Source: Thermodesulfobacteriota bacterium (GTDB taxonomy: Bacteria > Thermosulfidibacterota > Thermosulfidibacteria > Thermosulfidibacterales > B14-G1). From it: DNA of 41,797 nt. Below the pieces are notes generated by a model. The model was given only the letters and a program-made list of their open reading frames with translations. It did no database searches and had not been told where the DNA came from. Position 1 is the stretch's first letter. Each line of letters starts with the position of its first letter. Where the stretch lies: NCBI GenBank assembly GCA_024274915.1, contig JAJSAC010000044.1, positions 1-41,797 of the forward strand. The letters run 5' to 3'. The position numbers and the translations under genes were made by a program. Positions 1 through 41,797 of this stretch are shown one piece after another.

Positions 1-196
1 TACTATGCCATAGCAGACGGGATAATGGCTCTTTTGACAAAGCATCCGGGGAAAGTGATAGGGAGGGGGGACAGAGAGAAGGATCTGCAGCTCACATTGG
101 GGTTGGTTCCAGGAGGCTGAAAAACTGGGGGAACTCCTGGTGGAAGAGCCCCTTGATGAAGCAGACGTGGAGATGATAGAAAATGGGAAAGAATAG
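1..196 (+). other. Unrecognised, apparently decayed coding sequence at window edge
   Basis: One frame is open from the window edge to a TGA at 118-120. It reads like protein (for example ALLTKHPGKVIGRGDREK). A second frame covering about 80-193 ends with ELLVEEPLDEADVEMIENGK before a TAG at 194-196. The two could be one gene broken by a frameshift near base 110, but I recognise no family. The gene would begin outside the window. No start codon or ribosome binding site can be assigned. The neighbouring hsdR stub suggests general decay here. Confidence 0.25.
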
Positions 197-301
197 CGCT
201 CGAGGGAAAGCCAGGACTTGCCTTCTGAGCTCTTTGGTCTTTCTCAAGTGTGGCTAATGGTGGAGTGGCGAGAACCAGAAAGGTAGTGGTCGTCGGAACT
301 G

Positions 302-472
302 ATGTTCTTTTCTATAACCACAAAAGCCCGTCTGTTCCCCACAGTCAAAGCCAGACTGCGAGTCATGGTGAAACGTCACCTCCGAAAGTATGGGTACCCG
401 CCCGATAAGCAGGAGAAGGCCACTAAGACGGTTTTAGAGCAGGCCGAGCTCTTTGAGTATGAGTGGGCGTGA
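302..472 (+). pseudogene. C-terminal remnant of type I restriction endonuclease HsdR
   Basis: The frame ending in TGA at 470-472 encodes [18 protein letters not shown] followed by [16 protein letters not shown]. This matches the conserved C-terminal tail of type I restriction HsdR subunits, where an [22 protein letters not shown] segment precedes a VLEQAE helix. Only about 45 recognisable residues remain of a protein that is normally near 1000 residues. The residues just before, from the ATG at 302, do not match the family, and an in-frame TAG lies at 284-286. The helicase and nuclease domains are absent, so this cannot act as a restriction enzyme. It is probably the scar of a deleted restriction-modification locus that ended just before mqnB. 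Confidence 0.7.
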
Positions 473-486
473 GTTGGAGGGGCTAG

Positions 487-1203
487 GTGACAGAATCAAA
501 GGAGAGAAAAATCCCCCTGGCCATTTTGGCTGCTACTTGGGAGGAGTTGGAGCCCCTGGTGGGGCCTCTACAGGCTACCCTCTTGGGTGAGCCGTGGAGG
601 CGGGTTTTTCGGGGTCATTGGGAGGATCGGGAGATTCTCCTGGTGGAGACGGGAGTGGGCAAAGTGAACGCCTCCGTGGCCACGACCATGATCCTGGAGA
701 AATGGCGGCCCTTTCTCCTTCTCCTCATCGGTGTGGCCGGGGCCATGCCCTCCTCGGGATTGAAGCCCCTGGACCTGGCCATGGCCACGGAGGAGATCTA
801 CGCCGACGAAGGGTGCTTGACAGAGAAGGGCTGGCTCACCCCCAGGGACATGGATACCCCCTACCTCGAGACGGGAGAGAAAACTTTCTACCACCGGTTC
901 CCCCTTTGGTCTCCCCCTGACCTGGACCTCCCCAGAGGCCCCTTCGCCACCCTCTCAGCCATCACGGGCACGGTCCAACGGGCCCGGGAGCTGGAGGACC
1001 TGTTTCCCGGGGTCCTGTGCGAGAACATGGAAGGGGCCGCCGTGGCCCACGTGGCCGCCCACTACGGAGCGCCCCTAGTGGAGATCAGGACCATGAGCAA
1101 CATAGCAGGTCCCCGCCAGCGCCACCTATGGAAGGTCCAGGAGGCCTGCCAAGTGCTGGGAGAGTTCCTGCTAACCGAAGGGCTAAAGGCCGCAGCCACC
1201 TGA
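487..1203 (+). CDS. mqnB: Futalosine hydrolase MqnB
   Basis: The product is a predicted futalosine hydrolase. It releases hypoxanthine from futalosine to give dehypoxanthine futalosine in the futalosine route to menaquinone, in the cytoplasm. The 238-residue length fits the nucleoside phosphorylase/MTAN-like fold. Visible motifs are the N-terminal ILAATWEELEPL strand, the glycine-rich LLIGVAGA segment near residue 80, and the ENMEGAAVAHVA signature near 180, which holds the substrate-binding Glu-Met-Glu. These are followed by EIRTMSNIAGPR. The start is the GTG at 487, preceded by a TTGGAGGGG ribosome binding site. The family's usual Arg-Asp pair after SNxxG reads R-Q here. No other mqn gene is in the window. 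The alternative, a general MTA/SAH nucleosidase, is less likely given the ENMEGAAVAHVA and SNIAGPR context. Confidence 0.85.
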   Translation: MTESKERKIPLAILAATWEELEPLVGPLQATLLGEPWRRVFRGHWEDREILLVETGVGKVNASVATTMILEKWRPFLLLLIGVAGAMPSSGLKPLDLAMATEEIYADEGCLTEKGWLTPRDMDTPYLETGEKTFYHRFPLWSPPDLDLPRGPFATLSAITGTVQRARELEDLFPGVLCENMEGAAVAHVAAHYGAPLVEIRTMSNIAGPRQRHLWKVQEACQVLGEFLLTEGLKAAAT

Positions 1204-4130
<2,927 letters not shown>

Positions 4131-4233
4131 CTTTTCCCCCTTTTCAAACCCTTTACCAGTCTATGGCCGCCAAATTCAACGAAAAGCAAAACCTCCTTCC
4201 CATATCCCCCCTCCACCGTGTATGCTTTAAGAC

Positions 4234-5265
4234 ATGCGGATCAAAGACCTGGGAGAGTTTGGTCTTATAAAAAGGATCGGCCGGCTTCTGCCCCCATGTT
4301 CTGGGGACGTGGTGGTGGGGGTGGGAGACGACGTGGCTGTGGTGGACACAGGTGGAAAACACTACCTCCTCCTCACCTGCGACATCCAGGTAGAAAACAC
4401 CCACTTTTTGCCCTCCGTCTCCCCTTACCAGCTGGGACTCAAGGCTGCCGCAGTGAACCTCAGCGACATCGGAGCCAAAGGAGGCGAACCCCTCCACTTC
4501 CTGGTATCCCTGGCCCTCAGGGCCGAGACCTCCGTGGAATGGGTGGACGAATTCTACCGAGGTCTAGGGGAAGGAGCCTCCCGACATGGAGCCGACATCA
4601 TCGGCGGCAACCTCTCCCACACCCAGGGTCCCCAGGTAGTAGACCTGTTCCTCACGGGAAGGGTTAAAAAAGAGGAACTCCTCCTGAGAGGGGGGGCAAG
4701 ACCGGGAGACAAAGTCCTGGTGACAGGCCAACTGGGCAATGCCAAGGGGGGACTCTTTCTGTTGACTCAGGAAGACCTCAGGGAAAAGCTAACTCCCGAA
4801 AGGGCAGAGGCCTTACTGACGGCCCTGTTGACCCCCACCCCAAGGGTAAGGGAAGGCCAAGCCATTGCTAGAACCGGCAAGGCCACTGCCATGCTGGACA
4901 TCAGTGATGGTTTAGCCCAGGACCTCCTCCACATCTGTGAGGCCAGCCGGGTAGGGGTGCGCATCTGGGCAGAAAAAATTCCCTTCTCCTTTGCCCTAGA
5001 GGAGCTGGGCCAGCTCCTGGGTACCCCTCCATGGCTCCTGGCCTTGGAAGGTGGGGAAGACTACGAGCTGTGCTTCACCTCACCGGCCGAGGAAGCCGAG
5101 GAACTGGCAGAGGAGGTGGAAAGAACCACCGGCATTCCTGTGACCATCATTGGAGAGGTTCTACCCCAAGAAGAGGAACGATGGTTAGTCACCCCCCAAG
5201 GGGAAGAGAGACTCCTCTCACCCCGGGGCTGGAATCATTTCAGGGAGGCAAAAGATGGATCTTAA
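4234..5265 (+). CDS. thiL: Thiamine-monophosphate kinase ThiL
   Basis: ThiL phosphorylates thiamine monophosphate with ATP to make thiamine diphosphate, the last step of thiamine synthesis. The 343-residue protein begins with the family's GEFGLIKRI motif. It then has GDDVAVVD (metal/ATP binding), the DIQVENTHF segment, AVNLSDIGAKGGEP and ADIIGGN. The C-terminal part has MLDISDGLAQDL and EGGEDYELCF. All landmark motifs of the PurM/ThiL superfamily are present. The ribosome binding site is weak, but the next in-frame methionine would remove conserved N-terminal residues. It overlaps the following gene by 11 bp, which suggests cotranscription. The thi4 gene elsewhere in the window feeds the same pathway. 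Confidence 0.93.
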   Translation: MRIKDLGEFGLIKRIGRLLPPCSGDVVVGVGDDVAVVDTGGKHYLLLTCDIQVENTHFLPSVSPYQLGLKAAAVNLSDIGAKGGEPLHFLVSLALRAETSVEWVDEFYRGLGEGASRHGADIIGGNLSHTQGPQVVDLFLTGRVKKEELLLRGGARPGDKVLVTGQLGNAKGGLFLLTQEDLREKLTPERAEALLTALLTPTPRVREGQAIARTGKATAMLDISDGLAQDLLHICEASRVGVRIWAEKIPFSFALEELGQLLGTPPWLLALEGGEDYELCFTSPAEEAEELAEEVERTTGIPVTIIGEVLPQEEERWLVTPQGEERLLSPRGWNHFREAKDGS

Positions 5266-5653
5266 AGACCTGGAAAGGCTATTTCAAAAGGAGGGGATAG
5301 GCGTCATGGGCATTGCCGACGGAGAGGGATGGGTAAATCTGGCCATATACAGCCCACCCATCATCACTTCCGAAGGCACCCTGGTCTTTGGCACCACCCA
5401 GCGCCTCACATACAAAAACCTGACGGAGAACCCCCGGGCCATGTTCATGTATGTCCCACAGGAAGACTGGAACGGGGTGAGGATCCGGTTGCGCCTCGCA
5501 AAAGACGAGACCTCCGGGAAGTGGCTGGAGAAGTGGAAAGAGCGATTCCACGCCATGGGCTACACCTCCCTGGCCAAGGAAATCCGCCACGCCCTCCATT
5601 TCAAGGTGGAGGAAGTGAGGCCATTGAAGGAGAGGCCTTTCTGCAAAGGGTGA
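5255..5653 (+). CDS. Pyridoxamine 5'-phosphate oxidase-like flavin-binding protein
   Basis: This is a small 132-residue protein of the PNPOx-like split-barrel superfamily. GVMGIADGEGWVNLAIYSPP resembles the first barrel strands. GTLVFGTTQRLTYKNLTENP is the typical phosphate/flavin-contact region, in which a Thr/Arg-rich loop precedes a helix starting NLxENPRA. Such proteins bind FMN, F420 or heme and act as reductases or oxidases; the substrate cannot be assigned. The ATG at 5255 follows GGGAGGC and lies inside the end of thiL. The stop overlaps the next start as TGATG, so thiL, this gene and the lipoprotein gene form a coupled unit. Confidence 0.7.
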   Translation: MDLKDLERLFQKEGIGVMGIADGEGWVNLAIYSPPIITSEGTLVFGTTQRLTYKNLTENPRAMFMYVPQEDWNGVRIRLRLAKDETSGKWLEKWKERFHAMGYTSLAKEIRHALHFKVEEVRPLKERPFCKG

Positions 5654-6339
5654 TGGAGAAAAAGGCAGCCTTGGGCCTTATCTTCCTGGGCCTATGCTTG
5701 GCCTTGACAAGCTGTGCCCCCAGCTTCACCCCAGCCGGTGTTGGACAACAGGCGGCCCTATATGCCGCCAGAAAAGAGGGGGCCAAGCACAGCGAGTTCA
5801 TCTACAACATGGACCAGACCATCACCGAGGCCCAGCTCTATCTCTGGCATACCTTCCGGGAAAACATGCTTCCCTACACTCCTCCCGTGCCTCCCACGGA
5901 GGTGGAGCCCCTTCCCCCGGTGAAAGGGCAGAAGCCACCATCCCCACCGTCTCCCCAAGACCTCCTCTATCAGGAAGCCATGGCCCTCCTAAAAAAAGAA
6001 CGTTATACCCTAGCCTTCCACAAGTTTACCCTCCTAGCCCAGATCTATCCCGCTTCGGACTTGGCCGACAACGCCCTCTACTGGGCTGGAGAATGTTGTT
6101 ATGTCCAGAACATGACAGGCGAGGCTCTCCACTTCTTCCAAAGGGTAGTGAATGAATACCCCATGGGCAACAAGGTGCCCGATGCCCTGCTGAAGATGGC
6201 CTTCATTTACATGTACATGGGTGAAAAGAAGAAGGGGATGGAAATCCTCCAAGAGCTGGCCCGGGGCTATCCCCAGAACCCCGTGGGCCAAAAGGCCCAG
6301 GCCAGACTCATCCAGGAAGGACTGGCCTACAAGAAATAG
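5653..6339 (+). CDS. Outer-membrane-type TPR lipoprotein (CpoB/YbgF-like)
   Basis: The 228-residue product starts with a lipoprotein signal peptide (MEKKAALGLIFLGLCLALTSC) whose lipobox ends at Cys21. A Pro-rich linker (PPVPPTEVEPLPP and later PPSPPSP) follows at about 75-105. The C-terminal half contains tetratricopeptide-like repeats, for example ALYWAGECCYVQNMTGEAL and DALLKMAFIYMYMGEKKKG. This arrangement resembles CpoB/YbgF or BamD-type periplasmic proteins that link envelope constriction or assembly machines. CpoB normally sits beside tol-pal genes, which are not seen here, so the exact role is open. The ATG overlaps the preceding stop. The 3' end overlaps the convergent ATPase gene by 13 bp. 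Confidence 0.75.
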   Translation: MEKKAALGLIFLGLCLALTSCAPSFTPAGVGQQAALYAARKEGAKHSEFIYNMDQTITEAQLYLWHTFRENMLPYTPPVPPTEVEPLPPVKGQKPPSPPSPQDLLYQEAMALLKKERYTLAFHKFTLLAQIYPASDLADNALYWAGECCYVQNMTGEALHFFQRVVNEYPMGNKVPDALLKMAFIYMYMGEKKKGMEILQELARGYPQNPVGQKAQARLIQEGLAYKK

Positions 6340-7550
6340 ACCTTCCTCATGGATTCTGCCAAGGGCTTGGCCTCCCTCCTGCTTCTCTCGAAAATCAGAA
6401 AGTAAAAGAGAAAATAAGGGTACTTCTCCAGAAAACCCTTATACCGGCCAGGATGCACCAGGGCTTCACTGTACCTTGCTTCCACTGCCAATTGCTGTTC
6501 CACGATGAAGTCAATTTCTTTCTTATCTTTTGATCTCCAGAACCGGATATCCTGGTAATCAAAGAGGTCTCCCAAAAAGTTGAATATGAAATTCTCAAAC
6601 AAAGCTCCCCTATCCTCACGGAGCTCCAAGGGAGTAAAATTTCTGAGAAGGGCGTTACGGAAACCGCAGTCGTAAAAATATATTTTGGGGGTCTTAGAAA
6701 GCTCCTTCCGTACGTTCCTGAAAAAAGGGGTTATCCTGCAAAAACGGAAACTCTTGAGCCCGGCAAAGAGGAATCTCTCGACCTTGCTCCTGGCTATTCC
6801 CAAACTGGAAGCAACCTGAGTCACATTCAGCAGTCCCCCCACTTGAAAGGCCACAAGCTTCAGAAAGCGGAAATAGTCATCCCTGGCTTTGATACCCGCT
6901 TCCAAAATATCTTTTCTGGTATAAGAATCCACAAGCTCCGAAAGAATCTCTTTCTTATGCTGAGGATCTTTCTCCAACACCACCGCCGGGTAAGAACCAT
7001 AGACCATCATCTCTCTCAGCACCGAGGCCATCTCATTCCTGTACAAAAGGGGATAACGAATGAACTCTTCCCTGTTCACTGTCAAACCGGGAATTTCCAT
7101 CCCTTTAAAGCGCAAGGTTTCCACCAGATTCAACGGCTTCAGGAAGAAGACCCGCTTTCTGCCAGCCAGAGAATCCCTAAACTTCTGATCCAGGTAAAAA
7201 GCAGAAGAACCCGTCACCACGAGTTTCACCTTTTCTCTGTTGAAATCAAAGTGGTATTTTAAAAAATGGGAAGGATCCTTTAGGTACTGAATCTCGTCCA
7301 TAAGGACCAGATGTCTCTCAGGGCTGGACCCTATTATATCGAAGAGGTTCTCCGGATGAGCGTTCAGAAGGCTCAGAAACTCCGGATCCTCCAAGGAAAC
7401 ATAGCTCACCTTTCGGTCCGTCAGGACCTTTTCCTGCAAGTACAAAAGCAGAGAGGTTTTTCCCGTCTGCCTAGCTCCCACTACAATTAATATGTAAGGA
7501 TTGTCCAGGTCCCTCAAAATACCGTTTACGAGATTTCTTCTCATTAACAT
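6327..7550 (-). CDS. AAA ATPase of the AAA_14/DUF4143 family
   Basis: The 407-residue protein has an N-terminal P-loop (VVGARQTGKTSLLLYL, residues about 24-39), a Walker B-like HLVLMDEIQYL and a sensor segment KLVVTGSSAFYL. A DUF4143 C-terminal domain follows, recognisable by VTQVASSLGIARSKVERFL, by KIYFYDCGFRNALL and by FWRSKDKKEIDFIVE. Such ATPases are common in bacteria and archaea, often scattered in mobile or defence regions; no biochemical role is firmly established. The gene is clearly richer in A+T than its neighbours and the AT-rich gap 7551-7763 lies upstream. Both suggest recent acquisition. The start ATG at 7550 has only a weak GAGAAA ribosome binding site. Confidence 0.85.
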   Translation of the reverse strand: MLMRRNLVNGILRDLDNPYILIVVGARQTGKTSLLLYLQEKVLTDRKVSYVSLEDPEFLSLLNAHPENLFDIIGSSPERHLVLMDEIQYLKDPSHFLKYHFDFNREKVKLVVTGSSAFYLDQKFRDSLAGRKRVFFLKPLNLVETLRFKGMEIPGLTVNREEFIRYPLLYRNEMASVLREMMVYGSYPAVVLEKDPQHKKEILSELVDSYTRKDILEAGIKARDDYFRFLKLVAFQVGGLLNVTQVASSLGIARSKVERFLFAGLKSFRFCRITPFFRNVRKELSKTPKIYFYDCGFRNALLRNFTPLELREDRGALFENFIFNFLGDLFDYQDIRFWRSKDKKEIDFIVEQQLAVEARYSEALVHPGRYKGFLEKYPYFLFYFLIFERSRREAKPLAESMRKVYFL

Positions 7551-7763
7551 AATTTTTCTCAGAGATTTTTAATTAGATACCGAAAAAATATCCGAGATTT
7601 TTCCAAATAGCAAGAAGAAAAGGAGAAAAAATCCAGAGCCGAGAACAGCACCTCTGGGGTCAGGCCTTGAATCTTGGCTTTCTTCCATGACAGCCTGTGA
7701 CAAGCCTCTCCAGAATTGGCCATGTCATACTACACAACCATAAATTTGCCCGAAACCATCCCC

Positions 7764-8822
7764 CTACCCCAACACCTCCCTCATGACCCCCACCAACTTT
7801 TCGTTGTCCCCTCGGGTTCTGGGGGCTAGGCGGTAGAAGCCAGGGCCCAGGCCGGGGATGGTAGAGCAGTCTCGCACAAGAATTTTATGCTCCAAGAGTT
7901 TGTCTGCCAAATCGGACGGGGCTTTGAAGAGGAAGTAGTGGACGGTGGAGGGGAAAACTTTAAGGCCCACGTCCCTCACGGCCTGGGAGAGGAAGGCCAT
8001 CTCTCCACGACAATAGGCCCGGCTCTCTTCCACGAAACCCTCCTCCCTAAGGCAGGCCACCCCCACTTCCTGGACCAGAGACCCGAAGCTCCAGGGAGGC
8101 ATACCGGCCAGGAGCTTTTCAACGATGTTGGGAGGAGCCACCACGTAACCCAACCTGATACCGGGGAGACGGTAGATCTTGGTGAAGGAACCCAGGACCA
8201 GGAGATTTGGATATTCCCTTACGACAGGCGCCATACCCTTGCGGTCCAAAAATGGGAGAAAGGCCTCATCCACCACCACCAGACAGCCCTTGTCTCGGCA
8301 CCAGCGGACCAGAGCCTCCAGCTCGTCCTCGGGCATGTAGTAGCCCGTGGGGTTGTTGGGATTGCAGACAAAAACCAGATCCGTCTCGTCTTCCACCTTC
8401 CAGGCCATTTCCCCCAGACAAAGCTTGAAGGACCGGTCTTCCCGTAAAGTAAGCTCCTTAAGCCTGGACCCAACAGCCCGGGCAGCCCGGGCATAGTCAG
8501 CAAAAGTGGGTTGGGACAATGCCACCCCCTGGGGCCGAAAAACCTTAGCCACCTCGTAGATGGCCCAGGCACTTCCAGGAACGGGCAGGACCCACTCCTC
8601 CTTCAGGTCCAGACGGTGGGCCAGAGCCCTTCTCAACTCCCAGGGAAAGAGAGGGGGATGGTAAGCCCAAGTCTCCACCCGGCTCCCCAGAAAAGCCAGG
8701 ATCTCAGCAACGCCTGGGGGAGGACCCAGGGGATTGAGATTGGAGCTGAAGTCCAGGATCTCCTGGGGCTCTACCCCCATTTTCTTGGCCACCTCCAGGA
8801 CATTGCCGCCGTGGTCCTCCAT
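7764..8822 (-). CDS. cobD: L-threonine-O-3-phosphate decarboxylase (cobalamin)
   Basis: This PLP enzyme decarboxylates threonine phosphate to (R)-1-amino-2-propanol phosphate, the linker between corrin ring and nucleotide loop. The protein (352 residues) starts MEDHGGNVLEVAKKMG and has the family's LDFSSNLNPLGPP motif. FVCNPNNPTGYYMP and VVDEAFLPF are typical of class I aminotransferase folds. The PLP lysine lies in GSFTKIYRLPGIRLGY. The open frame extends upstream to 9119, but that part runs out of frame through cobS and has no homology. The ATG at 8822 overlaps the cobS stop as TGATG. It is named cobD in the Salmonella nomenclature. Its neighbours cobS and cbiB support the cobalamin role over histidinol-phosphate aminotransferase. 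Confidence 0.9.
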   Translation of the reverse strand: MEDHGGNVLEVAKKMGVEPQEILDFSSNLNPLGPPPGVAEILAFLGSRVETWAYHPPLFPWELRRALAHRLDLKEEWVLPVPGSAWAIYEVAKVFRPQGVALSQPTFADYARAARAVGSRLKELTLREDRSFKLCLGEMAWKVEDETDLVFVCNPNNPTGYYMPEDELEALVRWCRDKGCLVVVDEAFLPFLDRKGMAPVVREYPNLLVLGSFTKIYRLPGIRLGYVVAPPNIVEKLLAGMPPWSFGSLVQEVGVACLREEGFVEESRAYCRGEMAFLSQAVRDVGLKVFPSTVHYFLFKAPSDLADKLLEHKILVRDCSTIPGLGPGFYRLAPRTRGDNEKLVGVMREVLG

Positions 8823-9553
8823 CACACCCTCCCCATCAAGGCCACCAGATAGACAAGCACCTCTACCATTTCGCATCCCCCTCCCATGACATCCCCTGTC
8901 AGGCCGCCTATTTTGTCTTTCCAGAACCTGCCGTAGCCCTCCAGGAAAGGCACTACCAGGATCCAGGCCAGGACGAATCTCCACCCCAGAAAAGGCAATA
9001 GCAATAGCCAGAGGGTGGCCCGGGCCAGCACCATCTCCTGGGCGGCCCCCACCACCATGGCCCCCAATCCCATATCCCGGGCAGCGGGGAAGCGATGGGC
9101 CAGGTAAACCAAGGACCAACGCCCTATTAAAGGAGCCGCCACCAGGGGACTATAGAGCCTATCTCCAAGGAGAACCACCATTACCCCGTACTTCACCAAG
9201 AGGTCCAGAATCAGAGCCGAAAGGCCGAAGACCCCCACCGTACTCTCCTTCATAATAGCAAGGATCTCCTCCTCTCCCCGTCCCAGGGCCAGGGCATCGA
9301 AGACGTCGGCCAGGCCGTCGAGATGGAAGGCCCCCGTGAGAACCACGGCGAAGGCCAAGAGGAGACCCGCCCCTACCACAGAGGGGAAGACAGAAACGAG
9401 GAACCAGGCCACAACAGCTACCAGAAGACCCAGGATCATCCCCACCAGGGGAAAGAAGGTCACCATCCCTCCAACTTCCTGGGAATCAAGAACATCTCCT
9501 CCCACGGGAAGAAGGGTGAGAAAAGCCAGGGCTGCCCTCAGTCTCTTCACCAT
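8822..9553 (-). CDS. cobS: Adenosylcobinamide-GDP ribazoletransferase CobS
   Basis: CobS is the integral-membrane cobalamin synthase. It joins adenosylcobinamide-GDP with alpha-ribazole (or its phosphate) to finish the coenzyme. The 243-residue protein starts MVKRLRAALAFLTLLPVG, as usual for the family. The conserved acidic motif HLDGLADVFDALALG lies near residues 80-95. Several hydrophobic segments span the rest, and GGLTGDVMGGGCEMVEV is the characteristic C-terminal motif. I chose the ATG at 9553, which follows GAGGGAG; longer starts reach into the divergent promoter region. It is translationally coupled to cobD and divergent from cbiB. Confidence 0.93.
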   Translation of the reverse strand: MVKRLRAALAFLTLLPVGGDVLDSQEVGGMVTFFPLVGMILGLLVAVVAWFLVSVFPSVVGAGLLLAFAVVLTGAFHLDGLADVFDALALGRGEEEILAIMKESTVGVFGLSALILDLLVKYGVMVVLLGDRLYSPLVAAPLIGRWSLVYLAHRFPAARDMGLGAMVVGAAQEMVLARATLWLLLLPFLGWRFVLAWILVVPFLEGYGRFWKDKIGGLTGDVMGGGCEMVEVLVYLVALMGRV

Positions 9554-9685
9554 GGCTCTCCCTCTACCACAGACAGGGCCTTCCCAAAAGATGCTTCCAG
9601 ACCCTATAAAGGTGGATGGGTAAAAGCGTGAAAGGGTAAATGCGGGAATGGGTCGGTCCGAAGACCAGAGAGACAAGGAGGAGTC

Positions 9686-10633
9686 ATGGCCCCTATCCAT
9701 CCCCTGGAACTAGCAGCTGCTGCCCTTTTGGACATCCTTTTTGGAGACCCCCACTACCCTTTTCACCCCGTGAGGCTCATGGGTCATCTCACCACATTGG
9801 GTGAAAAGGTATGCCGCCGCCTTCCACTACCACCTCAAGGTCAAGGCCTCCTCATGGTTTTGGGAGTGTTGACAACGGTGACAGTCACCACCCTGGCAGC
9901 CCTCTCTATGGCCTCCCAAATACACCCCTGGCTCAGAGGAGCGGTGGAGACATACCTGGCTTACACGGCCCTGGCAGGGGGAGCCCTATGGCGGGAAGTG
10001 GAGGGCACCACCCGTCTAGCGAAAGAAGGCCGACTGGAAGAAGCCAAAAGACGCCTATCCTGGCTGGTCTCCCGAGACACAGAGCCCATGGAAGAAAAGG
10101 ACATCTTCATCGCCTCCATGGAGACCCTGGCTGAGAACACCTCCGACGGCATCATAGGCCCCCTCTTCTACCTAGCCTTGGGAGGGGTACCCTTGGCCAT
10201 GCTCTACAAAGCAGCCGACACCATGGACTCCATGGTGGGATACAAGACCCCTACCCACATACAATTTGGCCGGGCCGCCGCCAGACTAGACGACCTTTTA
10301 AACATCGTGCCATCCCGTCTTACAGCCCTTCTCATGACGGCAAGCGCCTGGTACTTGGGGTTCTCCCCACCCTCAAGGGTCCTATCTGGCATCCGCCAGT
10401 GGGCTTCCATCCACCCCAGCCCCAACGCTGGATACCCCGAATCGGCCATGGCGGGGGCCCTGGAAATCAAGCTGGGGGGACCCTGCTACTACTCCGGGAA
10501 GAGGATGGAGCGCCCTTGGATGGGTCGAGGAGAACCACCCCACCTGGAGGACATGGAAAAAGGAATCGTACTAAGCAAGACCACCTTCCTGGCGGCTCTG
10601 TTAGTTATTTGGATCGCGCACCTGATATTGTGA
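9686..10633 (+). CDS. cbiB: Adenosylcobinamide-phosphate synthase CbiB
   Basis: CbiB attaches aminopropanol (phosphate) to adenosylcobyric acid, giving adenosylcobinamide (phosphate). It acts downstream of CbiP and uses the product of CobD. The 315-residue membrane protein opens with the family signature AAALLDILFGDPHYPFHPV. It also has LAENTSDGIIGPLFY near residue 150 and the KAADTMDSMVGYK segment. PNAGYPESAMAGAL follows later. Several transmembrane helices flank these motifs. The ATG at 9686 follows an AAGGAGGA ribosome binding site. It is divergent from cobS-cobD across a 132-bp gap that must hold both promoters; no riboswitch is visible in that gap. Confidence 0.93.
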   Translation: MAPIHPLELAAAALLDILFGDPHYPFHPVRLMGHLTTLGEKVCRRLPLPPQGQGLLMVLGVLTTVTVTTLAALSMASQIHPWLRGAVETYLAYTALAGGALWREVEGTTRLAKEGRLEEAKRRLSWLVSRDTEPMEEKDIFIASMETLAENTSDGIIGPLFYLALGGVPLAMLYKAADTMDSMVGYKTPTHIQFGRAAARLDDLLNIVPSRLTALLMTASAWYLGFSPPSRVLSGIRQWASIHPSPNAGYPESAMAGALEIKLGGPCYYSGKRMERPWMGRGEPPHLEDMEKGIVLSKTTFLAALLVIWIAHLIL

Positions 10634-10800
10634 GACTCCCATCGGGAACCACCCCCCGACAACAGGAGCCAAAATGGTCAAGGAAGCTGAAAAAAACTCC
10701 TTCTCCCCTTACCCATTGCAATCTCTTCACCTTTTCCTTAGAATTTCCTCCAGAACAGGCGATGAGGTCCGCCTTTAACCGCCGCTTTACCGGCTGATGA

Positions 10801-10828
10801 CCTCTACCCCAAACCCAGGAGGTAGAGG
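10801..10828 (+). promoter_or_regulatory. Hairpin enclosing the ribosome binding site of the dynamin-like gene
   Basis: CCTCTACC at 10801-10808 is perfectly complementary to GGTAGAGG at 10821-10828. The loop carries the first half of an AGGAGGT Shine-Dalgarno (10817-10823) and the stem covers the second half. The ATG follows at 10830. The hairpin would limit ribosome access if it forms in the mRNA. Confidence 0.45.
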
Positions 10829-10829
10829 C

Positions 10830-12647
10830 ATGCAACCGCAACAATCGCAACAAATAAAAGGGGCCATCCCACCAAACCTGCGGGGGTGTGTAATGCACTT
10901 TGAGGAAGCCCGAGAAAGGATAACCCAGGCTGTAGCCACCCTAGCACCCATGGTCCAAGGGCAGGATCGGGAGGTGCTGACGGAGGTAGAGCGAAAGCTA
11001 AGGGAGAACAAATTCAATCTGGTGGTTCTAGGCCAGTTCAAGAGGGGCAAAACCACCTTCATAAACGCTTTGCTGGGTGAAAAACTCCTCCCTTCCGCCA
11101 TTCTACCCCTCACATCCATCGTCACCCTTTTGGAGTACGGGCCCCAAAAGGAGACAGAAGTCCACTTCATAGACGGGCGCATCAAGAAGATCGAACCTCG
11201 AGATATCCGTCTATACGTCACCGAAAAAGAGAATCCCAAGAATGAAAAAGGCGTAAAGTTCGTTCGAGTCCTTCACCCTGCTCCCATCTTGAAGAAAGGC
11301 ATCATTCTGGTGGACACCCCTGGAGTGGGTTCCCTCTACGAGAACAATACAGATGTCACCTACGGCTTCCTCCCCCGGGTGGACGCCGGGGTGTTCCTTC
11401 TCACCGTAGACCCACCCCTGTCCAAAGAAGAGATCGCCTTCTTAAAGGACGTCTACCCCCATGTGGAAAGGATCTTTTTCGTACTAAACAAGGTGGACTA
11501 CGTGGACTCCGAAGACCTCCAGGAGGTCATGGAGTTCGCCCTGGGCAACCTCAAAGAGGCCTTGGGATCCAACCACATCCCCATATACCCCCTCTCGGCC
11601 AAGATGGCCCTGGAGGGGCGCACCAGCAGGGACGAGGAAAGGGTAGCCCAAAGCGGCATCACAGACCTAGAGGTGGCCCTGGAAGACTTCCTTTTGAAAG
11701 AGAAAGGGAGCATTGTGTTGCGGTCTTCGTCCAACAAGGTCCTCTCCCTTCTCTCCACCCTCCTTTTCCAGGTAGAGCTGGAAATCAAAGCAGCCACCAC
11801 TCCTCTGGAGGAACTGGAAGAAAAAATCAGGAGATTTCAAGAGATCAAAGGTGAAATCGCCCAGGAAAGGCGAGACAGCGAGTTCCTCTTCAAAGGGGAG
11901 ATAGACTCCCTCATTAAGATCGTCAACATGGACATGGAACGCTTCCAAACCCAGAAAATCCCAAAAATCTACGCCAAGCTCCTGGAAGTTTTCCAGGAGA
12001 ACAAGCACAGGGGATCCCTGGAGCTATCCAAACTCTTGGACCAGGCCATGAAAGAGATTCTGGTGAAAGAGTTCGACCAGATGGTGATCCAAGAAAACGA
12101 AAAAGTGAATGTTGAATACAGCCGGATCGCCCGCCGCTTCGCCGACAAGGTGAACGACATCATAGATCGCCTCATGGCTCTGGCGGCGGAGCTCTTCGAG
12201 ATTCCCCTGGAGCGTTTCCAGGTGGAAGAGACTATCACCGAAGAGTCGGCCCTGTGGTATAAGTTGGAGGATCGCCCCAAGCTCTTGGATCTGGAAGGGG
12301 CAGGCAAATTCATCTCCTACTCTATCCTCCCCTCTACTGTGGTCCACAAGAAGATCAAAGGGGAGCTCCAGAAAAAGCTCCCAGAAAAGGTGGACATGAA
12401 CTGCGGCAGGGTGAGATCTGACTTTGTAGATCGTATAACCAAAAGTGCCATGGAGCTGCGCTGGGGCATGGAACAAAAAATGAACCAGACGGTAGCCTTC
12501 GTTGAGGAAGCGGTCCATAAGGCCATGAATCTCAGGGAGAAAAGCCAGGAAGAGGCAGAGGCAGCCCTTAAAGAACTGGCTACTAGAAAGTCCCTGTTGA
12601 AAGGCATCAAAGAACAGCTGAAAACCGTATTGGAGAGGGCGGCTTGA
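10830..12647 (+). CDS. Dynamin-like GTPase
   Basis: The 605-residue protein has a dynamin-family GTPase domain. The G1 P-loop GQFKRGKTTFINALLG is at about 68-83, the switch threonines lie in ILPLTSIVTL, G3 is VDTPGVGS and G4 is VLNKVDYVD. The helical rest of the protein includes EEKIRRFQEIKGEIAQERRD and KSQEEAEAALKELATRK, expected to form coiled-coil stalk or trunk bundles. No clear transmembrane pair is seen. Bacterial dynamins remodel or protect membranes, in some cases against phage; the role here is unknown. The ATG at 10830 has an AGGAGGT six bases upstream, better than the ATG at 10797. The stop overlaps the next start (TTGA), so a coupled operon continues downstream. Confidence 0.85.
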   Translation: MQPQQSQQIKGAIPPNLRGCVMHFEEARERITQAVATLAPMVQGQDREVLTEVERKLRENKFNLVVLGQFKRGKTTFINALLGEKLLPSAILPLTSIVTLLEYGPQKETEVHFIDGRIKKIEPRDIRLYVTEKENPKNEKGVKFVRVLHPAPILKKGIILVDTPGVGSLYENNTDVTYGFLPRVDAGVFLLTVDPPLSKEEIAFLKDVYPHVERIFFVLNKVDYVDSEDLQEVMEFALGNLKEALGSNHIPIYPLSAKMALEGRTSRDEERVAQSGITDLEVALEDFLLKEKGSIVLRSSSNKVLSLLSTLLFQVELEIKAATTPLEELEEKIRRFQEIKGEIAQERRDSEFLFKGEIDSLIKIVNMDMERFQTQKIPKIYAKLLEVFQENKHRGSLELSKLLDQAMKEILVKEFDQMVIQENEKVNVEYSRIARRFADKVNDIIDRLMALAAELFEIPLERFQVEETITEESALWYKLEDRPKLLDLEGAGKFISYSILPSTVVHKKIKGELQKKLPEKVDMNCGRVRSDFVDRITKSAMELRWGMEQKMNQTVAFVEEAVHKAMNLREKSQEEAEAALKELATRKSLLKGIKEQLKTVLERAA

Positions 12648-13102
12648 TACCTGACGACCAAAAAAGGGAGGTGATAGAGTATCTCCTGGCCTTGGAGAAA
12701 CCCTCGGGAGGTTTTGCCTTCGCCTGGACGGTGCCTTCGGGCATTGAAGACACCTACTTCGCCATCCAGGCCCTGGACATTCTAAAAGTTGATAAGAGCT
12801 ACTCCTCCACCAAAGAGTGGCTGAACAGAGAGGGGTGGGATCCTGATCCCACGGGGAGAGTGTTGTACTATAGGCTCCGCCTCTACAAAAGGGTAGGCCT
12901 GGAAATACCCTGGCATAGGGTAACAGAAGAGATAGAAAAAGCCCTGCCAGGGGTGAAGGCCAACGCCAGAAAGCTGGACTTCTTCGGCCGCATTTTGGCC
13001 CTGGCTTCGAAAGAAGGAGTAAGTTGGCCACCTTTGGTGGACCTCTTAAACCAAGAAGCCCAGGAAGTGACCTTGGACATTGAACCTATAGACACTTTGT
13101 AA
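12644..13102 (+). CDS. Prenyltransferase/squalene-oxidase-repeat protein, N-terminal half
   Basis: The frame opens with TTG at 12644, overlapping the dynamin stop, and ends with TAA at 13100-13102 after 152 residues. The segment KPSGGFAFAWTVPSGIEDTY followed by FAIQALDIL is a prenyltransferase-type alpha/alpha repeat (a QW/PFTB-like motif with GGF and ED-TYFA). The next ORF continues in exactly the same frame after five codons and holds the remaining repeats. The two were therefore probably one protein of about 277 residues that an in-frame TAA has interrupted. Whether the halves are expressed and assemble is unknown. No catalytic zinc ligands or DxDD motif are visible, so an enzymatic prenyltransferase role should not be assumed. 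Confidence 0.6.
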   Translation: MIPDDQKREVIEYLLALEKPSGGFAFAWTVPSGIEDTYFAIQALDILKVDKSYSSTKEWLNREGWDPDPTGRVLYYRLRLYKRVGLEIPWHRVTEEIEKALPGVKANARKLDFFGRILALASKEGVSWPPLVDLLNQEAQEVTLDIEPIDTL

Positions 13103-13117
13103 AGGCTGTGGAGAAAG

Positions 13118-13480
13118 ATGAGAGTGGCTGCCGTGTTTGGTAGAGAAGTGACTACCATCAGATTTCGGAAACACCTGGAAGCCTGCTACAATCCCGACGG
13201 GGGATACGGATGCAAGCCCCATACCACCTCCTTCCTGGAACACATCTACTTTGCTTATCGCCTTTACCACGCCTTAGAATGGCTCCCAAACCATAGAAAA
13301 GAAACCAGAGCCTTTGTCCTCAACAGCCAAAGCAAAAAGGGGGGCTTTGCCAGGGCACCGGGAGGAGTCCCCTTCATAGACACCACCTTCTACGCCCTGC
13401 GGATCCTCGAGATAATGGAAGGAGGCTATAAAGTAACACCCAAAGGGGGTGAGAAATATGCAGAACTTGTTTCACATTGA
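13118..13480 (+). CDS. Prenyltransferase/squalene-oxidase-repeat protein, C-terminal half
   Basis: This 120-residue frame has two repeat motifs. The first is CYNPDGGYGCKPHTTSFLEH followed by IYFAYRL. The second is SKKGGFARAPGGVPFIDTTF followed by YALRIL. They belong with the repeat in the preceding ORF, which lies in the same frame and is separated only by TAA and five codons. The ATG at 13118 has a GGAG at 13110-13113, so independent initiation is possible. The 3' end overlaps the pyrophosphatase-like gene by 23 bp. It is either the downstream half of a split gene or the tail of a pseudogene. Confidence 0.6.
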   Translation: MRVAAVFGREVTTIRFRKHLEACYNPDGGYGCKPHTTSFLEHIYFAYRLYHALEWLPNHRKETRAFVLNSQSKKGGFARAPGGVPFIDTTFYALRILEIMEGGYKVTPKGGEKYAELVSH

Positions 13481-13994
13481 CAAAGGGGAAAACTTTCCCC
13501 AAAGGGTGAGAACTGTGGTAGAGGTACCAGCAGGCAGCAGAACCAAATACGAATACGACATCCATCAGGGCATCTTCCGACTGGACAGAATACTCAAGAC
13601 CTCTGCCCGCTACCCTGGAAACTATGGCTTCGTTCCCCAGACCCTGGGAAATACTGTCAACCCCGTGGACGTCTTCATCCTCTTACACGATCCCTTGTTT
13701 CCAGGATGCGTGGTGGAGGTGAGACCTATAGGCCTGCTGGAAATGGCTGACGAACTGGGCGTAGATAGCAAACTTCTGGCTGTTCCCGTCAAAGATCCTA
13801 GAATGGAAGATGTCACAAACCTATCCCAAGTTAAAAAAGCCGTCTTGAGTGAGATTCAGCACTTCTTCGAGACATACAAGAGGATCACCAACGTAAAGGG
13901 ATGGCTGGACAAAGAAGAGGCCTATCGATTCTTGGAAGAAGCCCACAGGGAATATCTGCGAAGATACAGGAGGGTGACTAAAGATGGAAATTAA
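13458..13994 (+). CDS. Family I inorganic pyrophosphatase homologue with altered metal site
   Basis: The 178-residue protein aligns along its length with family I soluble pyrophosphatases: VEVPAGSRTKYEYD, LDRILKTSARYPGNYGFVPQ, MADELGVDSKLLAVPVKDP and IQHFFETYKR are all family landmarks. In the E. coli enzyme the metal-binding signature is DGDPVD (Asp65, Asp67, Asp70). Here it reads TVNPVD (residues 66-71), so two of the three aspartates are replaced by Thr and Asn. The equivalents of Lys29, Arg43, Tyr55, Asp97, Asp102, Lys104 and Lys142 are kept. Activity may be weak, altered or lost. The ATG at 13458 follows AAGGGGGTG; a GTG at 13449 is an alternative. It lies inside the dynamin-HEAT operon and overlaps the next gene by 11 bp. 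Confidence 0.8.
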   Translation: MQNLFHIDKGENFPQRVRTVVEVPAGSRTKYEYDIHQGIFRLDRILKTSARYPGNYGFVPQTLGNTVNPVDVFILLHDPLFPGCVVEVRPIGLLEMADELGVDSKLLAVPVKDPRMEDVTNLSQVKKAVLSEIQHFFETYKRITNVKGWLDKEEAYRFLEEAHREYLRRYRRVTKDGN

Positions 13995-14841
13995 AAAGTT
14001 AATAAGGCAACTGGATAATCCTAAGGAAGAACTCCAGGCGGAGAAGGAACTGGTATCCCGAGGAAAAGAGGCCATAGAAGAACTGAGGAGCTTCGTCTCT
14101 TCTCCTCCCCGAAGCTCCACCCCCGCCTGGGTGAGGGCCGTGGACATACTGGTGAGAATAGATCCCAATGCCTTTGACTTTCTGGAAGAACTCCTTCTCA
14201 AACCTTGGGCAACCCCAGATGATTCCTCCGAAAGGCTGGCCGAAGAGATACTGAAAGACCATATAGCCTCTGTCTTGATGGATATCTCCCCTTCCTCCTC
14301 CAGGGTGAGACACACTCTCCTGACAGTCCTGGAAAGGTATAAACTCTTAGGTGCCGCCCGGGTTCTGGCCAGAAGAAGGGACCCCGAAGCCATCCCCTAT
14401 CTCCTGGAGATGCTGGAAGATGACACCAAGAGCGGAGGAGCCAAAGGCGCCCTCCTCCACTATGGCGAAAAGATCATACCCAAGCTGGTAAGGAGCCTCA
14501 AACATGCCCAAAAGAAGGAAAGCGGCGAAGAAACCCCTGGAAGCCTCCTCAGGAGAAAGAAGATAATCGATCTCCTGGGACTGATGACGTGGGAAGGTAG
14601 CATAGAAATCTTGAAGTCCTATTTGGATCACCAAGACCTGGGAGTAGAAGCCGCCCTTGCCCTGGTCCATAGGGGCTACATAGACGAAACCTCCCTGGAA
14701 AAGCTTATCGAAGGATTCCAAGGAGAAGATTGGTTCACTTCCCTAAGGTGTAAAGAAGCCCTGGTTTCGGTTATAGAAAGAACCAACACCTTCCACGAAC
14801 ACCTAGTGGAAAGAGTCCGCCTGGCCCTGAAAGGGGGATAG
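13984..14841 (+). CDS. HEAT-like helical repeat protein
   Basis: The 285-residue product is almost entirely helical. It contains degenerate HEAT/PBS-lyase-like repeats, such as AARVLARRRDPEAIPYLLEM, GALLHYGEKIIPKLVRSL and TWEGSIEILKSYLDHQDLGV. The pattern of a hydrophobic helix, a short turn and a second helix with Asp-Pro/Asp-Leu turns is what supports the call. Such proteins usually act as protein-binding scaffolds. There is no signal peptide or membrane segment. It starts inside the end of the pyrophosphatase-like gene, so it is probably translated with it. No specific function can be given. Confidence 0.55.
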   Translation: MEIKKLIRQLDNPKEELQAEKELVSRGKEAIEELRSFVSSPPRSSTPAWVRAVDILVRIDPNAFDFLEELLLKPWATPDDSSERLAEEILKDHIASVLMDISPSSSRVRHTLLTVLERYKLLGAARVLARRRDPEAIPYLLEMLEDDTKSGGAKGALLHYGEKIIPKLVRSLKHAQKKESGEETPGSLLRRKKIIDLLGLMTWEGSIEILKSYLDHQDLGVEAALALVHRGYIDETSLEKLIEGFQGEDWFTSLRCKEALVSVIERTNTFHEHLVERVRLALKGG

Positions 14842-14847
14842 CGCCTC

Positions 14848-15264
14848 TTGAACACCACGTTAAAGAAGACTCTGGCTATAAGACTTTCCCTCCTGGAGGA
14901 GAGGGTCTTGGAGATGAAGAGACTCCTCCATACTCCCAGCTACATGGGCAACTTCTATTCCATTATCCAAGACCTCTCCACTAAAGAGAGAGAAGAAATG
15001 GCCACCTTGCTGGAAGAGGTCTTCCAGGCCCTGAGTCGTCTCAAAAGAGAAACGAGCCTTTCCCCTCACCAGGAAAGGACCTCCCGATTACTGGTGGGTA
15101 CGGCCAACACCACATTTGTCTCCTGCCTAGAGCTGGAACCCAAGAGGATGAAGGGCTACGGTGGCGACACCACTCAGTACAGGAGGCTGTGGACAGAGAG
15201 GCTTGAGCCCTTAAAGGACCTTATACAAAGCCTCGCCCAGAAGGCAGAGAGGACCAGGAAATGA
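14848..15264 (+). CDS. Unrecognised helical protein ending the dynamin operon
   Basis: I do not recognise this 138-residue protein. It starts with TTG at 14848, downstream of AAGGGGGAT at the end of the HEAT-like gene. The first half is charged and helical (LLEERVLEMKRLL, EEMATLLEEVFQALSRLKRE). The second half contains RLLVGTANTTFVSCLELEP and ends with a basic tail. There is no signal peptide or transmembrane segment. It is the last gene of the plus-strand run that begins with the dynamin-like GTPase, and it stops 5 bp before the end of a convergent ATPase gene. Confidence 0.55.
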   Translation: MNTTLKKTLAIRLSLLEERVLEMKRLLHTPSYMGNFYSIIQDLSTKEREEMATLLEEVFQALSRLKRETSLSPHQERTSRLLVGTANTTFVSCLELEPKRMKGYGGDTTQYRRLWTERLEPLKDLIQSLAQKAERTRK

Positions 15265-15268
15265 CCCT

Positions 15269-16978
15269 CTAACCCACAAATCTGACCCGCAGACTCCTCA
15301 TGCGGTTCATTGCAGCCGCCACCTCGAAACTCCTGGGCAGGGCCAAATTGCCAATAGGCTGACCTGTGATGGCCTCAAAACCCTCCCGGGCCACCAATTC
15401 CTGGACAAGGGCTATACCGTTCCTCATGGCCACCGAAGGACCGGCCACCCTGTGGCCATAATAGCGGAGCATCTCCGCTACAGCCCGAGCCTGAGAGTAA
15501 TCCACCAACTGCTCCACATCCGAAACGTCTATCACCTCTTCACCGAAGAAGATCTCTTTAAGCCCCCTGCTTTTCACCCTCTCCTTGCGCCCTTTACGGG
15601 GCTTAAAACTCTCGGGCAAGGGCGCCCGGCTCTTCACCTCACCAAAAGCATCTCCACCCTCTGGATGTCGAGGGGTGGGAAACTCCCGAGCCACCTCCCT
15701 GGCCCGTTCGGTGAGATCCAACACCCTGTAAGAATCCAAAGCGATGACGGTATCGGCCACGTCTAGATAGTCCCCCGAGCCTCCCAGAACCAAAACGGTG
15801 GAAACGCCATACTCTCTGTAAAGGAGCTTCACCTTATCTATGAAAGGGGTGATGGGCTCTTTTTCCTGGGGTATGAGGGCTTGCATTCGAGCATCTCTGA
15901 TGAGGAAATTGGTGGCCGCCGTATCTTCATCCACCAGCAAAACCCGAGCCCCCATCTCCAAAGCCTCCATGATAGAAGCCGCCAGGGAAGTTGACCCCGA
16001 GGCGTCTTCCGTGGAGAAAAAGGTGGTATCCCGACCCATGGGCAAGTCCTTGATAAAAGGAGAAATATCCACCCCTTCCACGTAACGCCCATCTTCGCTC
16101 CGTACCTTCACTGCACAAGCATCAGTCACCACCCAGTCTCTGCCGTCGCCGGGTATATGGGGATAGACCCCCCTACTCAAGGCCTCCAGAAGGGTGGTTT
16201 TGCCGTGGAACCCCCCTCCCACTATGAGGGTAACCCCCTGGGGAATGCCCATACCCCTCACCTCACCGTGATGGAGGGTATCCAAAGTTACCCTAAGTTC
16301 GGGAGGACTCTCAAAGAGAACGGCACCCCGCTCCATGGGCCTGTCGTCCACACCCGAGCGCCTAGGCAGCAGGGACCCATCCCGGACGAAGGCCACCAGT
16401 CCCCTTTCAGCCAGCTGGCGCCTGATGTACTCCTGATCCTCCACCTGGTTGACAAAGGCCTCCACCTCCTGGGGGCTTTGACTGGCATACTCCAGTGCCT
16501 TGGCGGCCCGGGGCAAATCTTCCAGGATCATTTTCATAGCCTCCATGCCCAACACCCTACGACCGGCAGCTGGAAGGCCCATAAAAAACCGCACCTCCAC
16601 ATAATCACTGGTCACCACACACCCCGATCGGAGAAGCACCTCCTGGGCACCGGCGTCCACGGAATAGCGGCCACTTCCCCCTGTTCCCCTCCCCCTAGAC
16701 AAAGGCCTAATCCTCTTGGCAAAAGCCCGGAGGATAAAATCCTGCAAGGCCGTGCGCCTCACAGGGTTTTTAAACAGTCTGGGAGGATACTGAGCCACCC
16801 CCATATCCAGGCGTAGCCGCACCCGACTGGGCGCCGCAAAAGGGTCACCCTGGGCGTGATCCAAGTAAAAAACGAGCCCTGGAGCCAAAGTGTAGCTTCC
16901 CTCCAGGTCTCTGTACGCCTTGTAACCCTTGCCACTTATTCTAGACAGAATGGTCTTAATTCTACCCCGACCTTCCAA
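15269..16978 (-). CDS. ABC-class P-loop ATPase of the COG3044 family
   Basis: The 569-residue protein matches the bacterial COG3044 ABC-class ATPases, sometimes misannotated as an isopentenyl-diphosphate isomerase. The N-terminal domain has SYTLAPGLVFYLDHAQGDPF and RVRLRL. The P-loop is IVGGGFHGKTTLLEAL near residue 255. Walker B is RVLLVDEDTAATNFLIRD near 350. A second Gly-rich segment STVLVLGGSGDYLDVADTVI lies near 410. A structurally characterised relative is the trypanosome RNA-editing-associated protein MRB1590, so nucleic-acid binding is plausible. The ATG at 16978 lies 12 bp downstream of the response regulator stop, so the two may be cotranscribed. The function in bacteria is not established. 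Confidence 0.85.
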   Translation of the reverse strand: MEGRGRIKTILSRISGKGYKAYRDLEGSYTLAPGLVFYLDHAQGDPFAAPSRVRLRLDMGVAQYPPRLFKNPVRRTALQDFILRAFAKRIRPLSRGRGTGGSGRYSVDAGAQEVLLRSGCVVTSDYVEVRFFMGLPAAGRRVLGMEAMKMILEDLPRAAKALEYASQSPQEVEAFVNQVEDQEYIRRQLAERGLVAFVRDGSLLPRRSGVDDRPMERGAVLFESPPELRVTLDTLHHGEVRGMGIPQGVTLIVGGGFHGKTTLLEALSRGVYPHIPGDGRDWVVTDACAVKVRSEDGRYVEGVDISPFIKDLPMGRDTTFFSTEDASGSTSLAASIMEALEMGARVLLVDEDTAATNFLIRDARMQALIPQEKEPITPFIDKVKLLYREYGVSTVLVLGGSGDYLDVADTVIALDSYRVLDLTERAREVAREFPTPRHPEGGDAFGEVKSRAPLPESFKPRKGRKERVKSRGLKEIFFGEEVIDVSDVEQLVDYSQARAVAEMLRYYGHRVAGPSVAMRNGIALVQELVAREGFEAITGQPIGNLALPRSFEVAAAMNRMRSLRVRFVG

Positions 16979-16990
16979 AACACTCCTCCT

Positions 16991-17458
16991 TCAGTGGGCA
17001 AAATTGGGCGTGCAAGTTAGGTTGTAAGAGATCCAGAAAGTACCCACCACCTCCATCATCCCCATGAACTCCTCAAACTTTACAGGCTTCACAAGATAGG
17101 CATTGGCTCCCAGCTCATAGGCCCTGTCCACATCCTCCCACTCCAGAGAAGAGGTGAGTACCACTACAGGGATTCTATTAAGGGGAGGCGCACTCTTCAC
17201 CTCTTTTAGAAACTCAAAGCCGCTCATGCGAGGCAGTTTTAGGTCCAGCAGGATTAAACGGGGCAAACATGATCCTCTATCGGAAAACCTTCCTTTCCCC
17301 ATAAGATAGTCTAAAGCCTCCCTGCCATCTCTAACCACCACCAAGGAAACTTTCAAATTGCCCTTTTGGAAGGATCGCTCCACCAACATAGCATCGTTGG
17401 GGTCATCTTCCACCAAAAGGACCAGTTCCCTGCCCCTGACCCTCCCCCTTCCCTCCAT
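16991..17458 (-). CDS. Single-domain response regulator (Rcp1/CheY-like)
   Basis: This 155-residue receiver protein has the acidic pair LVEDDPNDAML, the phosphoacceptor in LILLDLKLPRMSG, the Thr/Ser site in VVVLTSS and the lysine in YLVKPVKFEEF. The extended loop with YLMGKGRF and the PRLILLDLKLP motif are typical of Rcp1-type regulators, which often partner with bacteriophytochromes or PAS histidine kinases. There is no output domain. I chose the ATG at 17458, preceded by GGTGGAGAAAGGG; the open frame reaches 17614, but the extra 52 residues are unlike the family. A possible partner is the PAS kinase at 25797-28091, but this is only a suggestion, because that kinase has its own receiver. Confidence 0.88.
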   Translation of the reverse strand: MEGRGRVRGRELVLLVEDDPNDAMLVERSFQKGNLKVSLVVVRDGREALDYLMGKGRFSDRGSCLPRLILLDLKLPRMSGFEFLKEVKSAPPLNRIPVVVLTSSLEWEDVDRAYELGANAYLVKPVKFEEFMGMMEVVGTFWISYNLTCTPNFAH

Positions 17459-17639
17459 AATCCCTTTCTCCACCAATCCCCTCTCAGGTTTCTGAGACCA
17501 ATCCAGAGTCCCCCTCCCCAGAACAGCAAGGGAACCCTGATGGGCAAATCCATCCCTTAGCAAATTAGCTCCAAAAAACCCGTATTCCCAGAGATCGAGA
17601 GGAGATTCTCGCAAACGCCGATTATTTACAATGTTATGA

Positions 17640-17981
17640 CTACTTAAAACTTGGTATCATGCAGAGAAACACCAAAGACTCATCACCAACGTTTAGAAAC
17701 TGATGTTCCTCTTCTGGAGGCACATAGACAACGCTTCCCGGCCCTATGGACCACTTCTCCTCCCCCTGCCGCACCTCACCCCTCCCCGCGAGGACAAAAA
17801 CCTCGTGCTCCCAGGGATGGGTGTGACAAGGGGTCCAGCCCCCAGGTTCTACAGTAAAGTACCTCATGATAAAATTGGGAGCTCCTTCCTCCTCTCCTAT
17901 CAACACCCTGAGCTTCACACCTCCAGCCCCGGGCTCCAAGGGCTCCATCTCCCCCACCTCTTTCCAATGCTTAACCACCAT
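17640..17981 (-). CDS. Small cupin-domain protein
   Basis: This is a single-domain cupin of 113 residues. The metal-binding motif 1 is PCHTHPWEHEVFVLAGRG (two His, Glu and a later His ligand) and motif 2 is VPPEEEHQFLNVG. Small cupins of this kind bind a metal and may be sugar, acid or signalling proteins; the ligand cannot be inferred. The ATG at 17981 follows GGGGTGGGGAAAG and overlaps the end of the upstream membrane-protein gene by 11 bp. An alternative start at 18008 lacks a good ribosome binding site. Confidence 0.75.
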   Translation of the reverse strand: MVVKHWKEVGEMEPLEPGAGGVKLRVLIGEEEGAPNFIMRYFTVEPGGWTPCHTHPWEHEVFVLAGRGEVRQGEEKWSIGPGSVVYVPPEEEHQFLNVGDESLVFLCMIPSFK

Positions 17982-18438
17982 CTTTCCCCACCCCCTTACA
18001 GAACTCACTCAAGGTCTTCATAAACTTATTATACGTCCAATCATCCACCTGGAAACCCAGCGTCTTTTCTCCCCATCTGGCCAGAAAGTAGGCCCCCCTC
18101 CCTAAAGGAAAGAAGGAGAGAGCTACCTCCCGGTCCTTGCCCCTCACCCTAATAAAAAAAACCGGGTCCCTACCTCCCTCCTTCCAGACACGGGACGGGG
18201 AAATCTTCTTAGAGTTGCGCACGAAAATACCCCAGGCCTTCACCAACTCGGAAGGTGGTGGCGAGAGATTGCATCCCCTCAAAGAGACAGCATCAGGGAT
18301 GAACTTGAGAAAGGTAAACCTACCGCTCCTCAGCATATCCCTGGCCAGATAGACAATGGCTACCACCAGAAAGAGGGTGATGGAAAGGTCTATAATCCGG
18401 CCCAAGGGTGTCCTTTTCTTTCTAGCTCTCCTAAACAC
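17971..18438 (-). CDS. Single-pass membrane protein, function unknown
   Basis: The 155-residue protein has a basic start (MFRRARKKRTPLGRIIDL) and one hydrophobic segment at about 18-33 (LSITLFLVVAIVYLARDM). A soluble domain of about 115 residues follows and contains DPVFFIRVRGKDREVALSFF. The basic N-terminus suggests an N-in orientation with the domain outside the membrane. I know no family for it. It sits between glpK and the cupin gene with little spacing, so it may be in the same transcript. Confidence 0.6.
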   Translation of the reverse strand: MFRRARKKRTPLGRIIDLSITLFLVVAIVYLARDMLRSGRFTFLKFIPDAVSLRGCNLSPPPSELVKAWGIFVRNSKKISPSRVWKEGGRDPVFFIRVRGKDREVALSFFPLGRGAYFLARWGEKTLGFQVDDWTYNKFMKTLSEFCKGVGKDGG

Positions 18439-18481
18439 TTACACCCCCTCCGCCAAAGGATTTGCAGAGGTCATGAATACA

Positions 18482-19963
18482 TCACTCTACTTCCCACCCC
18501 TTGGCCCGTTCCAGCGCCCTTTGCCAATTCTTATAATACTTCTCTCTAACGGCAACCTCCATGGAAGGAGAAAAAACCTTATCCACTTCCCTCACCCTCC
18601 TCAACTCACCCCTATCCTGCCAAAAGCCCAAAGCCAAACCGGCAGCGAAGGCAGCCCCAAGACCGGTATTCTCTAAGACCCTGGGTCTTTCTACCTTTAT
18701 CCCCAAGATGTCGGCCTGAAACTGCATGAGAAAAGTGTTAGCGGCGGCTCCCCCATCGACCCTCAGGAGAGAGACTTCCTCCCCCAGCTCATCCCGAAAT
18801 TCCTCCACCACGTCCCTGGTTTGATAGGCCAAAGCCTCCAGAGCAGCTCTAGCCAGGTGCTCTCTGGTGGTGCTCCTAGTAAGGCCTATAATGAGTCCTC
18901 TGGCATCCGGGTCCCAATGGGGTGCCCCCAAACCTGCCAAGGCGGGGACAAAATAGACCCCTTCGTTGGACTCTAACTCCCTTGCCATAAACTCCGTGTC
19001 GGCAGCGGAGGAAAATATCTTTAACCCATCCCTCAACCATTGAATGGCGGCGCCTCCTATAAAGACGCTCCCTTCCAAAGCATAGCTCACCTCACCTTCC
19101 CCTAGCCACCAGGCTACGGTGCCTAAAAGCCTCAGGGGCAAAAGTCTACGTTTTCCCATCTCCATCATGAGAAAGAGTCCCGTTCCGTAGGTGTTTTTGG
19201 CTACCCCTTTCTCCCATCCTCCTTGGGCAAAGAGAGAAGCTGGCTGGTCTCCTAATACCGCTCCAATGGGCAGGGGCTTTCCCGTCACAGAAGGATGGGT
19301 AAAACTCCACTCCCCTATAGAAGGCTTAACTTGAGGAAGAAGCTGGGGAGGTACTTTAAAAAGGTCCAAGAGCCATGGATCAAACTCCAGAGTTTCTGTA
19401 TTGAAGAGCAGAGTTCTGGACGCATTTCCCGGCTCGGTGGCATGTACCTCTCCGCCCGTAAGATTCCACAAGATCCAGGTATCAACCGTGCCGAATAGTA
19501 TCTCTCCCCGCTCCACCCGATCCCTCACTCCATCCACATTGTCCAGGATCCATCTCACTTTGGTGGCAGAGAAGTACGGGTCCAACCTCAACCCCGTCCT
19601 CTTCTTCACCCCATCAGACCAAGACCCCAACTCATGGCACAGAGGCACCGTTCTTCTACACTGCCAGACAATGGCATTGTAAATGGGGCGTCCCGTATCC
19701 TTCTCCCAGAGAATGGTGGTCTCCCTCTGGTTTGCCACACCCAACCCCACCACGTTCTCCACGCCCACCCTGGCCAGCACGTCCTGAAGGGCCTTTCTCG
19801 TAGTATCCCACATCTCCAAGGGATCGTGCTCCACCCACCCCGGGTGAGGATATATTTGGCGGAAGGAATAGTAAGAGCGGGCTACCACTCGTCCTTTGTG
19901 ATTAAAGGCGATCACCCTGTTCCCAGTAGTACCCAGATCTAAAGCCAGAACCACCCTCTCCAA
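18482..19963 (-). CDS. glpK: Glycerol kinase GlpK
   Basis: GlpK phosphorylates glycerol to glycerol 3-phosphate. The 493-residue protein has the FGGY-family phosphate loop LALDLGTTGNRVIAF at the N-terminus. GVANQRETTILWEKDTG and AIVWQCRR follow, then GTVDTWILWNLTGG, GAVLGDQPASLFAQ and GTGLFLMMEMG. The C-terminal part has FVPALAGLGAPHWDPDARG and LLRVDGGAAANTFLMQFQAD. The open frame starts with TTG at 19963, two bases after the gpsA stop, and a nearby GTG at 19954 is also possible. Together with gpsA it supplies glycerol 3-phosphate for lipid synthesis. No glpF or glpD is visible. Confidence 0.93.
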   Translation of the reverse strand: MERVVLALDLGTTGNRVIAFNHKGRVVARSYYSFRQIYPHPGWVEHDPLEMWDTTRKALQDVLARVGVENVVGLGVANQRETTILWEKDTGRPIYNAIVWQCRRTVPLCHELGSWSDGVKKRTGLRLDPYFSATKVRWILDNVDGVRDRVERGEILFGTVDTWILWNLTGGEVHATEPGNASRTLLFNTETLEFDPWLLDLFKVPPQLLPQVKPSIGEWSFTHPSVTGKPLPIGAVLGDQPASLFAQGGWEKGVAKNTYGTGLFLMMEMGKRRLLPLRLLGTVAWWLGEGEVSYALEGSVFIGGAAIQWLRDGLKIFSSAADTEFMARELESNEGVYFVPALAGLGAPHWDPDARGLIIGLTRSTTREHLARAALEALAYQTRDVVEEFRDELGEEVSLLRVDGGAAANTFLMQFQADILGIKVERPRVLENTGLGAAFAAGLALGFWQDRGELRRVREVDKVFSPSMEVAVREKYYKNWQRALERAKGWEVE

Positions 19964-19965
19964 AG

Positions 19966-20946
19966 CTACACCGCCAGCTTGATAAAGTTGTTCACCATCA
20001 CTTTTGGGGGCACCTCTCCCGTTATAACCCTCCAGATACTCCTGGCCACCGGAATAGGAACATGATACTTTTCCCCCAAATAAAGGGCCACCTTCAGTGT
20101 ACGGTAACCCTCCGGGATTACACCCATCTCCTTCTCTACCTCGCCCAGGTCCATCCCTTGTCCCAGCAACTCTCCCAAGCGCCGATTATGGCTGTGTTCA
20201 CTGAGGGCAGTGGCTATGAGATCGCCAAGGCCAGCCAAGTAATGGACCGTTTCCCTCCTTCCCCCCAAAGCCGACACCAGATCACCCATCTCCTGCAGGG
20301 CCCTGGTGAGAAAAGCAGCCTTAAAATTAAGGCTCCTCACACCCGCCCCATCCATCATCCCTAAACCGATGGCGTAAATGTTCTTGAGAACCCCGCTCCA
20401 CTCAACACCGATCACATCCCCAGTAAATCGGGTTCTGAAAAACTCGGTGTCCACCAGGAAAGCCACCCTATGGAGGTCCTCCTTGCTCTCTCCAGCCAAA
20501 ACGGCTCCCGCAGGAAGCCCATAGGAAAACTCGTTGGCCACCGTGGGACCCGACAAGACCACGACCCTAGCCTGGGGAAAGATTTCTCGGAGAATACGGG
20601 AAGGGGTCTTCAATGACCCTTCTTCAACTCCCTTGACGAGACTCACTACCAAAGAGTTTTCCGATAGATATGAAGATACGGGTCCCAGAGTGTCCTTGAG
20701 AAAGGGAGAATGAATGGCTATGAAAAGTACCTGGGAAGAAGCCACCACCTTGCCAAGGTCCGAAGTGGCAACCAAAGACTCGGGCAGGGCCACTCCCGGT
20801 AGAAACCGGGAGTTGAGATGGCGGGAATTGACCTCCTCTACCACCGAAGAGTGATATTCCCAGGCCAACACTCCGTAGCCCTTCTGGGCCACCAAAAGGG
20901 CCACCGCCGTCCCCATGTTACCCAAACCCACAAATCCAACTTCCAT
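19966..20946 (-). CDS. gpsA: Glycerol-3-phosphate dehydrogenase (NAD(P)+) GpsA
   Basis: GpsA reduces dihydroxyacetone phosphate to sn-glycerol 3-phosphate for phospholipid synthesis. The 326-residue protein has the Rossmann motif VGFVGLGNMGTAVALLVA at the start. VVSLVKGVEE, VVLSGPTVANEFSYGLPAG and the catalytic GVLKNIYAIGLGMMDG segment follow. HYLAGLGDLIATALSEHSHN and RRLGELLGQG complete the family pattern. I chose the ATG at 20946, preceded by GGGGTGG, because the upstream ATG at 20982 has no ribosome binding site and adds 12 residues before the Rossmann strand. It lies between cobO and glpK in the same orientation, with 87 bp to cobO. Confidence 0.93.
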   Translation of the reverse strand: MEVGFVGLGNMGTAVALLVAQKGYGVLAWEYHSSVVEEVNSRHLNSRFLPGVALPESLVATSDLGKVVASSQVLFIAIHSPFLKDTLGPVSSYLSENSLVVSLVKGVEEGSLKTPSRILREIFPQARVVVLSGPTVANEFSYGLPAGAVLAGESKEDLHRVAFLVDTEFFRTRFTGDVIGVEWSGVLKNIYAIGLGMMDGAGVRSLNFKAAFLTRALQEMGDLVSALGGRRETVHYLAGLGDLIATALSEHSHNRRLGELLGQGMDLGEVEKEMGVIPEGYRTLKVALYLGEKYHVPIPVARSIWRVITGEVPPKVMVNNFIKLAV

Positions 20947-21033
20947 TCTATCCACCCCTGATCCCCATCTCCCTATCATCATCTATCCCACGAAAAAGGG
21001 GAGCAATCCACCCCCCACCCCAAAAAATACCCC

Positions 21034-21582
21034 TCACTTCTCTATGCCAGGCCTGGCCATAACCCCTTTTTGGTAGTAGTGCTTCACCTCTCTCATCTCC
21101 GTCACCAAATCGGCGGCCTCGATGACCTCCTCAGGGGCGTATCTACCGGTGAGGATAAGCTCCTTACCTTCAGGCTTGTTTTCCATGAGCTCCAGCACTT
21201 CCTTTTTGTCCAAAAGGCCCAAATACATGGCCACGTTGGCTTCCTCCATAATAACGATCTTGTAATCCTCCCGAAAGAGGGCCTCTTTCACCCTCTCCAA
21301 ACCCTTCTTGGCCAGCTCATAATCTTCATCACTGATCTGACCCGTCTTGACAAAACGAGGGGTGCCAAACTGCTCTATGGCCACTAAGCCTCCCATCCTC
21401 TCCCTGAGGACGTAAAGCTCACCGTAGTCTTGCCCCTTGAGGAACTGGGCAATATAAACCTTCATGCCGTGGGCTACCGCCCTCAGAGTGAGGCCCAAAG
21501 CTGCTGTGGTCTTACCCTTGCCGTTGCCCGTGTAGACCTGGACGTAACCTTTCGAAAAAGTCTCCTTTTTGAAACCTCCCAT
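21034..21582 (-). CDS. cobO: Corrinoid adenosyltransferase CobO/BtuR
   Basis: CobO/CobA/BtuR-type enzymes transfer the adenosyl group from ATP to cob(I)alamin or its precursors. The 182-residue protein has the family P-loop in VQVYTGNGKGKTTAALGLTL, the segment KVYIAQFLKGQDYGEL and KIVIMEEANVAMYLGLL. LILTGRYAPEEVIEAADLVT and REVKHYYQKGVMARPGIEK form the C-terminal signature. The ATG at 21582 follows GGAGGATGG; a longer frame to 21615 exists. It lies downstream of btuB, separated by 112 bp that hold a small hairpin, and could share the riboswitch-controlled transcript. It should not be confused with the cobA methyltransferase gene at 24386. Confidence 0.93.
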   Translation of the reverse strand: MGGFKKETFSKGYVQVYTGNGKGKTTAALGLTLRAVAHGMKVYIAQFLKGQDYGELYVLRERMGGLVAIEQFGTPRFVKTGQISDEDYELAKKGLERVKEALFREDYKIVIMEEANVAMYLGLLDKKEVLELMENKPEGKELILTGRYAPEEVIEAADLVTEMREVKHYYQKGVMARPGIEK

Positions 21583-21632
21583 GCTCCATCCTCCCAATCT
21601 TTGGCTCCAGTGCACCTACCATAACAAAGCGA

Positions 21633-21652
21633 GGGACAGCTTTCACTGTCCC
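21633..21652 (-). terminator. Hairpin between btuB and cobO
   Basis: GGGACAG at 21633-21639 is complementary to CTGTCCC at 21646-21652, giving a 7-bp stem with a 6-base loop. On the minus strand it is followed by TCGCTTTG, which is only weakly U-rich. It may be a weak terminator or an mRNA-end stabiliser that lowers cobO relative to btuB. Confidence 0.35.
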
Positions 21653-21694
21653 CCATTACAGAAGGTAGGCAGGCTCCCCCAATAACCCAAAATA

Positions 21695-23719
21695 TCAGAA
21701 CTTTATCTTACCACCCAAATACCAGGAAGCATCGGGTGCTTGATATCCCTTCACCTCCTCATACTGGCGGTTAAAGATGTTCTCACCCTTCACGAATACC
21801 TCAAAATGGGAACAAACTTTAACGCTCACCTTGCCATCCACCACAGTATAGGAGCTGGCCCTGGACACCTTGGGATGGGTGGAGTTGTACCTGCTCACCC
21901 TGTCTCCCACAAACCGAGCCCCCAAGAAAGCTTTCACCTTGTCCTTCCAGGTGTAAAAGAGGGAAGCGCTCCACTGGTTCAGGGGCACTCCCTCCACCCT
22001 GCGGTGGTGTTCCCTATCCTCGGGGTTCACATAGGTGTAGCTGGCCTTCAAAAGCAGGTTGTCCAAAGGCCTAAGAGTAAGACCCAGCTCCACACCCCGG
22101 TCCACCACCGTGGAGATGTTCTCATAGGTTCCCAGCCAGGTGACAGGGTTATAGACATAGAGGATCTTATCCTTCACCGCCTCTGTGAAGAAAGTGAAAT
22201 CCAAAGCCACCTTGCGGGAGAAGAGATACTGGGTGAAACCCACCTCATAACTTTCTGCCTTCTCAGGTGTCAGGTTCCTGTTGCCCCCCAGGAAAAACCA
22301 GGCGGGATTGGGAGGGGCGTAGAGCTCATAGAGAGTGGGAGCCTTGAAGGCCGTGGCATAGCGGGCCCTAAAGATGGTGTCTGTGGCCTTCAAATGGTAA
22401 CTAACACCCAGATTGTAAGTCGTCCTTCCCCCAAACTCATCGGGATCATCGATCCTAAAACCAGCCAAAAGGGTAAGGCTATCCCAGAGCCTCAGCTCGT
22501 TCTGAGAATAGTACCCGATGAGCTGAGTCCTGCGGAAGGGAAACCTGGACCTATCCACAGTTGTGCCCAAGGGCCATCCTCCCCAGTAGCTGGCCGTCAC
22601 GATGTAGGAAGTGCTCTTTCCTTCATCCTCTCGATACTCATAACCCACTACCAGGGTATCTTTGACATTCTTCCTGTCTAGTAGGTGGAATGTATTCTGC
22701 CAATCTATCTTCTTTATCCTGCCCGTGTAGCTCTGGTAGCTCTCCAGTTGGTCTGTGACAAAGCCCCACCCCCAGTCGTAATGATCCATGGACTCAGGAT
22801 CCCAGCGGTCGCTGTATCTCCTCCTGGTATCTGACATCCCCAGCTTGAGCTGGCTTTCCCACCAATCAAAAGGGAGATAGGTGGCCGTTACGGTAAGGAC
22901 CAAATGATCCGTCTTCTGCCATTGGTTTGGATCATTCACCGACTCTTCCAAGAGCCAGTCATAGTCGTCGTACTGGACATCGGCGTTGGTGAACCTCAAG
23001 GTACCTTCCAGGCGCAGATTTTCCAGAAGATCTGTTCCCACCTTGAAAGCATAGCTATCGTTCCAATACCTGTCGTCCTTGGCCACGCCGTTGCTCTCCC
23101 GGTGAGAAACTGAAAGGGAATAGTCCAAGAGTCCCACCTTTCCAGACGAAGAAAACCGAGCCTGCCAGGTATCCATGGAACCCACGTAGCCAGATAGGAC
23201 AAATAAGGGCCTCCCTCTGCCCGTCTTGGTGACAATGTTGACCACACCGGCCATGGCATCAGAACCGTAGAGGGGGCTCTCAGGACCTCTCACCACCTCA
23301 ATGCGCTCAATATCATCCACAGAAAGGTCACCAAAGTCGAAAACCCCACCTATGGCAGAAGGATCGTTCACCTCCATGCCGTCTATCATGACCATCACCC
23401 ATCTGGAGTCCAACCCCCTGATCCTCAAGGAGGTGGTTCTACCTGGTCCCCCGTAGGCCTGAACGTAGAGACCCTCCACGTACCTTAGGACATCCGCCAC
23501 CGTCTCAAAACCTCTGGCCTCTATCTCTTTCTCCGTAATCACCGTCGAAGAGATGGGGAGGCTCTTGGCTGCCTCCTTCACCCTGGTGGCCGTAACCACC
23601 ACCTCCTCCATCCTCACCACTTTCTCCCCCGAGGTGTCTTGAGCCCAGGAAACCCCCGTCCACGCCAGGAAAGCCACCAGAAGAGTCCCCCACAACCAAA
23701 CTCTCAATTCTACTCGCAT
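21695..23719 (-). CDS. btuB: TonB-dependent outer-membrane receptor, BtuB-like
   Basis: The 674-residue receptor has a signal peptide (MRVELRVWLWGTLLVAFLAW to about SWA). A TonB-box-like segment EEVVVTATR follows. The plug domain runs through ISSTVITEKEIEARGFETVA, RIRGLDSRWVMVMIDGMEVN and RIEVVRGPESPLYGSDAMAG. The rest is a beta-barrel with many aromatic-flanked strands, ending GGKIKF with the terminal Phe of outer-membrane proteins. FKAPTLYELYAPPNP and LTPEKAESYEVGF are typical TonB-receptor motifs. The cobalamin riboswitch and cobO beside it make corrinoids the likely ligand. The ATG at 23719 follows GGAGGTGGGGA; the longer frame starting at 23809 would lie inside the riboswitch terminator and is rejected. 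Confidence 0.9.
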   Translation of the reverse strand: MRVELRVWLWGTLLVAFLAWTGVSWAQDTSGEKVVRMEEVVVTATRVKEAAKSLPISSTVITEKEIEARGFETVADVLRYVEGLYVQAYGGPGRTTSLRIRGLDSRWVMVMIDGMEVNDPSAIGGVFDFGDLSVDDIERIEVVRGPESPLYGSDAMAGVVNIVTKTGRGRPLFVLSGYVGSMDTWQARFSSSGKVGLLDYSLSVSHRESNGVAKDDRYWNDSYAFKVGTDLLENLRLEGTLRFTNADVQYDDYDWLLEESVNDPNQWQKTDHLVLTVTATYLPFDWWESQLKLGMSDTRRRYSDRWDPESMDHYDWGWGFVTDQLESYQSYTGRIKKIDWQNTFHLLDRKNVKDTLVVGYEYREDEGKSTSYIVTASYWGGWPLGTTVDRSRFPFRRTQLIGYYSQNELRLWDSLTLLAGFRIDDPDEFGGRTTYNLGVSYHLKATDTIFRARYATAFKAPTLYELYAPPNPAWFFLGGNRNLTPEKAESYEVGFTQYLFSRKVALDFTFFTEAVKDKILYVYNPVTWLGTYENISTVVDRGVELGLTLRPLDNLLLKASYTYVNPEDREHHRRVEGVPLNQWSASLFYTWKDKVKAFLGARFVGDRVSRYNSTHPKVSRASSYTVVDGKVSVKVCSHFEVFVKGENIFNRQYEEVKGYQAPDASWYLGGKIKF

Positions 23720-23749
23720 TCCCCACCTCCACAAAAAATTTTCCATAAA

Positions 23750-23787
23750 TAAAAAATCCCCGGCCCTCCCAAAGGAAGACCGGGGAT
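23750..23787 (-). terminator. Intrinsic terminator between cobalamin riboswitch and btuB
   Basis: On the minus strand ATCCCCGGTCTTCC pairs with GGGAGGGCCGGGGAT (GU pairs allowed) across a short TTT-type loop, giving a stem of about 14 bp. A run TTTTTTATTT follows. It lies 30 bases before the btuB start and just downstream of the riboswitch. The riboswitch therefore very likely acts by premature termination. Confidence 0.85.
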
Positions 23788-23864
23788 CGAGCAATCCTCT
23801 CCTACCCAACCCCTCACAGCCCCATTCCGCGAGGGCCTTTTACCGGCCAAAGCCGGGTGAGGCT

Positions 23865-24086
23865 CCCCCTGGGTCGGTCTCCTGGCTCCCGGATCGTCCT
23901 ACTCGCCGCCCCTTCCCACCAGTTGGCTCATGGCTGATGGCTCATAGCTGATAGCTCCAATCTTTTCGCCATGAGCCATGAGCTATGGGCTAATCCCGGC
24001 AGTGGGTATCTTTGCGGCTTTCGTCCCCGGTCACAGTGGCGGGTCCGCGCCGGACTTTCACCGGACTTCCCGTCACCCAGGGAGGA
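23865..24086 (-). promoter_or_regulatory. Cobalamin riboswitch upstream of btuB
   Basis: Read on the minus strand, the element has CTCCCTGGGT pairing with ACCCAGGGGG as helix P1. AAGTCCGGTGAAAGTCCGGC and GACCCGCCACTGTGACC then follow, with GGGGACGAAAGCC next and GGCGGCGAGTAGGACGATCC after the variable arm. The B12 box AGCCAGGAGACCGACC lies at 23872-23887. These are the conserved blocks of the adenosylcobalamin-class riboswitch. The peripheral arm (about 23923-23993) is unusual, being built of 7-bp repeats such as ATGAGCC and ATGGCTC. The downstream terminator implies that binding of cobalamin switches btuB off. Confidence 0.93.
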
Positions 24087-24114
24087 AAATTCGGTGCTGT
24101 CAAAGAGCGCTAAA

Positions 24115-24144
24115 GGGATACCAAAAAGTGAAGGGACAAGTCAA
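24115..24144 (-). promoter_or_regulatory. Promoter of the btuB riboswitch leader
   Basis: TTGACT (plus-strand 24139-24144) and TATCCC (24115-24120) lie 18 bases apart on the minus strand, about 30 bases upstream of riboswitch helix P1. The second riboswitch copy has TTGACT-N18-TATTTC at the same relative place, which supports the assignment. Confidence 0.65.
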
Positions 24145-24154
24145 CGGCCCCTAC

Positions 24155-24386
24155 ACAGGACTTCCCCCAATTTTACCCTTTGGGATAAGGGCGGGGCGTT
24201 CCGACCGCAGAAATGATAGCTCATAGTTCATAGCTCGTAGTTCATGGTTCATAGCTCACAGTTGCTATCAGCCATGAGCCATGGGCAAGGGAGGAATGCC
24301 CCGCCCTTTCACTTGTTGGAAAGAAAAAATCCAGGATTCTGAACATGATGCCTTTACCAGGAAGGGAATTTTGGGGGAAGTCCTGT
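24155..24386. mobile_element. MITE-like element with heptad hairpin, copy A
   Basis: The 232-bp element is bounded by perfect 14-bp terminal inverted repeats, ACAGGACTTCCCCC (24155-24168) and GGGGGAAGTCCTGT (24373-24386). Inside, AAGGGCGGGGCGTTCC (24187-24202) pairs with GGAATGCCCCGCCCTT (24293-24308), with one GU pair if transcribed on the plus strand. These enclose tandem 7-bp repeats of the type CATAGTT/CATAGCT and then GCCATGA. No ORF with homology is inside. The right end abuts the cobA stop codon and the left end lies 10 bases from the btuB leader -35. No clear target duplication is visible. Copies B and C are at 29417 and 31881. Confidence 0.65.
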
Positions 24387-25111
24387 TACTCCACCTTGGC
24401 CATGGCCACCACATGGCCTATCACTAAGAGAACCGGGCTGGCCAAGTGATTCTCATCCCGGCTCCTCACCATATCCCCCAAAGTGGTGCGCAACAGCCGC
24501 TCCTGGGACCAAGTGACCCCACGTGCCATAAGCACGGGAGTGGAAGGATCCATACCAGCCTCCAAGAGCCTCTCCTGGAGTTCTTCCAAGGCGGCGAGCC
24601 CCATATACACCACCAGGGTTCCTCCCATCCCTGCCAAGGAAGAGAAAGGCAGATCAAGGGCCGAGTTTCTTTTCCGGTGACCGGTGACCATAGTGAGAAG
24701 GGAGGAATAATTCCTGTGGGTCAGGGATAATCGAGCCACAGAAGCCACCGCTGAAGCTGCCGTAACTCCGGGCACCACCTCATAATGCACCCCTGCCCCT
24801 TCCAGGCATTCCATCTCCTCTCCCAGCCGGCCGAAAATGAACGGGTCTCCCCCTTTCAGCCTGACCACCATCTTCCCCTCTCCGGCCTTTTCCAAAAGAA
24901 GGCGGTTTATATCTTCCTGCCCCATGGAATGCCTACCCGCCATCTTCCCCACATAAATCTTCTCGGCATAATCAGGAGCCTCCCCCAGAAGCTCTTCACT
25001 CACCAGGTGATCGTAGAGGACCACCTGGGCTTCCCTCAAAAGCTCCAAACCCCTTACAGTTATGAGGCGGGGATCTCCAGGTCCCGCACCTACTATATAT
25101 ACCTTCCCCAT
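24386..25111 (-). CDS. cobA: Uroporphyrinogen-III C-methyltransferase (SUMT) CobA
   Basis: SUMT methylates uroporphyrinogen III twice with S-adenosylmethionine to give precorrin-2, the branch point to siroheme, cobalamin and related tetrapyrroles. The 241-residue protein has the family motifs VYIVGAGPGDPRLITVRGLE and VVLYDHLVSEELL at the start. VVRLKGGDPFIFGRLGEE and VVPGVTAASAVASVARLSLT follow in the middle. TLVVYMGLAALEELQERL and STPVLMARGVTWSQERLL are near the end. The start is one of two adjacent ATGs (25114/25111); a TTG at 25141 is possible. The stop codon TAA touches the end of repeat element A. It follows the precorrin-2 dehydrogenase-like gene in an apparent two-gene operon. Confidence 0.93.
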   Translation of the reverse strand: MGKVYIVGAGPGDPRLITVRGLELLREAQVVLYDHLVSEELLGEAPDYAEKIYVGKMAGRHSMGQEDINRLLLEKAGEGKMVVRLKGGDPFIFGRLGEEMECLEGAGVHYEVVPGVTAASAVASVARLSLTHRNYSSLLTMVTGHRKRNSALDLPFSSLAGMGGTLVVYMGLAALEELQERLLEAGMDPSTPVLMARGVTWSQERLLRTTLGDMVRSRDENHLASPVLLVIGHVVAMAKVE

Positions 25112-25162
25112 CATGGCCCGTTCATCCCCCAAACCCTTCAAAAAACCTTGGACTAAAGAACG

Positions 25163-25624
25163 CTACGGGAGAAACCTCTCCAACATTCTCTCCAGCCACC
25201 GGGCCAACCTCTTGGTCTTGTGGGGATTTCGGCCCGAGGTGGAGACGGAAACCACCACCTCCCCTCGCCTGATAACGGAAGGAACAATGAAATCCCCTTC
25301 TCGACCCGCTGAGGCCACGTTCACAGGTATACCTCTTGCCCTGGCTACCTCAACAATGGACCAAGGATCACTGTCTACGGCCACAAACATCAGAGAAGCC
25401 CCCTCTAGATCCCCCGGCTCCAAGGACCGGGAAAGCCACCGGATCTTTCCCTCTCGGGCAAGAGCCTCCAAGGTGGGAGTAACTCGTGGTGCCAAGAGAA
25501 GGATCCTGGCTCCACTCGGCAAAAGGGCGAGAATCCTGCGCTCATGGACCCCTCCCCCACCCACAAAGAGGCAGAGTCTATCCTCCAACTTGAAATGGAG
25601 GGGAACATAATGAATCCCCTTCAT
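25163..25624 (-). CDS. Precorrin-2 dehydrogenase-like protein (CysG N-terminal/Met8 type)
   Basis: The 153-residue protein matches the NAD-binding half of siroheme synthase. The N-terminal strand reads YVPLHFKLEDRLCLFVGGGG with the dinucleotide-binding glycines, followed by ALLPSGARILLLAP. The middle has LMFVAVDSDPWSIVEVARAR, and VNVASAGREGDFIVPSVIRR then VSVSTSGRNPHKTKRLA closes the core. Such proteins oxidise precorrin-2 to sirohydrochlorin and sometimes chelate metal. It is shorter than full CysG-N and Met8 because it lacks the C-terminal dimerisation region. The chelatase step may therefore lie elsewhere. The ATG at 25624 follows AAAGGGGGTT. It directly precedes cobA. Confidence 0.85.
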   Translation of the reverse strand: MKGIHYVPLHFKLEDRLCLFVGGGGVHERRILALLPSGARILLLAPRVTPTLEALAREGKIRWLSRSLEPGDLEGASLMFVAVDSDPWSIVEVARARGIPVNVASAGREGDFIVPSVIRRGEVVVSVSTSGRNPHKTKRLARWLERMLERFLP

Positions 25625-25796
25625 CCACGGAACCCCCTTTAAGCTAGGCCGTATATCGACCCGACCCTCCCTCCAACACCACAAAAGCCCTTTTCCCACC
25701 CGCTAAGCATAAAAAGTCAAACCCTCGGAGTACTCCCATCCCAAAAAGCTGAACTTTATAGCGAAACAGGGGTTGAAGCCAGCAATACAAGCCCCT

Positions 25797-28091
25797 CTAC
25801 CCACTCAGAACCCTACGGACCCTCTTTAGAAGATCACTCCGGGAAAAGGGCTTCTGAATGAATTTCATGCCTTCATCCAACACCCCATGGTGGGCTATAA
25901 TGTTGTCCGTGTACCCCGACATATAGAGCACCTTGATCCCAGGACACATGGCCCCAAGGCGCTCGGCAAGTTTCCTCCCGCTCATCCCCGGCATCACCAC
26001 ATCCGTGATCAGCAGGTCCACGGGACCACCGTACCTTTTGTAAACCTCAAGGGCCTCGTCCCCGTTCGCCGCCTCAAGAACTTTGTAACCAGCAGACCTG
26101 AGGATTGAAACTGCTATCTCCCTCACGGCATCGTCGTCCTCTGTAACAAGGAGAGTTTCCGCGCCCCCCTCCAAAACGGCTAGTTCCCCAGGCTCAACAC
26201 TAGATTCTGCCACTTCCTCCTCCACCTGGGGCAGGTATATCTTGAAAGTGGTCCCCTTCCCGGGTTCGCTGTAACACCAGATATTCCCTCCAGACTGCTT
26301 CACAATTCCGTAAACCGTGGCAAGTCCCAGCCCTGTACCCTTCTCCTTAGTGGTAAAGAAGGGCTCAAAGACTTTGGCCTTTGTCTCCTCATCCATACCA
26401 GGCCCCGTATCGCTCACGGCGAGCATCACGTAGGCGCCAGGCACCACACTCACGTGCCCTCTGGCATACTCGTCATCGAGCTCTGCATTGGTGATCTCAA
26501 TGGTGAGGCAACCCCCCTGAGGCATAGCATCCCGGGCATTTAACGCCAGATTCACAATAACCTGTTCCATCTGGCTAGGATCGGCCTTCACCCTCCCCAA
26601 ACCAGGATCCAGCACGACATTCAGCTCTATGTCCTCTCCTATGAGCCTCCTTAGCATCTTCTCCGTGTTGATCACGATATCGTTCAAGTCCACAACCTTG
26701 GGCTCCAAGATCTGTCTCCTGCTAAAGGCAAGAAGTTGGCGGGTAAGGGAAGAGGCCCGTTCTGCCGCCTCCCTAATAACCTCCACCTTCTCATACATGG
26801 GGCTAGATCCGTCCATACCACACAGCACCAGATCACAGCTCCCCAAAATCACCATGAGCATATTATTAAAGTCGTGGGCCACTCCACCGGCCAGACGCCC
26901 AATAGCCTCCATTTTTCTGGAAAGCAACAATTGTTCTTCCATCTGTCTGCGCTCGGTGTTGTCCCTCAAATAGACCCTAGAACCCGTTACCTGCCCCTTC
27001 TCCACCACAGGCGTGACATTCACTTCCACATATCGAATCTCGCCATTTTTCCGCAGCAACCGACACTCGTACTGGACTGGCGCACTAGGATCCCTCGAAA
27101 ACCAGCGGCGGAAAAAGCCCAGTACGCCCTTCCGGTCGTCGGGATGGACACCATCCATGAAGGCAAAGCCATGAAGTTCTTCGGGATCAAATCCCGAAAG
27201 TTCACACAACCGGCGGTTAAAGTAGACAATCCGACCCTGAGTATCCAACACAAAAATGGCCAATCCGGCCTTTTCCACCAAATCACGGTAAAGCTCCTCA
27301 CTTTTGCGAAGAGCTTCTTCCACCTTCTTCTGCCGGGTGATATTCCTCACAATGGCTTGAAGGTACACCTTTTCTCCAATGTCCACCCTGTTCAGAGACA
27401 CGTCTGCATCGAAGGGTTCGCCATCCTTGCGAATGTGCCTCCAATAAAACCTCTGAGGGGTTCCATCAAGGGCGGCTTTGATAAACTCGATGGCCTTTTC
27501 CTTCGAAGGTCTTCCGTCAGGCTGAAGAGGGGGAGAGAACCGATAGGGAGTCTGACCCACAATCTCCCCTTTTTCATCACATCCGAACATCCTCAAGGTA
27601 TCTCCGTTACACTCAATGAATCTATCGTCCTCCATAATAAAAATGGCGTCCTTTGCCCCTTCAAAGAACACGCGATAATACAGTTCTCTTGCCTCAAGGG
27701 CCTCTTCCATCTCTTTCCGCTGGGTGATGTCCACAAGGGTCCCGACAATCATCGGCTGGCCCTGATACTCCACCCGCTGGCCAAAAGTCTCGCACCATAC
27801 CATGGACCCATCCCTGCGCAACCCACGAAACTGATGCCGAACGCTCTCTACCTCCCCGCTCAACCGGCGACGTATCTCGTTCTGCACCAGTGCTCGATCT
27901 TTGGGGTGGGTTAGATCCAAGGGCCCCAACTTCCCAACGATCTCCTCAGGCTGGTAGCCAAACAGCTCTGCCAGGGCCTGGTTAACATAAAGAAAGCGGT
28001 CCCCCTGGAAGAGATAGACACCCACCAACGACTGCTCTACCAGTGCCTGGAACAAGGCTTGACTCACATTGCTCGCACTACCCTGCCACAT
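25797..28091 (-). CDS. Soluble hybrid histidine kinase with three PAS domains and a receiver
   Basis: The 764-residue protein has no transmembrane segment, so it senses something inside the cell. Three PAS domains run at about 15-125, 140-255 and 265-385 (motifs GYQPEEIVGK, GCDEKGEIVG and GFDPEELHG, each closing with an R/T-x-DITQRK-type end). The phosphoacceptor histidine is in GGVAHDFNNML near residue 406. The HATPase domain has NLALNARDAMPQGG, VSDTGPGMDEE and KGTGLGLATVYGIVKQSGG. The C-terminal receiver has VTEDDDAVRE and LLITDVVMPGMSG. The ATG at 28091 follows GGGGGTGATTG. No output regulator is adjacent. A sigma70-like promoter is proposed at 28190-28217. Confidence 0.92.
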   Translation of the reverse strand: MWQGSASNVSQALFQALVEQSLVGVYLFQGDRFLYVNQALAELFGYQPEEIVGKLGPLDLTHPKDRALVQNEIRRRLSGEVESVRHQFRGLRRDGSMVWCETFGQRVEYQGQPMIVGTLVDITQRKEMEEALEARELYYRVFFEGAKDAIFIMEDDRFIECNGDTLRMFGCDEKGEIVGQTPYRFSPPLQPDGRPSKEKAIEFIKAALDGTPQRFYWRHIRKDGEPFDADVSLNRVDIGEKVYLQAIVRNITRQKKVEEALRKSEELYRDLVEKAGLAIFVLDTQGRIVYFNRRLCELSGFDPEELHGFAFMDGVHPDDRKGVLGFFRRWFSRDPSAPVQYECRLLRKNGEIRYVEVNVTPVVEKGQVTGSRVYLRDNTERRQMEEQLLLSRKMEAIGRLAGGVAHDFNNMLMVILGSCDLVLCGMDGSSPMYEKVEVIREAAERASSLTRQLLAFSRRQILEPKVVDLNDIVINTEKMLRRLIGEDIELNVVLDPGLGRVKADPSQMEQVIVNLALNARDAMPQGGCLTIEITNAELDDEYARGHVSVVPGAYVMLAVSDTGPGMDEETKAKVFEPFFTTKEKGTGLGLATVYGIVKQSGGNIWCYSEPGKGTTFKIYLPQVEEEVAESSVEPGELAVLEGGAETLLVTEDDDAVREIAVSILRSAGYKVLEAANGDEALEVYKRYGGPVDLLITDVVMPGMSGRKLAERLGAMCPGIKVLYMSGYTDNIIAHHGVLDEGMKFIQKPFSRSDLLKRVRRVLSG

Positions 28092-28189
28092 CAATCACCC
28101 CCAAAACCCCTCTCCTAGTAGCCTAATTAAAACCGCAGTCCTCCTGTGGATGCCATTGCCCTTGAAAAAACAATTTTTTATCTTGTGCT

Positions 28190-28217
28190 ATAATATATCT
28201 ATCCCCAAACAAATCAA
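28190..28217 (-). promoter_or_regulatory. Candidate promoter of the PAS histidine kinase
   Basis: On the minus strand TTGATT (28212-28217) and TATTAT (28190-28195) lie 16 bases apart in an AT-rich island, about 100 bases before the kinase start. A TATAAT also reads on the plus strand at 28189-28194, but no gene follows it. The rest of the 28095-28487 gap holds the thi4 terminator and no convincing gene. Confidence 0.4.
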
Positions 28218-28423
28218 TGTCTTCCAGAATATCCCCCCTCCAAATGCTCTACCAATCTGGGGCGTCGTTCCACCAATTAGATCAGGGTGTTAAGAAGTCT
28301 TGAAAGAGAAACAGGGGACGCAGACCACCCCTCAACCACTTTGGCAACCCTCCCTGGAAACCCCCAAGGAATGGGGCACTGCACCCCCGTCTTCACCTCC
28401 AATTCATCGAAGACCCCCACAAC

Positions 28424-28453
28424 CAAAAAAAGAGGCCCCATCTAGAGGCCTCT
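28424..28453 (-). terminator. Intrinsic terminator downstream of thi4
   Basis: On the minus strand AGAGGCC pairs with GGCCTCT around a 9-base loop and is followed immediately by TTTTTTT. It lies 35 bases after the thi4 stop and is a textbook intrinsic terminator. Confidence 0.88.
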
Positions 28454-28487
28454 CCCATGGATCGTACAGCTGTTTAAAAAACCTCTT

Positions 28488-29288
28488 CTATACTCCCACC
28501 AAGCTATCCAACATCCTCATGCACTGATGGGCCGCCTTCTTTCCAGAAAGGAGCATACCACCAAAGGTGGGTCCCATCCTGGGAAGGCCATAGAAGGTGG
28601 CCACAGACATCCCTGTCACAACCAGGCCAGGGTGAACCTCCCCGGTCTTCTCCACCACCTGGTCCTCGGAGGACTCCACCCACATGGCACCAAAGCCTTT
28701 CGTGGACAAGACGCCCCGCTCCTCCAGCTTGGCCACCACCTCAGCGTCGTGGCCTGTGGCATCCACCACCACTCTGGTCTCTAAAGCCACGGGATCCACA
28801 CAGGTGATCTGCCTGGGTAGGGCCTGGACAGGAGTCCAGTTGACCACAACTCCAGCCACCCTGTTCCCCTCCCGCAAGACCAGGTCTTCCACGGACGCCA
28901 TATTGAGAATCTTCACCCCTGCATCACAGGCGGCGGCTATGAGCCTGGAGCAAGCGTGGGGCCCATCTGCCACAAAGAGTCCCGGAGACCACTCCCTGTA
29001 AGGTACGCCTATCTCGTCCAGTACCTCCTGGGCTGGGTCCCTCAGGGTCACCTTGTTCATGAGAAAGCCCCCCAGCCAGAAGCCACCACCCAGATAGTTG
29101 TTTTTCTCAATGATAAGTACCTTTCTGCCCTCCAGGGCTAACTCTCTGGCGGCCACCAGACCAGCGGGACCGCCACCCACTACGATACAGTCACTCTCCA
29201 GGTATTCCCCCAGTTCAGCGGCAAACCCTTCAAGAATGGCCCTGGTTATCTCCTTCTCGCCAACCTTTGCAAAAAGTCCTCTCTCCAT
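28488..29288 (-). CDS. thi4: Thiazole synthase Thi4 (sulfide- or Cys-dependent, NAD-consuming)
   Basis: Thi4 builds the adenylated carboxythiazole of thiamine from NAD+, glycine and a sulfur donor. The 266-residue protein has the dinucleotide fold [19 protein letters not shown] and [35 protein letters not shown] and [20 protein letters not shown] are Thi4 hallmarks. At the sulfur-donor position it reads ITCVDP. Yeast Thi4 has its sacrificial Cys205 just before M-D-P, whereas the catalytic archaeal enzyme has His (HVDP). This one keeps a Cys, which by analogy predicts a single-turnover enzyme. The ATG at 29288 follows GGGGAGGTGTT. It is divergent from nadA, whose pathway makes its substrate NAD, and it ends in a strong terminator. 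Confidence 0.93.
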
Positions 29289-29303
29289 AACACCTCCCCG
29301 GTC

Positions 29304-29363
29304 TTTATAGTATTTCTATAAATTCTATAGGTTTTATAGAATTCAAAAACCCCCTCCTGTCAA
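29304..29363 (-). promoter_or_regulatory. thi4 promoter with tandem palindromic operator
   Basis: TTGACA (29358-29363) and TCTATA (29335-29340), 17 bases apart, form a strong sigma70-like promoter on the minus strand. Two perfect palindromes cover the -10 and initially transcribed region: ATTCTATA-N5-TATAGAAT (29322-29342) and TTTATAG-N5-CTATAAA (29304-29322). Their centres are 19 bp apart. This is a likely repressor site; the regulator is unknown. Confidence 0.7.
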
Positions 29364-29416
29364 GGGGGAAGTTTTTCCTAGACATTACAACCCTTCACTA
29401 CGAAAAAGGCTTCCTT

Positions 29417-29674
29417 CCAGGAGTTCCCCCAGTTTTGCTCTATGGGTCAGGGCGAGGCGTTCCGACCGCAGAGATGATAGCTCATAGTTCATAGCTCGTA
29501 GTTCATGGTTCATAGCTCACAGTTGCTATCAGCCAGAGCCATGAGCCATGAGCCATCAGCTATCAGCCATGGGCAAGGGAGGAATGCCCCGCCCTTTCAC
29601 TCGTTGGAAAGAAAAAATCCAGGATTCTGAACATGATGCCTTTAACAGGAAGGGAATTTTGGGGGAAGTCCTGG
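29417..29674. mobile_element. MITE-like element with heptad hairpin, copy B
   Basis: The 258-bp copy lies between the thi4 and nadA promoters. The ends are CCAGGAGTTCCCCC (29417-29430) and GGGGGAAGTCCTGG (29661-29674), matching at 13 of 14 positions when inverted. AGGGCGAGGCGTTCC (29449-29463) faces GGAATGCCCCGCCCT (29581-29595). The heptad core is almost identical to copy A on its left arm and has about four more GCCATGA-type units on its right arm. The 75 bases inside the right end are nearly identical to copy A. Flanks share a rough CTTCYTT, which may be a decayed target duplication. Confidence 0.65.
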
Positions 29675-29684
29675 CTTCTTCCCC

Positions 29685-29740
29685 TTGACAATAAGACCCC
29701 CAAGTCCTACCTAGCATGGAAAATCTAGTTGTCAGGTAGG
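29685..29740 (+). promoter_or_regulatory. nadA promoter with overlapping dyad
   Basis: TTGACA (29685-29690) and TACCTA (29708-29713) are 17 bases apart. A dyad CCTACCT (29706-29712) and AGGTAGG (29734-29740) overlaps the -10 and the ribosome binding site, seven bases before the ATG. The same -35 spacing, -10 and dyad recur before the decayed nadA copy at 34807-34861, with different sequence in between. Conservation supports a functional operator. Confidence 0.65.
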
Positions 29741-29746
29741 TTAGAT

Positions 29747-30640
29747 ATGGTTGATGAAATCACCAGACTCAAAAAAGAGAGAAAAGCCACCATAGTTGCT
29801 CACAACTACCAACTCCCCGAGGTCCAGGACATTGCAGACTTTGTGGGAGACTCCCTGGAGCTAAGCCGAAAGGCAGCAAAAACGGACGCTGAGGTCATTG
29901 TCTTTTGCGGGGTTCACTTCATGGCAGAGACAGCCGCCATTTTCTCCCCAGGGAAAACCGTGCTATTACCCGACCTGGAAGCAGGGTGTCCCATGGCCGA
30001 CACCATCACAGGAGAAGACCTCAGGAGAGAGAAAGAGAAGTATCCCCAAGCTACCGTGGTCTGCTACATCAACTCCACTGCCGAAGTGAAAGCCGAGTCC
30101 CACATCTGTTGCACTTCCTCCAATGCCGTGAACCTCATAAACAGCCTAGATAAAGACCGAGAGGTCCTTTTCGTCCCCGATAAATACCTGGGAAGCTACG
30201 TGGCCTCCGTCACTGGCCGGAAGATCTACCTATGGGCGGGCTTCTGCCCCATCCACGTCGCCATAGAACCCCATCACATCTTAGAGCAAAAGGAAAGGTT
30301 TCCCCAGGCCAAAGTTCTGGTCCACCCCGAATGCACCCCCCAAGTCATCGCCCTGGCCGACGAGGTGTTGAGTACAGGGGGGATGATAAAATACGCCCGG
30401 GAGAGCCAGGAAAAACTCCTTATCATAGGCACAGAGGTGGGCATCCTCCACCGACTAAAAAAGGAAAATCCTCATAAGACCTTTATACCTGCTTCCGAAG
30501 AGGCCATATGTCCCAATATGAAAAAGATAACCCTAGAAAAAGTCCTGGCCAGCCTGGAAACCATGGAGCCCCGGGTCACCGTTCCCGAAGACCTAAGGGT
30601 GAAGGCCAAGAGGGCCGTAGACCGGATGCTGGCCCTTTAA
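29747..30640 (+). CDS. nadA: Quinolinate synthase NadA
   Basis: NadA condenses iminoaspartate with dihydroxyacetone phosphate to quinolinate, using a [4Fe-4S] cluster, in de novo NAD synthesis. The 297-residue protein has the family start IVAHNYQLPEVQDIADFVGD. The three cluster cysteines are in LEAGCPMADTI, WAGFCPIHV and AICPNMKKI. VLVHPECTPQVIALADEV and TEVGILHRL are further NadA motifs. I chose the ATG at 29747, preceded by AGGTAGG; a TTG at 29729 would add six residues. No nadB or nadC is visible. The 3' end overlaps tonB by 4 bp, tail to tail. Oxygen-sensitive NadA fits an anaerobic host. Confidence 0.95.
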   Translation: MVDEITRLKKERKATIVAHNYQLPEVQDIADFVGDSLELSRKAAKTDAEVIVFCGVHFMAETAAIFSPGKTVLLPDLEAGCPMADTITGEDLRREKEKYPQATVVCYINSTAEVKAESHICCTSSNAVNLINSLDKDREVLFVPDKYLGSYVASVTGRKIYLWAGFCPIHVAIEPHHILEQKERFPQAKVLVHPECTPQVIALADEVLSTGGMIKYARESQEKLLIIGTEVGILHRLKKENPHKTFIPASEEAICPNMKKITLEKVLASLETMEPRVTVPEDLRVKAKRAVDRMLAL

Positions 30641-31479
30641 GATCCCTTAAGATCAAAGACCACAGGCACTTCCACCCAGTAGGGTATGGGCCGTCCCCTC
30701 TTCGTGGCAGGAGAAAAGCGCCAACGCTTCACCGTCTTTACAGCGGCCCTGTCCAGAATAGAGTAACCCGAAGACTTCACCAGCGTCACCTTGTCCACCA
30801 GTCCCCGAGGAGTGACCAAAAACCTCACCACCAGTCTACCCTCATACCCCCTCTTCCGGGCCAGGGGAGGATATGGGGGTTTATCCCTCACCAGGGGCAC
30901 GGGGGGAACAAGGCCCCCACCGCGGTGCTTACTATCCTTTCCATCCCCGGAAACACCTCTACCCCCACCATCCAAAATGGCAGAATAGCCCGCCACTAGG
31001 TCTTCTTCACCGTATCCTGGCTCATTCAGGATCCATGTTATTCCCCGTCCAGTGAGAGAAACCATGGATGAAGATTCCAACCCTTCCCGCTTAGAGGGCA
31101 CACCCCCCTGGACTGGACCCCGGCAGGCCTCACAATCCCGGTCCCTTTTCACAATCCTGGCCCTTTGGGCAGCTTTTGAGAAAAAAACCATCCTCTTCCC
31201 CGCCCCAGGCCTCACCTTGGCCTCCTCTTTCTTCAACGGAGAGACCACTCTAGAAGTAGACTTCCCCTTTGAGGCGGTTCTCTTTTTTTTAGAGGCAACC
31301 GCCCACCTCCCTCCCCCCTCACCCAGGAACCTCACCTGATAGACCTCTTCCCCCAATCGCCCCTCATGGAAAGAAAGCAAGAATCCCTGGGGTAAAAGGG
31401 AAAGCCCACAGGCCAGTAGCCCATGGATCAGCAGGGAAGCAATGTAGAAATACCAACCCCTATTCCCCAGTCCTAACAA
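30637..31479 (-). CDS. tonB: TonB energy-transducing protein
   Basis: The 280-residue protein has one N-terminal membrane segment (YFYIASLLIHGLLACGLSLL) and a long basic, low-complexity linker (ASKKKRTASKGKST and similar). The C-terminal TonB domain has PPYPPLARKRGYEGRLVVRF followed by LVTPRGLVDKVTLVKSSGYS and KTVKRWRFSPATKRG. It should couple the proton gradient to outer-membrane receptors such as the BtuB-like protein. The best start is a TTG at 31479 preceded by GGGAGGAGAAGG. The open frame to 31647 overlaps the riboswitch and is not used. A CxxC pair in DCEACRG is an oddity. No exbB/exbD is in the window. The riboswitch suggests a TonB dedicated to corrinoid uptake. Confidence 0.85.
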   Translation of the reverse strand: MLGLGNRGWYFYIASLLIHGLLACGLSLLPQGFLLSFHEGRLGEEVYQVRFLGEGGGRWAVASKKKRTASKGKSTSRVVSPLKKEEAKVRPGAGKRMVFFSKAAQRARIVKRDRDCEACRGPVQGGVPSKREGLESSSMVSLTGRGITWILNEPGYGEEDLVAGYSAILDGGGRGVSGDGKDSKHRGGGLVPPVPLVRDKPPYPPLARKRGYEGRLVVRFLVTPRGLVDKVTLVKSSGYSILDRAAVKTVKRWRFSPATKRGRPIPYWVEVPVVFDLKGS

Positions 31480-31575
31480 CCCTTCTCCTCCCAACCCCCG
31501 GAGATTAGGAGGCCAGAAGGAGAAGCTCCCCAGCCCATCCCCGAGGGCCTGTGGCCAAAAAAACCACGGGGAATT

Positions 31576-31806
31576 CCCTGGGTCGGTCTCCTGGCTCCCG
31601 GATCGCCCTACTCGCCGCCCCTTCCCGCCAGTCAGCTCATAGCTCATGGCTGACAGCTCATAGCTGATGAAAGCGCCTTTCTTCCGGCTATGAGCTACGA
31701 GCTATAAGCCACGAGCTAACCCAGCAGTGGGTCATGCGGCTTTCGTCCCCGGTCACAGTGGCGGGTCCGCGCCGGACTTTCACCGGACTTCCCGTCACCC
31801 AGGGAG
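31576..31806 (-). promoter_or_regulatory. Cobalamin riboswitch upstream of tonB
   Basis: This is a close copy of the btuB riboswitch. P1 is CCCTGGGT (minus strand, 31797-31804) with ACCCAGGG (31576-31583). The AAGTCCGGTGAAAGTCCGGC block, GACCCGCCACTGTGACC, GGGGACGAAAGCC and the B12 box AGCCAGGAGACCGACC are unchanged. The peripheral arm (about 31632-31719) is again a long hairpin of 7-bp repeats, but with different units. No strong terminator follows. A short CCAGGG-AATT-CCC hairpin with a bulge and TTTTTTT is present at 31560-31579. CTTCTCC (upstream of 31500) can pair with the GGAGAAG of the tonB ribosome binding site. Control may be transcriptional or translational. Confidence 0.92.
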
Positions 31807-31836
31807 GAAAACTTGGTACTGTTAAAGAGCGTTAAT

Positions 31837-31866
31837 GAAATACCAAAAGGAGCGAGAAAAAGTCAA
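31837..31866 (-). promoter_or_regulatory. Promoter of the tonB riboswitch leader
   Basis: TTGACT (31861-31866) and TATTTC (31837-31842) lie 18 bases apart on the minus strand, matching the btuB leader promoter in position and spacing. The -35 hexamer is identical in the two copies. Confidence 0.6.
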
Positions 31867-31880
31867 CCACCCGTTGTTAT

Positions 31881-32053
31881 CAGGACTTCCCCCCACCTCC
31901 TTGAAACGGGTAGGACGGGGGCGTTCCGACCGCAGAGATGATAGCTCATAGTTCATAGCTCGTAGTTCATGGTTCATAGCTCACAGTTGCTATCAGCCAT
32001 GAGCCATGAGCCATCAGCTATCAGCCATGGGCAAGGGAGGAATGCTCCCCTCC
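31881..32053. mobile_element. MITE-like element with heptad hairpin, copy C (right end lost)
   Basis: The left end CAGGACTTCCCCC at 31881 and the heptad core (about 31939-32031) match copies A and B closely. GGGGGCGTTCC faces GGAATGCTCCCC with a bulge. After 32053 the similarity stops, and the right terminal repeat found in A and B is missing. Like copy A it sits immediately upstream of a cobalamin-riboswitch promoter, so this whole block may have been duplicated together. Confidence 0.55.
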
Positions 32054-32054
32054 A

Positions 32055-32159
32055 TTAAGTTGCTCTAAGGCAGATGTTCTTTAACTTCAATGCATTAACT
32101 ACATCGTTGATCAGTTTTCGGGAGAGCCCCTGTCTGTTGTTATCTATCCACCAAACCAC
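32055..32159 (-). other. Short unrecognised reading frame, possibly a gene remnant
   Basis: A 34-codon frame from GTG at 32159 to TAA at 32055 reads VVWWIDNNRQGLSRKLINDV then VNALKLKNICL. It looks protein-like, but no family is recognisable and the ribosome binding site is poor. It lies between cbiP and the truncated repeat copy C and may be the tail of a lost gene. Confidence 0.2.
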
Positions 32160-32171
32160 CTCTTAGTCGGC

Positions 32172-33611
32172 TCAAGAGTCTCGAAGAACCAAATCCTCCA
32201 TACAGCGAACCAGGCAGGGATGGCCATCCACTGCATCTGCCAGTGCATCCAAAGACTCCTCGAGGTGAGCATAGTAGTTCGAGGTTCCCCGAACCCCCAA
32301 AAGCCTCAAAAAAGCTCTACGAAAGTCATCCTGAGCTAAAAGGTCATGGATATAGGTGCCCAGCACTCTTTCCCCCCAAGCACCGTCCCCGCGGCTGTCG
32401 CCCAAGACGAAGAGAGGCGACCCTCCCTTCGTCTCCCCCGTATGAATCTCATAACCTGCCACTCGGCAGGGCATCCAGGACCAGTCCACGGCTTTACGGG
32501 CCTTTACGGGTCCCACCCGCTTCTCCCCAGCCATGATGGTTTTAACGGGCAGGAGGCCCAGACCCTCCTCCCTACCGCCTCCGTCGGTACCCACGGGGTC
32601 TTCCAACTCACCCCCCAGCATCTGATAACCACCGCACAGCCCCAGGACCCATGCACCTCTCTTGTGGGCCAGTTTCACCGCCAGATCCAGGCCCCGCCCT
32701 TTCATCCAGCGCAAATCGGAAAGGGTAGCCCGAGACCCGGGTAGGATAACAAGATGGGCAGCAGCCACCTCCAAGGGGTCCCGGGTATAAGCAAGGGTGA
32801 CCTGGGATTCCAGAGCCAGGGGGATGAGGTCGGAGAAGTTGGAGATTCGGGGATAGCGCACAACAGCCACCTTAAGCTTCCCGTCGCCACCACCCCGGAT
32901 GTCCAGGGAATCTTCCGGAGGCAGGGCCTTATCCAAGTAGGGAAAGACGGCCAAGACAGGCTTGCCCGTGCGCTCTTCCAGAAAGTCTAGACCCGGCTTG
33001 AGAATGTCCAGGTTTCCTCGAAACCTGTTAATGACAAAACCCACCACCAACTCCCGTTCCTGGGGAGTGAAGAGCTCCAAGGTACCCAAAATGGAAGCGA
33101 AAATTCCTCCCCTGTCAATGTCGGCCACCAGGATGGCAGGAGCCTGGAACTCCCGCATGAGGCCTGTGTTGACGAAGTCCATCTCTTTGAGGTTGACCTC
33201 AGCGGGACTGCCCGCCCCTTCGGCCACCACCAAATCGTACTCCTTTAGAAGCCCTCTAAGGGCCTCATATGCCACGAGGCAAGCTCTGGACCGATAGGCG
33301 TCGAAGGTGGCGCTCTCCACCACACCTGCGCTCCTACCCAAAAGGATGAGCTCGCTCCTAGCGTTGCCCAGGGGTTTGAGAAGAACAGGGTTCATCTGAA
33401 CCCGGGGCTCCACCCCTGCCGCCCAGGCCTGGACCACCTGGGCCCAGGCCATCTCTCCCTCCTCCACGGCGCAGGCGTTCAGGGACATGTTCTGGGCCTT
33501 GAAGGGGGCCACCCTCATCCCCCGCCGGGCCAGATACCGGCAGATGGCTGCCACCAGGGTACTCTTGCCCGCTCCCGAGGTAGTGCCCAGGACCAGAAGA
33601 ACCTTACTCAT
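32172..33611 (-). CDS. cbiP: Cobyric acid synthase CbiP/CobQ
   Basis: CbiP amidates four side chains of adenosylcobyrinic acid a,c-diamide with glutamine and ATP, giving adenosylcobyric acid. The 479-residue protein has the dethiobiotin-synthetase-like P-loop LLVLGTTSGAGKSTLVAAIC and MRVAPFKAQNMSLNACAV. VVAEGAGSPAEVNLKEMDFV and ILVADIDRGGIFASILGTL follow. The glutaminase domain has VLGLCGGYQMLG with the nucleophile Cys, and the catalytic His in GTYIHDLL. GYEIHTGETKG is also conserved. The ATG at 33611 follows GGTGGGGAA. It overlaps cbiZ by 8 bp, so the two are cotranscribed. CbiB acts on its product. Confidence 0.95.
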   Translation of the reverse strand: MSKVLLVLGTTSGAGKSTLVAAICRYLARRGMRVAPFKAQNMSLNACAVEEGEMAWAQVVQAWAAGVEPRVQMNPVLLKPLGNARSELILLGRSAGVVESATFDAYRSRACLVAYEALRGLLKEYDLVVAEGAGSPAEVNLKEMDFVNTGLMREFQAPAILVADIDRGGIFASILGTLELFTPQERELVVGFVINRFRGNLDILKPGLDFLEERTGKPVLAVFPYLDKALPPEDSLDIRGGGDGKLKVAVVRYPRISNFSDLIPLALESQVTLAYTRDPLEVAAAHLVILPGSRATLSDLRWMKGRGLDLAVKLAHKRGAWVLGLCGGYQMLGGELEDPVGTDGGGREEGLGLLPVKTIMAGEKRVGPVKARKAVDWSWMPCRVAGYEIHTGETKGGSPLFVLGDSRGDGAWGERVLGTYIHDLLAQDDFRRAFLRLLGVRGTSNYYAHLEESLDALADAVDGHPCLVRCMEDLVLRDS

Positions 33612-34395
33612 TTCCCCACCTTAGGAACCAAAAAGAATTACCCCGGGGAGAGCCAAGACCGTTCTGTTTATATAGGGCCTCAAAAACCGCCTCTCTGACA
33701 GCCCTTCCTATGAGTTCCCCCAGCTTGGTATGGCCTCCCGCCGTGGTAAAAGTGTTCTCCCTAGAACCATGGGCCACGACTATGGCATTATCCGTGCCTG
33801 TACCTGTGGCCTGGAGCCCAGGAGTATAGCTGCTCTCGACCCTCAACTCCTCAAAGACCCCAGTCTTGGCCTCCGTCAGCTGGATGACAGCGCTAGCCAT
33901 GGCCCCGCGGGTCATGGCCCCACCGACAAAAACCAAAATGTTCACCGTGCCCACCTGCACCCATCGTCCCCCCCTTTGAAGATGGGGCCCCTCATCCACA
34001 CCCGCCCTCATGGCATTCCTCAAGGCACCCGCAGTAGAGACCACCCAGACCACCAGACCCTCAAAAGACCGGGCAGAAAAGGCGATACTGTCCATATCTA
34101 CCCCAGTGAAGAGGAAGGCCACTTCATCCGGAGAAAGGTCCAGCATCTGGGCCGCCCGGCGGGACAGAGGCTCTATGGTCCATTCCCTCTCCCAGAGGGA
34201 GCGATGGAGACAGACATTGCCCACTGCTTTCACTCGCCGGAACCCTTCCAAAGTGGTGAGCACATCCAAGGGTTCCCAAAACTCCACGAGAAAGGCCTTT
34301 TGGAGATGTCCCCCCACCGTGCAACGGTGAATAGCCGCCTTCTTCACATAAGCAAGGGGGGAATGAACGGGTGTCACGGACTGCTGGTCAGCCAC
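33604..34395 (-). CDS. cbiZ: Adenosylcobinamide amidohydrolase CbiZ
   Basis: CbiZ cleaves the aminopropanol side chain of adenosylcobinamide to return adenosylcobyric acid, allowing salvage of foreign corrinoids. It also acts on certain complete cobamides in some bacteria. The 263-residue protein has FLFTGVDMDSIAFSARSFEG and WVVSTAGALRNAMRAGVDEG. Near the C-terminus it has the family signature ATGTGTDNAIVVAHGS with TAGGHTKLGELIGRAV after it. The start is GTG at 34395 with a GGGAG upstream. The direct coupling to cbiP, which makes the same product de novo, fits a combined salvage and synthesis unit. CbiZ enzymes are best known from archaea and a minority of bacteria. Confidence 0.9.
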   Translation of the reverse strand: MADQQSVTPVHSPLAYVKKAAIHRCTVGGHLQKAFLVEFWEPLDVLTTLEGFRRVKAVGNVCLHRSLWEREWTIEPLSRRAAQMLDLSPDEVAFLFTGVDMDSIAFSARSFEGLVVWVVSTAGALRNAMRAGVDEGPHLQRGGRWVQVGTVNILVFVGGAMTRGAMASAVIQLTEAKTGVFEELRVESSYTPGLQATGTGTDNAIVVAHGSRENTFTTAGGHTKLGELIGRAVREAVFEALYKQNGLGSPRGNSFWFLRWGNE

Positions 34396-34514
34396 CGTAC
34401 AACTCCCTCTAAGCTTTCAAGGGATTCTACACCCTGCCACCTCCCCGCCTCAACAAAGAACTCTCAATATCCACAAAAAAGGCTCCATTATAGGGTCTCT
34501 ATCAAAGAGTGGGC

Positions 34515-34691
34515 CTAAAGCCTTCCCTTCCACACTTCCACCAAGGTGTCCAACATCCTCATGCACTGCCGGGCCGCTTTCTTTCCGGAAAGAAGCATAC
34601 CACCAAAGGGGGGCCCATTCTGGGAATGGCCATAGAAGGTGGCCACAGCCATTCCCACTACCACTAGGCCGGAATGGACCTCATCCGTCTT
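34515..34691 (-). pseudogene. C-terminal fragment of a second thi4 copy
   Basis: The last 58 codons before a TAG at 34515-34517 encode KTDEVHSGLVVVGMAVATFY, then a [18 protein letters not shown] stretch and QCMRMLDTLVEV. This is about 80% identical to the C-terminus of the intact thi4 at 28488. The catalytically important PRMGPTFGG has become SQNGPPFGG, and an in-frame stop lies just upstream. The N-terminal three quarters are absent. It keeps the same orientation relative to the nadA fragment as the intact pair, so both derive from one duplication. Confidence 0.85.
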
Positions 34692-34806
34692 CACAGTAAT
34701 TCTATTTGTCTTATATTTTGTTAGGATCCGAAAGTTACCCTTTAAAGCCAGGAGAGAAATTTTCTTAGAATTCCCACCTCCACCCGGTAGAAAGGACCCT
34801 ATCCCT

Positions 34807-34861
34807 TTGGCAAGGCGCCCCGTAGAACCTACCTAGCATGAAAATCTAGTTACCAGGTAGG
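34807..34861 (+). promoter_or_regulatory. Promoter and dyad of the decayed nadA copy
   Basis: TTGGCA (34807-34812), a 17-base spacer and TACCTA (34830-34835) match the intact nadA promoter. CCTACCT (34828-34834) and AGGTAGG (34855-34861) repeat its dyad with a 20-base rather than 21-base spacer. The region upstream is unlike the intact intergenic and lacks repeat element B. Confidence 0.55.
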
Positions 34862-34867
34862 CAAGAC

Positions 34868-35007
34868 ATGGTTGGCGAAATCGCAAAGCTGAAGAAGAAA
34901 AGAACCATTGTTGTAGCACACAACTACCAACTCTACGAATCCAGGACATAGCGGATTTCGTAAGAGACTCTCTGGAGCTCAGTCGAAAAATGGCAGAAAC
35001 AACAGCC
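34868..35007 (+). pseudogene. N-terminal fragment of a second nadA copy, frameshifted
   Basis: From the ATG at 34868 the sequence encodes KKKRTIVVAHNYQLYE, matching the intact NadA start. A one-base deletion near 34935 then shifts the frame. The shifted frame continues as IQDIADFVRDSLELSRKMAE, again clearly NadA. Similarity ends near 35007 and all three cluster cysteines are missing. The stretch 35008-35132 to the end of rluD holds nothing I recognise. Confidence 0.88.
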
Positions 35008-35132
35008 AAGATCAAGTATTTCATTCCGTCGCTCCTTAGACCTAGCTCTGTGACTCCAAAAACACTACCTTTTATTTCTGTTTTCTGACCACGTAGGACA
35101 GTATCACCTGAAATGATCAAATCCTCAAATAA

Positions 35133-36101
35133 TCAACAAATAATTTCAACATCTAAACCTGCCTCACCTGCAATTCTCAAGATATCTCTCGGCAAAGGGG
35201 ATAAAAACGTCACCTTCTCCCCTGTGGCAGGGTGAATAAACTCCATGCGATGGTGGTGGAGGGCTTGGCGACCCAGGGTCTTTACGGCCTCTTTCAGCGT
35301 AGGAGGAAGATCCCGGGGCATCCTGCCTCCGTACACGGGATCTCCCACCACCGGATGACCTATATGGTGCATATGGACCCTGATCTGGTGAGTCCTCCCC
35401 GTTTCTATTTTCACTTCCACAAGAGAAATTCCCGAACCAGAGGCCATAACCCTGTAGTGGGTGACAGCCTCCCTGCCCCTTTCCACCACTGCCATCTTCT
35501 TTCGATGGACGGGATGGCGCCCTAGAAAAGTGCGCACGGTGCCCCAAGGAGGAGAGGGAAGACCGTAAACTAGGGCCAGATAGATCTTCTCCACTCGATG
35601 GGACTGAAACTGGTCCACCAGGGCCTGGTGGGTCTCCCCATCCTTGGCCACCACCAAAAGTCCTGACGTGTCTTTGTCCAGGCGATGGACTATGCCGGGG
35701 CGCTCCACCCCGCCTATACCCTTCAAGTCGCCACAGTGAGCCAAAAGGGCGTTCACCAGGGTATCATTCTCGTGGCCGGGAGCAGGATGGACCACCAAAC
35801 CAGCAGGTTTATCTAGAACCAGAAGGTGCTCGTCTTCGTAGAGGATGGGGAGCTCCATCTCCAGGGGCACCAGCTCCAGGGCTTTGGGGAAAGGGACGGT
35901 CACCTCCACCACGTCGCCCGTCCTCACCCTCTGGCCACCTTTCTTGGCTTTCTCCCCCCGGACCGTTACCCAGCCCTCTTCTATGAGGGCCTTGATCCTG
36001 CTCCGGGTGAGATCCTCCAGATGGGCCCCCAGAAAGCGATCCAGGCGGGCGCCGGTAAAACCTCCTCCCACGGTGAATCTTCTCTTCTCTTCTCTTCTCA
36101 C
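35133..36101 (-). CDS. rluD: 23S rRNA pseudouridine synthase, RluD-type
   Basis: The 322-residue protein has an N-terminal S4 RNA-binding domain (GARLDRFLGAHLEDLTRSRI and VTVRGEKAKKGGQRVRTGD). The RluA-family catalytic domain has the motif GIVHRLDKDTSGLLVVAKD with the catalytic Asp. VHPAPGHENDTLVNALLAHC, GRTHQIRVHMHHIGHPVVGD and RQALHHHRMEFIHP are further landmarks. It should modify helix 69 uridines of 23S rRNA. I chose GTG at 36101, overlapping the amrS stop as GTGATGTGA; a TTG at 36128 is an alternative. The purine-rich repeats at its start encode RREEKRR. Confidence 0.92.
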   Translation of the reverse strand: MRREEKRRFTVGGGFTGARLDRFLGAHLEDLTRSRIKALIEEGWVTVRGEKAKKGGQRVRTGDVVEVTVPFPKALELVPLEMELPILYEDEHLLVLDKPAGLVVHPAPGHENDTLVNALLAHCGDLKGIGGVERPGIVHRLDKDTSGLLVVAKDGETHQALVDQFQSHRVEKIYLALVYGLPSPPWGTVRTFLGRHPVHRKKMAVVERGREAVTHYRVMASGSGISLVEVKIETGRTHQIRVHMHHIGHPVVGDPVYGGRMPRDLPPTLKEAVKTLGRQALHHHRMEFIHPATGEKVTFLSPLPRDILRIAGEAGLDVEIIC

Positions 36102-37093
36102 ATCACTACGAGGAGTTCCCTGCCACAACTTGGACAGGCGCCGTTCCTCAAGTTTATCCGGGGCTGGGCGTAGCCCTCCCTCACAATAAGGGCCTCGCCA
36201 CAGTCAGGGCAGTAGGTAGTGGCCCACCGGGGATTCCACACATTGCCCACATAGACGTAATCCAACTTCTCCCGAGCCATCACCCAGGCCATGGCCAGAG
36301 TCTCCACGGGCGTGGGGGGCACATCGTCAAGGCGATAGTGAGGGAAAAACCTGGAAAAGTGGAGGGGAATGGAAGGAGAAAGGGCAGCCAGCCAGTCTAC
36401 CAATTCCTCCAGCTCTTCTCGGGAATCGTTGTAGCCGGGAATGACCAAGTTGGTCACCTCTACCCACACCCCGGCCCTGTAAGCCCCCTTGATGGTATGA
36501 AGCACCGTGTCTCTGAAAGGTCCCAGGGAGAGCTTCCTGTAGAAGTCATGCCTCATAGATTTGAGGTCCACGTTCATGGCATCAATCCAAGGCAGGAGCT
36601 CCTCCAATGGCTCTGGATTGACAATGCCATTGGTAACCAAGACCATCTTGAGCCCCCTTGGCCTCCCCACCTTGGCCACATCCAGGATATACTCGAACCA
36701 TACAAGGGGCTCAGAATAGGTGAAACAGACGCCTATGGATCTGTGCTTTATGGCCAACTCCACCAGCCTCTCGGGAGAAACATGGGTAGTGGGCACGTCC
36801 GACTGTGATATCTGCCAGTTCTGGCAGAACAAGCATGCCAAATTACACCCATTACAGCCCAGGGAAAGAATGTGACTCCCAGGATAGAAGTGATACAGGG
36901 GCTTCTTCTCCATGGGGTCCATGGCTAGGGAAACTGTCTCCCCGTAACCCACGGCGTAGAGGACGCCGTCTTGATTGGCCCTAACCCTACAAAATCCCCT
37001 CTGCCCAGGATTCAAAGTGCAACCCCTGGGGCAGAGTAGGCATTTCACCTTTCCCCCTTCCAGAGCCTGCCAAAATTGGGCCTCCTTCGTCAT
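36098..37093 (-). CDS. amrS: AmmeMemoRadiSam system radical SAM enzyme AmrS
   Basis: The 331-residue radical SAM protein begins with a [20 protein letters not shown] motif and has the cluster motif [16 protein letters not shown] (CxxxCxxC). [18 protein letters not shown] and [20 protein letters not shown] follow, then [18 protein letters not shown]. The C-terminus has two CxxC pairs (YCPDCGEA and ACPSCGRE). This is the pyruvate formate-lyase-activating-like family of the AmmeMemoRadiSam system. The system's biological role is unresolved. It overlaps amrA by 4 bp (ATGA) and rluD by 4 bp. The third partner, a Memo-like AmrB, is not in the window. Confidence 0.92.
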
Positions 37094-37611
37094 TTGTACC
37101 TGTCTACCCTGAACCTATAGACTTTCACAGGTTCATCGGGTCCTATTCCTGCTTTGGCCATAGCTATGGAGAGCTGCTGCTCCACTGTGTCCACACCCTC
37201 CAAATCAGGCAAAAGAAGCCCCCTCTTCCATCCAGACTCTACGATCACTCCATACTTTTTAGGGTCCAGGTCATCCAGGCTCTCCACAGGCTCGGGTTCT
37301 GAGAGAACATCCACTGAAACATCCAAGTGGTCCAACTCCTCTGGTTCCACTGGCGGAAATCTAGGATCCTCAGTGGCGGCGGCGATGGCGTTGCGAATCA
37401 CCTCCGAGGCCACGTTCTCCGTGGTAGGCAGAAAGGTTCCAATGCACCCCCTGAGTTGCCCTCTCTTTTTCAAGGAGACAAAAACCCCAGCCCTCCGGCG
37501 CATTTCAGGAGTCATCTCCTGGGGAGACGGGGGATCTATCACCACCCCCCTCTTCACATACTCTTCAATGGTCCTCCTGGCCAAGGACGCCAAAGGGTGC
37601 TCCTCTCCCAT
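37090..37611 (-). CDS. amrA: AMMECR1-domain protein AmrA
   Basis: The 173-residue protein is an AMMECR1 domain with the diagnostic [11 protein letters not shown] motif near residue 55. FVSLKKRGQ precedes it, and the conserved Asn-Ala-x-Ala-Ala pattern ([13 protein letters not shown]) follows it. [20 protein letters not shown] and [20 protein letters not shown] are also typical, as is the [10 protein letters not shown] end. Its function is unknown but it is regularly found with AmrS and a Memo protein. The ATG at 37611 overlaps the stop of the polyprenyl synthase gene as TGATG. A GTG three bases earlier is possible. Confidence 0.9.
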
Positions 37612-38579
37612 CACATATCCCTCTCCACAATAAAGCGAGCCATGGCTATAAGATACTCCTTTTCAGGCCCATCTTCAAAAATCTCCAAACACTCCACTGC
37701 ACGGACGGCGTGCTCCCTAGCCCGCTCCCGGGCCCGTTCCACCCCCCTATATTCCTCCACCACATCCTTCACCCGGCCGAAAAACCGGGAATCAAACTCC
37801 TCAGCCAAGAGGGCATCCCTGACTTTCCTCCTCTCCTCCCGGGTGGCCTTATCCAAAGCCAGTAAAACAGGAAGGGTCAGCTTTCCCTCCCTGAGATCAT
37901 TGCCCAAGGGCTTACCTGTCTTACCAGGGTCCCCTGCCACATCCAAGCAGTCGTCCACAATCTGGAAGGCATAGCCCACTTCCCGACCGTAGCCCTTTAG
38001 GGCCTCCCTTCTCTCCCCCCTCTCACCAGATATAAGGGCACCCACCTCACAGCAAGCAGAGATGAGGGCCGCCGTTTTACCGAAGATGATGTTGTAGTAG
38101 TCCTCCACCGTAGTATTCACATCGAAGCTCTTGAGGAGCTGGAGAATTTCACCCTCGGCCAAGCGCATACACGCCTGGGCCATCACCCGAAGGGACTGGG
38201 AGTCCAAATTCTGGACCATCAGCTGAAAGGCCCTGGCCAGGAGAAAATCCCCCACCAGCACTGAAGCCTCATTACCCCAGATGTTATTGGCAGAAGCCCG
38301 ACCCCGCCGGGTATCCGATTCGTCCACCACATCGTCATGGAGGAGGGTGGCAGTATGAATATATTCGGCCACGCAAGCCGCCACATGTGCTTTGGGTCCC
38401 CTGTAACCGCACAAGGCCGCCGAAGCGACGACCAACAAAGGCCTGAACCTCTTCCCCCCGCTTTCGAAGATGTAGCTGGAGAGTTCCGGAATCACCCTTA
38501 TGGTGGAATGGATGTTACCGTTTATAATCTCCTCAGCTGCGGCCAGGTCCTCCCTGTAATAATCCAGTATCTCTTTCAA
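37611..38579 (-). CDS. ispB: Long-chain polyprenyl diphosphate synthase (IspB-like)
   Basis: This all-trans polyprenyl synthase adds isopentenyl units to an allylic diphosphate, probably to build the menaquinone side chain. The 322-residue protein has [19 protein letters not shown] and the first Asp-rich motif in [36 protein letters not shown] and the second Asp-rich motif [20 protein letters not shown] follow, with [12 protein letters not shown] after them. The residues before the first Asp motif are not bulky aromatics, consistent with a long-chain product. The start is TTG at 38579 with GGAAGGATGGGG upstream. It heads the amrA-amrS-rluD operon and relates to mqnB functionally. Confidence 0.88.
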
Positions 38580-38662
38580 AGTATCCCCATCCTTCCCAAT
38601 TCCATTGATATTGGAGTAACAAGCTTATATCTAAAAACCGGGACTTGTCCAAGGAGGTGACG

Positions 38663-39517
38663 ATGACAAAGATGATCAAGATAGCATCTCTACTAATAGC
38701 TATCTTCCTCCTGACCTCCGTCTCCCCTTTGCACGCCAAAAAGCTGAAAGCGGTGGCCACCATCTATCCCCTGGCCTCTATAGTGGCCTCTGTGGGAGGA
38801 GACAGGGTGAAAGTGAAAACCCTGGTGCCCCCCGGTGCCTCTCCCCACGACTATGAGCTAAGGCCTTCAGACCTGGCAGAGATACGAAAAGCCTCCCTCC
38901 TGGCCATGGTTGGGGCCCACCTGGACAAGTGGCTGGAAAAAGCCCTGAGGGGTGAGGAAAAACCCCTTTTCATCCTAACCCAGGGCCTGGTGCTGGAAGA
39001 GGGCAATCCCCACGTGTGGCTTGATCCTATGTTGGTGAAAAGGAGGATTCCCGCCCTGGTAGAGATCCTCTCCAGGCTAGACCCTAAAGGGACCTCCTAC
39101 TATCGAGCCAGGGGAAAGGCCTTCACGAAGGAACTGGAAGCCTTAACCAAACGTATAAGGAACCTCCTGGGATCCCTATCTTTCCGGGAATATCTGGCCC
39201 AACACGGGGCCTGGTTCTACTTCGGGGAACGCTTCGGCCTCGCTCGCCTAGGAGTGGTAGAAGAGGTGCCGGGACGGGAACCCGGTCCTCGAAGGTTCAT
39301 GGAGTTGGTGAAGTTGGCCAGAAACCACCCTCGGGTCCTCCTTCTCACCGACAGGGGTGAAAATCCCCGCATCATGGAGGTACTGGCTCGGGATGGAGGA
39401 GGGATAATTGTACAAATGGACCCCCTGGGCGACCCCCGAGATCCGGCCAGGAAAACCCTCTCAAGTCTCCTCCTTTACAACACTTGGAGGATAGTCCGTG
39501 CCTGCTCTCGCCATTGA
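38663..39517 (+). CDS. znuA: Metal ABC transporter substrate-binding protein (ZnuA-like)
   Basis: The 284-residue protein has a signal peptide (IKIASLLIAIFLLTSVSPLHA) and belongs to the cluster 9 metal-binding proteins. The likely ligands are His in GASPHDYELRPSD, His in NPHVWLDPML, His in YLAQHGAWFYFGERFGL and Asp in IVQMDPLGDP. The His-rich loop of classical ZnuA is absent, so zinc or manganese cannot be separated by sequence. ATG 38663 follows AAGGAGGTGA. It is divergent from the polyprenyl synthase gene and overlaps znuC by 20 bp. I see no convincing Zur box in the 38580-38662 gap. Confidence 0.87.
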   Translation: MTKMIKIASLLIAIFLLTSVSPLHAKKLKAVATIYPLASIVASVGGDRVKVKTLVPPGASPHDYELRPSDLAEIRKASLLAMVGAHLDKWLEKALRGEEKPLFILTQGLVLEEGNPHVWLDPMLVKRRIPALVEILSRLDPKGTSYYRARGKAFTKELEALTKRIRNLLGSLSFREYLAQHGAWFYFGERFGLARLGVVEEVPGREPGPRRFMELVKLARNHPRVLLLTDRGENPRIMEVLARDGGGIIVQMDPLGDPRDPARKTLSSLLLYNTWRIVRACSRH

Positions 39518-40283
39518 GCTGAAAGGGGTAACCGTCGCCCTCAATGGACACATCGTCCTCGACAAGATCACCATGAAGGTAGCCCAGGGAGAATTCTGGG
39601 GTATCATTGGGCCTAATGGAGGAGGCAAGACCACCCTCCTAAAAACCATCCTAGGGATCATCCCACCCAGGATTGGAGAGGTGAGGGTCTTGGGGGTTCC
39701 CCCCCGTCAGGCGGTGAAAAAAGGCTGGTTGGGCTATCTACCCCAGCGCATGGGAAGCAGGACCTTCCCCATATCCGCCCTGGAAGTGGTGATGCTTGGT
39801 GAGTGTTACAGGGACAACTTCTTCAAACCCTTCCGTAATAAGGAAAAAGAAGAAGCCTTGAGGGCCCTGGGACTGGTAGGACTTTCGGACAAAGCCCTTC
39901 ACCCCTTTCCCCACCTTTCGGGCGGGGAACAACAAAGGGTTCTCATTGCCATGGCCCTGGCCTCCAGACCACCCATCCTTCTCCTAGACGAACCCAATAC
40001 GGGTGTGGACGTGGTAGCCCAGGAAGGACTATACCAAGTGCTCAAAAGGCTCAAAGAAGAGCTTTCCCTAACCATCCTCATGGTAACCCACGACGTGGGA
40101 GTCATCTCCCACTTTGTTGATCGCATTGCCTGTCTCAACACCACCCTCCACTTCAGCGGAGACCCATGGGGAGCCATGGACTGCAAACTCCTGGAAGAGC
40201 TCTACGGGGAGCCCGTGGAGGTCTTTGTCCACCATCCCCAGTGCCAGGGGTGCCATGTCCTCAAGGGAAGGGGCCATGATTGA
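39498..40283 (+). CDS. znuC: Metal ABC transporter ATP-binding protein (ZnuC-like)
   Basis: The 261-residue ATPase energises the metal importer. It has Walker A IIGPNGGGKTTLLKTI, the Q-loop in LGYLPQRMG, the signature LSGGEQQRVLIAMAL, Walker B ILLLDEPNTGVD and the switch His in VTHDVGVISHF. The start is GTG at 39498 with GGAGG seven bases upstream, inside the end of znuA. The C-terminal tail carries HHPQCQGCH, a possible metal-binding stretch. It overlaps znuB by 8 bp. Confidence 0.93.
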   Translation: MPALAIELKGVTVALNGHIVLDKITMKVAQGEFWGIIGPNGGGKTTLLKTILGIIPPRIGEVRVLGVPPRQAVKKGWLGYLPQRMGSRTFPISALEVVMLGECYRDNFFKPFRNKEKEEALRALGLVGLSDKALHPFPHLSGGEQQRVLIAMALASRPPILLLDEPNTGVDVVAQEGLYQVLKRLKEELSLTILMVTHDVGVISHFVDRIACLNTTLHFSGDPWGAMDCKLLEELYGEPVEVFVHHPQCQGCHVLKGRGHD

Positions 40284-41070
40284 ACTCTCCCCCTTCCTCC
40301 AACACGCCCTTGTAGCTGCCCTCCTCCTAGCCTTTCTCCTCTCCCTCCTCTCCTTCTTTGTAGTGGTCCACAACTGGGCCTTCCTGGGAGTAGGCATCTC
40401 CCACGCTGCCTTTGGAGGAGTGGCCCTGGGCTTCCTGCTGGGGATTTCCCCCGACACACCCGCCCTCATCTTTGCCGTTGCAGCAGCCATGATCATCGGC
40501 CTAGTAAAGAGGAGATGGGGCCTCCACGAAGACACAGCCATCGGCATCCTCTTCTCCACGGCCATGGGAGCGGGGGTCATTCTTTTCTCCCTTTCCAAGG
40601 GCTACACCTCCGACGCCTTCAGCTACCTCTTCGGTAACATCCTCACCATCACCCGAGGAGACCTGTGGCTCATCGGTGGGGTCACCCTCCTCACCTACCT
40701 TTTCATAGGCCTCTTTCTAAAAGGTCTCATCCTCATGGCCATCAACGAGGACCTGGCCTATGTGAGAGGTATACCCACCACCTTCCTCTACTACTCCCTC
40801 CTCCTCCTCCTGGCCCTGGCCGTAGTCCTGGCCATTAAGCTGGTAGGAGTCATCCTGGTGACAGCCCTGGTGGTGGTTCCCGCCTCAGTGGCCATGCGCA
40901 TATCCACCAGTTACAGGAAAATCATTTTTTTGTCTTTGATAGTGGGACTTACGGTGAACATAGTGGGTCTAGTCGTCTCCTACGCCCTGGACCTGCCTCC
41001 GGGGGCCACCATGGCCGTCACGGCGGGAGTGGTCTTCTCCATGTCCCTCCTCATACCACGTCCATCCTGA
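40276..41070 (+). CDS. znuB: Metal ABC transporter permease (ZnuB-like)
   Basis: The 264-residue permease has seven or eight hydrophobic segments and the family motifs FLGVGISHAAFGGVALGFLL near residues 35-55 and TALVVVPASVAMRIS near 205. SDAFSYLFGNILTI is also typical. The ATG at 40276 follows AAGGGAAGGGG; longer open frames reach back through znuC but in the wrong frame for that gene. It completes a substrate-binding, ATPase and permease set. The last 20 bp overlap the convergent helicase gene. Confidence 0.93.
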   Translation: MIELSPFLQHALVAALLLAFLLSLLSFFVVVHNWAFLGVGISHAAFGGVALGFLLGISPDTPALIFAVAAAMIIGLVKRRWGLHEDTAIGILFSTAMGAGVILFSLSKGYTSDAFSYLFGNILTITRGDLWLIGGVTLLTYLFIGLFLKGLILMAINEDLAYVRGIPTTFLYYSLLLLLALAVVLAIKLVGVILVTALVVVPASVAMRISTSYRKIIFLSLIVGLTVNIVGLVVSYALDLPPGATMAVTAGVVFSMSLLIPRPS

Positions 41071-41797
41071 CATCGGGGGGAAGAGAGGAGAGAAACACCC
41101 TGCCATAACCTTTGTCCAATACCCGGGAATCGAGGAGATATACCACTCCCCTGTCCTCCTTTGTCCTAATGAGGCGTCCGAAACCCTGGCGGAAAACAAG
41201 GACTGCCTCGGGCAAAAGATAGTCCGTAAAAGGGTTCTTCCCTTGATCCTGATACCAACGGGAACGGGCGGCCACTAAAGGATCCTGGGGCGACTTGAAG
41301 GGAAGTTTCACCAGTACCAGGGTCTTGAGACATTCCCCGGGGAGGTCTATACCCTCCCAAAAGCTCTCCACCCCCACCAATACTCCCTGGGGGTCCTCTC
41401 TAAAGGTTCTCACCAAGGCATCCCTCCCCTCCTCTCCTTGAACGTAGAAGTGGAGATGGGGAAACTCCCTCCTCAGAACCTCCACCACCTCCTCCATCAC
41501 CCGATAGGCAGTGAAAAGGAGAAGGGCTCCACCCCCCCGCTCCTGGAGAACAGAGGAGAGCACTTCCATAAGCCTCTCCCGGTAACCAGGAGAAAGGGGT
41601 GACGGCATATCCCTCATCACCACCAGCCTCACTTGCTCCCCGTAATCAAACTCCGAAGGGAGAAAAACCTCCCGGGCATAAGAGGGCACGCCAAGGGCTT
41701 CCCGAACGTGCACCATGCTTCCGGCAACGGAAAGGGTAGCTGAAGTGAGGACCACCCCATCCACCAAGCCGAAAAGACCCTCCCCCAAGAGGGAAGA
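41051..41797 (-). CDS. DinG/XPD-type ATP-dependent helicase, C-terminal part
   Basis: The gene runs off the right window edge, so its N-terminus and Walker A are not seen. The visible 248 residues hold the second RecA-like domain of a superfamily 2 DinG-like helicase: VVLTSATLSVAGSM, ALLLFTAYRVMEEVVEVL, VLVGVESFWEGIDLPGE, LVLVKLPFKSPQDPL and the arginine-finger motif FRQGFGRLIRTKEDRGVVYL. The AREVFLPSEFDYGEQ segment is typical of DinG. Such helicases unwind DNA or R-loops during repair. Whether an exonuclease domain or Fe-S cysteines precede it is unknown. Confidence 0.88.
   Translation of the reverse strand, partial: SSLLGEGLFGLVDGVVLTSATLSVAGSMVHVREALGVPSYAREVFLPSEFDYGEQVRLVVMRDMPSPLSPGYRERLMEVLSSVLQERGGGALLLFTAYRVMEEVVEVLRREFPHLHFYVQGEEGRDALVRTFREDPQGVLVGVESFWEGIDLPGECLKTLVLVKLPFKSPQDPLVAARSRWYQDQGKNPFTDYLLPEAVLVFRQGFGRLIRTKEDRGVVYLLDSRVLDKGYGRVFLSSLPPDVRMDVV

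Follow-up and report, generated by a model that had tools for sequence, protein, structure and literature searches.

The window analysed here, a 41.8-kb stretch of DNA (41,797 nucleotides), derives from a genome designated G000, whose cobalamin riboswitches carry handles such as C37a and C37b. The minus strand of the window encodes a BtuB-like TonB-dependent receptor (21695-23809) with Plug and beta-barrel domains (PF07715 and PF00593). The leader of this gene contains a cobalamin riboswitch aptamer, riboswitch A (RF00174; 23855-24095, minus strand), which matches positions 1-189 of the model, its full length, with a score of 87.9 bits (cut-off 31.5). The riboswitch belongs to class I and contains both the B12 box and the conserved core. 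An intrinsic terminator (23755-23788, minus strand; folding z -4.65) lies downstream and is the probable expression platform. Since the core is intact and a terminator follows, riboswitch A is presumably functional, as far as can be predicted from its sequence.

The part of the aptamer that lies between CACUG and GGGAAGG, both conserved, is expanded into an arm of 82 nt (23918-23999, minus strand), in which heptads fold back round an unrelated loop. Read on the plus strand, the first half of the arm is TTGGCTC ATGGCTG ATGGCTC ATAGCTG ATAGCTC, followed by an unrelated spacer and then by ATGAGCC ATGAGCT ATGGGCT, the complement of the first-half heptads. The unit consensus is the degenerate heptad RGCYATS facing its own complement. 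The original prediction had placed the heptads at 23923-23993, inside the riboswitch; they are found there, within the RF00174 match, although the arm as a whole is larger.

A second cobalamin riboswitch, riboswitch B (RF00174; 31564-31817, minus strand; 83.7 bits, model 1-189), lies upstream of a TonB_C-domain gene (30637-31647, minus strand; PF03544). It is equally heptad-armed, its expanded arm being a fold-back of 98 nt (31627-31724, minus strand), and had been overlooked earlier. A third one (G000:C29:10379-10659; 88.2 bits) has a heptad arm of 103 nt and precedes a gene in which a domain search identified a periplasmic-binding-protein domain. Heptad arms are present, in consequence, in three out of three cobalamin riboswitches of this genome (82, 98 and 103 nt). 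The window also contains a fluoride riboswitch (RF01734, 55.5 bits) at 10749-10813 on the plus strand, at the start of the ORF 10797-12647.

A dispersed heptad family and its carriers

The heptads of the arm belong to a vocabulary that recurs throughout the window. The heptad 20-mer, allowing up to three mismatches, has 37 matches in the window, while shuffled sequences average 0.34 and never exceed 2. The criterion for a period-7 tract, at least 21 of 28 lag-7 identities, was reached by 81 segments of the 41.8-kb window and by 0 in any of 20 simulations; the resulting tracts are confined to five places, the two riboswitch arms and the cores of three MITEs. The search for heptads elsewhere in the genome, which had been proposed as a check, gave 158 exact matches to the 20-mer pattern RRCYRTRRRCYRTRRRCYRT compared with 0 for the reversed control, most of them belonging to MITE copies. 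The nearest relatives have 0-4 matches to the 20-mer pattern. Of 386 genomes sampled across the domain, 16 contain a stricter 22-mer, and the heptad vocabulary is therefore wide but sporadic.

Three intergenic elements of the window had been described as sharing this vocabulary in their cores. This is indeed the case, and the elements are copies of a MITE, which had gone unrecognised. Copy 1 (24156-24385, heptad core at 24214-24289) is located 60 nt upstream of riboswitch A; copy 2, also with a heptad core, occupies 29418-29673; and copy 3 (31881-32045), with a heptad core and a right end that is truncated or diverged, is located 63 nt upstream of riboswitch B. None of the three is assigned a strand. 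The MITE is about 230 nt long, and its CAGGACTTCCCCC ends enclose a heptad hairpin core and an inner inverted repeat (GGGCGGGGCGTTCC/GGAATGCCCCGCCC). About 40 or more copies of the family were matched in the genome. The CAGGACTTCCCCC ends are present in most of the 20 copies inspected, and target duplications of 9-10 bp flank several members of the family (e.g. L064, L069 and L071); a clear target duplication was not found for the three copies of the window. All three cobalamin riboswitches have a MITE copy 48-63 nt upstream, a placement that looks more frequent than expected by chance. The relative G004 has related elements whose heptad cores are shorter (L125, L127, L129 and L130).

Heptad arrays outside MITEs are common in G000 and in the related genome G001, where they are found behind stop codons, round terminators, beside a tRNA gene (L105) and in an epimerase ORF. 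The last of these (L101, G000:C20:1300-3000, at about 806-868) consists of nine heptads, 63 nt in total, inserted within a nucleotide-sugar epimerase gene without shifting its reading frame, and adds 21 amino acids, AMSREPSAISHEPPATSHEP, ahead of the conserved FDAVINLAA segment. At an orthologous site lying between stop codon and terminator, the three species G000, G001 and G002 (L104, L118 and L123) harbour heptad arrays of differing length, and those of G000 are complementary arrays placed on either side of the terminator hairpin. Arrays in the epimerase ORF, after stop codons and round terminators indicate, therefore, that heptads invade tolerant sites generally. Comparison of 20 heptad loci with Rfam revealed no overlap with other structured RNAs, the sole match being the tRNA beside an array.

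The conserved array end GAGCYAACT was considered as a possible sign of a cassette and rejected, as in most genomes its whole-genome counts barely surpassed the reversed control, and its matches lie for the most part outside arrays. Further heptad vocabularies have been observed in the same clade (L106, L107 and L121; GGGACCG / CTGTCCC, GGGCAAT and GGTGAAA).

Compact and expanded arms in related and distant genomes

Heptad arms are also found in relatives of G000, with lengths of 92 and 89 nt in G004 and 65 nt in one riboswitch of G002 (G002_C114). Compact arms of 13-15 nt are present, within the same order, in G001, G002_C19, both riboswitches of G003, G005_152a and G005_152b, and both riboswitches of G006. 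The arm of G008 has 33 nt and no heptads, and G005_177 has a divergent, heptad-free structure. The alignment with riboswitches of relatives, another of the checks originally proposed, shows arms mostly of 13-15 nt and no ordinary helix conserved in sequence. Because the outgroups are compact, the compact arm is most simply regarded as ancestral.

Both types of arm coexist among orthologs, as defined by the downstream gene. The receptor group has a heptad arm in G000 and G004 and a compact arm in G002_C19 and G005, while the TonB-like group has a heptad arm in G000, G004 and G002 and a compact arm in G001, G003 and G005. Two pairs of leaders combine a compact and a heptad arm, G001_C204 with G000_C37b (86% identical) and G002_C19 with G004_a (88% identical), and in both the members differ mainly in the arm and in the far-upstream flank. 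Compact-armed orthologs of the same gene keep the same terminator. The receptor encoded by G002_C19 shares 90.6% identity with its counterpart in G004, a member of another genus, and 69% with the one in G000, so that this 4-kb contig (L047) looks laterally transferred or misbinned; the pair formed with G004_a is still valid as two close leaders.

The same arm is built from a different heptad in G232, a genome placed in another phylum by its kinship label. There the arm reads GTTTCGA GTTGCGA GTTTTGA GTTTCGA facing its complement (heptad GAGTTTY), and it folds at -52.5 kcal/mol. GAGTTT-type heptads have 107 matches in G232 versus 5 in its congener G361, in which the orthologous riboswitch is compact-armed, with a leader 87.5% and a downstream protein 86% identical to those of G232. 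A possible third case, suggestive at the level of sequence, is G192, with CCGTTAA-type heptads in a neighbouring optional arm; this family has 33 matches in the congener G324 and is nearly absent from G192 itself.

Among 75 riboswitches, the eight highest period-7 z-scores (3.1-6.3, the next being 2.2) correspond to G000 (three), G004 (two), G002, G232 and G192, in a sample that was not random, since G232 had been taken for the presence of the window's heptad elsewhere in its genome and long riboswitches were fetched purposely. As for the other unrelated genomes rich in the window's heptad, an RF00174 match is absent from G234 and G190, and the riboswitches of the rest do not contain that heptad.

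Folding of the arms and origin of the expansion

In the predicted fold, each heptad arm prolongs the normal hairpin considerably, and the arms are stable in comparison with shuffled sequences (folding z -2.5 and -7.1, the latter for arm B). It had been suggested that a 7-nt register would let the pairing slip without being lost. In agreement with this, permutation of the heptads within each half left the mean computed energy about unchanged; in four of five arms the permuted mean was slightly more favourable than the observed energy. Since the folding energy withstands changes in heptad order, the pairing is, in these models, a property of the heptad vocabulary and not the result of selection for register; in-register covariation or optimisation of the arm was discarded for lack of any optimisation in the permuted comparison. 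Fold-back characterises 6/6 arms of the clade (G000, G004 and G002) versus about 5/17 of the other non-MITE arrays (Fisher 0.005), a hand-classified contrast drawn from an incomplete census that includes non-independent paralogs. As all six arms fold back and only some of the other arrays do, the arm would act as a filter, accepting repeats only as a closed helix.

Taken together with the orthologous compact/heptad pairs and the distinct heptad of G232, the genome-wide heptads and the compact arms of relatives favour the original prediction, namely colonisation of a tolerant riboswitch loop by a family of genomic repeats. Judging from the sequence comparisons, dispersed STRR-like heptad arrays quite probably colonised this arm and were filtered for hairpin formation. 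In the proposed mechanism, the ordinary 14-nt variable hairpin of a class-I riboswitch would be replaced by an array of a dispersed heptanucleotide repeat. The arm would tolerate growth because it points away from the ligand-binding core, and only self-folding arrays, made of heptads followed by complementary heptads, would be retained because they preserve the closed helix. The 7-nt period would render pairing insensitive to the order of units or to their loss. The arm itself is probably nearly neutral, and its spread could involve slippage, template switching or recombination between arrays, as well as exchange between paralogous riboswitches and between lineages.

It is conceivable, with a lower probability, that the family gained the arm a single time and that gene conversion and lateral transfer spread it, with no repeated colonisation within the clade. 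A common base, CYGG-RTTAGC / GCYAACTRGY, is present in the expanded arms of G000 and G004, and among 15 loop pairs a single one, C37b/G004_a, shows weak similarity (p 0.004). Because of these two features, a single gain followed by spread, instead of repeated colonisation within the family, may account for the heptad arms of both genomes. The evidence of transfer at G002_C19 points in the same direction, as do the two riboswitches of the window, which are 90% identical over 90 nt and paired in the core tree. However, near-outgroup compact arms occur in both genera (G001, G002_C19 and G003), and a single gain thus needs loss and near-exact restoration unless exchange is invoked. Moreover, the loops are mostly unrelated, and G232 is independent whichever view is taken.

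An explanation based on selection of the long arm for a regulatory effect, such as delayed co-transcriptional folding of the platform or protein binding, seems unlikely. None of the three riboswitches of this genome lacks the long arm, and it always forms a stable hairpin, as would be expected in that case, but orthologs of the same gene keep the 14-nt arm together with the same terminator, the order of the heptads is not optimised for pairing, and heptads also occur at unrelated sites.

An origin of the arm from a MITE that inserted into the riboswitch loop and then decayed is very doubtful. The MITE core contains the same heptads, in some 40 matched copies, and one MITE accompanies each riboswitch at short distance. 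However, the arms have no inner inverted repeat, and MITE terminal inverted repeats and target duplication, looked for at the arm borders, were not found. The sole blast match between arm and MITE aligns heptad to heptad (E 4e-4), MITE-free heptads are common in G000 and G001, and G232 has a heptad of its own; a decayed-MITE origin is largely contradicted. Finally, an ordinary riboswitch helix with periodicity by chance can be set aside almost entirely: the arm does form a helix, but neither the matches and tracts in excess of the shuffled, reversed and simulated controls nor the top period-7 z-scores among the riboswitches compared fit this explanation.

The colonisation of a riboswitch arm by dispersed heptads can be compared with several known systems. 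Heptamers are over-represented in many bacteria (PMC4679880, PMC4692102). STRRs have been reported inside cyanobacterial RNase P RNA genes, according to the title of Vioque 1997 (via PMC2858038), the parallel that had been drawn at the outset. Like the STRR/heptanucleotide repeats of Calothrix, Nostoc, Xanthomonas and Beggiatoaceae (TAACTGA), the heptads described here are tandem, dispersed, mainly intergenic and sporadic across phyla. Unlike STRRs, the arm vocabulary RGCYATS is degenerate, often arranged as a fold-back and located in a riboswitch arm. The likeness is one of behaviour, and descent from cyanobacterial STRRs is not claimed. Rickettsia palindromic elements (RPEs) are found in frame in ORFs and also in tmRNA and M1 RNA (RNase P RNA) (PMC2229807). 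The heptad family likewise occurs in frame in an ORF and in a structured RNA; however, an RPE is a 105-146-bp element with inverted ends, whereas the riboswitch arms are tandem heptads without ends. In the same way, the intergenic heptad carriers of the window share terminal inverted repeats with bacterial MITEs, whereas the riboswitch arm has none. The riboswitches agree with class-I RF00174 in their full match, B12 box, conserved core and downstream terminator, and depart from the usual form in one variable arm, which has 82-103 nt of heptads where about 14 nt are usual.

Repeats in structured RNAs are already known. Since no report of heptads in cobalamin riboswitches was found in the open-licence literature searched, the riboswitch target and the natural compact/expanded pairs appear to be new. 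These arms illustrate how dispersed repeats may lengthen a regulatory RNA while its core stays intact. Length variation in the peripheral arms of riboswitches is usually described without an origin, and dispersed heptads provide one source, in two phyla. Furthermore, the natural pairs, with a 14-nt and an 82-98-nt arm on the same core and platform, suit tests of the effect of arm length on riboswitch kinetics, and fold-back arrays may flag tolerant sites within structured RNAs. Should the arrays change folding, repeat turnover would yield regulatory variation between strains. The broader proposal, in which fold-back heptad arrays are a recurrent route for the growth of peripheral regulatory-RNA arms in unrelated bacteria and the 70-90 nt gained measurably alter co-transcriptional folding and the response to B12, is speculative and rather improbable.

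Other types of repeat were observed in cobalamin riboswitch arms of other genomes. The compact arm of G361 (L156, G361:C19:3517-3717) reads TCCTGAGCTTGCCGAAGGA, which presumably resembles a palindromic repeat common in many bacterial genomes. In G143 (L157, G143:C1:3174242-3174516), the riboswitch arm is tandemly repetitive, with units of about 14 nt that include the CACTG motif itself.
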